This document shows, piece by piece, positions 1-64,000 of a stretch of 64,000 bases of DNA. A program made the position numbers and the translations under genes. Origin of the DNA: Pseudomonadota bacterium (GTDB lineage: Bacteria > Desulfobacterota > Desulfobulbia > Desulfobulbales > Desulfocapsaceae); contig JAHJNL010000010.1 of the NCBI GenBank assembly GCA_018820855.1, positions 124,001 through 188,000 of the forward strand. Reading direction: 5' to 3'. The notes below the pieces were generated by a model. It searched no databases. It was given only the letters and a program-made list of their open reading frames with translations, and had not been told where the DNA came from. Every line of letters begins with the position of its first letter. Within the stretch, counting starts at the first letter, position 1.

Positions 1-2
1 AA

Positions 3-479
3 CCTCTTAAACCCATAGTCTTTAAGCAGTGGGATATGATCATTCTGGCGGGTCCGACCTGGTCCTATAATCCTTCAGGTCCTATTCTTTCACTGCTGGA
101 CAGGGATGGTGAAAAACTTTTCAGCGGACAATCGGTTTTGCCGTTGATTTCCTGTCGAGGATATTGGCGGGTACATTTTTGGGGACTGCATTCTCTTCTG
201 AAAAAATGTGGGGCAAAGATTATCTGCTCTCCCATTGTTTTTTCCCATCCTACCCCTGAACCGTGGCGTACCATCGGCGTATTTTTAAAACTTGCCGGGA
301 AGGATCCCGAAGTGGGAACTTCTTGGTTTGGCAAGTTTTATCCGAAGTATGGGCATAGTCGGATACAGATGGAGCGGGCATATAGACTTGGTAGAGAACT
401 GGGACATGATATCATGTCAGGCACGAAACCGTCAGAACTCCAATTTCAGGCACCGGTTCGCAGTGAAGCGAATTCATGA
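3..479 (+). CDS. Flavodoxin-fold protein, C-terminal part (5' end outside window)
   Basis: The frame is open from the first bases of the window to the TGA at 477-479, so this is the 3' portion of a longer gene and the ATG at 36 is internal. About 158 residues are visible. They contain a hydrophobic strand ending in LAGPTW, then NPSGP, a second strand in VLPLISCR and a third around KKCGAKI, the order expected in the C-terminal part of a flavodoxin-like fold. The segment order recalls proteins annotated as dialkylresorcinol condensing enzyme (DarA) or as NAD(P)H-dependent flavoproteins. That name is a resemblance only, and no resorcinol-synthesis genes are in view. It converges on the prepilin peptidase gene, which starts on the other strand 90 bp away. 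Confidence 0.55.
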   Translation, partial: PLKPIVFKQWDMIILAGPTWSYNPSGPILSLLDRDGEKLFSGQSVLPLISCRGYWRVHFWGLHSLLKKCGAKIICSPIVFSHPTPEPWRTIGVFLKLAGKDPEVGTSWFGKFYPKYGHSRIQMERAYRLGRELGHDIMSGTKPSELQFQAPVRSEANS

Positions 480-568
480 GAGTGCATTTCTGAGGTACTT
501 TGAAAAATTAAAGTGTTGCCCGAGTCAAGGGACAGGAGAGGGTTCATCTGTGAAGAAGTAGGGCCTGT

Positions 569-1369
569 TCAATACGGAAAAGAGACAGTGAGGTAATACT
601 GATACAAGTGAAAAATCTGTTCTCGGAAAAAAACGTAGGTAAGGGCAGCCAGGGAAAGAAAAGGGCCAAAGGGAATGCGGGTCTGCCCCCCCTTCTTCTG
701 TTTTATCATGGCCAGCAGGCCTATGAATGTGCCGCTGAGAGAGCTTGCGAAGATTACAAAAGGCAGGGCTTGCCAGCCAAGAAAGGCACCGATCATTGCC
801 AATAATTTGATATCACCGCCTCCCATCCCCTCTATCCGTCGCCACAGAAAATAGATCAGGGCAATGCCGTAGAGTATACCTCCTCCTGCGAGAATACCGA
901 TCAGAGAGTCACTCCAATGCAGTGCAGGGCTGATCAGGGAGAAGAGCAGGCCGGCAAAGATGCCTGGTAATGAAATGATGTCCGGGATGATCTGGTGTTT
1001 GATATCTATCCAGATAATGACCAGCAGGGCGGCACAAAACAGAAAATAGCCTGCTGCTGTAACGCTCAAACCGAATTGTTGCACCAGGGCAGCAGAAAGC
1101 AGGGCCATGCTCAGTTCTACCAGAGGATACTGGAATGAGATCTTCTTGTTGCAATGACCGCAACGCCCGCGCAGAAAAAGAAAGCTGAGTATGGGGATGT
1201 TTTCATACCAGTGCAGTTCGGTCAGACATGCGGGACAATGAGAGGCGGGAAAGACAATGGATGCCTCTTCTCTGGGAAGGCGGAGGATGACTACGTTGAG
1301 AAAACTTCCGACAATGGTCCCAAAAAGGAAAGCAGTGACGATGGAAAAGCTTGTAAAATCTATGAGCAT
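569..1369 (-). CDS. pilD: Type IV prepilin peptidase / N-methyltransferase (A24 family)
   Basis: Inner-membrane aspartic protease that removes the leader of type IV pilins or type II secretion pseudopilins and N-methylates the new N terminus. At 266 residues it has the usual family length. An N-terminal cytoplasmic loop carries paired CxxC motifs (Cys45/48 and Cys70/73), as in the bifunctional form. The two catalytic aspartates sit in the WIDIKH segment (about residue 122) and in the GGGDIK motif (about residue 186). The rest is a series of hydrophobic membrane segments. No pilus or secretion genes lie next to it here, so its partners must be elsewhere. It stands alone on the minus strand, with the start 126 bp from the divergent pyrK. 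Confidence 0.93.
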   Translation of the reverse strand: MLIDFTSFSIVTAFLFGTIVGSFLNVVILRLPREEASIVFPASHCPACLTELHWYENIPILSFLFLRGRCGHCNKKISFQYPLVELSMALLSAALVQQFGLSVTAAGYFLFCAALLVIIWIDIKHQIIPDIISLPGIFAGLLFSLISPALHWSDSLIGILAGGGILYGIALIYFLWRRIEGMGGGDIKLLAMIGAFLGWQALPFVIFASSLSGTFIGLLAMIKQKKGGQTRIPFGPFLSLAALTYVFFREQIFHLYQYYLTVSFPY

Positions 1370-1495
1370 AAGGGTATTTTAATGAATGCAGATAAAATGG
1401 GATGCAGGGCAGCATAAACTGTCCCTGCTCTTATTAATGTCTTCACCGGGTTTTTTAAAAAAACTCCAGATTCTTTTTACAATGTAGCCTTAACC

Positions 1496-2281
1496 ATGTC
1501 TCAAATCCAGGAAAAAACACAAGTTATCCGTTTAGAACAGTTGACCTCTGATATTGTGCGCTTGACGCTTGATGCACCGGAGATCTCCTCCATTGCCAGT
1601 CCGGGACAGTTTGTCATGATACGCACTGGAAACACCAGTGATCCCCTGCTGCGCAGGCCCTTCTCCATTTCGCAAACGAGCAGTGATGGAAGCTTTCAGA
1701 TTCTCTTTAAGGTGGTAGGGCGGGGGACCAGTCTTCTTTCCCATTGCCGGAAAGGGGAATATCTTTCGGTATTGGGTCCGTTGGGGCGAGGGTATCGAAT
1801 TGACCCACATCGTCTTGCCTGTCTGGTAGGTGGCGGCATGGGGATTGCACCGTTGCTCTTTCTCGGCAAAACGATCATGCGAAAATATCCGGATCAAGGT
1901 CCTGTGGTTGTGCTGGGAGCGAAAAACCGTGAGGAGCTTGCGCCTCTGATTGATGATTTTGCAGACCTTGGTCTCAAGGTGCATGTGGCAACAGACGACG
2001 GTTCTCTTGGGCATCATGGACTGCTTACCGATGTCTTGAAAGCCCTCGATCTTGGTCCTCAATGCACGACCTATGTCTGCGGTCCCAAACCGATGATGAC
2101 AGCGGTTCATCTCTTTTGTCGCAGTAAACATTATGGCTGCCAGGTTTCGGTTGAGACTTCCATGGCCTGTGGCATGGGAGCCTGTCTCGGATGTATTGTT
2201 CCCCTGGAAAAAGGGGGGTATGGACATTCCTGTTCAGACGGTCCAGTATTTGATGCAGAGGAGTTGGTATGGAGTTTGTAG
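1496..2281 (+). CDS. pyrK: Dihydroorotate dehydrogenase B, electron transfer subunit
   Basis: FAD and [2Fe-2S] subunit of class 1B dihydroorotate dehydrogenase. It passes electrons from PyrD to NAD+ in pyrimidine synthesis. The 261-residue protein has the ferredoxin-reductase layout: a FAD-binding barrel with an RRPFSIS motif near residue 57, an NAD-binding half with VGGGMGIAPL and CGPKPMM, and a C-terminal cluster motif with Cys225, 230, 233 and 246 (C-x4-C-x2-C-x12-C). The start at 1496 gives the normal N terminus. Its last 13 bp overlap the start of pyrD, which indicates translational coupling and 1:1 subunit production. NAD-linked class 1B enzymes are common in anaerobes. Confidence 0.94.
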   Translation: MSQIQEKTQVIRLEQLTSDIVRLTLDAPEISSIASPGQFVMIRTGNTSDPLLRRPFSISQTSSDGSFQILFKVVGRGTSLLSHCRKGEYLSVLGPLGRGYRIDPHRLACLVGGGMGIAPLLFLGKTIMRKYPDQGPVVVLGAKNREELAPLIDDFADLGLKVHVATDDGSLGHHGLLTDVLKALDLGPQCTTYVCGPKPMMTAVHLFCRSKHYGCQVSVETSMACGMGACLGCIVPLEKGGYGHSCSDGPVFDAEELVWSL

Positions 2282-3213
2282 AGTCTAAAGCCCCGGCTGT
2301 TGACCTCCGGGTTTCCATCGGTTCCCTGAGTCTGAAAAATCCAATCATGACCGCCTCAGGTACCTTTGGCTACGCCAAGGAATTCGAGCCCTACGTCAAC
2401 CTGCATCGTCTGGGGGCGGTTGTGGTCAAAGGGATCTCCCTCCTGCCTCGGGGTGGTAATCCGCCTCCGCGCATCATTGAGACCTCCTGCGGTATGCTTA
2501 ATGCAATCGGCCTTGAGAATGTTGGTGTGGAACGGTTTATTTCCGAGAAGATGGATTCCTTGAAGGGCGTGAATGTACCAGTGGTGGTGAATATTCTGGG
2601 CGACACTGTGCAGGAGTATCGGGAGATCAGCAAAAGGTTGGCCGACGTGGATGGTATTGCAGCCATTGAAGTCAACATATCTTGTCCCAATGTAAAAAAA
2701 GGCGGTGTGGCCTTTGGCACAGTGCCTGAGATGGCAGCAGCCGTAACTGCGGCAGTCAAGGAAAGCTGTTCGGTCCCGGTCATTGTCAAACTCTCTCCTA
2801 ATGTGTCGGATATCACCGTCATTGCTCGTGCTGTCGAGGAGGCAGGGGCAGATGCCGTATCACTTATCAATACCCTCATTGGTATGGCCATAGATCATCA
2901 CACCAGGCGTCCCGTACTGGCCAATGTCATAGGAGGACTTTCCGGACCTGCCATCAAACCGGTGGCCCTGCGTATGGTTTTCCAGGTGTCGCAAGCTGTT
3001 GCCATACCGGTTATTGGTATCGGCGGTATTGAAACGGTTGATGATGTCATTCAATTTATGCTGGCCGGAGCCACTGCAGTACAGATAGGCACCGCCAATT
3101 TTATTAATCCCAGGGCCAGTGAAGAGGCAGTAGAGGGGTTGAGCCGATACGTTGTCGACCAGCAGTTACGCTCGGTACGGGAACTTATCGGTGGCCTTAT
3201 CCTTGCCGATTAA
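2269..3213 (+). CDS. pyrD: Dihydroorotate dehydrogenase B, catalytic subunit
   Basis: FMN subunit that oxidises dihydroorotate to orotate in the cytosol, the fourth step of UMP synthesis. The 314 residues form the usual single TIM barrel. The active-site base is Cys139 in NISCPNVKKGG, which marks class 1 enzymes (class 2 use Ser). FMN phosphate-binding glycines are visible in GIGGIE and GATAVQIGTANF. The gene starts inside the end of pyrK and ends 5 bp before the DUF1232 gene, so the three are probably one transcript. Confidence 0.95.
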   Translation: MEFVESKAPAVDLRVSIGSLSLKNPIMTASGTFGYAKEFEPYVNLHRLGAVVVKGISLLPRGGNPPPRIIETSCGMLNAIGLENVGVERFISEKMDSLKGVNVPVVVNILGDTVQEYREISKRLADVDGIAAIEVNISCPNVKKGGVAFGTVPEMAAAVTAAVKESCSVPVIVKLSPNVSDITVIARAVEEAGADAVSLINTLIGMAIDHHTRRPVLANVIGGLSGPAIKPVALRMVFQVSQAVAIPVIGIGGIETVDDVIQFMLAGATAVQIGTANFINPRASEEAVEGLSRYVVDQQLRSVRELIGGLILAD

Positions 3214-3218
3214 AGCAG

Positions 3219-3482
3219 ATGTCTCTCAAGGTTAGTCCCCAGGAAACAAAGATGCGGACATGGAACAGGATAAAATCCTGGGTCAGTCTCCTCTTGCGCC
3301 GGGAGACACCGTGGACGGTGAAGGCTATTCTCGGCGCTGCCATTGTCTATCTCCTGTCTCCCGTTGATCTTATCCCGGACTGGATTCTGGGCTTTGGCCT
3401 TCTTGATGATTTGACCATTGTTTCACTTTTAGTGGCGCTGGCTCTGAAAATGGCTCAGAAAAATGAGTTAACTCATAAGTGA
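3219..3482 (+). CDS. DUF1232 (YkvA-type) small membrane protein
   Basis: An 87-residue protein with the DUF1232 signature: LLSPVDLIPDWI followed by GLLDDLTIV and a second hydrophobic stretch. Two short membrane segments, or one re-entrant hairpin, are likely. The function of this family is not established. It starts 5 bp after pyrD and is probably co-transcribed with pyrKD, but nothing in the sequence links it to pyrimidine synthesis. The first 25 residues are basic and hydrophilic, so an internal ATG at 3252 (MRTWNR) is an alternative start. Confidence 0.75.
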   Translation: MSLKVSPQETKMRTWNRIKSWVSLLLRRETPWTVKAILGAAIVYLLSPVDLIPDWILGFGLLDDLTIVSLLVALALKMAQKNELTHK

Positions 3483-3663
3483 AATAAGGCAGGTCGAAAA
3501 TGCCTATGAACGTCCAATTGTGAATAAGCAAAGAAGAAGCAACTGACATGAGCATGAAGCAAGTGTTTGTGCGGAGTTATAGGTCAGAAGGTTTTATCTC
3601 TTTGATCTTCCCTGCTCGTCTTATTGTTAACGTTAAAATATGATCCTTTCAAATTAGTCAAAT

Positions 3664-4365
3664 ATGACTCAACACTCTTTTCATCATCACCGTATCTGCG
3701 TCTCCATTGGCCGTGAGACCATCGATGACGCTCTGGCCGCTGCAGATTCAGCGGCCTCTTTGGCCGATGTCTTGGAAATTCGTCTGGACAGTCTGTCCGT
3801 TCCTGCAATTTCGCCGTTTATCAGTACACTCAATAAACCTCTTCTTTTCACCAATAGACCCAAGTGGGAAGGCGGTCACTTTGACGGCCGGGAGGAACTG
3901 CGCATTGCGACCTTGGTGGAGGCAGTGAAAGAGAACTGTGCTTATGTTGATCTTGAGGTGCTGGCCCCCGCTTCCTCCCATCAAGAATTGTTTATGGCCC
4001 TGCAGGGTGTAGACACCAGATTGATCCTGTCCTGGCATAATTTTCAGGAGACGCCAACGCGTGAAGAACTGGTGGGCCGGATGGCGATGATGCAGGATAA
4101 GGGCGCAGATATCGGCAAGATCGTGACCCTGGCCCATTCCCATCAGGATGTGCTTCGGGTATTACAGCTGCAAGAGGTTGCCGAGCAGCTTGGGTTTCCC
4201 CTGATTGCCTTCTGCATGGGGCGTGCGGGCGTGATCAGCCGAATTGCCACAGTGGAACTTGGCGGTTATATGACCTACTGCGCGGTCAGTGAGGACGAAA
4301 CCACTGCCCCAGGCCAGCTCTCTCTTGCAACCTTGGCTGAAATCTATTCCTTGATGGGTACGTGA
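3664..4365 (+). CDS. aroD: 3-dehydroquinate dehydratase, type I
   Basis: Third step of the shikimate pathway: cis-dehydration of 3-dehydroquinate through a Schiff base. The 233 residues match the type I (AroD) fold. The Schiff-base lysine is Lys152 (IGKIVTLA) and the general acid-base is His125 (LSWHNF). EIRLDSL near the N terminus and FCMGRAGVISR near the C terminus complete the active-site signature. It is 4 bp upstream of aroE and begins an aroD-aroE-aroA gene set. The region before it (3483-3663) shows no gene and probably holds the promoter. Confidence 0.94.
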   Translation: MTQHSFHHHRICVSIGRETIDDALAAADSAASLADVLEIRLDSLSVPAISPFISTLNKPLLFTNRPKWEGGHFDGREELRIATLVEAVKENCAYVDLEVLAPASSHQELFMALQGVDTRLILSWHNFQETPTREELVGRMAMMQDKGADIGKIVTLAHSHQDVLRVLQLQEVAEQLGFPLIAFCMGRAGVISRIATVELGGYMTYCAVSEDETTAPGQLSLATLAEIYSLMGT

Positions 4366-4369
4366 GACC

Positions 4370-5194
4370 ATGGTGATCAATGGGAAAACAGCCTTGTATG
4401 GTATTGTCGGCAATCCTGTCGCTCATTCCCTGAGTCCTGCCATGCATAATGCAGCCCTGGCAGACCTGGACATAAACGGGGTCTATCTGCCTTTTCCGGC
4501 ACCGGATATTGAGGCTGCCATTACTGGTATACGTGGTTTAGGCATCCAAGGCGTAAGTGTTACCATACCCCACAAAGAAAGTGTGATGGCCTTACTTGAT
4601 GAGATAGATCCTGTGGCCAAACGTATAGGTGCTGTAAATACCCTTATACTTCAGGCAGATGAGAACGGAAAAAAACTCATAGGCTTGAATACCGACTGGC
4701 TTGGTGCCACCCGTGCTCTGGAGGAGGAAACAGGTCTCGATGGAGCCCATGCCGTACTCATTGGGGCTGGTGGCTCGGCCCGTGCCATTGGTTTTGGCCT
4801 GCTGGAAAGGGGGGCAGATCTAATCCTGTGCAGCCGAACCGAATCACGTGGACGGAGCATGGCGGAGGAACTTCGTTGTCCTTGGGTTTCATTGGCCGAA
4901 GCGGAACATTTGTCCGGTAATATCCTGATTAATGCCACCTCGGTGGGGATGCAGCCAAATACTGCAGTAAGTCCGGTTCCTGCCACTATTCTTTCCCGTT
5001 TTCAGGTGGTAATGGACATCGTCTATGCTCCACTTCGCACACGCCTGTTGCAGGAGGCAGAATCGGCAGGCTGTAAAACGATCAACGGCCTGGAGATGCT
5101 TCTCTATCAAGGCGTTGCCCAGTTTGAGCAGTGGACCGGCAGGGCTGCTCCGGTGGAGGTTATGCGTAAAGCCCTGGCTGCAGCATTGGGATGA
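4370..5194 (+). CDS. aroE: Shikimate 5-dehydrogenase
   Basis: NADPH-dependent reduction of 3-dehydroshikimate to shikimate. The 274 residues show the substrate-binding N-terminal domain with NPVAHSLSPAMHN, the catalytic lysine in VTIPHKE, the NTDW motif, the dinucleotide-binding GAGGSARA loop near residue 128 and a C-terminal NGLEMLLYQG stretch. All are diagnostic of AroE. The start lies 4 bp after the aroD stop. A gap of about 90 bp separates it from aroA, so the three genes may form one operon with an internal spacer. Confidence 0.95.
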   Translation: MVINGKTALYGIVGNPVAHSLSPAMHNAALADLDINGVYLPFPAPDIEAAITGIRGLGIQGVSVTIPHKESVMALLDEIDPVAKRIGAVNTLILQADENGKKLIGLNTDWLGATRALEEETGLDGAHAVLIGAGGSARAIGFGLLERGADLILCSRTESRGRSMAEELRCPWVSLAEAEHLSGNILINATSVGMQPNTAVSPVPATILSRFQVVMDIVYAPLRTRLLQEAESAGCKTINGLEMLLYQGVAQFEQWTGRAAPVEVMRKALAAALG

Positions 5195-5287
5195 TATTCG
5201 TAATGTTGTCTGCATGTTAGCTGTAAACTTAAGTGTCGAAGAGGACATTTTGAACTATAAATAGACTTCGATTGGAAGCAATTTTAA

Positions 5288-6568
5288 GTGAAGAAGAGAA
5301 TGAAAGAGATCATACCAGTATCATCAATTAATGCCACAGTCAGAGTCCCGGGTTCAAAGAGTCTTACTCAGCGGGCTCTTATCGCAGCAGCCCTTGCCGA
5401 CGGCTCCAGTAAATTGATCGGCCCTCTGGCCAGTGAAGATACTAGTTATACCTCCCAGGCCCTTGAACAGATGGGAATAGATGTGGAACGAGGGGAGGAT
5501 GTCTGGTCTGTTCACGGCAAGGGTGGTCAGATTGTTTCTCCTGACAGAGAAATATTTCTTGGCAATAACGGGACCGCCACCCGTTTCCTTACCTCGGTGG
5601 CTGCTCTGGGGCACGGCCCCTTTCGCATCGATGGCGAAGAGCGGATGCGGGAGCGACCTATCGGCCCATTGATGGCGGCCTTAAAAGGCTGGGGCGTAGA
5701 TATAAGTTCCGTTGAGGGAACCGGATGTCCTCCTCTGCTGCTGGCCAGTAAAGGACTGTCAGGCGGGGCCACTGTCCTGCCGGAAGGGAAATCCAGCCAG
5801 TATCTCTCTTCCCTGCTCCTGGTTGCTCCTTATGCGGTAGCTCCGGCAACTCTAACAGTTGTGGGAGAAGTCCTCTCAAAACCATATGTGGCCATGACTC
5901 TTTCGGTAATGTCCGATTTCGGTATTGATGTGGATTGTAACAGTGAGTTTACCTCTTTTACCATTCCTCAGGGAAAATATCGGGCCATGGAGTATCAGAT
6001 CGAAGGCGATGCCTCCAACGCCTCTTATTTCTGGGCCGCTGCTGCAATCACTGGTGGCAGGGTGACGGTGTCCAATGTGCCGGTTCCTTCATTGCAGGGT
6101 GATGCTGGATTGGTTCCGCTCCTGGCACGTATGGGTTGTGAAGTCAGCCGGGATGGAAACGGCATTACCTTGCAGGGGCGTGACCGCCTGGAAGGAATTA
6201 CGGTGGATATGGGAGATATGCCGGATGTGGTGCCAACACTCGCTGTGGTAGCTGCCTTTGCTCATGGCAAGACCGTCATCAATAATATTGCCCATCTGAG
6301 GATCAAAGAGTGTGATCGTTTGAGCGCTGTCCTGACAGAGCTTGGCAAGATGGGGGCCAAGGTGGAAGAGGGAAAGGATTTTATGGTGATCCACGGATCA
6401 GGCGGTGAGGGAATGCATGGGGCCGAGATCGAAACCTACAAGGATCATCGCATGGCCATGAGTTTTGCTGTGGCAGGTCTTCGGGTACCCGGTGTTCTGA
6501 TTCGTGATGAAGACTGTGTCGCTAAATCCTTTCCTGACTTCTGGAAACGGTTTGAATGGCTGCGCTGA
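5288..6568 (+). CDS. aroA: 3-phosphoshikimate 1-carboxyvinyltransferase (EPSP synthase)
   Basis: Transfers enolpyruvyl from PEP to shikimate-3-phosphate, the sixth step of the shikimate pathway. It is full length at 426 residues. Motifs in order: PGSKSLTQRAL (phosphate and shikimate contacts), GNNGTATRFL, a KSSQYLSSLLL segment, GDASNASYFWA, RIKECDRL and DHRMAMSFA. The GTG at 5288 is taken as the start; an in-frame ATG at 5300 is possible and would drop four residues. No shikimate kinase or chorismate synthase gene follows, so the pathway is completed elsewhere. Confidence 0.95.
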   Translation: MKKRMKEIIPVSSINATVRVPGSKSLTQRALIAAALADGSSKLIGPLASEDTSYTSQALEQMGIDVERGEDVWSVHGKGGQIVSPDREIFLGNNGTATRFLTSVAALGHGPFRIDGEERMRERPIGPLMAALKGWGVDISSVEGTGCPPLLLASKGLSGGATVLPEGKSSQYLSSLLLVAPYAVAPATLTVVGEVLSKPYVAMTLSVMSDFGIDVDCNSEFTSFTIPQGKYRAMEYQIEGDASNASYFWAAAAITGGRVTVSNVPVPSLQGDAGLVPLLARMGCEVSRDGNGITLQGRDRLEGITVDMGDMPDVVPTLAVVAAFAHGKTVINNIAHLRIKECDRLSAVLTELGKMGAKVEEGKDFMVIHGSGGEGMHGAEIETYKDHRMAMSFAVAGLRVPGVLIRDEDCVAKSFPDFWKRFEWLR

Positions 6569-6689
6569 GTTGTTATACCGATTTGAGATTATTTGCTTTT
6601 CGTTTGCTACTAAGATAAGCTTTTATAAGCGATATGGTAGGCAGATTGCATCAGTCTGCAGAGATATGAAGAAAAAAAAGGAGAAGACA

Positions 6690-7640
6690 ATGAAGCGATC
6701 TATTTGGGCAGGCCTGTGTTTGGGGTTAGCTGTTCTTTTGCAGATGAGTTGTGCTTCTGCGGAGAGCACCATTCCAGCTCCGCCCTCCGGTAACTTGAGG
6801 TATTCCATCACAGTCACCGAGTTTAAAAATGAGGCTGGCTGGCAGGGAAAATGGAGTGTGGGAGACGGCATGCAGACTGCCATGACCAATCTTCTTCACG
6901 AATCAGGATGGTTCATTGTTCTTGGTGACGGCGAAATGCGGCAAGCTGCCATGGCTGAACAGGATTTTGCTGCCTCCGGACGTACCGCGCAAGGTAAGAA
7001 AACAGCCAAAATCGGCAGGATGACGCCGGCCCAGCTCCTGGTCCGTGGTTCTATTACGCATGTCCAGGATGACACCGGCAGTGGTGGCGGCGGTCTGAGT
7101 TTTCAAGGTTTCAGTATAGGTGGTTCTGCTGGTAAGGCTGAGATGAATGTTACCATTTATCTGGTCGATTCGGAAACAGGACAGGTGAAGGCCTCTACTG
7201 ATGTTATCGGTACATCCGGCAAGAAAGGATTTACCGTTGGCTATCACGGAGGAGCACTTGGCGGTCTGGGCGGGAACCTCGGCGGCGAGATGAAGGATAA
7301 CGTGGGCAAGGCCATGGAGGATGCCGTGGGGCAGGCCGTTATGTTTCTTATCCAGCAGCTGGAAGGAATTCCCTGGGAAGGTTCTGTTGTGATGGTCAAA
7401 GGTGGACAGGTCATCATCAATCGGGGCAGTCGTGAAGGGGTGACTGAGGGCAGGGAATTCAAGGTCGGATCCGTGGACGTGTTAGTGGATCCGGATACCG
7501 GCGAGGTCCTTGATTCGGAGATGACCCAGGTGGGAACCATTAAGGTTTCCAGGACTAAGGAAAAGATTTCCTATTGTGCGCCGATTTCAGGTGCTGAAGG
7601 GATACAGAAGGGTATGTCTGTTTTTGCCATGGATCGCTGA
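6690..7640 (+). CDS. Secreted CsgG-like protein
   Basis: A 316-residue exported protein with a CsgG-type domain: ITVTEFKNEAGW near residue 40, then LLVRGSITHV and a glycine-rich hairpin region. CsgG proper is the outer-membrane curli export pore, and many CsgG-domain proteins outside curli operons are uncharacterised. The ATG at 6690 was chosen because AAAGGAG lies directly upstream; the frame stays open further upstream. The N terminus is a signal peptide ending in CASA. The cysteine there lacks a good lipobox, so signal peptidase I cleavage after CASA is more likely than lipidation. The C-terminal about 100 residues, with VMVKGGQVIINRGS and a VDVLVDPDTGEVL strand pair, form a separate beta-rich domain. 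No curli genes are adjacent. Confidence 0.8.
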   Translation: MKRSIWAGLCLGLAVLLQMSCASAESTIPAPPSGNLRYSITVTEFKNEAGWQGKWSVGDGMQTAMTNLLHESGWFIVLGDGEMRQAAMAEQDFAASGRTAQGKKTAKIGRMTPAQLLVRGSITHVQDDTGSGGGGLSFQGFSIGGSAGKAEMNVTIYLVDSETGQVKASTDVIGTSGKKGFTVGYHGGALGGLGGNLGGEMKDNVGKAMEDAVGQAVMFLIQQLEGIPWEGSVVMVKGGQVIINRGSREGVTEGREFKVGSVDVLVDPDTGEVLDSEMTQVGTIKVSRTKEKISYCAPISGAEGIQKGMSVFAMDR

Positions 7641-7667
7641 TACGTTCTTATTGTCTCATCATAACGT

Positions 7668-7703
7668 AAAATGGGTGTTAGGAAATATTCCAACACCCAT
7701 TTT
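7668..7703. terminator. Bidirectional intrinsic terminator
   Basis: A perfect 12-bp stem, AAAATGGGTGTT against AACACCCATTTT, with a 12-nt loop and T residues continuing to 7707. It sits between two convergent genes, the CsgG-like gene (+) and the small periplasmic protein (-), and has the A/T flanks needed to work in both directions. Confidence 0.85.
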
Positions 7704-7716
7704 TTTTGTGAAAGGA

Positions 7717-8070
7717 TCAGTGACTGATGATGATTGAATCGGATCGTTCCAGGACTCCCTTGCGGGCCCGCATGTACTCCTTGACTTCGAGCATCACGTT
7801 TTTTGCTTCTTCCTGGCTGAGGGTGTAGACCTTGTAACTTCCGCTGCCGTCATGGATAAGTAACTGTTTCAGTTTCTGTCCGGGATGCTGGGGATGGCTG
7901 CAGTCACCATCTCCCACCTTGTAGATTTCGTCCGGTCCCACTGTGGCAAATCCTGTGTTGCCGTTGCAGTCTATTGTTTCAAAAACTACCTTGTAGGGAT
8001 CGTCAGCAAATCCCGGGGAGGAGAGGAGGGACAGGAGCAAAAGAGTGGAAAAAGCAAGGGTGGCTTTCAT
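7717..8070 (-). CDS. Small periplasmic protein of unknown function
   Basis: A 117-residue protein with a clear signal peptide (LLLLSLLSS, cleavage after GFA near residue 22) and a perfect AGGAGG ribosome site 6 bp before the ATG. The mature part has two cysteines, in TIDCNGN and GDCSHPQ, that could form a disulfide in the periplasm. The C terminus is rich in charged residues. I do not recognise a family. It lies downstream of the SAM-hydroxide adenosyltransferase gene on the same strand, with a 210-bp spacer, and faces the CsgG-like gene across a shared terminator. Confidence 0.7.
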   Translation of the reverse strand: MKATLAFSTLLLLSLLSSPGFADDPYKVVFETIDCNGNTGFATVGPDEIYKVGDGDCSHPQHPGQKLKQLLIHDGSGSYKVYTLSQEEAKNVMLEVKEYMRARKGVLERSDSIIISH

Positions 8071-8280
8071 GGAAACCTCCTGTGTAATAGGCTGAAGATT
8101 GAAGGTTCGGTAACGGTTGAAGAGACAACAATGGGATGAAGTTATGTTGATCTGTTCGAAGAAAAATCAGTGCGCGACTGCACCATTTAAACTTGCTGGT
8201 TTTTTCCTCAGCCTTCAGCCGGCCTTTTCTCTCTTTTACGTATAGCACATGCATGAATGGAAAACAAGACATCTGCCTTC

Positions 8281-9087
8281 TCAGGAGTGGTATGTGATAA
8301 GGACTCCATCTCCCACACTGCACTGCAGAATTTTGGCAGCATTTCCGTTGTTAACCGCAATTTCCAGATGTTTTCTGCTGTCGAAAATAGCCAGGAGATG
8401 GTCAACAGGCACAGCAGTATAGGAACTGTTCAGACCGTCAATGGAATGCTTACCGCACTGGATGGAGAGTTCTGTCTTGTTGTGCATAGCGGCTAGATCC
8501 GTTGCCGTGATACTGGTACGCAGGTTGCCGAAATGATCAATGTGAATGATAGTGCCAAGAATACGATTTCCGTCGTGTTTGGCTGCAGGTAGTTCGATTT
8601 GACAGCATTTTGCCGGATCAATGGAGCTCCCGACATGATGTAACTCCATTCCCAGGCAAATATGTGCAGCAACAGGTGCCATGATGTCTCTGCCGTGGAA
8701 AGTTGTGGAAATGTCTGCAAGGAAAAGGTCCCGGTTGTCCAGGGTATAGGCCTGCTGCACCAGGCCCTTTTGCAGGAGTTGTGTGAAAACTCCGTTGTCG
8801 GGTCCCACAAAAAAATGATTGTCAGCCTGTAGCCCTAGGAGTTTCCTGGAGGTACCGACACCCGGATCAATGACAATAAGATGGACGGTTCCCACTGGAA
8901 AGTAGTGGTAGCTGGCAAAAAGTGTGCAGGCTCCTTCTCTGATATCCTGCGGCGGAATGGAATGGCTGATGTCAATGAGTGTTGCAGCAGGCGCATAGGA
9001 GAGGATGACCCCTTTCATTACCCCTGCAAATTCGTCAGTCAGGCCAAAATCAGTAGTAAGCGTTATGATTTGCGGACTAATTGTCAT
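8281..9087 (-). CDS. SAM hydroxide adenosyltransferase (DUF62 family)
   Basis: Family of enzymes related to fluorinase and chlorinase. Characterised members cleave S-adenosylmethionine with hydroxide to adenosine and methionine; the physiological role is unclear. The 268 residues start with LTTDFGLTDEFAGVMKG and include VIDPGVGTSR, GPDNGVF and a TFHGRDIMAPVAA motif, followed by the beta-barrel C-terminal domain with HIDHFGNLRTSI. Length and motifs are typical of the hydrolytic branch. It begins 3 bp after the methyltransferase gene and is probably co-transcribed with it, pairing a SAM user with a SAM-cleaving enzyme. Confidence 0.88.
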   Translation of the reverse strand: MTISPQIITLTTDFGLTDEFAGVMKGVILSYAPAATLIDISHSIPPQDIREGACTLFASYHYFPVGTVHLIVIDPGVGTSRKLLGLQADNHFFVGPDNGVFTQLLQKGLVQQAYTLDNRDLFLADISTTFHGRDIMAPVAAHICLGMELHHVGSSIDPAKCCQIELPAAKHDGNRILGTIIHIDHFGNLRTSITATDLAAMHNKTELSIQCGKHSIDGLNSSYTAVPVDHLLAIFDSRKHLEIAVNNGNAAKILQCSVGDGVLITYHS

Positions 9088-9090
9088 ACG

Positions 9091-9744
9091 TTAGGAGGCC
9101 TGCGCCGTAAGGACCACAAAACCGGCTTTCTCGTCCATGCCTGGCTTTGATTTTTCCATTTGAGTGATTTTTTCGGGTGGCTGGTAGAGACTGGAGACAG
9201 AGGACTTGATAGAAAACCCCTGATTTGTCAGGAGTGTCTTGACCTCCTCAATAGTAAAAAAATGTGCGTGTTTGTAAAAGGGGTGATCCGCCTCTTTTTT
9301 TTGCTGCAGATTTTTTCCCCAAACACTTGTAAGCGGCACAAATCCGATGATAAGATGGCCATTCTCCTGTAAGACACGTCGCGATTCTTGAAGAACACTT
9401 GACGGGGTGTGGAGAAAACAGAGGGTGAAGAGCAGTGAGACCGTAGCAAAGCTGTTCTCCAGAAAGGGGAGATCTTCTCCAATGGCTTGACAGGTGATTA
9501 CCCCTCTGCTTCTCGCGATTTTCAGAGGCGCTGAGGCGGGGTCAATTCCATAGTCGGAGCCAAGCGCTTCTGCAAAACGTCCGGGCCCCACACCAATTTC
9601 CAGGGCAGGGGCCTGTATGGAAAGCGGGAGGTCACGAATGGCTGATGCTTCTATGGCGAAGAGGAGACTGTTGTCAAACCAGCTGTCATATTCTTGCGCA
9701 CGGTTCTGAAATACTGAGGAACTGTCCCGCCAATGCTGCTTCAC
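9091..9744 (-). CDS. Class I SAM-dependent methyltransferase
   Basis: A 217-residue Rossmann-type methyltransferase. Motif I is LEIGVGPGRFAE near residue 48, followed by an acidic strand (YGIDPAS) and the post-motif VSLLFTLCFLH. The substrate cannot be told from sequence; the general shape recalls UbiE/COQ5-type small-molecule enzymes. It lies 14 bp after mltA and 3 bp before the SAM-hydroxide adenosyltransferase gene. The C-terminal 40 residues, with YQPPEKITQ, are not part of the core fold. Confidence 0.85.
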   Translation of the reverse strand: MKQHWRDSSSVFQNRAQEYDSWFDNSLLFAIEASAIRDLPLSIQAPALEIGVGPGRFAEALGSDYGIDPASAPLKIARSRGVITCQAIGEDLPFLENSFATVSLLFTLCFLHTPSSVLQESRRVLQENGHLIIGFVPLTSVWGKNLQQKKEADHPFYKHAHFFTIEEVKTLLTNQGFSIKSSVSSLYQPPEKITQMEKSKPGMDEKAGFVVLTAQAS

Positions 9745-9758
9745 TGTCTTCCTCCTGG

Positions 9759-10973
9759 CTAATTTTCCTGGTCTTCGAACTTGTTTTTTACCAGAAAATA
9801 GAGTGCTCCGGCTTCCTTCATGTTTCCCGCGGCCTGTTTGGCGTAGTTGCCGCTTCCCCAGAAAAGATCGGCTCGTCCTGTTCCCTGAATGGCGGAACCT
9901 GTATCCTGGGGAAAGACAAAGCGGTGGAGCGGTACCCAGGTGTCAATCTCGCCGGCATCATTCAACACAGGTTTGCGGCTGACCAGGAAGGCCAGTGTTG
10001 CATGGGGCAGCATTGCACGGTCTATGGCTATGGAGCGGCCTGGCGTCAGAGGTTCTCCAAGGCTGCCTATGGGGTCGCCACTCTGTTCCCAGCGAAAAAA
10101 GATAAATTTGCTGTTGTGGTGGAGGATGGCCTCCTGCTCATCCGGGTGTGTGCGAAGGTAATCGCGAATGGACGGAATGCTTGCCTCTTGCAGAGTCATC
10201 TTTCCCTGGTCCACCAGAAGTTTGCCTATGGAAAAATACTCCAGACCGTTCGATGTCGAATAATGAATGGAGCGAATGGAGCCATCCTGCAACTGTATTT
10301 TGCCGGAACCCTGGACATGGAGGATGAAATTATCAACGGGGTCGTTCAGATAGACCAGCTCGTTGCCGGCAGCAAGATTATTCTTCTCGATTTCTCTTCG
10401 CGTCCAATAGGGGACAAGTTTCCCTGTTGCATCACGACGTTTACAGAGGATCTTGCCGCTTTTCGGGTCCCTTACCTGAATCAGGGAGTCGGGTGGTCCG
10501 TAGAGGGGGAAGAGAAAGGGGGCCTTTTTCTCCAGGCTGCCTTGGAGAAATGGTTCATAGTAGCCGGTGATCAGCATTTCTCCCCGGGGAAGATTTTTTC
10601 TGCCGCCTGCCCGATAGACTGTGAAGTTTTCCAGGACGATACGATTCAGTTCTGCAGGACTTGGTTCCTGTTTCAGAATATCAATAAAAGACTCCATGGA
10701 TTCACGCAGCCAGGAAACAGGGTACGTGTCTGAGCCAAGGGTGACAGGGGTTTCCGGAGGAATCTTGTTAAGGTAATGGAGGTGTCGTACTGCCCCGGTG
10801 AGTAATCCTTTCAGCTCCAGATCGTCAGTAAATTGTGGAAGAGTATCGGTTTCCATCCTGTCCAGGGGCGCTTTGGCACAGCCATGCAGCAGGAGGAAGA
10901 TGAGCAGCAAAAGAGGGTAAAGCTTTTTTGCGCAGATCAGGGCAGAAGGGTTTCTTTTATAAGTTTGGTGCAT
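9759..10973 (-). CDS. mltA: Membrane-bound lytic murein transglycosylase A
   Basis: Outer-membrane lipoprotein that cleaves peptidoglycan to 1,6-anhydro products. The ATG at 10973 is preferred over an upstream GTG at 11003 because it places a signal peptide at the N terminus (LLLLIFLLLHGC, lipid Cys32) and follows an AAGAG element. The about 404-residue product has the MltA barrel (GYYEPFLQGS, YWTRREIE, VHVQGSGK-type segment) and the 3D domain with GTGRADLFWGSG, which includes the catalytic aspartate. It sits between mltB and the methyltransferase gene in a minus-strand envelope cluster. Confidence 0.92.
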   Translation of the reverse strand: MHQTYKRNPSALICAKKLYPLLLLIFLLLHGCAKAPLDRMETDTLPQFTDDLELKGLLTGAVRHLHYLNKIPPETPVTLGSDTYPVSWLRESMESFIDILKQEPSPAELNRIVLENFTVYRAGGRKNLPRGEMLITGYYEPFLQGSLEKKAPFLFPLYGPPDSLIQVRDPKSGKILCKRRDATGKLVPYWTRREIEKNNLAAGNELVYLNDPVDNFILHVQGSGKIQLQDGSIRSIHYSTSNGLEYFSIGKLLVDQGKMTLQEASIPSIRDYLRTHPDEQEAILHHNSKFIFFRWEQSGDPIGSLGEPLTPGRSIAIDRAMLPHATLAFLVSRKPVLNDAGEIDTWVPLHRFVFPQDTGSAIQGTGRADLFWGSGNYAKQAAGNMKEAGALYFLVKNKFEDQEN

Positions 10974-11139
10974 AATGGTTCTCTTGTTGTGCTGAAAGTT
11001 CACTGGGAATATGAGTATGCTGTTTGATTCCGAGTGTTGTGGGAGTCTGTCGATGCCAGCAAAGAAATTTCTGTTGGTGGACAGGGCGTCTATAGCTGGT
11101 TATGTCAAACATGTTGTCTGCATGAAGGAGGTAAGTTGG

Positions 11140-12258
11140 TCAGTTTTTTGGTAATTTGATGGCCTCGGCCAGTTCGCTGACGGCCATAGCATAACGGTTG
11201 GAATTATTCCACTGGGTGATGGCCTGAAAGTTCGGGTAGCCGGCTACATAACGAATTCCTCCGCCCTTTGTCGGATCTTTTTCCAGGCTAACGATGGTAA
11301 GTGGTGAGTTGTCAGGCGGTGTGGGCAGGGAGACACCCTGCGTTTTGCTTACCTGCTGCCAGTCCACCAGTCCTTTCCTTCCTTTGATATTGGCGTCGAC
11401 GAGTTCGGGGCTTTTGAGCTCTGTGCCGATATCGATGTAAAGAGGTGCCGCAAGAACCCAGTGATAACGATGGAGGTAGTTGGCTATGGAGGCAAGGATA
11501 TCCTCGATTGAGCCGAATACATCACGTCGTGCATCGCCGTCAAAACTCACAGCATATTCACGGAAACTGGAGGGAATAAATTGGGTCTGGCCAAAGGCAC
11601 CGGCGTAGGAGCCGGTGATAACCAGCGGGTCGTAGTCATTTTCCCGGCAGAGGAGGAGAAAATGGAGCAGTTGCTTACGAAAAAAAGCAGAGCGGCGAGG
11701 ATAGGCGTCAAAGAGGGTAGTTAAGGTCTGAAAGACGCCGTAACCGCCCGTATGGCTGCCGAAATGGGATTCAATGCCCCAGATGGCAATGACAACTTCC
11801 CGGTCAACGCCAAGTTCTTGCTCTATTCGGTCAAGTATCTCTTTATGTTCCTGCAGCTTGTTTTTCCCTTTTTTGATGACTGCGTCAGTGATGAACAGGG
11901 GGCGATACTGGAAGTATGGTTTAGCTTCCCACTGTTTGTCCATGAGAACAAGGACTCGGCGGTTGAGTGTAACACCCTGAAAGAGCGCATCAAGTTCTGT
12001 CTTGCTGAAGCCGTGATCATGTTCGAGTTCCTGAAAAAGAATTTGAAATTTTTCCTGTTTCAGATCAATCTGCTGCCCATCCACAATCAGGTCTGCGGCG
12101 GGAATTTTTTCTTCTGTGATCCCAGGGTGGGGCAGGAGAAGGAGGAATGCCAAAAGAATAAGAACTCTAACCAGATGTTGTGAAGGAAAAATAGGCAGTA
12201 CCTCCTGGAGAGCTGAAGAGATGAAGCGCTCAGGAAACGGATAATACCTGGGATACAT
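11140..12258 (-). CDS. mltB: Lytic murein transglycosylase, MltB family
   Basis: Periplasmic or outer-membrane transglycosylase acting on peptidoglycan. The catalytic glutamate is Glu163 in IWGIESHFG, followed by GGYGVFQTLTTLF. ITGSYAGAFGQTQFIPSSF and a WNNSNRYA stretch near the C terminus are diagnostic of this family. The N terminus has a hydrophobic export segment (VLILLAFLLLLPHP, residues 32-45) after a longer than usual basic leader, so the true start may be a little downstream. There is no cysteine at the cleavage region, so it is likely soluble. It lies 20 bp after the DHH gene. Confidence 0.88.
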   Translation of the reverse strand: MYPRYYPFPERFISSALQEVLPIFPSQHLVRVLILLAFLLLLPHPGITEEKIPAADLIVDGQQIDLKQEKFQILFQELEHDHGFSKTELDALFQGVTLNRRVLVLMDKQWEAKPYFQYRPLFITDAVIKKGKNKLQEHKEILDRIEQELGVDREVVIAIWGIESHFGSHTGGYGVFQTLTTLFDAYPRRSAFFRKQLLHFLLLCRENDYDPLVITGSYAGAFGQTQFIPSSFREYAVSFDGDARRDVFGSIEDILASIANYLHRYHWVLAAPLYIDIGTELKSPELVDANIKGRKGLVDWQQVSKTQGVSLPTPPDNSPLTIVSLEKDPTKGGGIRYVAGYPNFQAITQWNNSNRYAMAVSELAEAIKLPKN

Positions 12259-12278
12259 TTCTGGAGTATCTTAGAGTT

Positions 12279-13238
12279 TCAGGGCGCAAATGTCGTATGA
12301 AAAAGATTTAGAAAATCCTCAAGCATTTCCGGGGGGAGGTTGTTGATACCGGCAGCCGCAGCTCGTCCTCCTCCGGTGGGAAAGGATCGGCAGAGAGTAT
12401 CTGCATGTTCTCGTTGGTTGAGTGGAGCTCTGACACTGATACGCAGTGTAGCATCGGTATTCTCAACAATCAAGGCATGAGCGGCTTCTTTTTTTTCTCT
12501 GGCCCGGAGATTGGAAAAAACTCCGGAAACACGTCTAGCCCAAGGAGCATTGGGAAATAAATATACCCGGTTATTCTGTGTTGCATCGAGTTCTTTTTGT
12601 TCCATAGCCAAGGCCATATCTTCCTCAAAGCCGGCACGCAGGATCGCAAGGTCTGGAGACTCAACCAGGAAGTCAAAGGGGTCGATGAAAGAGTGCAGGG
12701 CGTAATAGAGCTTGTCAGGAGCAAAGTGGAGATCACTGACGGTTGCTCCATAACCGTTGTAGTTCAGCAGCTCACCAAGTTCCTGCAGTGAAGAGATCGC
12801 CTCTTCGTCAAGGGACATCTCTGTGGCGATCTGCCTGGCGGATTCATGGAAATTGTCGCCAAAGGTCGCAGCGACTGCCCAGCCTCGGTATTTACCTTGC
12901 AGCAGTTTGTTCACGATCAGGGAAGTGCAGATCGTGGGAGCAAGGTCGATGTGAGCGGTCAGGTTTTCTGTGGCAGGGATGTCGCCGGCAAAGTGGTGAT
13001 CGATGTAAGTAATCTCATTACCCTGACCAAGAAGTTGCAGCAGCGAATTGCGATTGGAGTCAAGGGAGATATCCAGCACTGTGATGTTGCTGTCGTGGGC
13101 CCCATGGATCTTATCAAGGAGCTTGATGTCGCGCTTGACTCCGGTAACAAGGATGGCCTCTGGCCGCGGTTCATGCAGACGAAGCTGATGTAAGGCACAG
13201 ATACCGTCTGCATCTCCATTAAAGACATCATAATACAT
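12279..13238 (-). CDS. DHH-family phosphoesterase
   Basis: Cytosolic metal-dependent phosphoesterase of 319 residues. The first metal motif is FNGDADGICAL at the N terminus, the DHH motif is YIDHHFAG near residue 92, and the C-terminal DHHA1 domain carries FPTGGGRAAAAGI. Relatives include nanoRNases, RecJ and c-di-AMP phosphodiesterases. The short form without accessory domains leaves the substrate open. It starts 7 bp after lptD and ends 20 bp before mltB, so it is expressed with envelope genes, but no direct role there is evident. Confidence 0.85.
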   Translation of the reverse strand: MYYDVFNGDADGICALHQLRLHEPRPEAILVTGVKRDIKLLDKIHGAHDSNITVLDISLDSNRNSLLQLLGQGNEITYIDHHFAGDIPATENLTAHIDLAPTICTSLIVNKLLQGKYRGWAVAATFGDNFHESARQIATEMSLDEEAISSLQELGELLNYNGYGATVSDLHFAPDKLYYALHSFIDPFDFLVESPDLAILRAGFEEDMALAMEQKELDATQNNRVYLFPNAPWARRVSGVFSNLRAREKKEAAHALIVENTDATLRISVRAPLNQREHADTLCRSFPTGGGRAAAAGINNLPPEMLEDFLNLFHTTFAP

Positions 13239-13245
13239 ATTGATT

Positions 13246-15567
13246 TTACAGGCCCAGCCCCAGTGGACTTCCTATATTGGCCAGATTAAAAATCAGCATG
13301 AGGTTGTGATCGCCAGGAGTATATTGAGATCTCAGTTCCACAGACCAACAGGCAGGCTGGTACAGGAGGGAGATGTTCTGCTCAATCACCCTGGATTCTG
13401 AGAGGGAATGCTCAATTGCATATTTGGCAAAAATGGTATCCAAGAGTTGAGCCCTGGCGCTGACATTGAGTTGATGAATGGTGTCTTCCCGGTTGTATCT
13501 GTAATCGAAATTAAGATAATCACCGCGGCTGTTTATGTAATAGCTTTCCAGTCCATAAAAAGTGACACCTTCACCATAGACATCAATATCAGTTTTATAG
13601 ATGACATTGAAGTTGGTCAGTGGGGTCCAGCCCAGTTTTATGTTGACCGGCGTCAGTGGTCTGTCGGAGGAAGCGCTGCGCAGATCGTACGATTGTTGAA
13701 TTTTCAGATATCCGTAATCCCTTTCAGTCTCATTTCCTTCTCTATTGGCGAAAAGATTGAAGAAGTTGTCCATGCCGTAGGTGATTGCATTGGTATCTTC
13801 AATTCGATCAACAGAATCAAAGTCAGGAAGATCTTCCTGATCAGTTTCCGAGAGATAGTCGTAAGCGACGAATGGCCTGAAATTGTGACCGATCCCTGTG
13901 GTCTCACCCATGGCTGTGTCAAAATTTCTCAGGAGGGTGGTGCCTACCTCGGTATGGAAATCACCCAGGAAACGGTTCGGGGTGTCGCTTTGACTCCATG
14001 TTCCATCGCCATAGGTCTCAACTTTATAGAAGGTGTCGCGGAGACCGGCATCGGCACGGGATTCCAGGTAAGGACCAAGGGGGATGGGCATACTCAGGCG
14101 CGGGTAGATGTCAAAACGGTGGCCACCTACTCCGTCTTCACGGTAGTAGTTGACGTAGTTTGTATCCCAGTCAAAGGTGAGTGTCGTCTCACCCATGGAC
14201 TGGCTGCCAGTGAAATCCAGGCTCGGCAGTTTCCACAGCGGGGTCGGACTGGTGGTGTCTGTTCTGACGTCGTTGATGGCCAGCAGATTTCCTTCAAGAG
14301 ACATGCCGTTCCATGATTTCAGGAGTTTCATGCTGTTTTTGCGCTGGTCATCTGTCTTATTCTGAAAACCTCGTCCATACATATCAAAAAAACGGTCATT
14401 GGACTGGGTGAATCCGGTGATGCCGGCGTTGAATTCGGTCAGGTAGTCCCGGTCGGAGACGATATCGAGATCAACACGGGTGACCACGTCATTGTCGAAA
14501 TCGTGGTCCGCTTTTCCTCGAACCCAGTACCTGTCCTGATTGGTATGGGTGTAGCCTGTATCTTCCCAGTAATCAGTTTCGGAGGGGTCGGAGAGGTCAT
14601 CATGGAGATAGCTTGCCATGATGGTTCCCTTTTTCTGACTGCCGAGGATGTATCGATATTCAAAACCAGGCATGAAACCGCGGTTGGCCAGATATTCAGG
14701 GTAGAGGGTGATATCGGTGGAGTCGGAGATGTTGACAAAGAGGGGCAGATTAAGACCGAAACCGTTTTGATCCGAATTGGAAATCTCGGGGAAAAGTAAG
14801 CCGGTATGGCGTTGATTTCCTACCGGAAGCATAATCCAGGGTGTATACAAAACCGGAACATCTTTAATCCGGAAGGTAGCGTGTTTGAGTACAGCGTATC
14901 CGCCCTGGGTGATTTTTGTGTCTTTACTGGCAAAGCTCCAGGGAGGTGCCACGTCCTTTTCGACCTTACAGGTCACCACCCAGCCGTCTTCAATCTGATA
15001 GGTATTGAAGCCGGTCTTCTTAATGGTCTTGCCTTCCAGGTGCAGATCCAAGGTGTCGCGAAGAATTGTGGCTTCTTTAAAGGTACCTGTTTCGTGGGTC
15101 AGATCGACTACACCTTCGTTGGCCAGGAGCTGGTCTGTGTTGCTTTTGACAGCCACATTGCCTTTGGCTTTGATATGGTTTTGTTCCACATCATAGGCTA
15201 TCCAGTCGGCCTGTATCGTCATTTCGGTTACATAGCGGGGAGTTGTTTCCTGGGCAATCTCCTGGGTGACGACTTTCTTGCTGACTTCTGCAGGACTCTC
15301 TTCCAGCAGAGTCGTCCATTCAGTGGTTCCCTGGCCAGAGGTTGCAGGTTTCGGCGGCAGTTTGCGCATTTTGGTAAGGACCACATGTCCTTCAGCAATA
15401 ATACTTTTTGGATGCTCGAACCGAGTAACCTTGTCAGCCTCTATTTGCCATTCTTCGGTATTTACAGTGTCAGCACGAAGGGAATCCGGTGCCACGGCAA
15501 GGGCAAGTAATGACGCGAGGCAGAGAGAAAATTTTTGGTAAGGGGAAGGCGTAAAGAGCTTTGTCAC
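13246..15567 (-). CDS. lptD: LPS-assembly protein LptD
   Basis: Outer-membrane beta-barrel that inserts lipopolysaccharide into the outer leaflet with LptE. The start is a GTG at 15567, well placed behind AAGGAG. A signal peptide (LCLASLLALAVAP) is followed by an OstA/LptA-like N-terminal domain (about residues 40-215) and a long barrel ending in a C-terminal alternating strand. The mature protein shows only two cysteines, one at the domain boundary (VTCKVE) and one near the C terminus (YQPACWSV). Their spacing fits a long-range disulfide like those in E. coli LptD, which has four cysteines. At 773 residues the length is normal. It leads the minus-strand envelope cluster. Confidence 0.93.
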   Translation of the reverse strand: MTKLFTPSPYQKFSLCLASLLALAVAPDSLRADTVNTEEWQIEADKVTRFEHPKSIIAEGHVVLTKMRKLPPKPATSGQGTTEWTTLLEESPAEVSKKVVTQEIAQETTPRYVTEMTIQADWIAYDVEQNHIKAKGNVAVKSNTDQLLANEGVVDLTHETGTFKEATILRDTLDLHLEGKTIKKTGFNTYQIEDGWVVTCKVEKDVAPPWSFASKDTKITQGGYAVLKHATFRIKDVPVLYTPWIMLPVGNQRHTGLLFPEISNSDQNGFGLNLPLFVNISDSTDITLYPEYLANRGFMPGFEYRYILGSQKKGTIMASYLHDDLSDPSETDYWEDTGYTHTNQDRYWVRGKADHDFDNDVVTRVDLDIVSDRDYLTEFNAGITGFTQSNDRFFDMYGRGFQNKTDDQRKNSMKLLKSWNGMSLEGNLLAINDVRTDTTSPTPLWKLPSLDFTGSQSMGETTLTFDWDTNYVNYYREDGVGGHRFDIYPRLSMPIPLGPYLESRADAGLRDTFYKVETYGDGTWSQSDTPNRFLGDFHTEVGTTLLRNFDTAMGETTGIGHNFRPFVAYDYLSETDQEDLPDFDSVDRIEDTNAITYGMDNFFNLFANREGNETERDYGYLKIQQSYDLRSASSDRPLTPVNIKLGWTPLTNFNVIYKTDIDVYGEGVTFYGLESYYINSRGDYLNFDYRYNREDTIHQLNVSARAQLLDTIFAKYAIEHSLSESRVIEQNISLLYQPACWSVELRSQYTPGDHNLMLIFNLANIGSPLGLGL

Positions 15568-16522
15568 AGCTAACTCCTTGAAGTTTCAAACAGTATTATG
15601 TCAGACTGTGGGTGTGACATGTATTCAATCCAATGTGAGAAGATACCTGTACCGTGGGGAGGAGTATATACCGCTTCAATTAGAGAGATGGTAGCTCTGT
15701 AACCCTGATTGGCAAAGGATAAATTGATTAGAAAACGGAATGTACGGTTAAGGACGGTTGGTGTCAAGCTTAAAATCACAGATTTACCTTGATAATAAAG
15801 GGAAATTGTTTTACTTTTGACGTTAGTGTACTGCGTTCTTTGCAAGAAGAACAGTATTTTTTTTTCTCTTACTGTAGGAAAACATCTTTTTCTGCCGCTG
15901 GCGAGATCAGGCGGAGTCTTATTTATTTCCCCCTGTATTTCGGCAGCTGATAATCCGTTGACTATTGATTCAGTGATGAATCGGTTTGAACAGAGATATA
16001 CTATTCTGTTTGATTTTTGTAGTCCGGTCGCTTACGGCGACTGGAACGCAAACCGTGATTGACGGGCAGTGTTATTGAGCTGTGGTAAAGAACATTATTG
16101 GTACCAAAGATCGCATTATCCTTGTCGTGAGGATCTGCAGAAAACGAAATTGATTAATCCCCGCTGATAAAAGAAATCGTGGAGAGTCACGCTTTGAAAG
16201 TTTTATCCGGGAGATTGAGAAACCCTGTACTTCAGGGACACAAGTTGTCTGAGAAGAAGGGGCAGTCTTTTGATTGTTCTTCTCCTTTTTGAAAAGAAGT
16301 GTCACGTGCCTTTGCAGGCCCGAATTGCTGAACTTTACAGTTCGCCTGGGGAAAATTGCCCGGTTGAGTTTCGGGATACTGAGTGGTGTTGGCAAAATAT
16401 AGGACAGGAGCAGTGGTGAAAAAACTGTCTGCTCTTGTTGATAAAGTGTAACAGCCTGAATAAAGAGGCTGTTCCGAAAATTGCGGAGAGGTCAATGACC
16501 TGTCTCCGGTAAAGGAAAATGT
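15568..16522. other. 955-bp divergent intergenic region with probable rne leader
   Basis: No credible gene was found between lptD (-) and the RNase E/G gene (+). The half next to the RNase gene holds several hairpins on the plus strand: CCCTG/CAGGG at 16223-16237, GAGAAGAA/TTCTTCTC at 16251-16284 followed by a short T run, and a perfect 8-bp stem AACAGCCT/AGGCTGTT at 16450-16473 about 50 bp before the start codon. A structured leader would fit autoregulation, as known for E. coli rne, but that is inference. Short frames on both strands lack ribosome sites or family features. Confidence 0.4.
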
Positions 16523-18583
16523 ATGGCAGACAAAAAAACAGAGTCTGGGAAAGAACCAGTGCAGGAAAAGCCTGCGAAAGCAACCACAGGAGCCTGGTGG
16601 AAAAGCACAGTCCAGGAAGAAGTAGTAGAAAAAACGTCGGAACCTACTGAACAAGCGAGCAGCTCAACGGACAAGGGCGAAGGTGACATTCCACCACCTT
16701 CAGAAAAAACGCCACGTAAAAAACCGGCAACTCGACCTCGCGGCCGTAGAAAAAAAAGTACCCCTGTCAAGGAAGAATCTTCTTCCGTTATGCCGACAGA
16801 CGATAAGCCGAAGATGACAAAAGATACAGAAACGGCAGTGAAGTCTGTTGTTGTATCTGAAGTCCCTGAATCTGTTCCAGGTGATGAGTCAGCCGCAGGA
16901 CAGAAGAAGGTTGAGAGTACCGAAGGCAGGAAACAGGAGAGTAAAGCCCCACGTTCTCGCGGGAAAAGGAAACAGAAGCCAAAAGAGGAAGGAAGGGAGG
17001 AACGGGGTCCACAAAGCCAGCCGAGTAGCGAACCTGAGACGGAAGAAATCCCGCCGGTTTTGAAATTACTGATCAATGCCGAGGAGCCGGAGGAGTGTCG
17101 TCTTGCCCTGCTCGCTGACGGCCGACTGGAATCCATCCATGTTTCCACGGTCTCTTCCAAGCAGACAAAGAACAATATTTACAAAGCCAAGATCGTAGCC
17201 ATAGAGAGTAGTCTTCAGGCCGCCTTTGTTGATTACGGCACGGAGAAGAACGGTTTCCTCCCATTTAATGAGATTCATCCTGAGTACTACAAGCAGGAAA
17301 TAAGTCAGAAGAATAAACAACTCATTGAACAGCATCAATGGACTAAATTGAACATAACCGATGTCCTTGAGCGGGGGCAGGAGGTCCTGGTCCAAGTGGT
17401 GAAAGAGGAAGTGGGGAACAAGGGGGCTAATATGACCACCTATCTCTCCATTCCCGGGCGCTGTGTTGTGCTCATGCCTGGCTCTGATTCCACAGGTATT
17501 TCGAGAAAAATATCCGGAGAAGAACGTCGTTCTCAGTTGCGTGAAATCATTACCAGTCTGGGCATTCCGGAGGGAATCGGCTGGATTGTCCGTACAGCCA
17601 GCGTGGATATCACCAAAACTGCACTGAGCAGGGATGTTCGTTATCTGCTGAATCTCTGGAAAGAGATCAAGGCAAAGGGACAGTCTCTGGAGGGAGTTGG
17701 TCTGGTTTACCAGGATCATGATTGTGTTCTGCGCTTTCTGCGGGAACATTTTGATCCTGACATCAAGGAAATTCTGGTAGATGACCTGGCAGCTCTGGAA
17801 AAGGTCAATGATTTCCTGGAGCTGCTTCCGAGTAAGCAGAAGGGCGCAAAGGCCCGCCTGCATAAAGGCGCACGGCCTATTTTTAATCAGTATAACGTCG
17901 AAGATCAGATTGAGTCGATTTACCAGCCTCAAGTGGCTCTTCCTTCAGGCGGCTCCATTGTGATTGATCCCACAGAGGCTCTGGTGGCTATTGACGTTAA
18001 TTCCGGATCCACGGGCAAAGGCCAGAATTTTGAAGATTCGATTTTCAAGGCCAATATGGAGGCAGCCTCCGAGCTTGCTCGTCAGCTGCGACTCCGTGAC
18101 TTGGGTGGCTTGATCGTGGTCGACTTCATTGATATGCGCAGCAGCAAAAATATCCGTGCGGTGGAACGCCAGGTCAAGAATGCCATGAAGCGTGACCGAG
18201 CCAAGGTGGATATCAGCCGTATTTCCAAGTTTGGTCTTATGCAGATTTCCAGGCAGAAGCTGGGAGCACCCATCGAGGCCGGAAATTACAGGGTCTGTGA
18301 ACATTGCAAGGGGCGAGGTATGGTTCGTTCCATTGAAACACTGGCTCTTTTTTATCTACGGCGTATTCAGACTGGTGCCAGTAAGAAAGAAGTGCTGCGG
18401 GTGGAGTGCCGGTTGCCTCTGGATGTGGCCCAGTACCTTTTGAACAATAAACGTTCTGAAATCAGTGAGATGGAGGTACGGAATAAGATCTCAATCGTTA
18501 TTGTTGCTGATCCGACTCTCAAACCGGCAGATCACGAAATTATTTTTCACAAGCAGGAAAAAGTGACAGGTGGCAGAAAATAG
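16523..18583 (+). CDS. rne: Ribonuclease E/G family endoribonuclease
   Basis: Endoribonuclease for mRNA decay and rRNA/tRNA processing. The catalytic core begins near residue 175: an S1 segment with FVDYGTEKNGFLP, then the DNase I-like active site with Asp491 in LVAIDVNSG and Asp537 in VVDFIDM, and the zinc-link CEHC (Cys592/595). The first about 170 residues are low-complexity, rich in Lys, Glu, Ser and Pro, and probably disordered. There is no long C-terminal scaffold, so the disordered arm lies N-terminal rather than C-terminal as in E. coli RNase E. Domain content is intermediate between RNase E and G; the symbol is a family label. AAAGGA precedes the ATG. Confidence 0.9.
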   Translation: MADKKTESGKEPVQEKPAKATTGAWWKSTVQEEVVEKTSEPTEQASSSTDKGEGDIPPPSEKTPRKKPATRPRGRRKKSTPVKEESSSVMPTDDKPKMTKDTETAVKSVVVSEVPESVPGDESAAGQKKVESTEGRKQESKAPRSRGKRKQKPKEEGREERGPQSQPSSEPETEEIPPVLKLLINAEEPEECRLALLADGRLESIHVSTVSSKQTKNNIYKAKIVAIESSLQAAFVDYGTEKNGFLPFNEIHPEYYKQEISQKNKQLIEQHQWTKLNITDVLERGQEVLVQVVKEEVGNKGANMTTYLSIPGRCVVLMPGSDSTGISRKISGEERRSQLREIITSLGIPEGIGWIVRTASVDITKTALSRDVRYLLNLWKEIKAKGQSLEGVGLVYQDHDCVLRFLREHFDPDIKEILVDDLAALEKVNDFLELLPSKQKGAKARLHKGARPIFNQYNVEDQIESIYQPQVALPSGGSIVIDPTEALVAIDVNSGSTGKGQNFEDSIFKANMEAASELARQLRLRDLGGLIVVDFIDMRSSKNIRAVERQVKNAMKRDRAKVDISRISKFGLMQISRQKLGAPIEAGNYRVCEHCKGRGMVRSIETLALFYLRRIQTGASKKEVLRVECRLPLDVAQYLLNNKRSEISEMEVRNKISIVIVADPTLKPADHEIIFHKQEKVTGGRK

Positions 18584-18627
18584 GCTTGAAGAAAAGGGTT
18601 AAGTAGGGTAAACAACTCCTTTCATAT

Positions 18628-18704
18628 GCGCCTGTAGCTCAGCTGGATAGAGCGCCGGACTACGAATCCGTAGGTCGCAGGTTCGAATCCTGCCAGGCGC
18701 ACCA
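18628..18704 (+). tRNA. tRNA-Arg (ACG)
   Basis: A 77-nt cloverleaf. The acceptor stem is GCGCCTG/CAGGCGC with encoded ACCA, the D stem GCTC/GAGC, the anticodon loop CTACGAA (anticodon ACG) and the T stem GCAGG/CCTGC around TTCGAAT. The anticodon stem has four good pairs plus an outer C-T mismatch. ACG is normally edited to ICG to read CGU, CGC and CGA. It lies 44 bp after the RNase E/G gene and may be on the same transcript. Confidence 0.96.
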
Positions 18705-19135
18705 AAAATATCAAGGGATTACGTCATACTTGTTGAGTGGATCTCTTTTGATTTTCTATATTTTTGTCCTAATTTCATTTCCTTGTTGCTTATCACTTGC
18801 CTAGTACTTATTGTTAGGATGTAAGTTTGTATAAAGGTTGTTGAGATTCTGTATGGAATACTCAACACGGAATAGTGAATAGAGTGTGGCAGAGAGAGGT
18901 AAAAGGCAGATTTGCTTTTTGTAAGACTCTGTTATGAAAACATAGTCCACATATTCCCCCCTGAAAAAAAAAATCGATATTCTGTTGCAGCGTGTCCTTG
19001 ATTTAACCGTTTCGGGCAGGACGTAACAATATCAATTCAGTTTTGGTAACAAAGCTGTTACCGGGTCTCACTTTGATGATCCGGCTTATAACAAAGTGGT
19101 TCTTAAAGGAACCCAGTACAAAGGAGTAGTACAAG
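18705..19135 (+). other. 431-bp leader region of the cold-shock gene
   Basis: No gene was seen between tRNA-Arg and the cold-shock gene. Close to the start codon are two small hairpins, GGTAAC/GTTACC at 19045-19062 and GGTTC/GAACC around 19098-19112, followed by an AAAGGAG ribosome site. Long structured leaders are typical of cspA-type mRNAs and mediate cold control. No exact promoter could be assigned with confidence. Confidence 0.35.
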
Positions 19136-19336
19136 ATGGCTGAAGGAACAGTTAAGTGGTTTAACGATGCAAAAGGTTTTGGATTCATTGAGCAGGATGG
19201 CGGAAAAGATGTATTTGTTCATCATTCCGCAATTCAAGATGAAGGGTTCAAATCCTTGGATGAAGGTGCACGAGTGACTTTCGATGTTGTTGACGGCCCC
19301 AAAGGACCTGCTGCTGAGAATGTTGTCAAACAGTAA
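19136..19336 (+). CDS. Cold-shock protein, CspA family
   Basis: A 66-residue single cold-shock domain that binds single-stranded RNA or DNA and melts mRNA structure. RNP1 is KGFGFIEQ and RNP2 is DVFVHHSAI, with the N-terminal [13 protein letters not shown] stretch intact. The AAAGGAG site and ATG are well spaced, and a strong terminator follows 19 bp after the stop codon. Whether it is cold-induced or constitutive cannot be read directly, though the long leader hints at regulation. A Lys-rich small gene follows it on the same strand. Confidence 0.95.
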
Positions 19337-19355
19337 TAACTGATATTGACGAGTT

Positions 19356-19388
19356 AAAAGGCCCCGTAACCTACGGGGCCTTTTTTTT
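19356..19388 (+). terminator. Intrinsic terminator after the cold-shock gene
   Basis: A 13-bp stem, AAAAGGCCCCGTA against TACGGGGCCTTTT, with a 3-nt loop and a run of eight T. One of the strongest terminators in the window. Confidence 0.95.
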
Positions 19389-19436
19389 GTTGCAGTATTT
19401 TTATGCCGAACAAGAATCATTAATAAGGAAAAAGCA

Positions 19437-19583
19437 TTGGCCAAACCAAACTATTCATTTGAAAAGCGCCAGAAAGAATTGGCAAAGAAAAAGAAAAAAG
19501 AGGAAAAAAAGCAGCGTAAGCTGGAGAAACAACAGGATTCTGTCGAGCCTAAAGAGAATCCTCCGCTTCAGGAAGAAGAATAG
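19437..19583 (+). CDS. Small Lys/Glu-rich protein (48 residues, TTG start)
   Basis: A short frame with a TTG start at 19437 behind an AAGGA element. The product begins LAKPNYSFEKRQKELAKK and continues as a highly charged Lys/Glu/Gln helix to a Glu-rich tail. I recall similar proteins starting MAKPNYSFEKRQKE as conserved hypotheticals in many Proteobacteria, often near cold-shock genes; this is memory, not a search result. The composition suggests a single amphipathic helix or a disordered nucleic-acid-binding tail. It lies just after the cold-shock terminator, so it needs read-through or its own promoter. A different reading frame over the same bases is longer but has no family features. Confidence 0.7.
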   Translation: MAKPNYSFEKRQKELAKKKKKEEKKQRKLEKQQDSVEPKENPPLQEEE

Positions 19584-19963
19584 CCCTATCGCCTGTTTTT
19601 CTTAAACGAAAATGCTCTATGCACGTGGGGGGGCTCCTTGTGACTTTTTATTTGCGAGGATACTGCCAAGAAAATCTCATCCAATGTTCTTGCTTTTGGG
19701 GACAAGTCGATGCTCTGGCTTAAAATCAGTATTAAGTATAGCCCTGTCTAACTTGTCTTCTTGGTGTCTTAGCTTTTTTTGCACGGGACAGATCTGCACC
19801 ATTCTGATATTGCAGAGTTGAAATTCTGTTGACAGCCACCGGCTTGGTTTTTGACCAAGGACCGGAAGCTGTTTTTTTTATGAATCTGCGGAGATATATT
19901 TCGCATCTCCGGCCTGTGTCACTTCTCTTCTGTTTTTGTTCTCGTCCTATTCTTCTCGATTTT
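19584..19963. other. 380-bp intergenic region
   Basis: No gene was found between the 48-residue gene and the convergent C69 peptidase gene. It contains a plus-strand terminator (listed separately) about 250 bp after the small gene and a 7-bp stem CGGAGAT/ATCTCCG at 19889-19911. The stretch before the terminator could be an untranslated 3' region or a small RNA; nothing decides this. Confidence 0.3.
19832..19879 (+). terminator. Intrinsic terminator
   Basis: Stacked stem ACAGC, CCGG and CTTGGT pairing with ACCAAG, CCGG and GCTGT across small bulges, followed by eight T. It is oriented for plus-strand transcription, although the nearest upstream plus-strand gene ends 250 bp earlier. Confidence 0.75.
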
Positions 19964-21718
19964 TCATTTTATTTCTGTCGCCTTTACCTCAGGTTTTATG
20001 GGTTTAGCATAACTGATCGGTCCTTTCGGCCAGTTTGACTGCTGGTACCATTCTTTCGGATAGCCTACCTCCTGTGCCATCTTTCCCGGTTCATTCACGT
20101 ACCCGTCGTCATAACGGGCCACAAGGTCCCAAGCCAGGGTCCACCATATCTTGACTACCTGATTTGCCTGATTTTTGGAGAAGGCAGTGAGAAGTTCCCG
20201 AGCTTTTTCCGGATCTGTTTGATAGAGGGCCAGGGCTTCCTGGTCCATAGCCTTGACGCTTGCGAATTCGGCCTTCTCAATCTCGGCCTGTTTGGCCTGG
20301 ATATCTTTCAGCATATAGCTGTATTTGAGACCGGCCCAGTTGGCCACAAAGTTGAAGGCCCACCAGGCACTGTCCTGACTGAATTTTGTGGTGTCGCAGG
20401 TGTAGTAGGGCTTGGCAATGGAGGTGGCTCCCACGTAAAAGGGGACGTAACAGGTGGTCATGGGTTCGTCCGGGCCGAACCAGACAATACCGCCGATGGG
20501 GGCGGGCAGCCAGTCCCGCGCCTGGCAGACATAACTGAAGCCGCAGCGGTAGATGGAGATGGGGCGCTCCCAGGCTCCTTTCAGTTTGGCGTCAGGGTTG
20601 CCGGTATCGCCGCCTGCATCCTCAGGGCCAGGATAGCGGTAGGGGAGGCCAAAGGGGCCGGCGGTAATGCCCTTGGAGAGATCAAATTCCGTTCCCTGGT
20701 AATAGTCGCGATAAAGATCCATTACATCAGCAACTTCCAGTTTTTTGTCTGGTTTGATAAAGAGGGGGAATTTTTTGGTCAAGCCGTCTGTTACCCAGGG
20801 AGTTGCTTCCCGAGAGGGAGCAATACGCTGCTGGAGGCGCCACACCCGGCGCAGAGAGTAGTAGGGGTGGCTGTACTCACCCTGGCTTACAGTCTTCAGC
20901 CAGTCCAGCTGGCCGTCTGCCGGATTCCACCACTTATGTTTTTGGGCTATATCATGGAGGTCTTTGCAGAACAGGGTGTCAGGGTCATCTGGATTGATCT
21001 CGCGGATACGCAGTTCATTGGCTGCCACAAAGATCTCTCCATCAGGAACTTTTTTGGCCACCCACAGTCCTCCTTTTCCCTCGGGACTTGGTGCCATTTC
21101 AATGATCCAGCCCTCTTTGGTGTCACCGATGGGCAGGGTTTCGCCGGTACCATAGTAGCCGTATGTCTCGATGAGATGGCCGATCAGTTCCACTGCTTCC
21201 CGCGCGGTTTTGCAGCGTTCAGCTGCAATACGGCTCAGTTCAGCGCTGTAGAAGATGAGCTTGCCCGGTACCGGATCCGGTTGGATTTTGGTGCCGTTAG
21301 TGCATTCGCCGAACATGAGCTGGTGTTCGTTCATTATGGCATAACTGCCCTCATAATATGCATAGGTGTGGGTAACTTGGGGGATGTAGCCCAGGGGGAT
21401 GGACTGGGGCTGATCCGGATCCACATAGATGGGTCCACGGTCGGTACCGACATAGCGGCGCAGCAGATAACTGTGATACTCGGGCCTGTCTCCCAGTGCT
21501 GAGGCGTCGTAGTAGACCGGACGCATGGATCCTGGGGCATGGTCTGCAGCAGGCACATAGGCCAGCCGCTGGTCAAAGAGTTCCGAGTCGTCGGAATGGG
21601 CAACAATCACGGAACCGTCTGCAGAGGCCCCCTTGGTGACGAGCATGGTGGTGCAGCTCATGGCCGCAAGGGGCTGGAGCATGACCAGCAACACTGGGAT
21701 ACTCAGTTTTTTCAGCAT
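19964..21718 (-). CDS. C69-family peptidase (dipeptidase), secreted
   Basis: N-terminal nucleophile hydrolase of the C69/U34 dipeptidase family, 584 residues. The N terminus is a signal peptide (LLVMLQPLAAMS) directly followed by CTTMLVTKGASADGS. In this family the cysteine after the cleaved leader is the catalytic nucleophile. Further family segments are VAHSDDSELFDQR, an EHQLMFGECT-type motif and GWIIEMAPSPEGKGGLWVAKKV. Signal peptidase cleavage would both export the enzyme and expose the nucleophile. It lies 72 bp after the acyl-ligase gene on the same strand, so it may be the last gene of the carboxylase/ligase operon or a separate unit. Confidence 0.88.
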   Translation of the reverse strand: MLKKLSIPVLLVMLQPLAAMSCTTMLVTKGASADGSVIVAHSDDSELFDQRLAYVPAADHAPGSMRPVYYDASALGDRPEYHSYLLRRYVGTDRGPIYVDPDQPQSIPLGYIPQVTHTYAYYEGSYAIMNEHQLMFGECTNGTKIQPDPVPGKLIFYSAELSRIAAERCKTAREAVELIGHLIETYGYYGTGETLPIGDTKEGWIIEMAPSPEGKGGLWVAKKVPDGEIFVAANELRIREINPDDPDTLFCKDLHDIAQKHKWWNPADGQLDWLKTVSQGEYSHPYYSLRRVWRLQQRIAPSREATPWVTDGLTKKFPLFIKPDKKLEVADVMDLYRDYYQGTEFDLSKGITAGPFGLPYRYPGPEDAGGDTGNPDAKLKGAWERPISIYRCGFSYVCQARDWLPAPIGGIVWFGPDEPMTTCYVPFYVGATSIAKPYYTCDTTKFSQDSAWWAFNFVANWAGLKYSYMLKDIQAKQAEIEKAEFASVKAMDQEALALYQTDPEKARELLTAFSKNQANQVVKIWWTLAWDLVARYDDGYVNEPGKMAQEVGYPKEWYQQSNWPKGPISYAKPIKPEVKATEIK

Positions 21719-21790
21719 CTCTTCTCCTTTTATGGTAAATTTTCTTCTTTCAGTACAGAGAACTCACCGATTTGGTTATGTCCCCATGTA

Positions 21791-23344
21791 CTAGTTTGTT
21801 TTTTCAATGCCTTGCCGGATCTTGCAGGCAAGTTCCTGCAGTACTTTACGGTCAATCTTTTCCAGTAGTCCCTTGACCTGAAAGTCATCGATGATGTGAT
21901 AAAATTGAGGGATCTTGCGGGCAGCCAGTTGACCGGCAAGGAAGGCGTCAAGCTCTTCAGTGCTTGGCGGAGCTGTTGGATCCAGGGGCTGGATAAAGGC
22001 GAAAACCGCCTGTTCATAGACAGGGTCAGGTACGCCGGTGACTATGGCCTGACGAACGTCAGGGTGTCTGCCCAGGGCGTCTTCCACCTCTTCCGGGCTG
22101 ATGTTGCCGCTGTCACGGATAATGGTGTTTTTGCACCGGCCCATGAAAAAGAAGTAGCCATCCTTATCCTGTCGGGCAAGATCGCCGGTGATGAACCAGC
22201 CATCCTCAAAGGCTGCAGCCGTGGATTGCGGATCTTTCCAGTATTTCTTCATAACAGAGGGGCTCTTGACCAGCATTTGCCCGGTTTCACCTGCAGCGAC
22301 ATCCTGATACCTGTCATCGACCAGCCGGACCATGGTGTCATAGGCAGGTCTTCCCAGTGATCCCCTCCGTTGTTCGACATTCGGCGGGACAGTCATGTAC
22401 CCGCCGCATTCGGTCATGCCCATGGAGGCAGTGAGCTCGACCCCCGTTGCGGCAAAAAAGTCGTCCTGAAGACTCAGCGGCACGGCTGAGCCACCGGATG
22501 TGGCGTAGATCAGGGAGGGGAATGTCACTGTCTCTTTCAACACCAGATCTGTAAATTCACGCCACTGACTGGGGGAGGCTGCCGCATGGGTCACCTGCTG
22601 ATTACTGAGTGCACCTAGAAAATCTCCAGAGGTGAAATGACTCATGAACACTGCAGTGCCTCCTGCCAGGAGCATGGGCAGGAGAAGTATGGTGGGGGCA
22701 GCACAGTGGCAGAGATAGGAGGTGGTCATGAAGACATGATCGGCAGTGTGGTCAAAAGTGCGGCAGCGATTGCTGGCCGCATGAAAGAGTGATCCGTGGG
22801 TATGGGTAACACCTTTTGGCCGTCCCGTGGAGCCGGAGGTGTAGAAGATGGCCGCAGGATCATGGGCAAGCGTCTGAATCTCGGGGAGAGTGATTTCTCT
22901 GGCTGTTGCGACAAGTTCTTCCCAGGAGTCGTCGAGGGCATCGCCCTTGGAGCTATGGCTGAGATAAAAAATCTGTTTCAGAGAGTCTGTCTCCCGCTCC
23001 AGATCCCTGATCTCCCCTTCCATGCTGCGGTGGGCGATATAGATTCTGGTTTTGCACAGGCCAACTTCATAAAGCAGTTCCTTGCGCCGGCTGTAATAGC
23101 TTGATGGTACAGCAATGGCACCGAGCCGGAAACAGGCGAAATAGCAGTAAACGATTTCCAGGCAGTTGGGCATGAAGAGTCCGACCCGGTCTCCCTGTCG
23201 AACTCCCAGTTTCACCAGAGCCTTGGCGTATTCCTGAACCCTCCTGTCCAGTTCCCGGTAGGTGCAGGACTGGGAATCGATACGAAGAGCAGTGCTTTCC
23301 GGTGCTTGTTTCAGTGCTTGCTGATACAATCTGCTAAGAGTCAT
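21791..23344 (-). CDS. AMP-forming acyl-CoA synthetase / acyl ligase
   Basis: Class I adenylate-forming enzyme of 517 residues. The P-loop-like A3 motif is FYTSGSTGRPKGVTHTH near residue 170, A5 is ASMGMTECGG, A7 is WFITGDLARQD and A8 is the MGRCKNTIIRDSGNISPEEVE hinge. The C-terminal catalytic lysine is kept in a changed context, LLEKIDRK instead of the usual TGKIDR. The substrate is unknown; a carboxylic acid or acyl group is expected. The gene starts 3 bp after the carboxyltransferase gene, so the ligase is translated with the carboxylase. No carrier-protein domain is fused to it. Confidence 0.87.
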   Translation of the reverse strand: MTLSRLYQQALKQAPESTALRIDSQSCTYRELDRRVQEYAKALVKLGVRQGDRVGLFMPNCLEIVYCYFACFRLGAIAVPSSYYSRRKELLYEVGLCKTRIYIAHRSMEGEIRDLERETDSLKQIFYLSHSSKGDALDDSWEELVATAREITLPEIQTLAHDPAAIFYTSGSTGRPKGVTHTHGSLFHAASNRCRTFDHTADHVFMTTSYLCHCAAPTILLLPMLLAGGTAVFMSHFTSGDFLGALSNQQVTHAAASPSQWREFTDLVLKETVTFPSLIYATSGGSAVPLSLQDDFFAATGVELTASMGMTECGGYMTVPPNVEQRRGSLGRPAYDTMVRLVDDRYQDVAAGETGQMLVKSPSVMKKYWKDPQSTAAAFEDGWFITGDLARQDKDGYFFFMGRCKNTIIRDSGNISPEEVEDALGRHPDVRQAIVTGVPDPVYEQAVFAFIQPLDPTAPPSTEELDAFLAGQLAARKIPQFYHIIDDFQVKGLLEKIDRKVLQELACKIRQGIEKTN

Positions 23345-23347
23345 CTT

Positions 23348-24730
23348 TTATCCTTGTCTTTGCGGCTGGGAGAGGAAGCTGGCAATGCGGCCACGTATCT
23401 CGTCTGCTTGGATGATCTCATCCAATAATCCTGCTTCCAACAGTTTTCCCGGGTCAGCTGCCGTCTCTTCCATGGCTCTGCGGTTTATCTGATCTTTTCT
23501 GTGGTTGCTGCGATTACCCAGTTTTGCAGCAACGTTTTTCCCGTAGATGGAGATAACGGCTCCGGGCAGGGCCAGAAATTCTTCGGCACCCATGCCGGGT
23601 CCTGCCATGGCATAGACACCGGCCGTGTAGTTGCGACGTAGCGTTATGGAGAGCTTCCTGCTCGTGGCGCGGCCTATGGCCTTGAAGAGTTCGGCCCCGT
23701 GACGGATGATGCCTGCCTGCTCAGCACCTGTACCCACCATGAATCCGGGAATGTCTGCAAGAAAGACCAGAGGCAGGGAAAAATGATCACAGAGAGTGAT
23801 GAAGCGGCTCATCTTCAGGCAGGTATCAGGCAGGAGGATACCGCTGTGGATCTTGGAGTTGCTGGCCACAAGGCCAAAGCTGCGTCCCTCGATTCTTGCC
23901 AGTCCGGTGACGCATTCCGCTGCGTATTCCTTTTTGATTTCCAGAAAGGAGTCCCGGTCCAGAAGCCTGTCTAAAATGGGATGGATAGCAAAGGGAACGG
24001 AAGCGCCTTTGGGCAGCAGGGCATCAATGGAGGTTGCATCTTCCAGGGCAGGGACAGGGGGGTGTTCAGGGAGCCGGGCTCCGGCCCGGGAGGGGAAGTG
24101 ATCCAGGTAATGGCGAACCCAGGCCATGGCAGCCTGTTCATCTTTTACCACAACATCCACGGACCCGGATATACGGGCGTGCATCTCCGGACTTCCCAGA
24201 CTGAGATAGTCTACAGGATGGCCCAGCATATCTTCTACCACGTCCGGTCTGCCGATACTCATGCCGGCGTCTTCCAGCATAACTGCACAGTCGCAGAGGG
24301 CGACGGGAAAGGTCATGGATGCGCCAAGTCTGGCACAGACCACACAGACCTGGGGCACCAGGCCGGAAAGTCGTGCATGCAGGCTGTACCAGTGGCCAAT
24401 TCCTTTTCTGTGGGCCAGCAGTTTGGCAGCATCCTGGGGAAAGGGGCTTTTACCCAGGTGCTGGTGGGCCATGATGTCAAGGATCATGACCACGGGACGT
24501 GGCCTGTCCAGAGCCCGCTGCAGCAGCTCAAAGTGGTGCTGCAGTCCGTCAAAGGGACTGTCCGGCAGGTCCAGGTGGTCTACTGCCGAGACGTAGACCT
24601 CTCTGCCGTTTATTATGCCGCTGCCGGTGACAAAACCTGTGGCCCGGCCCAGGTCAAAATGGGTGAAACTGCCGGGGTCAACAAGGGCCTCAATCCGCTT
24701 CCATACATTTCGTTTCATCTCAGTTCTCAC
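23348..24730 (-). CDS. Acyl-CoA carboxylase carboxyltransferase (PccB-like)
   Basis: Biotin-dependent carboxyltransferase with both crotonase-like halves in one chain, 460 residues against about 510 in typical propionyl-CoA carboxylase beta subunits. The N half has LGASMTFPVALCDCAVML and the C half has FLADIPGFMVGTGAEQAG and RRNYTAGVYAMAGPGMGAEE, where the acyl-CoA carbonyl is held. The first about 90 residues are shortened and divergent from PccB. The usual zinc ribbon of AccD is absent. Its 3' neighbour is the acyl ligase and its start overlaps the HATPase-GNAT gene by 4 bp. Acetyl, propionyl or another acyl-CoA could be the substrate. Confidence 0.86.
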   Translation of the reverse strand: MRTEMKRNVWKRIEALVDPGSFTHFDLGRATGFVTGSGIINGREVYVSAVDHLDLPDSPFDGLQHHFELLQRALDRPRPVVMILDIMAHQHLGKSPFPQDAAKLLAHRKGIGHWYSLHARLSGLVPQVCVVCARLGASMTFPVALCDCAVMLEDAGMSIGRPDVVEDMLGHPVDYLSLGSPEMHARISGSVDVVVKDEQAAMAWVRHYLDHFPSRAGARLPEHPPVPALEDATSIDALLPKGASVPFAIHPILDRLLDRDSFLEIKKEYAAECVTGLARIEGRSFGLVASNSKIHSGILLPDTCLKMSRFITLCDHFSLPLVFLADIPGFMVGTGAEQAGIIRHGAELFKAIGRATSRKLSITLRRNYTAGVYAMAGPGMGAEEFLALPGAVISIYGKNVAAKLGNRSNHRKDQINRRAMEETAADPGKLLEAGLLDEIIQADEIRGRIASFLSQPQRQG

Positions 24731-26211
24731 TGAATCATGTTGGGATCATGTTGTTCGATATAGTTCTTCAGTCTCACGGCGGCCGGTCCATACAACTGGA
24801 TAGCGTCATAATCCAGGGACAGGTTGTTGCGATACTGGAGAATCAGGCTGTGCTGGCCACGCAGGCCAAATGGCAGTATCCCGGAAAAAAAGAATCCCAT
24901 GTCTTCGCAGAGCTCGGCCAATCGGGCTGCGCCGCTCTTCTCAAGGTTGATGAAGAGGTAAAGGATATCCACATGTTCCATACAGTACCTACGCAGCAGG
25001 GAGCGGATTTCCGGAGCCATGGCAGGCGTGGCCGAGAAGCAGAGGATATCGACACTATTGAAGACCTCCATCTTTGTCGTTTCCATGGAGAAATCGGCTT
25101 CTTCCTTTTCAATGTTCAGAGCTGCCGGTTCGCAGCAGATAGGGCAGTTCAGTGGGAAAAATATTTCTTCGATAATCTTTTTATGTTTCTCCGGCGGATA
25201 AATGCACCTGGCTTCGTCCCTATTCAGACTGGCATAGAAGAGTAAGGCACTCTCTTTCTGGCTGATCCGGCCACCCAGATTTTTGAAGTCAACATCAGAG
25301 GGAAAAAGGCCTAAAAAAATACCGGTGGGGTGTGAACCGGAGTCCATACATTTTTTCTGGGACAGAATGTGGCTGGTTACGGCGCGGCCATAGATTCCGA
25401 AGAGTCCTGAATTACTGCTTTCAGTGAAGGCCTGATTGGTCAGGGCGGAGAACACGCCGTGCCTGCGGCAGATGGGTTTGACAAAGGCAACGCCTATCTC
25501 GGCAATGGGGTCTTCGGGGTGATAAAACTTGAGACCCGCATGCCCCAGAAGCTGCCCCGTTTCATCTTCTGCCACCAGGGAACGGAGCCGGCCTTCCCTG
25601 TTCATGCGAATGATCATGTCCGGATAATAAATGTAGGGTTCATAGGTGTACCCATAGGTCTGCCAGGCGCAGCGTGAGATTTCCAGGGCATCTTCTTCCC
25701 GGAACTGACGGATATGCCAGGGGCCCAGGGCAGCGGCATCGGTTTCAATCACTTTCTGCTGGCTGTCAAGGAGAGCGTCGATACGTTTGTGCGACAGGTG
25801 TTTTATAAGTACGGTCTCCTTGCCGTCGCGGCCCAGGTTGAGGAATTTGACCTCATCCACAGCGTGGCGCAGAAGATACATACCAAGTCCGCGGGTGTCC
25901 CCCGTGCTCTCCACTTCCTGGGGATGGTATTCATGCGCAAGCTCTGCTTGAAAGGGGATGCCTTTCTCATGGATTACCACCTCAACACTTGCGGGCAGGC
26001 CCCGGCAGGTAAGGGTGTACTGTTCGTTTGCATTGTTAGCAAGGCCGTGGGTGATCACATTGGTCACCGACTCTTCAGTGGCCAGGACCAGCCGTTCTGC
26101 TTCCTTTTTCCGGAGATTGAAGGCCAGGGCAGTCTCCCGGACAAAGGCCAGGACAGCGGCCAGGTAGTCCAGACTCGCGGGTACGGTGATGCTCAATTCA
26201 ATTTCTTTCAT
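24727..26211 (-). CDS. HATPase (anti-sigma kinase-like) - GNAT acetyltransferase fusion
   Basis: A 494-residue protein with two recognisable parts. Residues 1-135 resemble the RsbW-type HATPase_c_2 domain: N box LATEESVTNVITHGL near residue 45 and a G box DTRGLGMYLLRHAVDEV near residue 110. Residues about 145-320 resemble a GNAT N-acyltransferase, starting WHIRQFREEDA, with the acyl-CoA loop VKPICRRHGVFSAL. The last about 170 residues, which include CPICCEP, are unassigned. RsbW domains phosphorylate anti-sigma antagonists; the usual partners (STAS antagonist, PP2C phosphatase, sigma factor) are not nearby. The gene overlaps both neighbours (14 bp and 4 bp), placing a possible acyl-CoA-using regulator or transferase inside a carboxylase operon. 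Confidence 0.75.
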   Translation of the reverse strand: MKEIELSITVPASLDYLAAVLAFVRETALAFNLRKKEAERLVLATEESVTNVITHGLANNANEQYTLTCRGLPASVEVVIHEKGIPFQAELAHEYHPQEVESTGDTRGLGMYLLRHAVDEVKFLNLGRDGKETVLIKHLSHKRIDALLDSQQKVIETDAAALGPWHIRQFREEDALEISRCAWQTYGYTYEPYIYYPDMIIRMNREGRLRSLVAEDETGQLLGHAGLKFYHPEDPIAEIGVAFVKPICRRHGVFSALTNQAFTESSNSGLFGIYGRAVTSHILSQKKCMDSGSHPTGIFLGLFPSDVDFKNLGGRISQKESALLFYASLNRDEARCIYPPEKHKKIIEEIFFPLNCPICCEPAALNIEKEEADFSMETTKMEVFNSVDILCFSATPAMAPEIRSLLRRYCMEHVDILYLFINLEKSGAARLAELCEDMGFFFSGILPFGLRGQHSLILQYRNNLSLDYDAIQLYGPAAVRLKNYIEQHDPNMIQ

Positions 26212-27604
26212 GATCCTCCTTGTTCAGGCGCCACACTCGCCAGCTGAAAAACAGGGCCAGCAGGGGGAGCAGGGCAGCAGCCAGATATGTTCGTTGAAAG
26301 TTGTTGATTTCCATCACTTTTCCGTTGCTGCCAAGTAACAGGTCAAAGAGACTGACGCCGATGAGAGACGCCAGGTAGATGAAGGTGCGGAACAGAGCAG
26401 ATACTGAGGCCACGTTGTTCCTGGCTGCCCTGCCCATGACTAGCTTGGTGGCAGGGGCAATGAAAGAACCAAGGGCAAAGCCCATGCTTATCAGAAAGAC
26501 TGCGGTCAATACGGTGGAGGCCCGATCGAGGAAAAAGGTGAAGACAAGACAGGAGAGCAAACCCCAGGCCATCCCTGTCATGCAGAGCAGGGACGGATTG
26601 AAGCGGTCTGCCCTGCGGCCCATGTACAGACTGAGAAGACCGTAGGTGCAGGAAAAAAAGAGCATGAGAAAACCGCTTGCCGATGGCGACAGGTGCAGTT
26701 CTCGGGCCAGGTAGAAGGGCATGGCAAAGTTGTTGCCGCTGAGCATCATCAGGACGACCGTATAGGCAAGGGTCATCAGGAGAAAGGTCTTGTCCCCCAG
26801 GGCATCCAGGGGAAGCAGGGGGGAGTGGCATCTTTTTTGCCAGAGCCAGAGCAGAGCAAGTATTACCACTCCCGCCAGGGGCATGAGCCAGTGGGAGGCG
26901 GATTCCCAGTTACCCTGGGTTCCGCTGTTGATGCCGCTGACCAGGAGGAGGAGACCGCCGATCAGCAGGAGGGCCCCGGGAATATCGAATTTTTCTCTGC
27001 TTTCCATTTTCGCCTGCGGATCAGGCGGCAGGACGCTCGCTGCCAGCAGGCAGGCAGCGGTGCCGATGGGGATATTGACAAGGAAGATATACTGCCAGCC
27101 CAGGTGACCGCTGATGATGCCGCCCAGGGGGGCACCGATGATCAGGCCCAGGGAGGAGGAGCTGCCCTGAATGCCGTAAGCTGAACCCTGTCTGGCGGCA
27201 GGGATGTCCCGGGCAATAAAGGCCGGGCCGCTGACGATGAGCATGGCTGCACCCAGGCCTTGCAGGCCGCGGCCGGCAGTGAGCCAGAAAAGGGAAGGGG
27301 CAAAGCCGCAGAGCGTAGAGCTTATTGTGAAAATGAGGTAGCCGCTGAGGAAGATCCGTTTCAGTCCTATCCTGTCGGCGAGTTTTCCCCAGACCGAGAG
27401 GCCTGAGGTAAGGACCAGGAGAAAGGCGAGGTTGATGCGGACAACTTCACCGGCAGTAACTCCGAAGTGGCGACCGATCTCAGGCAGGGAGATATTGACG
27501 ATATAGGAGTCCAGGAGGCACATGAAGGAGGCCAGGCTGACACAGATTATAATCTGTCGTTGATCGGATGTCAGGGGTGAACTGTCAGTACTATTCCGGC
27601 TCAT
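26198..27604 (-). CDS. MFS transporter, DHA2 (14-helix) type
   Basis: A 468-residue major facilitator protein with about 14 hydrophobic segments, the size of the drug:H+ antiporter-2 family. The loop 2-3 signature is [20 protein letters not shown], and the motif C region [20 protein letters not shown] marks an antiporter. DHA2 members export drugs, dyes or self-made metabolites. Its place between a biotin carboxylase and the GNAT fusion, with overlaps of 4 and 14 bp, suggests export of the product of this operon. That is inference from context. Confidence 0.87.
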
Positions 27605-28941
27605 ATCTTCAGCATGTCTTCCAGGTAATGAATGTCCATCCCCCCCTTCAGGTAGCCGGGGTCATTGAGAATGCGCTGCTGCAGGGGGATGTTGGTCTTG
27701 ATGCCCTCGATGTGCATTTCTTCCAGTGCTGTTTGCATTCTGGCTAGAGCACTTTTCCGGTCATGGCCATAGGTGATCACTTTGGCTACAAGGGAATCGT
27801 ACTGGGGAGGAACCTGGCAGTCATTGTCCAGATAGCTGTCCACCCTGACTCCTGGGCCGCCGGGGCAATGAAAACGGGCGACCCTGCCTGGGCACGGGAA
27901 AAATGTGTGCGGGTCTTCCGCATTGATCCTGCATTCGACGGCATGACCTTGTTGCCGGATCATGGATTGGTCCAGGGTCAGGAGAGAGCCGGAAGCGATG
28001 AGCAGTTGCCAGCGGACAAGGTCTACACCGGTGACAAATTCGGTGACCGGATGTTCCACCTGGAGCCGGGTGTTCATCTCAATGAAGTGAAAGCCGTTGT
28101 TCTCATAGAGAAATTCAAAGGTTCCTGCTCCCCGGTAGCCGATACGGACACAGGCATCGGCCACAATTTTACCCATCTGGCGTCGCTGCTCTTCGGGGAG
28201 GTGCGGTGCCGGTGACTCTTCCACCATTTTCTGATTGCGGCGCTGCATGGAACAGTCCCGTTCACCTAAATGGATGGCATGCCCCTGGCCGTCGCCGAGG
28301 ACCTGGTATTCTATATGGCGGGGATGTTCCAGATACTTTTCCATATAGAGGGTGTCGTCAGCAAAGGCCAGTTTTGCCTCCTTGCGGGTAAGGCTGATTT
28401 CCTCTGTTAAGTTCTCGGGACGGTATACCACCCGCATGCCGCGGCCACCACCGCCAAGAGCTGCTTTGATGATCACCGGATAGCCGAGGTGGGCCGCTAT
28501 GGTTGTACATTCATCTGCGGATTCAGGCAGGGCACCGCCTGAATCAGGAATGCAGGGAACTCCTGCGGCGTGCATGGCCTTCTTGGCAGAGATTTTGTCG
28601 CCCATGAGACGGATGGTTTCCGCTCGCGGCCCGATAAAGGTTATTCCTGCCTCCTCCACCTGTCCGGCGAATTCAGCATTTTCCGAGAGAAAGCCGTAAC
28701 CGGGGTGGATGGCTTCTGCCCCGGTGATAGAGGCAGCCGAGAGAATGGCTGTCATGTTGAGATAGCTTTTTCCTGCCGCAGGAGGACCTATGCAGACGGT
28801 CTGGTCTGCCAGAGCCAGGTACGGTTGCTCACGGTCTGCCTCGGAATAGACGGCCACCGTGGCAATGCCCAGTTCTTTGCAGGCCCGAAGAATGCGAAGG
28901 GCAATTTCCCCCCGGTTGGCAATCAGCACCTTGGAGAGCAT
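27601..28941 (-). CDS. accC: Biotin carboxylase (first set)
   Basis: ATP-grasp enzyme that carboxylates biotin on the carrier protein using ATP and bicarbonate. It is full length at 446 residues, close to E. coli AccC. Motifs in order: [17 protein letters not shown] at the N terminus, [14 protein letters not shown], the ATP glycine loop [28 protein letters not shown], and [14 protein letters not shown] with the active-site Glu, Asn and Arg residues. It begins 3 bp after the carrier gene and overlaps the MFS gene by 4 bp. A second, diverged biotin carboxylase is encoded at 48789-50192. Confidence 0.94.
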
Positions 28942-28944
28942 TGC

Positions 28945-29367
28945 TTATTCCTTGATGACAAAAAGGGGTTGTCCGAACTCTACAGCCTGTCCGGAGTGAA
29001 CAAGGATTTCTTCGATCACTCCCTCTCTGTCCGCCTCCACCATGTTCAGCATCTTCATGGCCTCGATGATACACAGGGGGGCACCTTTTTTGACCTGCTG
29101 TCCTTCTTCCACAAAAGGGGCTTCCTCCTCAGAGGAGGCGCGGTAGAAGGAGCCCACCATGGGCGATCGGAAAAGATTCTCCGGAGTATGTTCTCTTTTC
29201 GGTACCTTTCGGGGTCCTCCCTGGGGCGCAGTCACAGGGGGGGAAGAGTCCACATCCTGTGTGGCCCGGCTGATGCGGATACTTTTTCCCTCTTCTTTGA
29301 TCTCAATTTCCGTCACTGTTGATTCGTCGACTATGCGGATTAAGCGTTCAATGACATCAATGTCCAT
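28945..29367 (-). CDS. accB: Biotin carboxyl carrier protein
   Basis: A 140-residue AccB-type carrier. The N-terminal helix region MDIDVIERLIRIVDES and a Pro/Lys-rich linker are followed by the biotinyl domain with the EAMKM motif, Lys105 being the expected biotin attachment site. It is the first gene of the minus-strand operon and the only biotin carrier gene in the window, so it may also have to serve the second carboxylase set. The promoter is expected upstream of 29367, where an AT-rich 10-bp dyad lies at 29466-29495. Confidence 0.94.
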   Translation of the reverse strand: MDIDVIERLIRIVDESTVTEIEIKEEGKSIRISRATQDVDSSPPVTAPQGGPRKVPKREHTPENLFRSPMVGSFYRASSEEEAPFVEEGQQVKKGAPLCIIEAMKMLNMVEADREGVIEEILVHSGQAVEFGQPLFVIKE

Positions 29368-30017
29368 AGGTCTTGTTTTCCTGTTTGTGATTTTTAAGGG
29401 GGTACTGAGAAGGCATTGTAAAGAATGTTATCTCAGACAGGAAACAATGTACAATGGCCTTTTGAAATATTTTTCATTTTGCTTTGAAAAATATTGAGGA
29501 TAAGCACGGTGCATGAGAATTTTCCTGGGCAGATCATTTGTGAGAAGGTGTTACTTGTCGATTTTGGCGCGGAGCAGGGAGTGTCTGTTGCTACTATTAC
29601 TTTAGCCTGTAACTGTATGAAAAATGGTTTTTATGTTGGAGGATTTTGTGATAAACTGTTGCAATAGGTTGTAGTATGCACCTGGAAATTCAAATGATAC
29701 GAAAAATCATGGAGAGAGCGAGTATTGTTTTCCAGGCAAAGGGGGATGCAACTCGTGAAAATCATCAAGTCACAGGGACTTGGGGCGGATTTCGTGTGAG
29801 AATAAAGCTTGCGGAGTTTCCTGATACCTGCTATAAACTCTTCTCTTTCCTGTCAGTATTACTGCGTCCTAAAATACACTGCTGTGTGTTGCCTAGGGGC
29901 AACCCTATTCCTGCTGGTCTCAAGTCGTCCGACCATCATTGGTCAAACTCTATACTTTCTTCACTTCATGTGCTGCACAGCTCTTTGTTGTGAGTCTCAA
30001 TTTACCTGGTGATTACC
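29368..30017. other. 650-bp divergent intergenic region
   Basis: It separates the carboxylase operon (-) from the helicase gene (+). No convincing gene was seen. It contains a perfect AT-rich inverted repeat AATATTTTTC/GAAAAATATT at 29466-29495 near the operon start and a short TTGCC/GGCAA stem at 29889-29902 near the helicase. E. coli deaD also has a very long untranslated leader; a similar leader here is possible but unproven. Confidence 0.3.
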
Positions 30018-31757
30018 ATGTCAACTCCCCAAGATTTATCAAGCTTTGCCGATCTTTCTTTGCCCCAGCCGCTTTTGAAGGCTATCAAAGATCTGGGCTA
30101 TGAAACACCTTCTCCTATTCAGGCAAAAATGATCCCCCTGGTTATGGCTGGGCGTGATGTCCTGGGCCAGGCCCAGACCGGTACCGGCAAGACTGCTGCC
30201 TTTGCTCTGCCACTTATCGCTCGCCTGAACATGAAGCAGGGTTCGGTTCAAAATCTTGTCCTGGCTCCGACCAGAGAGTTGGCCATTCAGGTTGCCGAAT
30301 CATTTCAGCAATACGCCAAGTATATGAAGGGATTCCATGTGGTCCCTCTTTTTGGTGGCCAGGATGTGAAGATTCAGCTTCGTCTGTTGCAGAAACAGGT
30401 TCATGTGGTAGTGGGTACTCCGGGCCGGGTTATGGATCATATGCGTCGGGGGACCTTGAAGCTTGAATCCCTGCAGTGCCTGGTTCTTGACGAGGCGGAT
30501 GAAATGCTGCGGATGGGATTTATAGATGATGTGGAATGGATACTCTCGAAAACACCTGAAGGCCGACAGGTGGCTCTGTTTTCTGCCACCATGCCATCAA
30601 CCATCAGGCGGATTGCCCGGAAGTATCTGAATAATCCGGAAGAAGTTCAGATTGAGTCCAAAACCACCACAGCAACTACAGTTCATCAACGATATCTCTT
30701 TACCAATCACGCCCAGAAACCAGAGGCCCTGGGCAGGATATTGGAGGCTGAAACCTTTGACGGGGTGCTGGTCTTTGTTCGCACCAAGGTGGATACCCAG
30801 TTGGTTGCTGAAAAACTAGCCGCCCGCGGTTTCTCAACAGCATTTCTTAATGGAGATATTGTTCAGAGCCAGCGTCTGCGTACGGTGGAGACTTTTAAAA
30901 AAGGCGGACTCGATATCCTGGTGGCAACTGATGTGGCAGCCCGTGGCCTGGATGTGGAGCGAATCAGCCATGTCATCAATTATGATATTCCCTACGATAC
31001 CGAGGCATACGTTCATCGGATCGGCAGGACAGGCCGGGCTGGTCGCAAAGGTGAAGCCATTTTGTTTGTTACCCCTCGGGAAAAGAGTATGCTCACGGCC
31101 ATTGAAAGAGGGATCAGCCAGAAAATTAAGGAGATGAAACTGCCATCCACGGCTGTGATCAATGACAAACGTTTGGCCGCCTTCAAGGAGCGGATCAGCT
31201 CTGCCATGACAACTCAAGATCTCGGTTTCTTTTCCAATCTGGTGAATGAATACAGGGATGAAAATGATCTGGATTTTCGGGATATTGCCGCGGCGTTGGC
31301 CAGTATGGTTCAGGGGACTGCTCCTCTGCTTCTTCCGGATGAGCCTATTAGAGGGTTTAAGAGGAAAGCAGAGCAAGAACAATCAGTTGGCCTGCCAACA
31401 GGAAAAATGCGAACCACTGAGACCCGCTCTGGTATGGAGCGTTACCGTATTGAGATTGGCAAAGACCACAACGTCAAGCCTGCCAATATTGTCGGGGCCA
31501 TTGCCGGAGAGGCCGACCTTGACGGTTCATATATCGGGTCCATCTCTATCTTCGATAGCTATTCCACTGTGGATCTGCCGGAAGGCATGCCGCAGGAGAT
31601 CCTCGATTTGCTCCAGACCGTTCAGGTTATGGGACGTACTTTGCGGCCCTCTCTGGTTGGGCCGGGAGAAAAGAGAGCTGTGCCTGGAGGGAGAAAACCA
31701 AGAAAGGCAGGTAGCGGAAGAATGGCGAAAAGGCCGATAATACGCAAACGCAGATAA
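30018..31757 (+). CDS. deaD: DEAD-box ATP-dependent RNA helicase with DbpA-type RNA-binding domain
   Basis: RNA helicase for ribosome assembly and mRNA unwinding, often cold-induced. Motifs in order: Q motif (YETPSPIQAKMIP), Walker A AQTGTGKTAAF, PTRELA, DEAD in VLDEADEML, SAT in LFSATMPS, and HRIGRTGRAGR. The C-terminal DbpA-like domain spans about residues 480-545 (RYRIEIGK..VKPANIVGAIAG), then a basic Arg/Lys tail. The ATG at 30018 is used rather than a GTG at 30009; neither has a strong ribosome site. The last codons and stop lie inside an 18-bp perfect inverted repeat. Confidence 0.93.
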   Translation: MSTPQDLSSFADLSLPQPLLKAIKDLGYETPSPIQAKMIPLVMAGRDVLGQAQTGTGKTAAFALPLIARLNMKQGSVQNLVLAPTRELAIQVAESFQQYAKYMKGFHVVPLFGGQDVKIQLRLLQKQVHVVVGTPGRVMDHMRRGTLKLESLQCLVLDEADEMLRMGFIDDVEWILSKTPEGRQVALFSATMPSTIRRIARKYLNNPEEVQIESKTTTATTVHQRYLFTNHAQKPEALGRILEAETFDGVLVFVRTKVDTQLVAEKLAARGFSTAFLNGDIVQSQRLRTVETFKKGGLDILVATDVAARGLDVERISHVINYDIPYDTEAYVHRIGRTGRAGRKGEAILFVTPREKSMLTAIERGISQKIKEMKLPSTAVINDKRLAAFKERISSAMTTQDLGFFSNLVNEYRDENDLDFRDIAAALASMVQGTAPLLLPDEPIRGFKRKAEQEQSVGLPTGKMRTTETRSGMERYRIEIGKDHNVKPANIVGAIAGEADLDGSYIGSISIFDSYSTVDLPEGMPQEILDLLQTVQVMGRTLRPSLVGPGEKRAVPGGRKPRKAGSGRMAKRPIIRKRR

Positions 31758-31789
31758 GACGGAGAGAGATTCGTCTTATCTGCGTTTGC
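31744..31789. repeat. Perfect 18-bp inverted repeat over the helicase stop codon
   Basis: Arms 31744-31761 and 31772-31789 are exact reverse complements (GCAAACGCAGATAAGACG type), with a 10-nt loop. The left arm encodes the last residues and the TAA at 31755-31757. There is no T run after the right arm, so a standard terminator is not a full explanation; a 3'-end stabiliser is possible. Confidence 0.9.
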
Positions 31790-31811
31790 TGTCGAAAACT
31801 TTGCTTGGCTT

Positions 31812-31857
31812 ATTTGAAATAAAGGAGTGATGTGACAATTATTCCTTTATTTCAAAT
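31812..31857. repeat. Perfect 15-bp inverted repeat
   Basis: Arms 31812-31826 (ATTTGAAATAAAGGA) and 31843-31857 are exact reverse complements with a 16-nt loop. It lies 22 bp after the previous inverted repeat and about 190 bp before the end of the convergent GGDEF gene. The rest of 31858-32050 holds no gene. Confidence 0.88.
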
Positions 31858-32050
31858 GATCCCTGAGAAGTGGGCAGTGTATCTTTTGCCAGGAGAAATC
31901 CTGGCAGAGGAACTCATGAAGTCCACACCCCTTCCTCAAAAGAGTGGGGTGCAGGACCATTGCTGTCGTAGCTGTTGAGAGTTTTATGTTTTGGGCGTTT
32001 TTCCCATGCAGTCTGTTGTGACGCATGGGCGTGCATGCCTGAAACAATGA

Positions 32051-33517
32051 TCAGTAGTTCTCTGAATCCCACATGGAAGGATCGAAACGGAGAACCTTGT
32101 TCCTTCCCGATTCTTTGGCCTTGTATAGGGCAATATCTGCATACTTGACACATTCCCAGAAGGCTTCACCATCCACGGGAAGAATAGAGACGCCGATACT
32201 CAGCGTCTTGCGGATACTCAGGTTTTGCACGCGAAAGAGCTGTTCTTCAACGGCCATCCTAATCTTTTCAGCCACCTCGATAGCTTTCTCTATCTCACAT
32301 TCCGTGAGGAGAATCAGGAATTCTTCTCCGCCATAACGGATGACAATATCCGATGTCCTGACACTGTTCTGCATGATCACAGCCAGGGTTTTCAGGATCT
32401 GGTCGCCTACGTCATGACCATATTCGTCATTCACCTGTTTGAAAAAATCCAAATCACACATAAGAATGCCCATGGCAGTCTTTCTTCGTTTGACTCCGGC
32501 AAGGATCGGATTGATGTTGCTTTCCAGGAAGTGGCGGTTGGAGAGTCCGGTCAAGGCGTCCTTGGTGGCCATTTCGTGAAGGTTGGAGGCCAGTCTTTTG
32601 GCATGAAGAACGGGGAGGGCCTCCTGCAGGTACAGACCGGCAAGATGCAGATTCATCTGCAGTTCAGCTTCCCTTTCCAGGCTATCGACAAAGAGTGAGA
32701 AAAACTGGACAACTCCCAGAACTTTTCCGGAGACAATCATGGGGACACAGGTGTGGGTCATGACATCGGTCATGGGGAAGATCGGACAGATGTTGGGGAA
32801 ACCGCTGGATGAAATCACTTCACCGGTACGTTTTGCCCGGCAGAGATGGGAACTGCTCATGATACAGCTTTCGTGCTCAAGCTCCAGCGGCCATGTGTAA
32901 ACGGGTGATATGGAGCCATCCTTTTCACTCACCTCCCAGATAATAAAGGTCTGCAGTTTTAGTGTGTTTTTAAAGACATAGGCCAGCCGTTTATAAACTT
33001 CCACTACTGTTTCGTCCGCTTCAATGGTTCGCCTGAAAAGTGAGATGTCCCGAATATGACTCGTCAGCCCATTGACCAGTGCCGCGACCTCTCCAATTTT
33101 GTCCTGAGTGATTACTGGAATCAATGTGCCATGTTTACAGGCACGACCTTTGTCGTTGATGTTGTGCAGGATTTTCAGAGAGCAGATCATCTGGTCGAGG
33201 AAATCCACCAGGGTCTGTATACAGAGAAAACTCGTCAGACTGAGAAAGAGCATGACGACAATGACCAGAATTCCACCGCGAATGATATAGGTGTCAATGG
33301 CTGCAAATGTACTCTCTAGAAGATCCTGCTGCATGTTGAGTTGACTCAGCTCTACTTTGAGTGTCTGGGTAAAGGAGTAACTGTGGAGACCAATGAGAAG
33401 ATATCCTATGAGGAAGCTGGCCAGGACCAGGATAAATTTCCCATAGATGGAAAGGCTGAAAAAAGGCTGCCAGAGTCGAAGCCAGAGTGAGTTGCCGGGG
33501 GGTCTGTAATGTGACAT
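32051..33517 (-). CDS. Membrane diguanylate cyclase (TM-GAF-like-GGDEF)
   Basis: A 488-residue protein expected to make c-di-GMP. Two hydrophobic segments near residues 25-45 and 80-102 bracket a short periplasmic loop and place the rest in the cytosol. A HAMP-like or linker region (about 105-160) is followed by a GAF-like sensory stretch (about 160-310) containing CVPMIVSGKVLGVVQFFS. The GGDEF domain (about 325-480) has DALTGLSNRHFLES and the active-site signature RYGGEEF. No RxxD inhibitory site is obvious just before it. A decayed HD-GYP gene lies 380 bp upstream on the other strand. Confidence 0.9.
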   Translation of the reverse strand: MSHYRPPGNSLWLRLWQPFFSLSIYGKFILVLASFLIGYLLIGLHSYSFTQTLKVELSQLNMQQDLLESTFAAIDTYIIRGGILVIVVMLFLSLTSFLCIQTLVDFLDQMICSLKILHNINDKGRACKHGTLIPVITQDKIGEVAALVNGLTSHIRDISLFRRTIEADETVVEVYKRLAYVFKNTLKLQTFIIWEVSEKDGSISPVYTWPLELEHESCIMSSSHLCRAKRTGEVISSSGFPNICPIFPMTDVMTHTCVPMIVSGKVLGVVQFFSLFVDSLEREAELQMNLHLAGLYLQEALPVLHAKRLASNLHEMATKDALTGLSNRHFLESNINPILAGVKRRKTAMGILMCDLDFFKQVNDEYGHDVGDQILKTLAVIMQNSVRTSDIVIRYGGEEFLILLTECEIEKAIEVAEKIRMAVEEQLFRVQNLSIRKTLSIGVSILPVDGEAFWECVKYADIALYKAKESGRNKVLRFDPSMWDSENY

Positions 33518-33895
33518 TCAGCCTTCCTGTATTGTAATGAATAATTCTGCAGAGGAGCTTCAAAAAGGAGGGGGCCAGGAAATCGTGTATAGTCCGAAGC
33601 AGTTAATGAGCTCCTTATCCTAACTGAAGATTACCAAAAAGCATATCAGAGGGGTAAGGGATTGTCAAAGAAGCGGTGTCTTTTTTTTGTACTTAACATC
33701 AGGGTAAAAGGTGATACAGTAAAAACAGCAGTCAGGGAACAGAATCTTGTATGCTCAGAATCTCTGTACCAGTTGATTTTGTTGGTTTTACTTCGTTTGT
33801 CCGGATAGCTTCTTAGCGGGTTATTCCCGTGTGGCCAGACCTTGGATTTTTTCGTGTGAAGCAGGTTCGAGGAGAGTTGAAGAGGATGAGAGAGA
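33518..33895. other. 378-bp intergenic region
   Basis: Between the GGDEF gene (-) and the decayed HD-GYP locus (+). No gene, tRNA or strong hairpin was seen. Confidence 0.3.
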
Positions 33896-34301
33896 ATGAA
33901 TAAAGAATCTGCTGTGCGCATCGTCATTCATTATCTTGCTGCCGCTTTGATATTGACTCTCTACGGCTCCGAGGTATGTCCTTTTCTTGAGGGCCTTTCT
34001 TCACTTGGCCACTGAGATTGCCTACAACCACCATGAAAGATGGGATGGCCTCGGTTATCCTCAAGGGTTGAAAGGCAGCGGCATTCCCATGAGTGGACGA
34101 CTCATGGCCGTAGCCGATGTCTATGATGCCCTGATCAGCAGGCGCATATATAAACCTCCCTTTTCCCACGCCAAGGCCTGTGAGGTGATCCTTGCCGGTA
34201 AAGGCAGCCATTTCGATCCGGCCATGGTGGATGGGTTTGTGGAATGTGAGGAGCCTTTTAAACAGATTGCCGTTGAGTATGCAGACCGGGAGTGCTCTTA
34301 A
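33896..34301 (+). pseudogene. Decayed HD-GYP phosphodiesterase gene
   Basis: Two unmatched pieces. An ATG at 33896 opens a 39-residue frame starting MNKESAVRIVIHYLAAALI, a hydrophobic N terminus like that of a membrane sensor, which stops at TGA near 34015. In another frame, from before 33987 to 34301, lies the C-terminal part of an HD-GYP domain: ATEIAYNHHERWDGLGYPQGL with the HHE and GYP signatures, and VADVYDALISRR. The metal-binding first half of HD-GYP is missing. This looks like a gene that lost its middle by deletion plus frameshift. The c-di-GMP cyclase gene nearby is intact, so the locus seems to have lost its phosphodiesterase. Confidence 0.75.
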
Positions 34302-34325
34302 CCCACTGAAAAATACGGAGGATGA

Positions 34326-34616
34326 AATGATGCTGTATCAATTTTGGAGCTGTCTGGGGATTTTTGCCTCTTTCCTGCTTTTCCTGGCAACTGTTGCACA
34401 CGCTTCAGCGAAGAGCAGGTCTTTGTCAATCTGGCTGACGGCCAGGTTTCAGAGCCACGTTTGGCGGGAGACGGGAAAGGGAATTTTTTTTCCGTTTATA
34501 GTTCTACAACCATCTCGGGAGGGTTGCAGATCGGCACCAATAAGATTGTTACTCCCTCTTTTTTACGTCTCTTTCTCCTTGGCCTGCCGGCTCAGCTTAA
34601 TGGCAGCAACAAGTAG
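34326..34616 (+). pseudogene. Frameshifted remnant of a secreted protein gene
   Basis: The ATG at 34326 gives MMLYQFWSCLG and a good signal peptide (FASFLLFLATVAHAS), but the frame then runs into unlikely Arg/Ser-rich sequence. In a second frame, from about 34400, sequence resembling a beta-rich exported domain appears (EEQVFVNLADGQVSEPRL, then GNFFSVYSSTTISGG), ending at 34616. Joining the two requires one frameshift near 34400-34410. The family is not recognised. Its position next to the decayed HD-GYP gene suggests a shared history of decay. Confidence 0.6.
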
Positions 34617-34627
34617 GAGGCACGGGG

Positions 34628-35554
34628 TTACGCAGTCTTTTTGTGTAGATAAGAGGCGAGAAAGGAATCCAGAACGAGCTGGAAGAAGTGGAACATGAGG
34701 CAGACGATGATGGCGCTGCCGGTGGGGAGCTGGATGTTGGCCAACACGGCGACGCTGATGGGCAGGGTCTTTTGGGAGGCGACAAAGAGCAGGGCCTTGC
34801 GGTCAGGGGCAGGGAGGCGGAGGAGTTTTCCTGCCTGATGGTTGATGACCAGGAGGAGGATATGGACCAGAGAGACACCGGCACCGATCAGGGCGAATTC
34901 CGCAACTCCCAGGCCTGAGAATGCATTACGGGAACTGGCCAGCGAGGCGTAGACCACCAGGATGATGCAGCTGGAGTTGACGTAACTCCAGTTTGGGGAG
35001 ACCTTGCTCTTGCCGCTCAGGGTGCGGATCAGTTTACCGATGACAAAGGGAAGGAGGACGAAAAAGAGCATCTTCAACAGCAGGGCGGTCTGGTCGATAT
35101 CAATCGGGCCTGCAGCCTTGAGACAGAGGTCGAGCATGAAGGGCATGGTGAAGATGCCCAGCAGGTTGAGGGAGACTGTGAGAAAAAGGGCCAGCACCGC
35201 ATTGCCGCCGCTCACTTCGGCGATGACAATTCCGGAGGAGAGGGTGGGCGGTACTGCACTGATGATGATCAGGCCAATGGCCAGGGCCGGCGGAAAGTGC
35301 AGGAGTTTGGCAAAGAGCAATCCCAGGACCGGGGCGATAATCAATGAGATGATGGCCGCGGTCAGGAAGAGGGCAAGCAGCCGCCTGTCCAGAGAGAAGC
35401 CCTTGGAGCCGGTCTGAAAGCCGCTGACCACGAAGATGATAAAAACCAGGATTTTCAGGCCGCTGTTTTCGGCAAGAAAGGTCCCGGCGCTTGGCATCAA
35501 CAGTCCGCAAAGTACGGCCAGGATCAGGCCCAGAGGAAGAAATAATTGTCGCAT
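34628..35554 (-). CDS. Bile acid:sodium symporter-type transporter
   Basis: A 308-residue integral membrane protein of the SBF/BASS superfamily with about nine or ten hydrophobic segments. The repeated core motifs are AVPPTLSSGIVIAEVSGGNAVLAL near residue 110 and ASQKTLPISVAVLANI near residue 265, as in bacterial SBF-like proteins. Many bacterial members do not transport bile acids; organic anions or precursors of branched-chain or pantothenate metabolism have been proposed for related families. It lies 80 bp downstream of ilvC on the same strand, separated by a strong hairpin, so it may be expressed independently. Confidence 0.85.
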   Translation of the reverse strand: MRQLFLPLGLILAVLCGLLMPSAGTFLAENSGLKILVFIIFVVSGFQTGSKGFSLDRRLLALFLTAAIISLIIAPVLGLLFAKLLHFPPALAIGLIIISAVPPTLSSGIVIAEVSGGNAVLALFLTVSLNLLGIFTMPFMLDLCLKAAGPIDIDQTALLLKMLFFVLLPFVIGKLIRTLSGKSKVSPNWSYVNSSCIILVVYASLASSRNAFSGLGVAEFALIGAGVSLVHILLLVINHQAGKLLRLPAPDRKALLFVASQKTLPISVAVLANIQLPTGSAIIVCLMFHFFQLVLDSFLASYLHKKTA

Positions 35555-35575
35555 GGGTGTATAGGTCGAAGGGTA

Positions 35576-35616
35576 AAGGCTGAAGGCAAAAGGGTGTTGT
35601 CTTTTCCTTCAGCCTT
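35576..35616 (-). terminator. Hairpin after ilvC (probable terminator)
   Basis: AAGGCTGAAGG-c-AAAAG at 35576-35592 pairs with CTTTTCCTTCAGCCTT at 35601-35616, about 16 bp with one bulge. It lies just downstream of the ilvC stop on the minus strand. There is no long T run, so termination may be partial. It contains the GGCTGAA heptamer seen in other gaps. Confidence 0.6.
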
Positions 35617-35634
35617 CAACCCCAAGACCTGCTC

Positions 35635-37107
35635 TTAAATAATCTGCTTCATGGCACTCATGTAGGAGCGCAGCTCCTCACCGATGTGCTCGACTCCGGT
35701 GTAGCGGATGGCTTCGTTGGTCTCGATAAGCTCTACGTTATTGACCCCGTTATCCTTCAACTCAAGTCCCTTGCCGATAACATCAGTATTCACCAGCTTC
35801 ATAAAGTCCTGGAGCATGGGGAATGCTGCATGGTTGAAGAGGTAGCATCCATACTCTGCAGTGTCCGAGATAACCACATTCATCTCATAGAGCTTTTTAC
35901 GGGCAATAAGATTGGCAATAAGCGGTACTTCGTGCAGTGACTCGTAGTAGGCGGATTCCTCTTTGATGCCAGCAGAAACCATGGTGTCAAAGGCCAGTTC
36001 CACTCCGGCCTTGATCATGGCCACCATGAGGATACCCTTGTCAAAATATTCCTGTTCGCTGATTGCTGTGTCGGCAGCGTCGGTCTTCTCAAAATCGCTT
36101 TCTCCGGTCTCGGCACGCCATTTCAGGAGATTGGTATCATCGTTGGCCCAGTCTTCCATCATGGTCCTGGAGAATTCTCCGGACATGATATCATCCATGT
36201 GCTTGTGAAAGAGAGGGGTGAGGATGTCTTGAATCTGCTCGCAAAGTTCATTTGCCTTGATTTTGGCCGGGTTGGAGAGACGGTCCATCATGTTGGTGAT
36301 ACCACCGTGCTTGAGGGCCTCTGTGATGGTCTCCCAGCCGTACTGTACCAGTTTTACGGCGTAGCCGGCATCAATTCCCTGTTCCACCATTTTGTTGTAG
36401 CAGAGCAGGGAACCGGTCTGGAGCATACCGCAGAGGATGGTCTGCTCACCCATGAGATCGGATTTGACCTCTGCCACAAAGGAAGATTGGAGGCAGCCGG
36501 CACGATGACCGCCGGTGCCTGCCGCATAGGCCTTGGCAACCTCCCAGCCGATCCCCAGGGGATCGTTTTCACGATGGACGGCGATCAGAGTGGGAACACC
36601 GAAACCGCGTTTATACTCTTGGCGGACCTCAGTTCCCGGAGATTTAGGGGCAACCATGACCACGGTAATGTCGTCACGAATCTGCATTCCTTCCTCAACA
36701 ATGTTGAAACCGTGGGAGTAGGAGAGGCAGGCGTTCTTTTTCATGAGCGGCATAACCGCTTCGATAACGTTTGTGTGCTGTTTGTCCGGGGTCAGGTTGA
36801 TGACAAGATCGGCATCGGGCAGCATCTCTTCATAGGTTCCGACTTTGAAGTTGTTGTCGGTGGCGTTTTTCCAGGACTGACGCTTCTCAGAAATGGCAGC
36901 CGCGCGCAGGGTGTAGGAGACGTCAAGGCCGGAGTCGCGCAGATTCAGTCCTTGGTTTAATCCCTGGGCACCACAACCGACTATGACGATTTTCTTTCCC
37001 TTCAGGATCTCGACACCGTCGAACTCAGAAACATCCATGAAGCGGCACTGGCCAAGTTCCTCAAGCTGCAAACGCAGGGGGAGGCTGTTAAAGTAGTTGT
37101 TGGACAT
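35635..37107 (-). CDS. ilvC: Ketol-acid reductoisomerase, class II (long form)
   Basis: NADPH-dependent isomero-reduction of acetolactate and acetohydroxybutyrate in valine and isoleucine synthesis. At 490 residues it is the long, E. coli-like class II form with a duplicated C-terminal knotted domain; the short class I form has about 330. The dinucleotide site is [17 protein letters not shown] near residue 50, with [11 protein letters not shown] and a metal-binding [12 protein letters not shown] stretch. AGGAG precedes the ATG. It is divergent from ilvY across 149 bp, the same arrangement as in enterobacteria, which suggests inducer control by IlvY. Confidence 0.95.
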
Positions 37108-37184
37108 GATTATGCTCCTGTGTAAGTTAGATGATAGTGGATGATGAAATAGTTCTTTTGCAGAAACAGTAACATAGTTTTCGG

Positions 37185-37212
37185 TTGCGTCAAGTGATTT
37201 GTTTGCTATATT
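37185..37212 (+). promoter_or_regulatory. Candidate sigma-70 promoter for ilvY
   Basis: TTGCGT at 37185-37190 and TATATT at 37207-37212 with a 16-bp spacer, pointing to ilvY. The -10 element falls inside the left arm of the operator dyad, which fits autorepression. No start site is proven. Confidence 0.4.
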
Positions 37213-37243
37213 GTGTTGCAGTTATCGCAATACGATATGGCAA
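37203..37243. promoter_or_regulatory. Nested 41-bp dyad, probable IlvY operator
   Basis: Outer arms TTGCTATAT (37203-37211) and ATATGGCAA (37235-37243) match at 8 of 9 positions. Inner arms TTGC (37216-37219) and GCAA (37227-37230) are perfect. Both pairs share the centre at 37223. LysR proteins bind such TTGC-N-GCAA dyads in divergent promoters. Confidence 0.7.
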
Positions 37244-37256
37244 CTGAAGGAGAACT

Positions 37257-38141
37257 ATGGATATTCGAGAATTACGACTTTTTAGACACCTGGCCGGATC
37301 TCTGCATTTCGGACGAACTAGCAGGGCCTGTCATGTCACTCCATCGGCCCTGACCAGGACTATTCAGCGGTTGGAAGAGGAGCTGGGGGAGCAGCTTTTT
37401 CTGCGTGATAATCGCTCGGTGCTGCTCACTGCAGCAGGTGAGGTCGTTAAGTCCTATGCCGATGAGGTGATTCAGCGCTATGATGTTCTGCAGGGCGAGC
37501 TCTCACGGGAACATATCCTGGGTGGCGAGATCTCACTTTACTGTTCAGTTACTGCTGCGTATTCAATTTTGCCCGCCATATTTCAGAAATTTCGTTCTGT
37601 CCATCCCGAGGTGCATATCAATCTCGAAACCGGAGATGCAGCCAGGGCTCTGAATAAGTTGCAGAATCGCGAGGTCGATATTACGGTGGCGGCCCTTCCT
37701 GCCAGCCTGCCGGAGAGGGTGGTGTCACTTAAAATCCTGGAGACCCCTCTGGTTTTCATTGCCCCGGCAGATTTTCCGGAAACGGTGCACTATCGGGGGA
37801 CAGAGATTGACTGGCAAAAAACACCGGTCATTACCGCTGATTTCGGCCTGAGCCGGGAACGGACAGATCACTGGTTCCATGAGAAGGGGATAGTGCCGAA
37901 TATTTATGCCCAGGTGGCAGGAAACGAGGCCATTATCGCCATGGTTGGTCTGGGCTGTGGTGTGGGAGTTGTGCCGGAGTTGGTGTTAGAGAAGAGTTCG
38001 CTGAAAGGACAGATCAATCTCCTTGAGGTGAGTCCTGAGCTGGAATCATTTTCCATCGGCATCTGTACCATGAAAAAGAATATGCTTCTCCCTCAGGTGG
38101 AAGCTTTTTGGCGTATTGCGACCGGTAAGGCGGAAGAATAA
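37257..38141 (+). CDS. ilvY: LysR-type regulator IlvY
   Basis: A 294-residue LysR-family regulator. The winged helix-turn-helix is at residues 2-60 (DIRELRLFRHLAGSLHFGR, then HVTPSALTRTIQRLEEELG) and the co-inducer domain occupies the rest. The order and divergence from ilvC, plus overall resemblance to enterobacterial IlvY, support the name. By analogy it activates ilvC in response to acetolactate or acetohydroxybutyrate and represses itself. GGAG precedes the ATG. A REPIN-like repeat and a bidirectional terminator follow the gene. Confidence 0.92.
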   Translation: MDIRELRLFRHLAGSLHFGRTSRACHVTPSALTRTIQRLEEELGEQLFLRDNRSVLLTAAGEVVKSYADEVIQRYDVLQGELSREHILGGEISLYCSVTAAYSILPAIFQKFRSVHPEVHINLETGDAARALNKLQNREVDITVAALPASLPERVVSLKILETPLVFIAPADFPETVHYRGTEIDWQKTPVITADFGLSRERTDHWFHEKGIVPNIYAQVAGNEAIIAMVGLGCGVGVVPELVLEKSSLKGQINLLEVSPELESFSIGICTMKKNMLLPQVEAFWRIATGKAEE

Positions 38142-38172
38142 GAGGCAGGAAGTACAGAGCAGTGCTTTTCCT

Positions 38173-38261
38173 GTGGGCGGCTTTATCCGCGAACAGGGGT
38201 GTTCGGGCTGCCGATTTCTTCTGCGCAGCAGGGGGGACTTCGCGGCTGAAGCCGCTCGCAC
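38173..38261. repeat. REPIN-like doublet of inverted REP sequences
   Basis: REP-like unit 1 at 38173-38193 (GTGGGCGGCTTTATCCGCGA with one more A) and unit 2 at 38239-38261 in inverted orientation, whose reverse strand reads GTGCGAGCGGCTTCAGCCG followed by CGAA. Each has an internal GCGG/CCGC stem. The layout matches the paired REP elements of gammaproteobacteria such as Pseudomonas. No REP-associated transposase is in the window and no other copy was found. Confidence 0.6.
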
Positions 38262-38279
38262 TTTGCTTTCAGGTTGAGC

Positions 38280-38318
38280 AAAACCCACCCACTGACCAAG
38301 AGTCAATGGGTGGGTTTT
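38280..38318. terminator. Bidirectional intrinsic terminator
   Basis: A 12-bp perfect stem, AAAACCCACCCA (38280-38291) with TGGGTGGGTTTT (38307-38318), and a 15-nt loop. It lies between the convergent ilvY and small periplasmic protein genes. The T and A flanks suit both directions, though the T runs are short. Confidence 0.8.
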
Positions 38319-38340
38319 GCCGTCAGTCTTGAACCGAGAA

Positions 38341-38550
38341 TCAGCAGCCTTCAATGGCGGCGCTTCCCTTCTCTGTTTTCACCTTAATGTTTGTCCCTGC
38401 GGAAAGATCTGCGGCTTTATCCCCACAGTTCATGGTCACCATCGTGCCCTCGACTTTTTCCACAGTACATTTGAGGGTGGCTGCGTGAACGCTTGCGAGT
38501 GCTGTCAGCATGAATACCAGGGCTGCTATCAGGGTCATTGTTTTTTTCAT
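38341..38550 (-). CDS. Small exported protein (69 residues)
   Basis: A signal peptide (LIAALVFMLTALASVHA, cleavage near residue 23) is followed by about 46 residues forming a small beta barrel-like module: TLKCTVEKVEGTMVTMNCGD, then an IKVKTEK strand and a C-terminal EGC. It has three cysteines in the mature part. GGAGG precedes the ATG. Small exported proteins of this shape occur in selenite/tellurite-reduction (Ext) loci of Geobacter relatives, but the match is from memory and weak. The neighbours give no functional clue. Confidence 0.65.
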   Translation of the reverse strand: MKKTMTLIAALVFMLTALASVHAATLKCTVEKVEGTMVTMNCGDKAADLSAGTNIKVKTEKGSAAIEGC

Positions 38551-38826
38551 CAGTGTTCCTCCGTTGACAATTTTATTGCTGCAGGCGTTATGCCCTTGCT
38601 TCTGTCTTCACTGTAGGTCGGACAGAAAAGGAAAAAAAGACGATTTGGGGTGATGTCGGGTGGATGTCGGCCTGTTTATATGTGACATTTTCGCTATACC
38701 GGGTAGTTACGGTTTGTCTGATTTGGTTGATTTCGCCCGGCGAAAAGAAAATGAATTGAAAATTATAGGGAAGGGCGTAGAATAAGCTGATTGAAAAGGG
38801 TAAAAAAATAAGGATAGTGAGGGGAT

Positions 38827-39771
38827 GTGACAGAGCAGGAGACAGTGAAATCAGGGATTGCCATGGTCCGTATCAACGGTACCAGGGTGCGTCATCTGCG
38901 TGAGGAGCAGGAACTGACTCAGCTCTATCTGGCCACTGCTGTGGGCGTGACCACCGAGACCATTTCTCGATGGGAACGAAAGGATGCGCCCACCATAAAA
39001 AAGGAAAACGGTTTGAAACTGGCCGAGTCCCTTGGGGTCAGCCTGGAAGAAATCCTTGCCCCAGAGGAACAGGTGCCGGAAGAGAGTCCTGAAAGTGTTT
39101 TGCTCACAGATCAGGAGTCCGTCCCATCTCTTGCTGCTCCGAAAACTTTGAAGAAAAAGATGATCCTGGCTACTGCTCTTCTGCTCGGAGTTGTTTTCTT
39201 TTTCTTCTTTTTTAGCCGCTCGGGTAACAAGATCAAACATCTTTCAGCCAGGCGTATCATGCCTGCCCATGTTGTTAGCGGCCATCCCTTTCCTGTCATT
39301 ATTGAGGTGGCTTCAGGATCCGAAAAGAGCTCCTCTCTGCTTGTAAAAGAACAGTTGCCAACAGGCAGCCGTGTCTTGCGCACCGTTCCTCTGGCCACGG
39401 TGGCAGAGAATAATATCCTGAAATGGATAGATAAAAATGGTTCAGGTGAAAGAACCTTTGCCTACCTCGCTATCTTCGACGCAGAGACGGGCGCAGAAGA
39501 TTCTTTTTCGTTCAACGGATCTCTTCTCATCCGTCAATCCAGCAGATTGGAAATCCCGGTGAACGGTCGAGATCGTATTCGTCTGTTGTCCTTCCACTGG
39601 GCGGACAGCGACAGAAACAATATCATCGATGATGAGGAGCTCCTGGCTGTGTATGACGATTTTGGCCGGGTAGATGGTCTGGGAATTGATGTGGAGGAAG
39701 TGGAGTCCATTTGGATGGGCTCCGGCTATCGTTGGGACGCGGAAAAAACTGTGTTTGAAATTATTCCCTGA
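38827..39771 (+). CDS. Membrane-anchored XRE-type helix-turn-helix protein with periplasmic Ig-like and EF-hand segments
   Basis: A 314-residue protein. Residues about 15-75 are an XRE/HTH_3 DNA-binding domain (RHLREEQELTQLYLATAVGV, then ETISRWER). One membrane span follows at about 112-132 (ILATALLLGVVFFFFFF). The periplasmic part has a beta-sandwich-like region (about 140-235) with LVKEQLPTGSRVLRT, and near residue 258 an EF-hand-like loop, DSDRNNIIDDEE. The layout resembles RodZ or one-component membrane regulators such as CadC/ToxR. GTG at 38827 is used; the ATG at 38863 after AGGGA is a good alternative. It lies 16 bp before a gene for a secreted protein with a similar beta domain. Confidence 0.72.
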   Translation: MTEQETVKSGIAMVRINGTRVRHLREEQELTQLYLATAVGVTTETISRWERKDAPTIKKENGLKLAESLGVSLEEILAPEEQVPEESPESVLLTDQESVPSLAAPKTLKKKMILATALLLGVVFFFFFFSRSGNKIKHLSARRIMPAHVVSGHPFPVIIEVASGSEKSSSLLVKEQLPTGSRVLRTVPLATVAENNILKWIDKNGSGERTFAYLAIFDAETGAEDSFSFNGSLLIRQSSRLEIPVNGRDRIRLLSFHWADSDRNNIIDDEELLAVYDDFGRVDGLGIDVEEVESIWMGSGYRWDAEKTVFEIIP

Positions 39772-39787
39772 ATAAGGAGTTCGGCAG

Positions 39788-40195
39788 ATGAAGAGAGAGA
39801 AGGGGAAGAGCCTGCGCATATATAACGTTTTTCTGCTTTTTTCTGTTTTCCTGCTCATGGCAGGTGAGACACAGGCGGAAGGTGTTCAGGCCAGATACCT
39901 GGAAAACAGCGGGAAGGTAACAGTTCTGGAACTCACAATAGAAGCTCCGGCCCCGAGCTCTGTTATTGTCCAGCAACAGCTTCCGCCCGGGACTCGAATC
40001 CATAATGCCGCCCCTGCTTATACCAAGTTCAACCCTGGTAAAGCTGAAGTGAAGTGGCTGTTTAAAAGGCCGCGCCCCGGGGTCAGAACAATTACCCTGC
40101 ATTACGACGCTCCCCTTTCCGGAAAGGGGGCTTCTGCCGTGATCCGCTGCAAGAGCCCGACCAGCGGCCAGCTCATGACCATCACTGTTCCGTAA
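39788..40195 (+). CDS. Secreted beta-rich protein related to its upstream neighbour
   Basis: A 135-residue protein with a signal peptide (VFLLFSVFLLMAGETQA, cleavage near residue 32) and a single beta-sandwich-like domain. The segment SVIVQQQLPPGTRIH aligns with SLLVKEQLPTGSRVL in the periplasmic part of the membrane XRE protein just upstream, and both continue with a similar K-W strand. The two genes thus appear to encode related periplasmic domains, one anchored and one free. AAGGAG precedes the ATG. The family is not recognised. Confidence 0.68.
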   Translation: MKREKGKSLRIYNVFLLFSVFLLMAGETQAEGVQARYLENSGKVTVLELTIEAPAPSSVIVQQQLPPGTRIHNAAPAYTKFNPGKAEVKWLFKRPRPGVRTITLHYDAPLSGKGASAVIRCKSPTSGQLMTITVP

Positions 40196-40562
40196 TTAAA
40201 AAGAACAGGAACTGCCGGGGACAAGTCGACACCCGGAAAGAATGTTTTTGTAGCAGTCATTTCTCTCAGAGCCTCTGCTGAACCAATAGATGCAGGAAAA
40301 AAAAGCAAAATTTGCTGCCGGAAAAGGTGTCAGTTTCTGACAGGTGCTTTTTTGAAATCCAGGACCAGGCTGATGGGGAAATGCAGCAAACGCAGAGGCT
40401 GAACGTTGAGGCTGAATGCTAAAAAATAATAATATCCATTTGACTCTGACTTCTGGTCCCCATAAGATAAAAATGGAACTGTTTTTTTTGGGGGGTCTGC
40501 TACTGATGAATCCTTGAACCCTTTCTTATAAAAAATACCAAGATGCCAATAGCGAGAGAAGT
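40196..40562. other. 367-bp intergenic region
   Basis: No gene was seen. A weak terminator-like hairpin TGTCAG-ttt-CTGACA at 40328-40342 with six T at 40348-40353 could end the transcript of the XRE pair. Two GGCTGAA heptamers lie at 40397-40403 and 40410-40416. Confidence 0.35.
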
Positions 40563-41678
40563 ATGCGGAAAAAAACGTTTGTTCAACCATTGCTTTTCGT
40601 ACTTTTTGTCCTTCTGCTGCTGGGTGGCTGTGACAGAGAACCACAACCGATAAAATTAGGACTTTCTATCAATCTCAGCGGTCTGGGCGGAGAGGCTGGC
40701 GAACAGATTCGTGACGGTGCGCTCCTGGCCGTGGATGCGGTGAATAGCCAAGGGGGGATCAACGGCAGGCCGCTGGAGCTCCTTGTCCGTGACGACGAAA
40801 ACAGCGATGAAGGGATTGCCAGGGCTGATCAATCACTTATCAATGAAGGTGTGGTGGCCATTGTGGGGCACAGCTATTCCTCAACTACTGTCAAGGCCTA
40901 TCCGCTGGTCATGAAGAATGAGGTCCTGCTTATCACGGCTTATACAGGAACCGGGAGTCTGAGTGGGAAGGATGATTTTTTCTTCCGTACAGCAGTGGAT
41001 ACCACACTCTATGGGGAGAAAGTTGCTGCCCTGCTCAACGAGAAAAAGATATCCTCTGTCTCCTTTCTCATGGATATGAGCAATCCTGCCTTTGTGGTTG
41101 ACTATAAGGAGAAGACCGAAAGGAATTTTTCAGGAAGGGTAACAGAGGTACGTTTTGATTCCAAACAGGAGAACGACTGGCAGCAGATTGTCGCAGATCT
41201 TATGGTCTCTGACCCGGATGCCATTATCTTTTTGACAGAGGCATCCATGACCGGAGTCGCTTTGCAGAAATTGGCAAGTAGTGGCTATGACGGGTTGCGT
41301 ATTGCTACGCTCTGGGCGCAGACTCCAGGTCTTATGCGCTATGCCGGCGGAGCTGTTGAAGGGTTGCTGGTTGTGAGCTTTATTAATCCTGACAATCATT
41401 CGCCCCAGTGGCTGGAGTTTTCTGAAAAAATGGAAGCACAGTTTAAAAAGAAGGCCACGGCCCGATCTGGCAGGGCCTGTGAACTGGTCATGATCCTTGC
41501 CGATGCCTTGAGGCGGTGCAGTGTCATCACTCCGGCTGAATTAAAGAAGGCTTTGCTGGCAGGCGAATATCAGACCCTCATGGGACAGGTTCGCTTCGAC
41601 AGTTTTGGTGACGTGAACAGACCGGTATACCAGATAATTGTCCGGGATGGGGCCTTTCACACCGTAAAGGAACTCTAG
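40563..41678 (+). CDS. Periplasmic binding lipoprotein, LivJ-like
   Basis: A 371-residue type I periplasmic binding protein. The lipobox LLGGC puts the lipid on Cys23. The start of the mature protein (IKLGLSINLSGLGGEAGEQI) and GALLAVDAVNSQGGINGRPLEL are typical of branched-chain amino acid or amide binding proteins. GHSYSSTTVKAYPLV and TGTGSLSGKDDFFFRT line the ligand cleft. No ABC permease or ATPase genes are nearby. Instead it abuts a hybrid histidine kinase gene with no gap, so it probably presents ligand to that sensor. The ligand is unknown. Confidence 0.87.
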   Translation: MRKKTFVQPLLFVLFVLLLLGGCDREPQPIKLGLSINLSGLGGEAGEQIRDGALLAVDAVNSQGGINGRPLELLVRDDENSDEGIARADQSLINEGVVAIVGHSYSSTTVKAYPLVMKNEVLLITAYTGTGSLSGKDDFFFRTAVDTTLYGEKVAALLNEKKISSVSFLMDMSNPAFVVDYKEKTERNFSGRVTEVRFDSKQENDWQQIVADLMVSDPDAIIFLTEASMTGVALQKLASSGYDGLRIATLWAQTPGLMRYAGGAVEGLLVVSFINPDNHSPQWLEFSEKMEAQFKKKATARSGRACELVMILADALRRCSVITPAELKKALLAGEYQTLMGQVRFDSFGDVNRPVYQIIVRDGAFHTVKEL

Positions 41679-44597
41679 TTGACCTCCCAGTCACTGAAGA
41701 AAAAGATAACTGTTGTCCTGAGCCTGGTGGCCCTGGCTGGGTTTGTTGTTGTGGCCTTTCTTGGTGGATTGGATGAATACCGGGAAACCAAGGATGAATA
41801 TACGGTCGTCATGGTTTCCCGTATCAAGGTTGCCAAGGCCCTTGTCGGCAGAACCATTTATCAGACCGATGAGCTGGTAAGAAGGATCATTCGCCGGGCA
41901 GAATTCAGTTCCGTGGAAACGGTTCTGGCGGAACTTTCTTCCTCAGCCTATTCGGATTTTTTTGCTGACAGTTTTTATCTGCTCGATCCCAAAGGGACAG
42001 TGCTTCAGATTTCAGAACCTTACGGATATTACAAGGGGCTTGATTTCAGCGGAATGATAACTGATGCTGGAGAGAGCAACGAACATGTTCTTCTTCATCA
42101 GTCCCTTCTCAACAAACAATCAATGGTCACTCTCCGTTATCCTCTGGCCAACGGCAATCTGTTGGTGGTCGAGCGCAGTCTTGCCAACCTCATTCCGGTC
42201 ATGGCTATTTTCGAGGCAGGTAGTCTTTATCCGGGGGAACTGTTTTTCGTCCTCAACCGCAGTGGGCAGACTGTCTATCATCCGAATTATGGCCTGGTAA
42301 AGAGCAGGCACAACCTCGGCTTTGATCTGAAAGAAAGAAGCAAACCAGATGAGGAGGGACTCTTTTCTTTTTCATACCAGGGAAAGAAATATATTTCCTT
42401 CAGTGAAACTTTTCAGGAACCCGCTGAATGGAGTATCTATTACTCCATTCCTCAGGCAGAGCTGTATGCAAAAATACAACGGGCCATTCTCCAGCATTTA
42501 GCTTTTCTTTCCCTGTTTTTCGGACTGCTTCTGCTGGTGATGATCTCTGTCGTGAACCAGTTTTTTTCACGGCCTGTCAGGCAACTGGTGACCGCCCTGG
42601 AAAATTCCAGTCCGGGGAAGGCTCTGCCGTTGTCGCAATCCATGACTGCAGGGATCCAGGAACTTGAGACTATTATGGAAGCAATCAGCAGCCGCGACCT
42701 CCTGGTTTCCCAGGATGGTGAACGTCTTCAGGCCGTGCTTGATGGGCTGGACTCCCTGGTCTATGTTTCTGATATGGATACTTGTGAAATCCTCTTCGGC
42801 AATAGTGTCTGCCGTGAACTGTTTGGTGATGTCGTTGGTAAAATCTGTTACACGGTTCTGCAGAAAGGACAGAAGGAGCCTTGTCCTTTCTGTACCAATC
42901 ATCTGCTCCTCGATGAGCAGGGGCATCCTGCCGGGGTTCAAGTCTGGGAGTTTCAGAATACTCTGAACGGAGAGTGGTACGGTATCAGAGATCAGGCCAT
43001 CCGCTGGGTGGACGGCAGGATCGTTCGGATGGAAATCGCCACCAATATCACGGAACAGAAGAAGGCGTCAGCAGCACTGCTGGACGAGAAGGAACGATTG
43101 GCCGTAACTCTCCGCTCCATTAGTGAGGGAGTTATTACCACGGATATGGAAGGAAACGTGGAACTGGTGAACAGGGCTGCCGAGGAATTGCTTGGCTGTT
43201 CGCAAAAAGCGGCTGCCGGTCGTTCCGTGGAGGAAGTACTTTCTTTTCTCGATGAAGATAGCAAAGCAATCAAGGAGCACCCTGTCAGAAAGATCCTGCG
43301 TGATGGAGGGATTCTTCGCATACATAAAAACAGAACCCGATTTCTCGGAAAAGATGAACTCAGGACAATTGCCCACAGCGGCGCACCGATTTTTGATCAA
43401 ACAAGTCAGGTGGTCGGCACTGTTCTGGTTTTTCGCGATGTCAGCACTGATGAAAAACAGGAACAAGAGCTGCTCAAGGTGAGAAAACTGGAATCTGTTG
43501 GTGTTCTGGCCGGAGGAATCGCCCATGATTTTAATAATATCCTGGTGGCGATCCTGGGGAATCTCAGCTTGGCCGGGCAGTTTCTTGATCCTCTCCATAA
43601 AGCATTTCCACTGGTGTTGGAGGCTGAAAAGGCATCCTTGCGGGCCAGGGGACTGACCCAACAGCTGCTCACTTTTTCCAAGGGGGGAGAGCCTGTACGG
43701 CAGGCCACTTCTCTTGGCAAGTTGATCAGAGAATCTGCTGGTTTTGTCTTGAGTGGCAGTAATGTTGTCTGTAACTATCAGATTGATAACGATCTCTGGC
43801 AGGTGGAAATCGATTCAGGGCAGATTAGCCAGGTTATCCAAAACCTTATTATCAATGCCAAACAAGCTATGTCCATGGGGGGCAGTGTGACTCTGGCCTG
43901 TCGAAACGTGGACAAAAACGATCCCTCGCTTTCTCCTCTCCTGAAAAAACAGAGTTATGTCCAGATAGAGATCCGGGATAATGGTATCGGTATGCCGCTT
44001 GATGTTCTGGAAAGGATTTTTGACCCCTATTTTACCACCAAAGAACACGGCAGTGGGCTAGGGCTGGCCATTTGCCATTCCATCCTGGCAAAACATGATG
44101 GCTTGATTGCTGCAGAATCAATTATCGATGAGGGGAGTATCTTTACCTTTTATCTACCTGCCATTGTGGAAGAAGATGGCATAGGAATCGTTGATGAGCA
44201 GGATTCCTGCCGTGGCTCAGGAAGAGTGCTGGTCATGGATGACGAGGAAACAGTACGTGAGATTGTGAAGCAGGTACTTGAGTATCTCGGTTATGAAGTG
44301 TTCCAGGCAATTGATGGAGAAGAAGCTATACGAATTTATCGGGATCAGCAGAAGCAGGCCAGACCTATAGATGCTGTGATCATGGATTTGACCATTCCGG
44401 GCGGCATGGGTGGGCAGGAGACCGTGGGCGAGATATTAAAAATTGATGCTGCCGCTAAGGTTCTTGTCTCCTCCGGTTATTCAAATGATCCTATTATGGC
44501 CAATTATTCGCGTTACGGATTTGTGGGTTCAGTGGTCAAGCCGTTCAGTCTGAATGAGCTGGGGCAGATCCTGTATGAGGTGATTGGCAGAAAATAG
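41679..44597 (+). CDS. Hybrid histidine kinase (Cache-PAS-PAS-HisKA-HATPase-REC)
   Basis: A 972-residue membrane sensor. It starts with TTG at 41679, directly after the stop of the binding-protein gene, so translation is probably coupled. Membrane spans at about 10-30 and 275-300 enclose a double-Cache-like sensor. Then come a PAS domain with clustered cysteines (CYTVLQKGQKEPCPFC), a second PAS (about 465-590), HisKA with His616 in GGIAHDFNN, a HATPase domain (IRDNGIGMP, SGLGLAICH) and a C-terminal receiver with phospho-acceptor Asp903 (VIMDLTIPGG) and Lys in VVKPFS. No separate response regulator or output domain is adjacent, so the phosphoryl group may pass to an unlinked HPt protein. Confidence 0.9.
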   Translation: MTSQSLKKKITVVLSLVALAGFVVVAFLGGLDEYRETKDEYTVVMVSRIKVAKALVGRTIYQTDELVRRIIRRAEFSSVETVLAELSSSAYSDFFADSFYLLDPKGTVLQISEPYGYYKGLDFSGMITDAGESNEHVLLHQSLLNKQSMVTLRYPLANGNLLVVERSLANLIPVMAIFEAGSLYPGELFFVLNRSGQTVYHPNYGLVKSRHNLGFDLKERSKPDEEGLFSFSYQGKKYISFSETFQEPAEWSIYYSIPQAELYAKIQRAILQHLAFLSLFFGLLLLVMISVVNQFFSRPVRQLVTALENSSPGKALPLSQSMTAGIQELETIMEAISSRDLLVSQDGERLQAVLDGLDSLVYVSDMDTCEILFGNSVCRELFGDVVGKICYTVLQKGQKEPCPFCTNHLLLDEQGHPAGVQVWEFQNTLNGEWYGIRDQAIRWVDGRIVRMEIATNITEQKKASAALLDEKERLAVTLRSISEGVITTDMEGNVELVNRAAEELLGCSQKAAAGRSVEEVLSFLDEDSKAIKEHPVRKILRDGGILRIHKNRTRFLGKDELRTIAHSGAPIFDQTSQVVGTVLVFRDVSTDEKQEQELLKVRKLESVGVLAGGIAHDFNNILVAILGNLSLAGQFLDPLHKAFPLVLEAEKASLRARGLTQQLLTFSKGGEPVRQATSLGKLIRESAGFVLSGSNVVCNYQIDNDLWQVEIDSGQISQVIQNLIINAKQAMSMGGSVTLACRNVDKNDPSLSPLLKKQSYVQIEIRDNGIGMPLDVLERIFDPYFTTKEHGSGLGLAICHSILAKHDGLIAAESIIDEGSIFTFYLPAIVEEDGIGIVDEQDSCRGSGRVLVMDDEETVREIVKQVLEYLGYEVFQAIDGEEAIRIYRDQQKQARPIDAVIMDLTIPGGMGGQETVGEILKIDAAAKVLVSSGYSNDPIMANYSRYGFVGSVVKPFSLNELGQILYEVIGRK

Positions 44598-44631
44598 GTT
44601 GTTGAACCATGACGCAACTGACCTCCTTGCC

Positions 44632-44647
44632 TGGCAGCATCGGTGCA
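44632..44647 (+). promoter_or_regulatory. Candidate sigma-54 promoter
   Basis: TGGCAGC-ATCG-GTGCA has GG and GC exactly 10 nt apart, as in the -24/-12 elements. It lies about 150 bp before the DUF3617 gene. A chance match cannot be excluded. Confidence 0.3.
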
Positions 44648-44795
44648 GTTATGGAAAAGCAATCTGATTATGCTGCAATTTTCTCACAACCAAGTGAATT
44701 ATTTATTGTACCGTAACTTAATCTTTTTAAGGACATTAACCGGCGAGTTGCACTTGCAGCTTGAATCTGGAAATTTCAAAAAAGGAGGAACTGAA

Positions 44796-45209
44796 ATGAA
44801 TAAAACATGGATTGCTCTTACTCTTGGATTTCTCGGATGTGGTGCAGTTGCACTTGCAGGCGGAAGTGTAAATATGCAGGAAGGGCTATGGGAGATCAGC
44901 TCAACAGTCAATATGCCCGGTATGATCATGCCGCCAACATCCTATACCCAGTGTATTAATAAAGAAGATCTGGTCCCGCAGAACAAGCAAAACGGTCAGG
45001 AATGCACCATGGATAATATCACCCAGAAAGGGGATATGGTGATGTGGACAGTGCACTGCAGCACACCCGGAGGCATGATGACTGGAAAAGGTGCCATAAC
45101 TTACGAGGGGACAACCTTTTTAGGAGATATACAGATGATTATAAGTGGACAACATGGGATGCAAATGAACACCCATATGGAAGGCCAGCGCATTGGCGAT
45201 TGTATGTAA
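44796..45209 (+). CDS. Secreted DUF3617-family protein
   Basis: A 137-residue exported protein. The ATG at 44796 is chosen because of AAGGAGG just upstream; the frame extends further but without a signal. A signal peptide (ALTLGFLGCGAVALAGG) is followed by the DUF3617 pattern: MQEGLWEISSTVNMPGM, a YTQCI cysteine, QECTMD and WTVHCS. Four mature cysteines may form disulfides. The function of the family is unknown. It is Met-rich, with GMIMPP and GMQMNTHM stretches that could bind metal. Confidence 0.75.
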   Translation: MNKTWIALTLGFLGCGAVALAGGSVNMQEGLWEISSTVNMPGMIMPPTSYTQCINKEDLVPQNKQNGQECTMDNITQKGDMVMWTVHCSTPGGMMTGKGAITYEGTTFLGDIQMIISGQHGMQMNTHMEGQRIGDCM

Positions 45210-45622
45210 TGTTCTGAATTGGTAGTGATTCTCTCATAAGTGAACATGATCCTGAAAAAATGGTGTTCAGCACTTGCTGTCACGACAATGGAAATAGAAT
45301 CTATAATGGTTTGAAGGAGCTGGGCCAAGGGCGTCACCAAACAAGCCATGCTCAAAGGCGGGAAATGAATGGACGCAGTTACTGCAGAGTGGCTTATTGA
45401 AAAAGGTGATAACCAAGTGCCGTGTGCCTCTCAGCGGTCAGATGAGCGGGAAGTATTTGAAATATTCAATGCTTAGTGAGAATGCTGCAGACAGGAAAAT
45501 ATCTGCTCGAATCAGAGGAAGCTGCAGAATGTCGGTAAAGGAGAAGGGATTTCAGATTTGATATTGTGCCAGGGTCAGGTAAGCGATTTCCCCTGCTTAA
45601 TGCAGAAAAAATTTGATGGAAT
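45210..45622. other. 413-bp intergenic region
   Basis: No supported gene. A 35-residue frame starting at the ATG at 45368 has no recognisable features. The region ends at the tRNA-Lys terminator. Confidence 0.25.
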
Positions 45623-45662
45623 AAAAAAAAGCACTTAACCAATGAGGTTAGGTGCTTTTTTT
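45623..45662 (-). terminator. Intrinsic terminator after tRNA-Lys
   Basis: On the minus strand GCACCTAACC pairs with GGTTAAGTGC (one G-U pair), with A and T runs on both flanks; eight T follow. It lies 5 bp beyond the 3' end of tRNA-Lys. Confidence 0.85.
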
Positions 45663-45667
45663 ATAGC

Positions 45668-45743
45668 TGGTGGGCCGTCCCGGAGTCGAACCGGGGACCT
45701 GCTGATTAAGAGTCAGATGCTCTACCAATTGAGCTAACGGCCC
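45668..45743 (-). tRNA. tRNA-Lys (CTT)
   Basis: A 76-nt cloverleaf on the minus strand. The acceptor is GGGCCGT/ACGGCCC with encoded ACCA, the D stem GCTC/GAGC, the anticodon loop CTCTTAA (anticodon CTT) and the T loop GTTCGACTC. It reads AAG codons. Confidence 0.95.
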
Positions 45744-45858
45744 TCTATTTCTGTAAAAGAAAAAATTGATGGGCAACTAATAGCACACGGCGAATCATCC
45801 GTCAAGCACGGTGACAGCCGATCTGTTGAATTATTCTATTCAATAAAGATCGGGTCAT

Positions 45859-46074
45859 TTACAGCCGGGCAAGTTTTTCTCCGCTCATGTTGGAAAAGTT
45901 TTCACATTCCCTTTTGTTTATGAAGGGGCAGGCCTCTTTCATAAACCATTGTTTTTTAGGACACCAGAAACGGTCTTTGAAGGGTTCATTGCAACCCTTC
46001 CTTGTCAAGAGCTTGCGTTTGCGTTTTCCGTAGCTGACATCCCTGTCCTGTATGGAAAATTGCCAAATGGTCAT
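45859..46074 (-). CDS. Cys-rich basic protein of 71 residues
   Basis: The ATG at 46074 is preceded by a strong GAGGAGG ribosome site; an upstream in-frame start at 46116 lacks one. The product is basic (GKRKRKLLTRKG) with four cysteines spaced through the second half: KGCNEP, FWCPKK, EACPF and RECENF. This could be a zinc or Fe-S site. No signal peptide is present, so it is likely cytosolic. I do not recognise the family. It is a single gene between tRNA-Lys and the carboxyltransferase gene. Confidence 0.6.
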   Translation of the reverse strand: MTIWQFSIQDRDVSYGKRKRKLLTRKGCNEPFKDRFWCPKKQWFMKEACPFINKRECENFSNMSGEKLARL

Positions 46075-46492
46075 ACTGTGCACCTCCTCAGTCCTTTGAG
46101 AAACTTGTACGAACACGCTATGGCACTATATCGACAGAATAAGAGAGGAAGTTAAGGGGAAAAGGCTGAGAGGGGTATTGTTGATTTTCATGTTTTTTGC
46201 TGGTATCACGCACCGTGATAGTGTGTTGATTCCGGAAAGAGAGTTTGAAGATGGGTTTGTGTTTTACTGGTGGGAGCCGATTTGTCAGCAAAGAGGGAAG
46301 GTGTAGTCCGTGTGTCTTTTTTGAATTGTAAGGGCAGGGGCGCGGCTGAAAACCCCTCCAACGTGGAAGCTTGATTCCTTGTTGGAGCGTTGGCAAACCG
46401 GTTGATGTTGGTGCGATAGGACAGTCAATCCGCGCAAATCCCCTCACCGACGTTATGTCGGTGAGGGGACATCAGCAAATGAACTGGTTTAC
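46075..46492. other. 418-bp intergenic region
   Basis: No gene was seen between the Cys-rich protein start and the end of the carboxyltransferase gene. It holds a 6-bp hairpin TATCAC/GTGATA near 46203 and the strong hairpin at 46440-46468, listed separately. Confidence 0.3.
46440..46468 (-). terminator. Strong hairpin downstream of the carboxyltransferase gene
   Basis: A perfect 12-bp stem, CCCCTCACCGAC with GTCGGTGAGGGG, and a 5-nt loop, 25 bp after the stop of the AccA-AccD gene on the minus strand. It lacks a T run, so it may be a processing or stabilising hairpin instead of a true terminator. Confidence 0.55.
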
Positions 46493-48766
46493 CTATCTGT
46501 AATAGAGGCTGGGACTGCCCATGGTCATCAAAGATTTGTAAAGATTTCGGCGAAAATCGCGGCGATCCCAGATGCCTTGGATGTGTCCTCGTTTCAGGGC
46601 ATTACGTGCCGAATGGTAATCCGGCGGGATGTCGATACCTGTAGTCTCTCGAATGACACGAGGTCCGGCAAAGCCGACACGGCTGGAACGGATGGCAAAT
46701 TGATAGGGCGAGCAGCCCAGGAAGCTGGCAACCGGACCGGCATAGGAGTTGTTGTCGTACACAACAATGTAGAGTCCGCCGGCATCAATGTATTCCCGCA
46801 CTGCCATGGTGCATTTGGGCATTTGGGTTACCCCGAGGGTTCCTTCCTGAATGCGGATACCGCCGGTGGTGTGAACATAGGAGAGCAGTGGGCGCTTTTT
46901 CCGTTTTGCCAGTGCACAGGCCTCCACGAATTTTTCTCCCTCTGCCGAGCCCACGGTACCGCTTCGGAAATCAGAATAGAGCATGGATACAACGATATGG
47001 ATGTCCATGATCTTTGCCTCAAAGGTGAGGTTCCCGGAGTTGCGGCCTGTTTTTTTCTTGGCCTGTTTGAGTCGTTCGGCAAAGCCTTTATAGTTCAACG
47101 GATTTCCGGATGTTATGTCCGTGTTGAAAGCCTGGATGGTATCCGGGTCAAAGATGTTATGCAGGTACCACTGGTGCTCTAATGGAAAATGGTGACCGCA
47201 GCTTTCGCAGACACCTGCAAATTCGCCAAAAAGATCAGGAATCCAGAGGTCTTTGCATCCGTATTTTTTACTGTTGGGGCAGGTAACAGTCCGGTCTTCG
47301 TTGGCCAGAGGGCTGATATAGCTGTCGGTCAATTCCAGAGGATCCTGGAGAGAATCCGAGATTAACGCTGCTTCGTTATAGGTGATTCGCAACGGAGGTA
47401 CTTTCTTGTCTGCATCTTCCTTGGCAAAGAAGTCTCTTACCGTAGTCAGGGGCGTGGAAAGGCGTTTGAGGACCACGGAGCCCTCTCCTGATACCTCTTT
47501 GAAAACCTTTTTGAACTGTTTTTGATGCGTTTTCAGGACATCATAGCGCAGGTTGTAGTATATCTTTTCTCTTTTTTCATGGATGCGCTTGAAAAATGAC
47601 TCGGTGGGGGCCGGTTTACCGCTAAAGCCGAGCATGGCCATTTCCCGGTATTTTTTTGAGCGCAGGGCCAGGAGCCTGCGTTCCTCATCAGGGTTGAGAT
47701 CCCAGGGGATATCAATGGGTAATTCCTTTCGTTCGGATTTCTTTTTCTTTCTCCTGTTTTCCCATTCGCGGAATGCCTTGAAGCTCTTGGTGTTGAGGAC
47801 CACCTTGTCAGTGGCCCGCATGACCTCAGAGCGGATCTGGGCAAAAAAGGCAAAATCGTCGTGTCTTGCTCCGAGAGGTGGTTCCTTGACGATGGCATCG
47901 ATGGTTCCGAGGGCCAGGTTGTCCTGAGCTGTCAGCTTAAGACGTTCTGCACAGACTTCGATCAGCTCTTTCGGGACTTTTTGACCTTCACCTATTCTTC
48001 CTTCAATGGCCGCAGCTCCTTCAGGGGAGATGACTGAGTAGTAGCCATGGGAACACATGAGGCGGAAATCGGATAGGCCAATGGCCTCGGCTCCGCCGGA
48101 CCCTCCTTCTGAGATCATGGAGATGAGCGGTACCCGCAGTTTGGTCATGCTGTAGATGTTACGGGCAATCTGCTGGGCAGCTCCAGGGTACTCTTCAACG
48201 GGAAAGGAACCGGGGGTAAAGATATAGAAATGGATAGGGATGCCTTCCGTCTCGGCGACCTTCATGTAGCGCAGGGCCTTTTCATTTCCTTCCGGCCGGC
48301 AGGAACCGCCGTTTCTGAATTCTTCCCCGTGACCTGTTTCCTGGCCGATGACCATGACCGTGGCCGTATAAGGTTTGTTTTTGATCCTTCGCACAATAGT
48401 GGCCTTGGCACAGACCATGGCCGGATCGATATTGGCCTCATCCTGGCCACCGAGTTCGGTGTAGTCCTCGTAGACGTTTTCCAGGATATCTTTGAGGCTG
48501 AAACGTTCTATGGTGCGGACAATGCGCACCCGTTCCATGGGAGTCAGCTGTTCTTCTGCTCGTTCTTCCAGGAAGCTGATCGATTCATCAAGCTTTCGGA
48601 TCTCGACGCGGAAATTTTCCTCACTGTATTCGTAAGGATTTTGCTTGAGATGATTGCAGGTCTCTTGAAAGCCAAAGAGATTTCCCCAGTTTGTGAAGTC
48701 CTTAACTTGTATCAGGTAGTTGATGCGCTCCTCAATCTTATGGAGCTTTTTCAGTAATTCATTCAT
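46493..48766 (-). CDS. accA-accD: Acetyl-CoA carboxylase carboxyltransferase, AccA-AccD fusion (alpha-beta order)
   Basis: Single chain of 757 residues with both carboxyltransferase subunits. The N half (about 60-330) matches AccA: RIVRTIERFSLKDILENVYED, then ISEGGSGGAEAIGLSD and YSVISPEGAAAI. A charged linker (about 330-460) follows. The C half (about 490-757) matches AccD, with a zinc ribbon (CPNSKKYGC then CESCGHHF) and TTGGIRIQEGTLGVTQM. The order is alpha then beta, the reverse of PccB-type single chains. The first zinc pair is spaced C-x7-C, not the usual C-x2-C. It follows biotin carboxylase by 22 bp, and the pair probably makes malonyl-CoA for fatty acids with a carrier encoded elsewhere. 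Confidence 0.9.
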   Translation of the reverse strand: MNELLKKLHKIEERINYLIQVKDFTNWGNLFGFQETCNHLKQNPYEYSEENFRVEIRKLDESISFLEERAEEQLTPMERVRIVRTIERFSLKDILENVYEDYTELGGQDEANIDPAMVCAKATIVRRIKNKPYTATVMVIGQETGHGEEFRNGGSCRPEGNEKALRYMKVAETEGIPIHFYIFTPGSFPVEEYPGAAQQIARNIYSMTKLRVPLISMISEGGSGGAEAIGLSDFRLMCSHGYYSVISPEGAAAIEGRIGEGQKVPKELIEVCAERLKLTAQDNLALGTIDAIVKEPPLGARHDDFAFFAQIRSEVMRATDKVVLNTKSFKAFREWENRRKKKKSERKELPIDIPWDLNPDEERRLLALRSKKYREMAMLGFSGKPAPTESFFKRIHEKREKIYYNLRYDVLKTHQKQFKKVFKEVSGEGSVVLKRLSTPLTTVRDFFAKEDADKKVPPLRITYNEAALISDSLQDPLELTDSYISPLANEDRTVTCPNSKKYGCKDLWIPDLFGEFAGVCESCGHHFPLEHQWYLHNIFDPDTIQAFNTDITSGNPLNYKGFAERLKQAKKKTGRNSGNLTFEAKIMDIHIVVSMLYSDFRSGTVGSAEGEKFVEACALAKRKKRPLLSYVHTTGGIRIQEGTLGVTQMPKCTMAVREYIDAGGLYIVVYDNNSYAGPVASFLGCSPYQFAIRSSRVGFAGPRVIRETTGIDIPPDYHSARNALKRGHIQGIWDRRDFRRNLYKSLMTMGSPSLYYR

Positions 48767-48788
48767 ATAAATGTTCCAGTTGCTATCC

Positions 48789-50192
48789 TTAGAAGGTAAG
48801 CAACCGGCTCAGGTTGTTTTTCAAATAAGTCAGGTTGGTAATTATGGAACCACCCTGAGAGTCCTGCCCCTTAATGACGACCTCGTCAATAAACTGACCA
48901 GCCCGTTCCTTTGCTTCATTCATGGTGCGACCCCAGACCAGGGCCAGGGCCAGGTTGGGGTCGTATTCACTGGGAATGGTGTAGGGCTTGTGAAAAGGGA
49001 CGTGGGTATAAACCACTGACCAGTCATGTTCAGGAAAAGTGAACTCCGTGATGGTGCCGATCCAGGGAGCAAAACCGCGCTGGGTGTCTTCAGCTACAAT
49101 GCGCAGTTCAATAGAGGCTCCTTTAAATTCAACATCGTTTTGCTTGTAGCCGATTTTTTCACCGAGTGCCAGTCGGATCTGCTCGCGAATCAGGTTGGGG
49201 TGAGCGTTGTTCAGGTAACTGATACGGGCGGAGACATCATTTTCCACCTGGATACGGGTGTTTACTTCCAGGAGATAAGGCTGCCCGGAACGGGAAACAA
49301 TCCATTCCCAGGTGCCCACATTGTCGTAGCGGACATGGGCGGCGAGTTTCAATGAATAATCTACAACCTGGTCCATGACTTTTTTTTCGTCAAAGTCATA
49401 GTCGAAACAGGATGCATGGAAGCCGGGAGCTGCTTCTACACGTTTTTGACGGCCTGTGGATTGGATGGTGCAATTACGCGAGCTGAAATGGATGCGCTCA
49501 CCATGCTGGGAGCAGAGAAGCTGGACTTCCAGGTGATTGTAGTCGGTGAGACACTGCTCAATAAGTACACCACCGTCTCCGAACTGGCGCTTGGCGTAGT
49601 TCTGTACCTGGCGGTAAATCCGGCGAAATTGTGTGATCTCAGTTACTTCTTCGATTCCCATGCCGCCACCGCCGGCAGCGGCTTTGACCAGGATAGAGGG
49701 ATTTTCGACTCCTTGGGCTCTCTGGTCATCCATAAGGTGCTGGGCAATCTCTTCGGCTTCCATCTCGTTATAGATGGGGCTGTCTGTTCCCGGAATAGTG
49801 GGGATCTTCAGCTGGTTGGCCACCCGTTTGGTGTTGATTTTATCACCAAGGTTTTTGATGACCTCCCAGCTGGGACCGATGAAGATGAGGGAGCGGTCAC
49901 GAATGGTGGCCCGCCTGGCAAAACGGAAGTCTTCTGAGAAAAATCCGTATCCTGGGTGAATGGCTGTACAGAGGGTGTGATCAGCTACGGCAAAGAGATC
50001 GTTGGGCTCTGTGTAACTGGTAATACACCAGGCATTCTGTTCAGGACCGCTGGTGATGTTGCGCTGAACGTGCTCCGAATCTTTATCTGCCTCGGTATAG
50101 ACTACCACATAATCAAGACCGAGGTCTTTACAGGCGTTCATGATACGAATGGCGATTTCGCCCCTGTTTGCTATAAGAACCTTTCCTTCCAA
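48789..50192 (-). CDS. accC: Biotin carboxylase (second, diverged set)
   Basis: ATP-grasp biotin carboxylase. A TTG at 50192 after GAGGGA is chosen, giving [17 protein letters not shown] at the N terminus and about 467 residues. An ATG at 50285 would add a 31-residue leader without family support. [16 protein letters not shown], the ATP loop AAAGGGGMGIEE, RNCTIQSTGRQKRVEAAPG and LEVNTRIQVENDVSAR are recognisable, but several positions differ from the canonical form, e.g. Arg-Gln-Lys for the usual Asn-Gln-Lys and VEND for VEHPV. A short insert near residue 60 (SGPEQNAWCITSY) also sets it apart. It is clearly not a recent copy of the accC at 27601-28941. Confidence 0.87.
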   Translation of the reverse strand: MEGKVLIANRGEIAIRIMNACKDLGLDYVVVYTEADKDSEHVQRNITSGPEQNAWCITSYTEPNDLFAVADHTLCTAIHPGYGFFSEDFRFARRATIRDRSLIFIGPSWEVIKNLGDKINTKRVANQLKIPTIPGTDSPIYNEMEAEEIAQHLMDDQRAQGVENPSILVKAAAGGGGMGIEEVTEITQFRRIYRQVQNYAKRQFGDGGVLIEQCLTDYNHLEVQLLCSQHGERIHFSSRNCTIQSTGRQKRVEAAPGFHASCFDYDFDEKKVMDQVVDYSLKLAAHVRYDNVGTWEWIVSRSGQPYLLEVNTRIQVENDVSARISYLNNAHPNLIREQIRLALGEKIGYKQNDVEFKGASIELRIVAEDTQRGFAPWIGTITEFTFPEHDWSVVYTHVPFHKPYTIPSEYDPNLALALVWGRTMNEAKERAGQFIDEVVIKGQDSQGGSIITNLTYLKNNLSRLLTF

Positions 50193-50349
50193 CTTATCCC
50201 TCTTCTTGTGTAAACGATCGCATGTATCAACTGTTTCCGTATCAGGCCTTTTGCTGTATTTAGTATATCCAGCGGTCCTGATCAAAAAAAATCAGCATCA
50301 ATGAGTGCTTTCTGACTACTACTGCCCTGTAACAGGTTGTCCTCTCGTA

Positions 50350-50396
50350 AGTCAGGTGCTTGAAAGAAAAGAACATTTTCCTTCACGCACCTGACT
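50350..50396. repeat. Long near-perfect hairpin
   Basis: A 10-bp perfect outer stem, AGTCAGGTGC/GCACCTGACT, continues after single mismatches as TGAA/TTCA and GAAAA/TTTTC around a 5-nt loop, 47 nt in all. It lies in the divergent space between biotin carboxylase (-) and the CorC-like gene (+). The remaining 50193-50579 shows no gene. Confidence 0.85.
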
Positions 50397-50579
50397 GGAG
50401 CTACAAAAAAATAGTACTATGAAGATTTTTTTGGCGACAATAATGAATAATCCTTACTATAGTCACAGGATAACAATTAGAAAAGAGAAAATGTGTTTCT
50501 GGACCAGAACGTCCCTTCCCTACCGATGTTTAGTCGTTTGTGAACAGCCCGAAACACCGGAATATTTTCCTGAAAAGAG

Positions 50580-51461
50580 ATGACAAAAGAAAAAACAGAC
50601 GCCCCAACGGGCACGAATGGACATAAAAGTTTTTTTCAGCGCCTGGCAGCCCTTCTGCCCTTAGGGCGTGCTCCCGAGACTACTGAGGCATTGGAACTTG
50701 AAATCCAGGAACTCCTTGAAGAAGGAGAGGAGCAGGGTTTGATCTCTTCCCTTGAAGAGAGGATGATCAATTCCATCTTTGATTTTCATGATACCCTGGC
50801 TGTGGAGGTAATGACCCCTTCCACTGAGATTGTCAGTGCCGAAGAGTCAACCCCGATCAGTGACCTGGTGGATCTGGTCATTGAAAAGGGCTTTACCCGT
50901 ATCCCTATTTATCGGGAAAAGCCCGATACTATTGTAGGTATCCTGCATGCCAAAGATCTGTTGAAGGTCTGCGCTCGGGGAGATAACGAGAAAGGGGTCA
51001 AGGGATTGTTGAGTCCCCCCTATGTCATCAATGAGGAAAAACCCATTGTTGACCTGTTGCGTGAGTTTCAGAAACGGAAAATTCATGTGGCCGTGGTTGC
51101 CGACGAGTTTGGGACGGTGCGTGGTCTGGTCACTCTTGAGGATCTTCTGGAAGAAATCGTAGGCGAGATTGATGATGAGTCTGATGTGGTCAGAAACCTG
51201 CTTCAGGAAATTGATGAAGAAAGTGTACAGGTCAAGGCCCAGGCCGACATCGAGGTGATTGAAGAACGATTTCATGTGATCATGCCTGAAGGCAATTATG
51301 AATCCATCGGCGGTCTTGTTATCTTTCTTCTGGGGCGCCTTGGTGTGGTCGGAGATGTTGTGGATGTAGAGGGGCTACGCTTTACCGTATTGAGCGCCAC
51401 TGAACGTCAGATCGATCTGATGCAGGTCAGCCGGCTGTCATTAGAGCAGGATAAGGAGTGA
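50580..51461 (+). CDS. CBS-domain CorC/HlyC family protein
   Basis: A 293-residue cytosolic protein with a short N-terminal region (LEERMINSIFDFHD), two CBS domains (about 75-190: EVMTPSTEIV, FTRIPIYREKPDTIVGILHAKDLL, and HVAVVADEFGTVRGLVTLEDLLEEIVGEI) and a C-terminal CorC_HlyC domain (about 205-280). Relatives affect Mg2+/Co2+ efflux and membrane homeostasis, and are often encoded beside lnt, as here. The stop overlaps the lnt start by 4 bp. No transmembrane DUF21 domain is present, so it is the soluble CorC/YbeX form. Confidence 0.9.
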   Translation: MTKEKTDAPTGTNGHKSFFQRLAALLPLGRAPETTEALELEIQELLEEGEEQGLISSLEERMINSIFDFHDTLAVEVMTPSTEIVSAEESTPISDLVDLVIEKGFTRIPIYREKPDTIVGILHAKDLLKVCARGDNEKGVKGLLSPPYVINEEKPIVDLLREFQKRKIHVAVVADEFGTVRGLVTLEDLLEEIVGEIDDESDVVRNLLQEIDEESVQVKAQADIEVIEERFHVIMPEGNYESIGGLVIFLLGRLGVVGDVVDVEGLRFTVLSATERQIDLMQVSRLSLEQDKE

Positions 51462-53020
51462 AGGCAGTAACAACCCGTACCGGATTGTTGGCCACAGGTG
51501 CTACGGTCCTGCTGCTCTGGCTGGCGCTCCCTGGCGGCGGCGGATTATGGCCTCTGCTGGCTGTTGCCTGTGTTCCTTTGTTTGTCTGCATATGCCGCGG
51601 AAGCCGGCGCCAGGCCCTGGCTTTTGGTTTTCTCGCCGGTGTCGCCCACTTTCTTCTGCAACTGTACTGGATCGTTTTTGTCCTTGGACACTATGGCGGG
51701 CTTCCCTTGTTTTTGTCCGTTCCTGCCCTGTTGCTTCTTGTTCTCTATATGGCAGCCTATGTCATGGGCTTTTCTTTTCTGGCCAACCTCTTTGTTCTCC
51801 GTTTCCCTCCTGGCTTGAGCCTCTGGCTGCTACCCTGTGTCTGGGTGGGATTGGATTGGCTGCGGTCTTTTTTGTTCAGCGGCTTTCCCTGGATGGATCT
51901 GGGCTACGGGCTTGCCGACGCACCCGCATTGCTGCAGTCGGCCGATATCTGGGGCCATTACGGCCTGACCTTTCTGGTCGTGCTGGTCAACACCCTTTTA
52001 TCTCTTCAAGTCGTGCACTGGGGGAACAGAAGGATGGTGGTCAGACTTATGACCCCTGTATGTCTCCTTTTGGCCCTGGTTGCCATCTATTCTGCAGGAC
52101 GTTGGCAACAGCTGAATTCTGAAAAGCCGGAAAGGGAGTCCATGACCGTGGCCGTGATCCAGGGCAACGTGGATCAGAATCAGAAGTGGCTTCCGGCGCG
52201 GCAGCAGGAAACGGTACAAAACTATATCGAACAGAGTCGGGAATTGATGCTTGGCACGCCGCGACCGGAACTGGTGGTCTGGCCGGAGACGGCACTGCCT
52301 TTTTATCCTGTAGCCCATCCACTCCTCGGTCCTGTTCATAGTTTTGTTTCCCGGGAACAGGTGATGCTCCTGACCGGGGCACCGTGGTACCAGAGAAAGA
52401 GTGATGGGCAGGGGGAGACGGAGTTTTTCAACAGCAGCCTGCTCTTTGATCGCAAGGGGGATATTGTTGCCCGCACCTCCAAAACCCATCTGGTGCCCTT
52501 TGGCGAATATGTACCGCTGAAGCGTTTTCTCTCATTTCTCGAACCCTTGGTGGAGGCAGTAGGCGATTTTAGTCCGGGGGAAATTCATGATCCCCCAGCT
52601 TGTCAGAAGGCGAAGATTGGGGTATTAGTCTGCTTTGAATCCATCTTTCCGGATATATCCAGAAAATGGGTGGATGCAGGGGCAACGCTTTTGGTCAATA
52701 TGACCAATGATGCCTGGTACGGACGCTCCAGCGCTCCGCATCAGACTTTGGCCATGACTCGTCTGCGAGCCGTGGAAACCAGAAGGACTATAGTCCGTTC
52801 GGCAAACACTGGTTTCTCAGCATTTATCGATCCTCTGGGGCGTCTGCAGCAGTTGTCGCCACTGTTTGTCCCCTGGGGGCGCAGTGACCGGGTACAGATC
52901 ATGAAAGGACGGACTCTTTTTGTCCGTGGAGGATACCTTTTTGCTCCGGCGTGCTTTGTTTTGATGATAGTTGGCTGTGCAGGACTTCTGCGGCGGCGTG
53001 AAGAGGAAAGGAAAAGCTAA
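51458..53020 (+). CDS. lnt: Apolipoprotein N-acyltransferase
   Basis: Inner-membrane enzyme adding the third acyl chain to lipoproteins. It starts with GTG at 51458, overlapping the CorC-like gene, and is 520 residues long. About six or seven hydrophobic segments (1-220) precede a periplasmic nitrilase-like domain with the catalytic triad visible: Glu in VVWPETALPF, Lys in SKTHLVPFGEYVP and Cys in VLVCFESIFPD. A C-terminal membrane segment (GYLFAPACFVLMIV) ends the protein. The corC-lnt pair is conserved in many Gram-negatives. Confidence 0.94.
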   Translation: MKAVTTRTGLLATGATVLLLWLALPGGGGLWPLLAVACVPLFVCICRGSRRQALAFGFLAGVAHFLLQLYWIVFVLGHYGGLPLFLSVPALLLLVLYMAAYVMGFSFLANLFVLRFPPGLSLWLLPCVWVGLDWLRSFLFSGFPWMDLGYGLADAPALLQSADIWGHYGLTFLVVLVNTLLSLQVVHWGNRRMVVRLMTPVCLLLALVAIYSAGRWQQLNSEKPERESMTVAVIQGNVDQNQKWLPARQQETVQNYIEQSRELMLGTPRPELVVWPETALPFYPVAHPLLGPVHSFVSREQVMLLTGAPWYQRKSDGQGETEFFNSSLLFDRKGDIVARTSKTHLVPFGEYVPLKRFLSFLEPLVEAVGDFSPGEIHDPPACQKAKIGVLVCFESIFPDISRKWVDAGATLLVNMTNDAWYGRSSAPHQTLAMTRLRAVETRRTIVRSANTGFSAFIDPLGRLQQLSPLFVPWGRSDRVQIMKGRTLFVRGGYLFAPACFVLMIVGCAGLLRRREEERKS

Positions 53021-53067
53021 AGACTGAAGGGGAAATGGCACTTATTGCAAGCTGTTACCTTCAGTCT
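53021..53067. repeat. Inverted repeat between lnt and prfB
   Basis: A perfect 10-bp pair, AGACTGAAGG at 53021-53030 and CCTTCAGTCT at 53058-53067, with a 27-nt spacer, directly after the lnt stop. There is no T run. It resembles the CTGAAGG-containing hairpin after ilvC. Confidence 0.7.
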
Positions 53068-53101
53068 GGTTACTTACTATTTTAAATTTGGAGTACAGGA
53101 T

Positions 53102-54212
53102 ATGTCTATTGATACCGGAGCTGCAGTTTCCAGACAGAAATTGCAGGATCTGAAAGGCCGGATGCAGGCCTTGAAGGAGCATCTTTGACCTTGCCAGGCG
53201 AAAAGATGAGTTAGAGCGTTTGGAACAGCAGACCTTGATGCCAGGATTTTGGGATGATGCGGCTGTTGCCCAGAAAGTGCAAAAGGAATTGGGGCAGTTA
53301 CAAGACGTCATTAAGAGCTGGGAAGATGGTTGGCACGAGTTGGAAGAGACCGAACTTCTCCTGGAAATGGCATCTGAGGAGAAAGACAGCGATATCGAAA
53401 ACGAGGTGGCCCTGTCCCTGCCAGCCATGGAGGAACGCATTGATGTGGCTGAGCTCGAGTGTATGTTTTCGGGTGAGCATGATGCCAGTAATGTGATCAT
53501 GTCTATCCATGCCGGAGCCGGAGGAACCGAGGCCCAGGATTGGGTGGGGATTCTTCTGCGCATGTATTTGCGTTGGGCTGAAATCAAGGGGTTTAAGGCA
53601 GATATTCTGGATTATCTGCCTGGTGATGAGGCTGGAACCAAGAGTGTCACTATTATAATCAACGGGCGTTTTGCCTATGGGTATATGCGCTCTGAGCTTG
53701 GAATTCATCGCCTGGTGCGGATCTCGCCTTTTGATGCCAGCGGCCGAAGGCATACCTCCTTTGCCTCGGTTATGGTTATGCCCGAACTCGACGATACCAT
53801 TGATGTGGAGATTGATGAGAAGGATCTGCGTGTTGATACTTACCGGGCCAGTGGCTCAGGTGGCCAGCATGTCAATAAGACTGATTCTGCCATCCGTCTT
53901 ACCCATCTTCCCACCGGGATTGTGGTCCAGTGTCAGAATGAGCGCTCTCAGCATCGGAACAAAGATACAGCCATGAAGATGCTCGCTTCCCGTCTCTACG
54001 AGCTGGGGAAACAAAAACAGGCGGAACAGCAGGAGGGACTGTCCGGCGACAAGAAGGGTATTTCCTGGGGCAGCCAGATCCGTTCCTATGTCCTGCAGCC
54101 TTACCGTATGATCAAGGATCATCGGACAGATGTAGAGGTGGGAAACGTGGACGCGGTGCTGGACGGTAATCTGGAGAGCTTTATCAAGGCCTATCTTCTC
54201 TGGGCCAAGTAG
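53102..54212 (+). CDS. prfB: Peptide chain release factor 2 with programmed +1 frameshift
   Basis: Class I release factor for UAA and UGA stop codons. The gene is split: an ATG at 53102 opens 28 codons that end with CTT at 53183-53185 and an in-frame TGA at 53186-53188. A +1 shift at CTT TGA C joins to the main frame from 53187 to the TAG at 54210-54212, giving 369 residues. The N-terminal helices, the PCRF domain, GGxxx motif region (ASGSGGQHVNKTDSAIRL) and SPF tripeptide context (VRISPFDASGRRHTSFAS) mark RF2. The product is complete only when the ribosome shifts. The frameshift responds to RF2 level, as in E. coli. Confidence 0.97.
53174..53189 (+). promoter_or_regulatory. prfB recoding signal
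   Basis: AAGGAG (53174-53179), then CAT, then CTTTGAC (53183-53189): an internal Shine-Dalgarno element a few bases before the CTT-TGA-C slip site, matching the known prfB frameshift arrangement. The UGA is also the codon recognised by RF2. Confidence 0.95.
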
Positions 54213-54228
54213 CAGGAGGAACAGGGTA

Positions 54229-55440
54229 ATCGGAGCATCGTGCTGTGCAAAATGCGGGGCCTGTTCGGCGGTCTGTCCGGTTTATCGGGCAAGCGGCTGG
54301 GAAGCCCATACTTCCAGGGGAAAACTCCATCTCCTGGAGGCTATGGGCCTTGCCGACAGCAGCCCTGTCTTTGTAGATATCTTCTCCGCCTGTCTGCTCT
54401 GTGGCGCCTGCAGCGCAGTCTGTCCTCGGCAGATCAATGTCTGCCGGGAGCTGGTGGCCGCTCGCGCCACCTTTTCATCTCTTGCCGGACCTCATGGCTA
54501 TGAGAAATTTCTGGCCCGTAAACTCCTTGATTATCCTGCCGGTCTGAATGGACTCCGTATTCTTGGCCGTGCAGGAGAGAAGCTGCTGGGGGCACGTCTT
54601 CCTAAAGACTCCGGGCTCAGGCTGCGTCTGGCACAGTTTTCCGAGGATGCTTTTACCTCTCTTGCACGGGAGAAAGGTCTGTCTGCTCCGTTAACAGGAG
54701 AACCTCTTACCTGGTTTCCGGGGTGTGCTTCCCGGTATCTCTTTCCTGATATGCTCTCTTCCTGCCGGTCTCTGCTGGCTGGCTCCGGTTACTCCCTGAA
54801 CCTCCCTGGCGAGTTGGCCTGTTGCGGCCTTGCTGCCTGGGCGGCTGGAGATATGGAGGGGGCAAGAAAGAGCGGGCGCAGGAATATTCAAATCCTGGAA
54901 GCGAGTGAAGGACCTGTTCTGGTCTCCTGTGCCTCCTGTTTTGCCCATCTTGGCCACTATCCTGAACTTTTTGCAGACCAGGGGGAGTGGCAGCAGCGGG
55001 CTGAAAAGGTGGCTTCACGTCTTGTGGAGTTGAGTGTTTTTCTTGCATTACAAAGCGACAGTGAAGAGAAACGCCCTGAACTGTCCGGAGAAAAACTTCG
55101 GGTTTATTACCATGCCCCCTGTCACCTGCGCCATGGCTCTGCAGCCTCTGATCAGGCGCATCGACTCCTTCAGGAAACCGGCAGGGCAGAGGTGCTGGAA
55201 TTGCCCGGCGGCCAGCGCTGCTGCGGCCAGGGCGGGCTGTTTCATGTGGCCCATCCGGAACTTTCCGCTTCCATCCGAGATCAGTTGGTGACAGATGTCC
55301 TGGCCCTGCAGCCGCAGGTGGTTACTTCGACCTGTTCCGGCTGCCTCATGCAGTGGCAACAGGGACTGACTGCGGCAGGGAGCAGGGTCAAGGTCCTGCA
55401 TCTGGCGCAACTCCTGGAGCAGATGACGCAAAAGGGCTGA
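54229..55440 (+). CDS. Glycolate oxidase/lactate-type iron-sulfur protein (GlcF/LldE-like CCG protein)
   Basis: A soluble electron-transfer protein of about 400 residues with two [4Fe-4S] motifs, CAKCGACSAVCP (coded at 54244-54279) and CLLCGACSAVCPRQ (near 54391), and two C-terminal CCG cysteine-rich domains (SCASCFAHLG and CCGQGGLF regions). The first motif lies upstream of the first ATG (54343), so the gene must begin earlier. Between the in-frame TAG at 54133 and 54241 there is no ATG, GTG, TTG or CTG. An AGGAGG at 54214-54219 is ideally spaced for ATC at 54229, which is used here as the provisional start. A sequencing error or frameshift is the alternative. No flavin subunit gene is adjacent, and prfB ends 16 bp before. 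Confidence 0.72.
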   Translation: MGASCCAKCGACSAVCPVYRASGWEAHTSRGKLHLLEAMGLADSSPVFVDIFSACLLCGACSAVCPRQINVCRELVAARATFSSLAGPHGYEKFLARKLLDYPAGLNGLRILGRAGEKLLGARLPKDSGLRLRLAQFSEDAFTSLAREKGLSAPLTGEPLTWFPGCASRYLFPDMLSSCRSLLAGSGYSLNLPGELACCGLAAWAAGDMEGARKSGRRNIQILEASEGPVLVSCASCFAHLGHYPELFADQGEWQQRAEKVASRLVELSVFLALQSDSEEKRPELSGEKLRVYYHAPCHLRHGSAASDQAHRLLQETGRAEVLELPGGQRCCGQGGLFHVAHPELSASIRDQLVTDVLALQPQVVTSTCSGCLMQWQQGLTAAGSRVKVLHLAQLLEQMTQKG

Positions 55441-55612
55441 CCCCGGTTTCTTTCTTTTCCTGTTTCCCCGTCTATATTCTTCCTTGCAGAGAGCGGACAG
55501 GGCGTGTAAGAAAAGGGAATTCAATGTAAAGATGCGTTGTTTGGTACGGGGAAAGAAATGAGAAAAGGGGGCAGGGTTTTTTTTTCCTGCTTGTATTTGA
55601 CAGGGTTTAGCC

Positions 55613-56716
55613 ATGGCGTACACACCGGTCGTAGGGCGTTCCATCCGGCGGCAGCTGGAAAACAGAGAAGAGGAGATCCTTTCTCCCTATGCAGCCTTAA
55701 ATAAAAACTCTGCAGGACGCAGAGTAAAAGAGGAAGATGATGAGCGCGATATCCGTATGCCCTTTCAGCGGGACAGGGATCGCATAACCCATTCCAAGAC
55801 CTTTCGCCGCCTGAAGCATAAAACCCAGGTGTTTCTGGCGCCTGCCGGAGATCACTATCGCACCCGACTTACTCATGTCCTGGAGGTTTCCCAGATTGCC
55901 AGGACCGTTGCTTCGGCCCTCTGTCTGAACAGCTCCCTGACCGAGGCCATCGCCCTGGGACATGATCTGGGCCACACCCCCTTTGGCCACGCCGGAGAGG
56001 CTACTTTGAACGAACTGCATCCGGGCGGCTTCCGTCATTATATCCATAGCCTGCGGGTGGTGGATTTCTTAGAGAACAGGGGCAGGGGCCTGAACCTCAC
56101 CTTCGAGGTCCGCAACGGCATTGTCAAGCATTCCAAAGGCCGCAATGACATCCTGCCCGAGAACAGCTCGGAACTTCCTGAGACTCTGGAAGGCCAGGTA
56201 GTGCGGCTGGCCGACATCATTGCCTATGTCAATCATGACATGGATGATGCTCAGCGTGCCGGTATTCTGAAAGAGGCGGATTTGCCAGCCGATATTCGTT
56301 CCGTCTTAGGTGAACGCCATTCCAAACGAACCGGGGCCATGGTAAGAGATTTGATTATTGAAACCCTGGCGGCAGGAGACGGCAGGCTCCATCTCAGCAA
56401 AAAAATGCTGCAGGCGATCTCCGATCTGAGAATGTTTCTTTATGAAAATGTGTACCGTTTTTATCTGGTGCATGATGAATTTGAAAAGGCCCAGCGTGTC
56501 ATCCGCGATCTGTATGCCTATTTCATGGAAAACGGACTTGGGCATTTTAATGGTCAATCCTGGGAATCGTTGGGGCATGGGTCATGGCCCAGTGAAGATC
56601 TTGCCCATCGCCGTGTCTGTGATTTTATTGCCGGCATGACAGATCGTTACGCCCTGCGTATTTACGAGCAGATTTTTTTGCCTAAACCCTGGAATGCACG
56701 GGGAGTGGCCTTTTAG
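55613..56716 (+). CDS. dgt: Deoxyguanosinetriphosphate triphosphohydrolase-like protein
   Basis: HD-domain hydrolase that removes triphosphate from deoxynucleoside triphosphates. The 367 residues include THVLEVSQIARTVA, the HD pair in GHDLGHTPFGHAGE and a second metal motif around YVNHDMDDA. Length and an N-terminal RRLKHKTQVFLAPAGDHYRTR segment fit the bacterial dGTPase-like type 2 subgroup. It follows the Fe-S gene after 172 bp, an interval without a gene. Confidence 0.9.
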   Translation: MAYTPVVGRSIRRQLENREEEILSPYAALNKNSAGRRVKEEDDERDIRMPFQRDRDRITHSKTFRRLKHKTQVFLAPAGDHYRTRLTHVLEVSQIARTVASALCLNSSLTEAIALGHDLGHTPFGHAGEATLNELHPGGFRHYIHSLRVVDFLENRGRGLNLTFEVRNGIVKHSKGRNDILPENSSELPETLEGQVVRLADIIAYVNHDMDDAQRAGILKEADLPADIRSVLGERHSKRTGAMVRDLIIETLAAGDGRLHLSKKMLQAISDLRMFLYENVYRFYLVHDEFEKAQRVIRDLYAYFMENGLGHFNGQSWESLGHGSWPSEDLAHRRVCDFIAGMTDRYALRIYEQIFLPKPWNARGVAF

Positions 56717-56905
56717 TCTGTGGGGCGGCAGACAAAGATTCGAATCGCTCCACTGCCGTTCAGTATCCGGTTGAGTTCGCATGGCAATCACGAAAGGGAA
56801 GGGACTGAATTCCTTTTGCGTCTTTTGTGAAAATCATTCTGTCTCCCGGCTAAATGAAAATTAATTTAACGTTTACTTAAAAAAAAAAAATCAAATAGTT
56901 GTTTT

Positions 56906-59578
56906 ATGAATAAGAAAGAGACAAACAAGACTCTGGCAAAGAGCTATGAGTTTGATAATGTGGAAGAAAAATGGCTTAAGCGTTGGAATGATGAAGGGTG
57001 CTTCCGGGCGGCCATGGAAGAGGGTAAGCCCTCTTTTTCCATTGTTATTCCTCCGCCTAATGTTACCGGTGTCCTTCATGTTGGCCATGCCCTGAATAAC
57101 ACCATGCAGGATGTGCTGGTACGGTATCATCGCATGTGCGGGGACAATACTCTGTGGGTGCCGGGGACCGATCATGCGGGTATTGCCACCCAGAATGTGG
57201 TCGAGCGGCAGCTGGCCACCGAGGGGAAAGGGCGGCATGACCTGGGCCGTGAAGCATTTATTGAACGGGTCTGGGACTGGCGCAAGGAGAAAGGCGGCAC
57301 CATCATCAACCAGCTCAAACGATTGGGTGCCTCCTGTGACTGGGAGCGAGAGCGCTTCACCATGGATGAGGGACTGTCCACGGCTGTGCGCGAGGTCTTT
57401 GTCCGTCTCTACCATGAAGGTTTGATCTACAAGGGTGACTATATTGTCAACTGGTGTCCTCGCTGTCATACGGCCCTGGCCGATGACGAGGTGGAGCACG
57501 AGGATAAAAAAGGAAAACTCTATCATATCCGCTACCCCTTTGCCGATGGTTCCGGTCATGTGGTGGTGGCCACCACCCGGCCTGAGACCATGCTGGGCGA
57601 TACCGGCGTGGCCGTACATCCCGATGATGAGCGCTACAGCCATCTGGCGGATACGGGCATCAAACTTCCCCTCACAGATCGTGTTATTCCTGTGGTCTTT
57701 GACCATCACGTGCAGAAGGATTTCGGTACCGGGGCCCTGAAGGTCACTCCGGCCCATGATCGTGATGACTACGAGATAGGTATTCGCCATTCCCTGGAGA
57801 TCATGAAGGTCATGGATGATCATGGGGTGATGAACGAAAAGGCCGGGGCCTATGCCGGACTGGATCGTTTTGACTGCCGGAAGAAGATTGTGGCGGACCT
57901 GGAAGAGCAGGGCTTTCTCGATAAGATTGAAGACTATGACCATGCCGTGGGCCAGTGTTATCGCTGTGCGACGGTGGTGGAACCCACTACCTCTCTGCAG
58001 TGGTTTGTCTCTGTTCGTCCCCTGGCCGACAAGGCTGTTGCGGCCGTACGGGATGGCCGCATCAATATCTATCCCAAGACCTGGTATAACACCTTCTATT
58101 CCTGGATGGATAATATCCGTGACTGGTGTATCTCCCGCCAGATCTGGTGGGGACACCGTATCCCGGCCTGGACCTGCATGGACTGCGGCGAGTTGATGGT
58201 GGAATCTGTTGATCCCGACAGTTGCTCAAAATGTGGTTCTGTCAACCTGGAACAGGAAAAAGATGTCCTGGATACCTGGTTTTCATCTGCCCTTTGGCCC
58301 TTTTCCACCATGGGCTGGCCGGAGAAGACAAAAGAACTCGAATTCTTCTATCCCACCTCGGTTCTGATTACCTCCTTTGACATCCTCTTTTTCTGGGTGG
58401 CAAGGATGATGATGATGGGCCTCCATTTTATGGATGAGGTGCCGTTTAAAGACGTTTACCTTCATGCCCTGGTGCGGGATAAGCATGGGAAGAAGATGTC
58501 AAAGTCCACCGGCAATGTCATCGATCCTTTGGAAATCATGGGACAGTACGGCACCGATGCCATGCGCTTTACTCTCACCGCCTTTGCTGCACAGGGGCGT
58601 GAGATCAAGCTGGACGAGGAGAGGATCGAGGGATATCGCTATTTCATCAACAAGATCTGGAATGCGGCCCGTTTTGCCCTGATGCATGTGGAGGAGTGTG
58701 ATCCACAGATTACAGATGTGGTGAATAGCCACAAGGATCTCCCGCTGGTTCACCGCTGGATCCTGAGCAGGACATCAAAAACCACTGCCGAAGTACGCCG
58801 CTCCCTGGATGAGTACCGTTTTAACGATGCAGCGTCTCTGCTCTACCAGTTTGTCTGGCATGAATTCTGTGACTGGTACCTGGAATGGATCAAGGCGGAT
58901 CTCTTCAGTGCGGACGAAGTGCTGCGCGATCAGGCCAGAGGCGTTCTGCTCCATGTCCTGGAGACCATCCTCAAGCTCATCCATCCCATCACTCCTTTTG
59001 TCACCGAAGAGATCTGGAGTGTGCTTCCCGGTGACCGATCGGTGCTTATGACCAGCGATTATCCAGTTGCTGTGGATGCATGGCAGGATGCGGAGGCAGA
59101 GGGACAGATGGAGCTGCTCATGGGGATTATTACCGGAATTCGTAATATTCGCGCCGAGGCAGATGTCCATCCTTCGGCCAAGATCGATGCCTTTGTCCTC
59201 TGCGACGACGCGGTCAAGGCCCAGCTCATTCGTTCTTTTACTGCAGCCATCTCTGCCATGACCCGTCTTGAATCCCTCAGCGTCGAGGCGGAGGGAGCAA
59301 AACCCAGCGATGCGGCCACCTATATCTTTCAGGATATCGAGATGTATGTCCCTCTCAAGGGCCTGGTGGATGTGAATAAGGAGCGGGAAAAACTTGGACG
59401 GGAGCGGAAGAAGATCGAGGGTTCCCTCAAACAGATCAACGGCAAGCTGACCAATGCAAAATTCCTGGCTAACGCCCCTGCGGAAATTGTAGAAAAAGAG
59501 CAGGGCAAAAAGGCGGAGCTTGAGGCCACCCTGGCCAAGATCGCTGAATCGGAAAGGAGGCTGGAAGAGATTGGATAG
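56906..59578 (+). CDS. valS: Valyl-tRNA synthetase
   Basis: Class Ia synthetase of 890 residues charging tRNA-Val. HIGH appears as PPNVTGVLHVGHALN near residue 47 and KMSKS as GKKMSKSTGN near residue 530. The editing domain CP1 lies between them with TTRPETMLGDTGVAV. The C-terminal coiled coil is Lys/Glu-rich (EKEQGKKAELEATLAKIAESERRLEEI). No Shine-Dalgarno is evident before the ATG, which follows an A/T-rich leader (56717-56905). Its 3' end overlaps nadC by 8 bp. Confidence 0.97.
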   Translation: MNKKETNKTLAKSYEFDNVEEKWLKRWNDEGCFRAAMEEGKPSFSIVIPPPNVTGVLHVGHALNNTMQDVLVRYHRMCGDNTLWVPGTDHAGIATQNVVERQLATEGKGRHDLGREAFIERVWDWRKEKGGTIINQLKRLGASCDWERERFTMDEGLSTAVREVFVRLYHEGLIYKGDYIVNWCPRCHTALADDEVEHEDKKGKLYHIRYPFADGSGHVVVATTRPETMLGDTGVAVHPDDERYSHLADTGIKLPLTDRVIPVVFDHHVQKDFGTGALKVTPAHDRDDYEIGIRHSLEIMKVMDDHGVMNEKAGAYAGLDRFDCRKKIVADLEEQGFLDKIEDYDHAVGQCYRCATVVEPTTSLQWFVSVRPLADKAVAAVRDGRINIYPKTWYNTFYSWMDNIRDWCISRQIWWGHRIPAWTCMDCGELMVESVDPDSCSKCGSVNLEQEKDVLDTWFSSALWPFSTMGWPEKTKELEFFYPTSVLITSFDILFFWVARMMMMGLHFMDEVPFKDVYLHALVRDKHGKKMSKSTGNVIDPLEIMGQYGTDAMRFTLTAFAAQGREIKLDEERIEGYRYFINKIWNAARFALMHVEECDPQITDVVNSHKDLPLVHRWILSRTSKTTAEVRRSLDEYRFNDAASLLYQFVWHEFCDWYLEWIKADLFSADEVLRDQARGVLLHVLETILKLIHPITPFVTEEIWSVLPGDRSVLMTSDYPVAVDAWQDAEAEGQMELLMGIITGIRNIRAEADVHPSAKIDAFVLCDDAVKAQLIRSFTAAISAMTRLESLSVEAEGAKPSDAATYIFQDIEMYVPLKGLVDVNKEREKLGRERKKIEGSLKQINGKLTNAKFLANAPAEIVEKEQGKKAELEATLAKIAESERRLEEIG

Positions 59579-60407
59579 ATCGCAACTGCATCGTATGCTT
59601 CGCTCCTTCCTCCAGGAAGATATTGGGCACGGAGATCTCAGCAGTGAGCCCCTCTTTACCCGGGGGGAGCAGGGGCGTGCCCGCCTTGAGGCCAGAGAGC
59701 CTCTGGTGGCAGCCGGAGCCGAAGCCGTGGCTGCTGAAGTTTTTCGTCTGCAGAACCCGGAGATCCTTGTCAGTGGAGCCGTTGCTGATGGAACCATGCT
59801 TTCAGCCGGAGACAGCCTGTTTACGGTGAGCGGGCCCGTGGTTGATCTGCTCAAGGCGGAGCGGGTGGCCCTGAACCTTCTCCAGCGTCTCTGTGGTATT
59901 GCCTCCCTAACCGCTCGTTTTGTGGAGAAGACCAAGCTCTATCCTGTGCGTATCACTGATACCCGGAAGACCACTCCCGGGCTGCGTATGCTGGAAAAAT
60001 ATGCGGTACGGGTGGGCGGAGGATACAATCATCGTTTCAACCTCAGTGACGGGGTGCTGGTCAAAGATAATCATATTGCTGCCTGCGGTTCTCTGACCAG
60101 AGCTGTGGAGATCCTGCGGGAGTCAATTCCTCACACCATCCGTATCGAGGTGGAGACCGACACCCTGGATCAGGTCCGTGAATGTCTGGACTGCGCTGTA
60201 GATATCATCATGCTCGACAACATGGATCTGGAGAGCCTGAAACAGGCCGTGCTCCTGATTGATGGAAGAGCCCTGATCGAGGCCTCCGGCGGAGTGAATC
60301 TTGAAACAGTGGCAGCCATTGCCGCCACCGGTGTGGATATCATTTCTGTTGGTGCGCTCACCCATTCTGCCCCTTCCTGTGATATCGGAATGGATTGGCA
60401 GTCCTGA
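59571..60407 (+). CDS. nadC: Nicotinate-nucleotide pyrophosphorylase (carboxylating)
   Basis: Quinolinate phosphoribosyltransferase in de novo NAD synthesis. The TTG at 59571 is chosen because AAAGGAGG sits 10 bp upstream and it gives the usual length, 278 residues; an open frame further upstream lies within valS. Motifs: EDIGHGDLSSEPL at the N terminus, LQRLCGIASLTARF, TRKTTPGLRMLEKYAV and the GGGYNHRFNLSDGVLVKDNH active-site region. The start lies inside the 3' end of valS, which links translation of the two. Confidence 0.95.
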   Translation: MDRSQLHRMLRSFLQEDIGHGDLSSEPLFTRGEQGRARLEAREPLVAAGAEAVAAEVFRLQNPEILVSGAVADGTMLSAGDSLFTVSGPVVDLLKAERVALNLLQRLCGIASLTARFVEKTKLYPVRITDTRKTTPGLRMLEKYAVRVGGGYNHRFNLSDGVLVKDNHIAACGSLTRAVEILRESIPHTIRIEVETDTLDQVRECLDCAVDIIMLDNMDLESLKQAVLLIDGRALIEASGGVNLETVAAIAATGVDIISVGALTHSAPSCDIGMDWQS

Positions 60408-60580
60408 TTTGATTGTGTTGTCAGTTTTTTCGTATCCACCTGAAGAGTTATAAAATTTCTTGATTATTTTGGGCTAAGTGTGCCATACTGAAAGATATGT
60501 AAGAGGTAAATGCAGGCTGCATTGTTTTTTTTTACGGGAAAAGATGAAGAGAATACCAGTCCAGAGAAAGGAATCGAATT

Positions 60581-61372
60581 ATGCGTTGTCCTAAATGTGG
60601 TTACATTTCATTTGATCATATAACTACCTGTCTGAAGTGTAATAAAGACATTTCAGAAGGAGTTGAAGTGGAAGGAACAACCTATCACGCTGCAGCACCC
60701 TCGTTTCTTCGTGTGCCTTTAAAGAGTGATGTCGAGGAGGGTCTGCAGACTGAGGGATTCGAAGATGATGATTTTGAGTTTTCCGATCCGGATCTCGAAG
60801 TTCTCAGTGATGAGGGTGAAGATCTTGATTTTGCCGACAGCGATGAGGTCGAGGCCGATATTTCCATAAAAGAGGTGGATGGGGATATTGATTTCCAACT
60901 TGAGGCCGAGGAAGAACTCGACGAAGAAGGGTTTGATTTTGATTTTGACGAGGAAGAGGCGGCTGTTGCCCCTGGCCTGGAAAAGGAGGAACAGTTTTCC
61001 TTTTCTGTTCCTGAGGAGTTGGCTGATATCTCCGATCTGGCACCTCCTGTAAAAACGAAGGTCAGTCCTGCTGCCTCCGGCGGTGGCATGGAACTGTCCC
61101 TTGATGATGATATGAACCTCGATGACAGCCTGGATCTTGATGGTCTTGATCTTGATCTCGGTCTGGGTGCTATTGATGGTGGAGCAGATGCGGGTTCTCT
61201 GTCTCTGTCCCTGGATGATATCGATCTGTCCGAAGCGGATATCAGCATCGACAGTGGTGAATTGGACGGGGTGAACATGGATCTGGACCTTGATGGTTTA
61301 GACGATAATATCAAGACTGAAAAAGAAAAATCTTCAGGGAGCCTGGATGGTCTTTCGCTTTCTTTGGATTAG
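60581..61372 (+). CDS. Zinc-ribbon protein with long acidic Asp/Glu/Leu-rich region
   Basis: A 263-residue protein. Residues 1-25 form a zinc ribbon (CPKCGY then CLKCNKD). The rest is highly acidic, with repeated DLD/ELD elements such as SLDLDGLDLDLGLGAIDGG and SLSLDDIDLSEADISI, and no predicted membrane segment. The composition suggests disorder or a metal- or DNA-mimicking acidic surface. Zinc ribbon plus acidic tail proteins occur in deltaproteobacteria without known role. It stands alone between nadC and tRNA-Phe, and no function can be assigned. Confidence 0.6.
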   Translation: MRCPKCGYISFDHITTCLKCNKDISEGVEVEGTTYHAAAPSFLRVPLKSDVEEGLQTEGFEDDDFEFSDPDLEVLSDEGEDLDFADSDEVEADISIKEVDGDIDFQLEAEEELDEEGFDFDFDEEEAAVAPGLEKEEQFSFSVPEELADISDLAPPVKTKVSPAASGGGMELSLDDDMNLDDSLDLDGLDLDLGLGAIDGGADAGSLSLSLDDIDLSEADISIDSGELDGVNMDLDLDGLDDNIKTEKEKSSGSLDGLSLSLD

Positions 61373-61393
61373 GTTTTGATAAGAGAAAATCTG

Positions 61394-61422
61394 TTGACAC
61401 GCAAGAGAATGTTGTGTAGATA
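61394..61422 (+). promoter_or_regulatory. Sigma-70 promoter of tRNA-Phe
   Basis: TTGACA at 61394-61399 and TAGATA at 61417-61422 with a 17-bp spacer, 17 bp before the tRNA. Confidence 0.7.
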
Positions 61423-61438
61423 GCAGTGCATACAAGGT

Positions 61439-61514
<76 letters not shown>

Positions 61515-61524
61515 CTATGATTTC

Positions 61525-61558
61525 AATGGGTTAAGTCATTAATTTGGCTTAACCCATT
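61525..61558 (+). terminator. Hairpin after tRNA-Phe
   Basis: A perfect 11-bp stem, AATGGGTTAAG and CTTAACCCATT, with a 12-nt loop and two more T. It is probably the terminator of tRNA-Phe. Confidence 0.7.
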
Positions 61559-61575
61559 TTGCGTTTCAGCCCTGT

Positions 61576-61597
61576 TTTGCCCAAAATTTGCCCAAAA
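61576..61597. repeat. Tandem 11-bp direct repeat
   Basis: Two exact copies of TTTGCCCAAAA, back to back, between the tRNA and the end of the integrase gene. Such repeats are often arm-type binding sites for tyrosine integrases; this role is inferred from position. Confidence 0.75.
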
Positions 61598-61612
61598 TGG
61601 TTCTAGCCATGT

Positions 61613-62899
61613 CTACTCATGGCTACTTATCGCATCAGAATAGATCTGATTCAGTGCTTTTCCATCATGATTATTCACCGCATTCTTGAGATACTTGGTG
61701 TAAACTTTGATGATCATGTCGGTGTCTCTATGCCCCATGATATGAGCAATCCATAACGGGTTTTCGCCGAGACTGAGAGCTGTAGTTGCAAAGCTGTGCC
61801 GGGTCTGAATCATTGGTCGATACTGGATATCAGCATTCTTCAGCGCTGGGCGCCAGACTCTGTTGCTCAAGTTGGCATGATTGAGCTGTTCTCCAGTGGT
61901 TGTGCAAAATAGGTATTTGCTTTCAAGCATCTCGCAAATCTTCTTCTGTTTTAACAGGGCTTCTTTCATTACTGGAAGCAACTGTAGTGTCCTCCTGCTG
62001 TATTTATTTTTTGTTTTACCTTCAACTCTAAGGCCTTGTTCGTCAAGCGTCATAGCCCTACTGATCTGAATAGTGTTTTTCGACCAGTCAATATCTTTAA
62101 GCTTCAGAGCCATTTGTTCGCCTTGCCGCAATCCTGAACAGAATGCAAATTGGAAGTATGGTTTCCAATGTTTCGGGAGAACGGAAATAATAAGCTTTTG
62201 CTCCTTGATATCAAACGGGTTGACCTGGGCAGTATGATCCTCCTCACCAAGCTTTGTGTAGGCAAAAAATGGATCATACATTCGTCCCCAGTTATACCTG
62301 ATGGAAGCACGTTTACAGATCATTTTTAATGGCACCATGCACTTGTTGATGGTCTTGTTACTGATGGTCTTATTTTTGAAGCGTTGCCGCCTTGCCCATG
62401 ACACGAATTCATCTAGTACTCCAGCATTGATACCATCAAAAGAACGCTCTCCAAAAAACGGAACAAGGTATAATGTTAGATGGCTTTTGTACCCGAGAAG
62501 AGTACGTTCTGTTACACGCCTTGAATCTTTTAGGATTTGGTACCATTCCCAGGCATAGTCCTTAAAGAGGACATTGTCCGGTTGAAGATCCCTGCCAGGT
62601 AACATGCTTTCCCTCTGGCTGAAGTAGACAGCTTTTTTGCTTTTGGGGAAGACTGTTGCAAAATTAAATGTCCCTTTGTCTATCGCCACTGTGATGCTGT
62701 CTAGCTGTGCGCGGACTATCTTCATGTTCGTTTGGTTCCAAATTAAGCCTGACGGTTCCCTGATACGCTCGTCGAGATAGTAGAAGTCGACGTATACCTT
62801 GTTGTTAATCTTACGCACAGATCCCTGTCTGTTTTTATTTACCCCAGACTTCCTCGCTTGATAAGATTGTCTGTTTCGATTCTCTATATTTATTGTCAT
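61613..62899 (-). CDS. int: Tyrosine recombinase / phage-type integrase
   Basis: Site-specific recombinase of about 428 residues from the ATG at 62899; a GTG at 62923 is possible. The N-terminal arm-binding region resembles DUF3596 (GSVRKINNKVYVDFYYLDERI). A core-binding SAM-like domain (about 120-220) precedes the catalytic domain. Catalytic Arg is in CSGLRQGEQ, the Arg-His pair in QTRHSFATTAL (the usual first His of HxLR is replaced by Ile, as in some phage integrases), His in GHRDTD and the nucleophile Tyr in KVYTKYL. It points towards tRNA-Phe. Confidence 0.93.
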   Translation of the reverse strand: MTINIENRNRQSYQARKSGVNKNRQGSVRKINNKVYVDFYYLDERIREPSGLIWNQTNMKIVRAQLDSITVAIDKGTFNFATVFPKSKKAVYFSQRESMLPGRDLQPDNVLFKDYAWEWYQILKDSRRVTERTLLGYKSHLTLYLVPFFGERSFDGINAGVLDEFVSWARRQRFKNKTISNKTINKCMVPLKMICKRASIRYNWGRMYDPFFAYTKLGEEDHTAQVNPFDIKEQKLIISVLPKHWKPYFQFAFCSGLRQGEQMALKLKDIDWSKNTIQISRAMTLDEQGLRVEGKTKNKYSRRTLQLLPVMKEALLKQKKICEMLESKYLFCTTTGEQLNHANLSNRVWRPALKNADIQYRPMIQTRHSFATTALSLGENPLWIAHIMGHRDTDMIIKVYTKYLKNAVNNHDGKALNQIYSDAISSHE

Positions 62900-63231
62900 T
62901 GCTATGGTCCCTTCATATCGCACCTCCCTGTTGCATTAATTAATAATAACATGAGGGGTTGTAAGTATAAAGACGTTATTTCAAGTGATTATATTGTTTC
63001 GCGGGCCTCTTGTTGTATGGGGCTTCGGCGTGATTGGGCTGGGGAAGGTGCATTGTTTTAAGCCTTGTTTTCTCTTTCAAAACGGTGTCATTTCCATGAC
63101 CGAAAGCTCAACCACATCATCCTTGCATTTCTTTGACAGTTTGTTCTCCCATCCTGGTCTGACTATTGAGAAAATAGTGAGACCAGGATAAATTATGTTC
63201 TTACCATGTAGCCTTACAACGGTTGCTAATG
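62900..63231. other. 332-bp intergenic region in the island
   Basis: No gene was seen between the integrase start and the end of the helix-turn-helix gene. It contains the long inverted repeat at 63151-63189. Confidence 0.3.
63151..63189. repeat. Near-perfect 17-bp inverted repeat
   Basis: ATCCTGGTCTGACTATT at 63151-63167 and its reverse complement at 63173-63189 match at 16 of 17 positions with a 5-nt loop. It lies between the integrase and the helix-turn-helix gene. There is no T run on the minus strand. Confidence 0.88.
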
Positions 63232-63504
63232 TCAGATATTGATCCTTCCTACTAGGGGACTCGTCGCCTGAGGATTAGCAGTAGATGGAGGCGTGTCGGC
63301 TGTCGTATTCGTCGCATCTGAAACAGAAATCTCACCTTCAATCCAACCTTGAATGGCATCCCATTTGAATAACAGCTTTTTGGGGGTAGGTTTGAAGTAG
63401 TGTACTTGCCGTACAAGAATCTTCTGGTGAATAAGGTTATAAATCGATTGTTTGCTGTATTTGATACGCGAGCTCAATTCGTTAATCGTGATATATTCTT
63501 CCAT
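63232..63504 (-). CDS. AlpA/excisionase-type helix-turn-helix protein
   Basis: A 90-residue protein with an N-terminal MerR-like winged helix (ITINELSSRIKYSKQSIYNL) and KLLFKWDAIQGWIEG, the form of excisionase-family and AlpA regulators. The tail (about 60-90) is Thr/Ala/Pro-rich. Upstream of the integrase on the same strand, it probably controls excision or integrase expression. It is separated from the next gene by 12 bp. Confidence 0.75.
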   Translation of the reverse strand: MEEYITINELSSRIKYSKQSIYNLIHQKILVRQVHYFKPTPKKLLFKWDAIQGWIEGEISVSDATNTTADTPPSTANPQATSPLVGRINI

Positions 63505-63516
63505 GATATAGTCTCC

Positions 63517-63999
63517 TTATTGGCCTGAGTTTGACATATCCAATAGTTCTGTTAGAAGATCAAGAAGTTCTTTGATCTGTGTCATTGTCTTTTTTTGTAA
63601 AGGCGATTGCGCGGCAATTTTTTTCCCAGCCCATTTATGAACTGTTTGGAGAGCGATATTGGCTGGAGATGACTTTATCTTTTTTTCAGACGTTGTTGCT
63701 GATTTTTGCTTAGGCTTTATAAAGTTATCCACAGCGGCTTTGAGTTCCGCACTTTCTTTAAGGTCTTCTGGGGCAAAGTTTAAGGTGATATCATTATCTT
63801 CGAGGTACTTTCCAACATCACTCTTTCCATTAAGGATAATTAGGCGATTTAGCTGATTCTGGCTTAGGGCTGATAATGCAGGATGTTCTCCGACGTCCAC
63901 GTGCCTGGCAAGAAGCATGTAACGCTGAATAGTTTTGGGCAGAAGGTCTGGGAATGTCTTCTTGCAAAATTTTTGGAAGCTTTTCTTTTCCTTCTTTAC
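63517..63999 (-). CDS. Island protein of unknown function (5' end outside window)
   Basis: The minus-strand frame stays open to the window edge, so the ATG at 63918 is internal and the gene is partial. The visible part has FCKKTFPDLLPKTIQRYMLLA, the shape of a helix-turn-helix-like region in plasmid and island proteins, then a Lys-rich stretch and a C-terminal coiled-coil-like segment (KKTMTQIKELLDLLTELLD). A replication or partition role is possible but unsupported. Confidence 0.55.
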   Translation of the reverse strand, partial: VKKEKKSFQKFCKKTFPDLLPKTIQRYMLLARHVDVGEHPALSALSQNQLNRLIILNGKSDVGKYLEDNDITLNFAPEDLKESAELKAAVDNFIKPKQKSATTSEKKIKSSPANIALQTVHKWAGKKIAAQSPLQKKTMTQIKELLDLLTELLDMSNSGQ

Positions 64000-64000
64000 A

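Follow-up and report, generated by a model that had tools for sequence, protein, structure and literature searches.

A six-gene operon that joins biotin carboxylation genes to a HATPase-GNAT fusion, an acid-CoA ligase and an exporter

PccB/MmdA-type acyl-CoA carboxylases (represented by propionyl-CoA carboxylase and methylmalonyl-CoA decarboxylase alpha) comprise a biotin carboxylase (BC), a biotin carboxyl carrier protein (BCCP) and a single-chain, two-domain carboxyltransferase (CT). MdcD-MdcE of malonate decarboxylase has the CT-type layout without biotin (PMC5534430), and type III bacterial GNATs have a regulatory cAMP, ACT or NADP domain fused before the GNAT domain (PMC8556138). A further point of reference is given by the RsbW/SpoIIAB anti-sigma factor kinases, which have the HATPase_c_2 fold. 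Here we describe an operon, within a 64,000-nucleotide stretch of DNA (the window), that resembles each of these systems in part. No prior description of the operon or of its HATPase-GNAT fusion, and no pathway matching this gene set, was found among the open-access papers listed. We read the operon as a cassette for regulated acyl conjugation and export that brings its own carboxylation step, and put the probability of this reading at roughly 40%.

Layout, distribution and conservation of the six genes

The six genes all lie on the minus strand (21791-29367, Table 1) in the order BCCP, BC, DHA2-type exporter, HATPase-GNAT fusion, CT and AMP-forming ligase, with junctions of +3 (BCCP-BC), -4 (BC-exporter), -14 (exporter-fusion), -4 (fusion-CT) and +3 bp (CT-ligase). 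All open reading frames and junctions match the preliminary description, which gave six minus-strand genes with 3-bp gaps or overlaps of 4-14 bp, and Pfam and NCBIfam bear out its domain assignments, with the CT and ligase descriptions in need of correction. By Pfam, none of the six encodes a carrier protein, thioesterase or synthase, nor an acyl-CoA dehydrogenase, hydratase or lyase, and no STAS gene was noticed beside the operon in flanks inspected without profile search. A promoter scan gave 5 matches against 6.0 expected; a terminator scan of both strands gave 19 against 10.7 expected, and this result was left unused. The GC content of the six genes is 52-57%, from which no foreign origin is claimed, because other window genes reach 55-58%. 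The host is a sulfur-cycling bacterium with a Desulfocapsa-like genome.

Table 1. Positions of the operon genes and their leader in the window.
Feature	Position	Strand	Remarks
accB-like biotin carboxyl carrier protein (BCCP)	28945..29367	-	140 aa
accC-like biotin carboxylase (BC)	27601..28941	-	446 aa
DHA2-type major facilitator exporter	26198..27604	-	468 aa
HATPase_c_2-GNAT fusion	24727..26211	-	494 aa
atypical two-domain carboxyltransferase (CT)	23348..24730	-	460 aa, GTG start
AMP-forming acid-CoA ligase family protein (ANL superfamily)	21791..23344	-	517 aa, catalytic Lys 496
intergenic leader, BCCP to divergent DEAD-box helicase gene	29368..30008	.	

The operon is accessory in the genus. 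The fusion gene is present in two of 20 genus genomes, and the only genomes seen with the complete set in this order are the window genome and G109, the latter with all six genes in identical order at 83-89% identity (BCCP 84%, BC 89%, fusion 84%, ligase 83%). A search of genome contigs with the fusion alone, which covers close relatives only, gave one locus, L015 (JAQYVF010000037.1), probably the same as the G109 record. Gene order is kept in full in G109, but wide conservation of the whole set is not supported.

In G098 the syntenic flanking genes are present and all six operon genes are absent. The C69 peptidase gene found 72 bp downstream of the operon was ruled out as a seventh member, because G098 carries it without the six; in G110 and G101 the helicase gene is present with neither operon nor C69 gene adjoining. 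Within the G098 gap, 178 bp align to the BCCP start and leader (67% identity, E 6e-9), beginning within the BCCP start (29315) and extending into the intergenic leader. This trace is weak: of the 53 bp that fall in BCCP, the 14 at the far end are identical, and against the G109 leader the gap gives short matches only (45 bp, 73%, E 0.002; 14 bp, E 0.29). It suggests a possible decayed BCCP start and points to loss of the operon from G098. Because this trace remains, weak as it is, loss in G098 is judged likelier than a recent insertion in the window genome.

Purifying selection acts on all six genes: between G000 and G109, dN/dS is 0.094/0.875 for the ligase, 0.080/0.508 for the CT, 0.088/0.635 for the fusion, 0.069/0.421 for the exporter, 0.065/0.589 for BC and 0.081/0.658 for BCCP. 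Selection on each gene, together with the order kept in G109 and the absence of all six from G098, upholds the earlier claim that the genes form a unit. A chance adjacency of unrelated genes would fit the 13 of 23 other fusion loci whose neighbours are unrelated or unscanned, but is extremely improbable given these three observations and the overlapping junctions.

Two carboxylase sets and an atypical carboxyltransferase

BCCP (TIGR00531, 138.9 bits, cut-off 115.2) carries the biotinylation motif EAMKM at residues 102-106, and BC (TIGR00514, 679.6 bits, cut-off 626.5) is complete, with ATP-grasp, the EMNTR motif, GGGGRGM (163-169) and a second motif (288-298). Both score above the NCBIfam equivalog cut-offs for acetyl-CoA carboxylase. 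The separate set that the preliminary description had placed at 46.5-50.2 kb is real; it consists of a 757-aa AccA-AccD fusion together with an AccC-like BC, and all score under NCBIfam cut-offs. The second-set BC was found, at 33-35%, in all eight genus genomes tested, which rules out the operon as the sole acetyl-CoA carboxylase, the outcome that had been named as fatal to a dedicated pathway. Of these eight, G000 and G109 alone have the operon BC (89-100%), which is 33-43% identical to the other BC matches listed in the genus genomes tested. A housekeeping acetyl-CoA carboxylase is expected throughout the genus, and this distribution (fusion 2 of 20; operon BC 2 of 8) does not agree with that; judged from sequence, the operon is not such an enzyme.

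The CT is a PccB/MmdA-superfamily protein that matches PF01039 (Carboxyl_trans) at 262.7 bits over residues 6-454, with both halves covered, and scores far under the cut-off of the mmdA subfamily (202.2 against 998.8 bits). Compared with solved carboxyltransferases, its C-terminal (biotin-side) half reaches up to 127 bits and its N-terminal (acyl-CoA-side) half up to 60 bits. The acyl-CoA-side loop is replaced by MAHQHLGKSPFPQD (87-100). All four clade members found have other sequences in place of SGGAR/IQE, GPCAGGAVY and YGGAY, and do not carry the canonical acyl-CoA-side motifs (SGGAR, AGGAxY) of a biotin-dependent acyl-CoA carboxylase. The CT is 26-29% identical to 28 paralogues from the order, of which at least 12 carry the usual motifs. 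By these alignments the biotin-side half is recognisable and the acyl-CoA-side half is remodelled in all four members found. Because the motifs are replaced, the previously assumed step of carboxylating an acyl-CoA is less safe.

The equivalog scores of BC and BCCP and the superfamily of the CT would suit a second acetyl-/propionyl-CoA carboxylase that boosts malonyl-/methylmalonyl-CoA for lipids or degradation; ligase, GNAT and pump would then be passengers with a loose relation to it. A plasmid search with the CT (643 records, all below 60% identity, the best 20 of 643 at 30-33%) also gave a Bacillus locus that looks like a leucine-degradation operon and has an acyl-CoA carboxylase with an AMP-binding gene nearby. 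Such a role is distinctly unlikely, however, since another set exists with its BC in all eight genomes tested, the usual acyl-CoA-side motifs are missing from the CT, the six genes include no acyl-CoA dehydrogenase, hydratase or lyase, and the fusion gene is missing from 18 of 20 genus genomes. A search of viral contigs with the CT alignment gave 32 pattern matches, 0 of which were confirmed.

CT orthologues were found only in G109, G419 and G582. Neither G419 nor G582 has a Biotin_carb_C match, nor do 18 of 20 other genomes of their order, and for this reason the CT family may act without carboxybiotin. Taken further, the CT could be a decarboxylase or other crotonase-fold enzyme that does without carboxybiotin, as MdcD-MdcE does without biotin (PMC5534430), with BC and BCCP serving another carboxylase; the CT also matches MdcE weakly (20.8 bits, cut-off 32.7). 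We regard this as very unlikely, given that the CT of the window genome and of G109 shares a tight operon with complete BC and BCCP, that its biotin-side half is the better conserved one, and that the G419 (92%) and G582 (78%) assemblies are incomplete.

The HATPase-GNAT fusion, its neighbours and the ligase

The fusion combines an RsbW/SpoIIAB-like HATPase_c_2 domain (about 2-142; 63.4 bits, cut-off 27.4), a GNAT domain (about 163-337; 24.5 bits, cut-off 20.7) and a C-terminal lobe (about 367-470) that is labelled GNAT-like tentatively, because its fold matches, to NUDT6/7 and GNAT chains, are at Z 8.5 or less. In the structure model (pLDDT 85.7) the N-terminal domain matches RsbW/SpoIIAB at Z 18. 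Its residues E47 and N51, presumably those of the N-box, are kept in 23 and 20 of 24 aligned members, and R249 and G252 of the R-x-x-G acetyl-CoA motif in 24 and 21. As in type III GNATs, a regulatory-type N-terminal domain is combined with a GNAT that retains R-x-x-G, but the known sensor domains (cAMP, ACT, NADP Rossmann) are absent and HATPase_c_2 takes their place; we infer that it regulates the GNAT. Of 395 phylum genomes, 36 have relatives, the window genome among them (47% identity in G419), and a plasmid search at E 1e-10 gave no match. Since relatives occur in that many genomes, and since the terms 'anti-sigma' and 'HATPase' are missing from the main texts of two bacterial GNAT reviews (PMC8556138, PMC11254643), the fusion is a testable family in its own right.

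In the phylum searches, scoring was limited to the top three (fusion, ligase) or four (CT) candidates of each genome, which leaves absences there unproven. Neighbourhoods cover 20 of the 36 fusion-carrying phylum genomes, G065 and relatives from the search behind the genus count; G023 (3-kb contig) was omitted, the L104 fusion ORF and L054 GNAT ORF were missed by the greedy ORF caller, and L052 runs into a contig end. Neighbour counts are minimum values because the Pfam scan covered part of the neighbours: in 13 of 23 other full-length fusion loci the scanned genes include no exporter, no adenylating protein, no CT and no partner-switching gene, and partner-switching genes lie beside the fusion in three (L047, L088, L096). 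Adenylate-forming-type proteins, some below profile cut-offs, occur near the fusion or GNAT-only relatives in L047, L048, L049, L050, L051, L054 and L056. The G484 fusion locus (L151), outside the 23-locus count, shows no other operon-gene relative.

The preliminary description had asked whether fusion and exporter travel with the carboxylase. The fusion adjoins a DHA2-type exporter in L091, L095, L096 and L098 (G450, G568, G403 and G492, of one other bacterial family). The adjacent exporter is the best match of its genome in G450, G403 and G492 (245-287 bits, with no other exporter there above 162) and tied-best in G568 (273 bits, second copy 274), but in G472, G550 and G585 of the same family exporters of 243-255 bits are on contigs other than that of the fusion. 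The pairing with the carboxylase is likewise partial: fusion and operon-type CT are neighbours in G419, but the whole set was seen in no genome other than the window genome and G109. The operon exporter scores 209.4 bits against TIGR00711 (EmrB-type MFS), under the cut-off of 230.2, and its family is broad and, by family names, often multidrug.

The ligase has the features of ANL acid-CoA ligases (loop, hinge region, C-terminal catalytic Lys), with the motifs TSGSTGRPKG (loop, 168-178) and GWFITGD (382-388) and catalytic Lys K496. The usual P-x4-G-K around this lysine, which we take to be the Pat recognition motif, is degenerate and reads V-x4-E-K, unlike in the four ligases compared, all of which keep it. 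At E<=1e-95 in the 395 phylum genomes, one match was found besides the window and G109 sequences (G484, 37%), and no other operon-gene relative lies within the 14 kb read at that locus. Among the top three (ligase) or four (CT) candidates scored per phylum genome, no co-occurrence of ligase and CT turned up outside the genus.

These observations bear on whether the fusion is instead a regulated protein acyltransferase, Pat-like and type III-style with a new sensor, that acylates its own operon's ligase or CT as a switch and has no product-making role. The type III layout (PMC8556138) favours this, as do the three loci with partner-switching genes and the GNAT-only relatives that adjoin AMP-forming ligases in three of five loci (L051, L054, L056); the 13 fusion loci without a pathway-like neighbour among the genes scanned fit a general regulator. 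The loss of P-x4-G-K from the operon ligase, and the four loci that pair the fusion with an exporter but lack any relative of the window's ligase, nevertheless make such a switch somewhat unlikely.

Proposed pathway and comparison with known systems

In the acyl-conjugation and export cassette that we infer, BC would carboxylate the BCCP biotin with ATP and bicarbonate, and the atypical CT would hand this CO2 on, probably to something other than a standard small acyl-CoA. The ligase would activate an acid, the GNAT would move an acyl group onto an amine, and the DHA2-type pump would export the product. Gating of the GNAT probably falls to the RsbW/SpoIIAB-like ATPase domain, via nucleotide or a STAS-domain partner.

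Several findings weigh against this reading. The full set was found in two genomes only, most other fusion loci (13 of 23) have no related neighbour among the genes scanned, and the equally similar exporters of G472, G550 and G585 lie away from the fusion. CT homologues outside the genus are in genomes without a detected biotin carboxylase, and there ligase and CT were not found together. The six genes lack a carrier protein, thioesterase and synthase, no STAS gene was noticed alongside, and the exporter family is broad.

It is unlikely that a biotin-dependent CT with its acceptor side rebuilt for a non-standard acceptor and a GNAT switched by an anti-sigma-type ATPase (partner switching) together yield a new carboxylated or acylated exported metabolite. 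If true, crotonase-type carboxyltransferases would extend to a new acceptor class, and a partner-switch ATPase domain would control acyl transfer instead of a sigma factor.

Set beside PccB/MmdA-type acyl-CoA carboxylases, the operon shares BC, BCCP and a single-chain two-domain CT. Its CT is similar in the biotin-side half (127 bits) but weakly so in the acyl-CoA-side half (60 bits), where SGGAR/IQE and AGGAVY are replaced, and its BC and BCCP are separate AccC/AccB-type proteins. Malonate decarboxylase MdcD-MdcE has the same crotonase layout (PMC5534430), and the operon CT too may act without biotin, but the six genes lack the MdcA/MdcC carrier system and include BC and BCCP. The fusion resembles type III GNATs in its N-terminal regulatory-type domain and its R-x-x-G; unlike them, it has an RsbW/SpoIIAB-like N-terminal domain and, tentatively, a second GNAT-like lobe (Z up to 8.5). 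With the RsbW/SpoIIAB anti-sigma factor kinases it shares the HATPase_c_2 fold and the mostly kept E47 and N51, whereas in the operon this domain is fused to an acyltransferase.

An accessory six-gene operon

The preliminary description had claimed a six-gene operon, and this is borne out by six verified minus-strand ORFs and their domain profiles (Pfam/NCBIfam: BCCP, BC, MFS, HATPase_c_2 plus GNAT, Carboxyl_trans and AMP-binding) in a genome of 4.8 Mb. Given these ORFs, domain assignments and key motifs (EAMKM in the biotin carboxyl carrier protein, BCCP; GGGGRGM and a second motif of 11 residues in the biotin carboxylase, BC; YTSGSTGRPKG with the C-terminal Lys in the AMP-forming ligase), the carboxylase set is complete and accompanied by three more genes, as proposed.

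The HATPase-GNAT fusion gene is found in 2 of 20 genomes of the genus; of the 257 genomes of the order, 10 yield a match at E<=1e-15, which in some of them covers just the GNAT part. One congener, G109, carries all six genes in unchanged order with a 149-bp gap ahead of the carboxyltransferase (CT) gene, its CT orthologue being 87% identical; the other order-level CT matches listed are paralogues at ~30%. Phylum-wide searches covered 395 sampled genomes, window genome included, and scored the best 3 or 4 candidates in each. Three genomes gave the CT at E<=1e-60 (the window's, G419 at 51% and G582 at 42%), two the ligase at E<=1e-95 and 36 the fusion at E<=1e-30, the last two counts including the window's own.

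A further genome, G098, has the flanking genes in common with the window (helicase at 89% identity, C69 peptidase at 90.5%, RNase E/G-like gene, named by eye, at 78%), and none of the six operon genes lies between them at its syntenic site. Within its C69-helicase gap, 178 bp resemble the window's BCCP start and leader (67% identity, E 6e-9), the BCCP part of this trace being one 14-base identity plus weaker similarity; the G109 leader gives short matches only to the gap. This similarity modestly suggests that the block was lost in G098. Purifying selection acts on all six genes, with dN/dS of ~0.11-0.16 in a simple Nei-Gojobori count, and is somewhat weaker than on three flanking genes (0.05-0.09). 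The operon is real and accessory, present together in G109 and missing as a block in G098. The proposal that its genes form one unit mostly stands; the accompanying idea that they carboxylate an acyl-CoA is not assured.

Features of the window and of other loci (window positions unless a locus is named)
Feature	Position	Strand	Remarks
cspA thermoregulator RNA (Rfam RF01766)	19036-19386	+	96.3 bits, gathering threshold 78; downstream of tRNA-Arg and RNase E/G-like gene
Six-gene operon	21791-29367	-	junctions +3, -4, -14, -4, +3 bp
Promoter-like match	27574-27546	-	11/12, just within exporter gene start; whole scan at chance level (5 matches, 6.0 expected)
First 53 bp of BCCP gene plus leader	29315-29492		
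Second-set BC	48789-50285		
tRNA-Phe	61439-61514		adjoins integrase-like ORF
Tyrosine integrase-like ORF	61613-62923	-	by eye; with tRNA-Phe, possible end of an integrated element
Divergent biotinyl-type protein, 222 aa	L112 1408-2076 (own genome, contig C67)		SLMKRD replaces EAMKM; adjoins biotin-protein ligase
HATPase-GNAT locus	L047 5744-14784		in line with LuxC-type genes (weak AMP-binding match) and LuxE or LuxE-like relative; also SpoIIE phosphatase and second HATPase
HATPase-GNAT locus	L048 360-6786		in line with LuxC-type genes (weak AMP-binding match) and LuxE or LuxE-like relative
HATPase-GNAT locus	L050 5241-9966		adjoins MFS transporter and GH3-family protein with weak similarity to lyso-ornithine lipid synthetase OlsH (64.5 bits against a cut-off of 620)
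ORF of 1323 aa	L055 7353-11324		one stretch similar to the fusion's GNAT part

Carboxyltransferase and other biotin proteins

The genome holds three BC matches: the operon copy, one sharing a contig with a PycB-like biotinyl protein, and the second-set copy. Because that BC is found, at 33-35% identity, in 8/8 genus genomes tested and adjoins an AccA-AccD fusion, identification of the operon as the housekeeping carboxylase was rejected. Besides the PycB-like protein, biotinyl candidates include an MmdC-type protein adjoining MmdA-like and GcdB-like genes (by eye) and the 222-aa protein of L112, a candidate BCCP of the housekeeping enzyme.

The four members of the CT clade share 26-29% identity with 28 PccB-like paralogues of the order and differ from them in the acyl-CoA-side motifs (displayed for 12 of the 28): the loop SGGAR-IQE becomes a longer MAHQHLGKSPFPQD-type stretch, GPCAGGAVY becomes CARLGASMT-type residues and YGGAYVAM becomes YTAGVYAM. 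GFMVG and AGVYAM of the window CT presumably correspond to the Phe380/Gly421 pair of methylcrotonyl-CoA carboxylase. In a single-chain CT, the N-half corresponds to the beta side and the C-half to the alpha side. Against solved CTs, the C-half scores up to 127 bits and the N-half up to 60 bits. In acyl-CoA carboxylases, the beta side accommodates the CoA ester and the alpha side carboxybiotin (PMC5534430); the oxyanion residues of methylcrotonyl-CoA carboxylase are Ala148/Gly191 and Phe380/Gly421 (PMC5991677). From these sequence comparisons we infer that the biotin side has been retained and the acceptor side rebuilt.

Counting against this, Biotin_carb_C, a family detected in 13 of 14 known genomes as a control, has no match in G419 and G582, which both carry a CT orthologue, nor in 18 of 20 other genomes of their order (20/22 overall; 10/11 of those >=90% complete). 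The CT family may thus not need carboxybiotin everywhere.

The HATPase-GNAT fusion and its neighbours

In the predicted model of the fusion (pLDDT 85.7), residues 2-142 resemble SpoIIAB (Z 18.3 over 136 aligned residues, rmsd 3.2 A) and residues ~163-337 resemble GNATs (best Z 15.3 over 153 aligned residues, rmsd 2.8 A). The C-terminal part modelled alone (pLDDT 92.9) may tentatively be a second GNAT-like lobe, as its fold matches reach Z 8.5 at best and list NUDT7 and NUDT6 chains ahead of GNATs. Among 24 aligned members, E47 is conserved in 23, N51 in 20, R249 in 24 and G252 in 21.

Neighbours were compared at 23 loci, besides the window's, where the fusion ORF is full-length; all counts are lower bounds. 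An MFS gene lies within two genes of the fusion at six (L049, L050, L091, L095, L096, L098), four of these cases belonging to one bacterial family. Adenylate-forming-type proteins, some under profile cut-offs, occur within the same distance at four (L047-L050), partner-switching genes at three (L047, L088, L096) and a ThiF protein with the CT at one (L086); 13 have no MFS, adenylating, CT or partner-switching neighbour among the genes scanned. GNAT-only relatives adjoin an AMP-forming ligase at 3/5 such loci (L051, L054, L056). The fusion-adjacent exporter is the genome's best match to the window exporter in G450, G403 and G492, and ties with a second copy in G568 (273 and 274 bits). Judged by gene location, fusion and exporter are associated yet separable, since three further genomes of this one bacterial family (G472, G550 and G585) carry exporters (243-255 bits) on contigs other than the fusion's, and G419 has no exporter match at E<=1e-25.

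A proposed product pathway

The favoured reading, put at a probability of about 40%, is that the operon encodes a product pathway, in which BC, BCCP and CT would carboxylate, the ligase would activate, the GNAT would transfer an acyl group under control of its own ATPase domain, and the pump would export. The main rival, which is less likely, casts the GNAT as a Pat-like protein that would regulate enzymes encoded in the operon itself. A literature search for HATPase-GNAT fusions gave nothing relevant among the papers listed, and the accessible text of PMC8556138 and PMC11254643 contains neither "HATPase" nor "anti-sigma". Type III GNATs, as described in PMC8556138, carry cAMP, ACT or NADP-binding sensor domains; the window fusion instead carries HATPase_c_2, with a SpoIIAB-like predicted fold.
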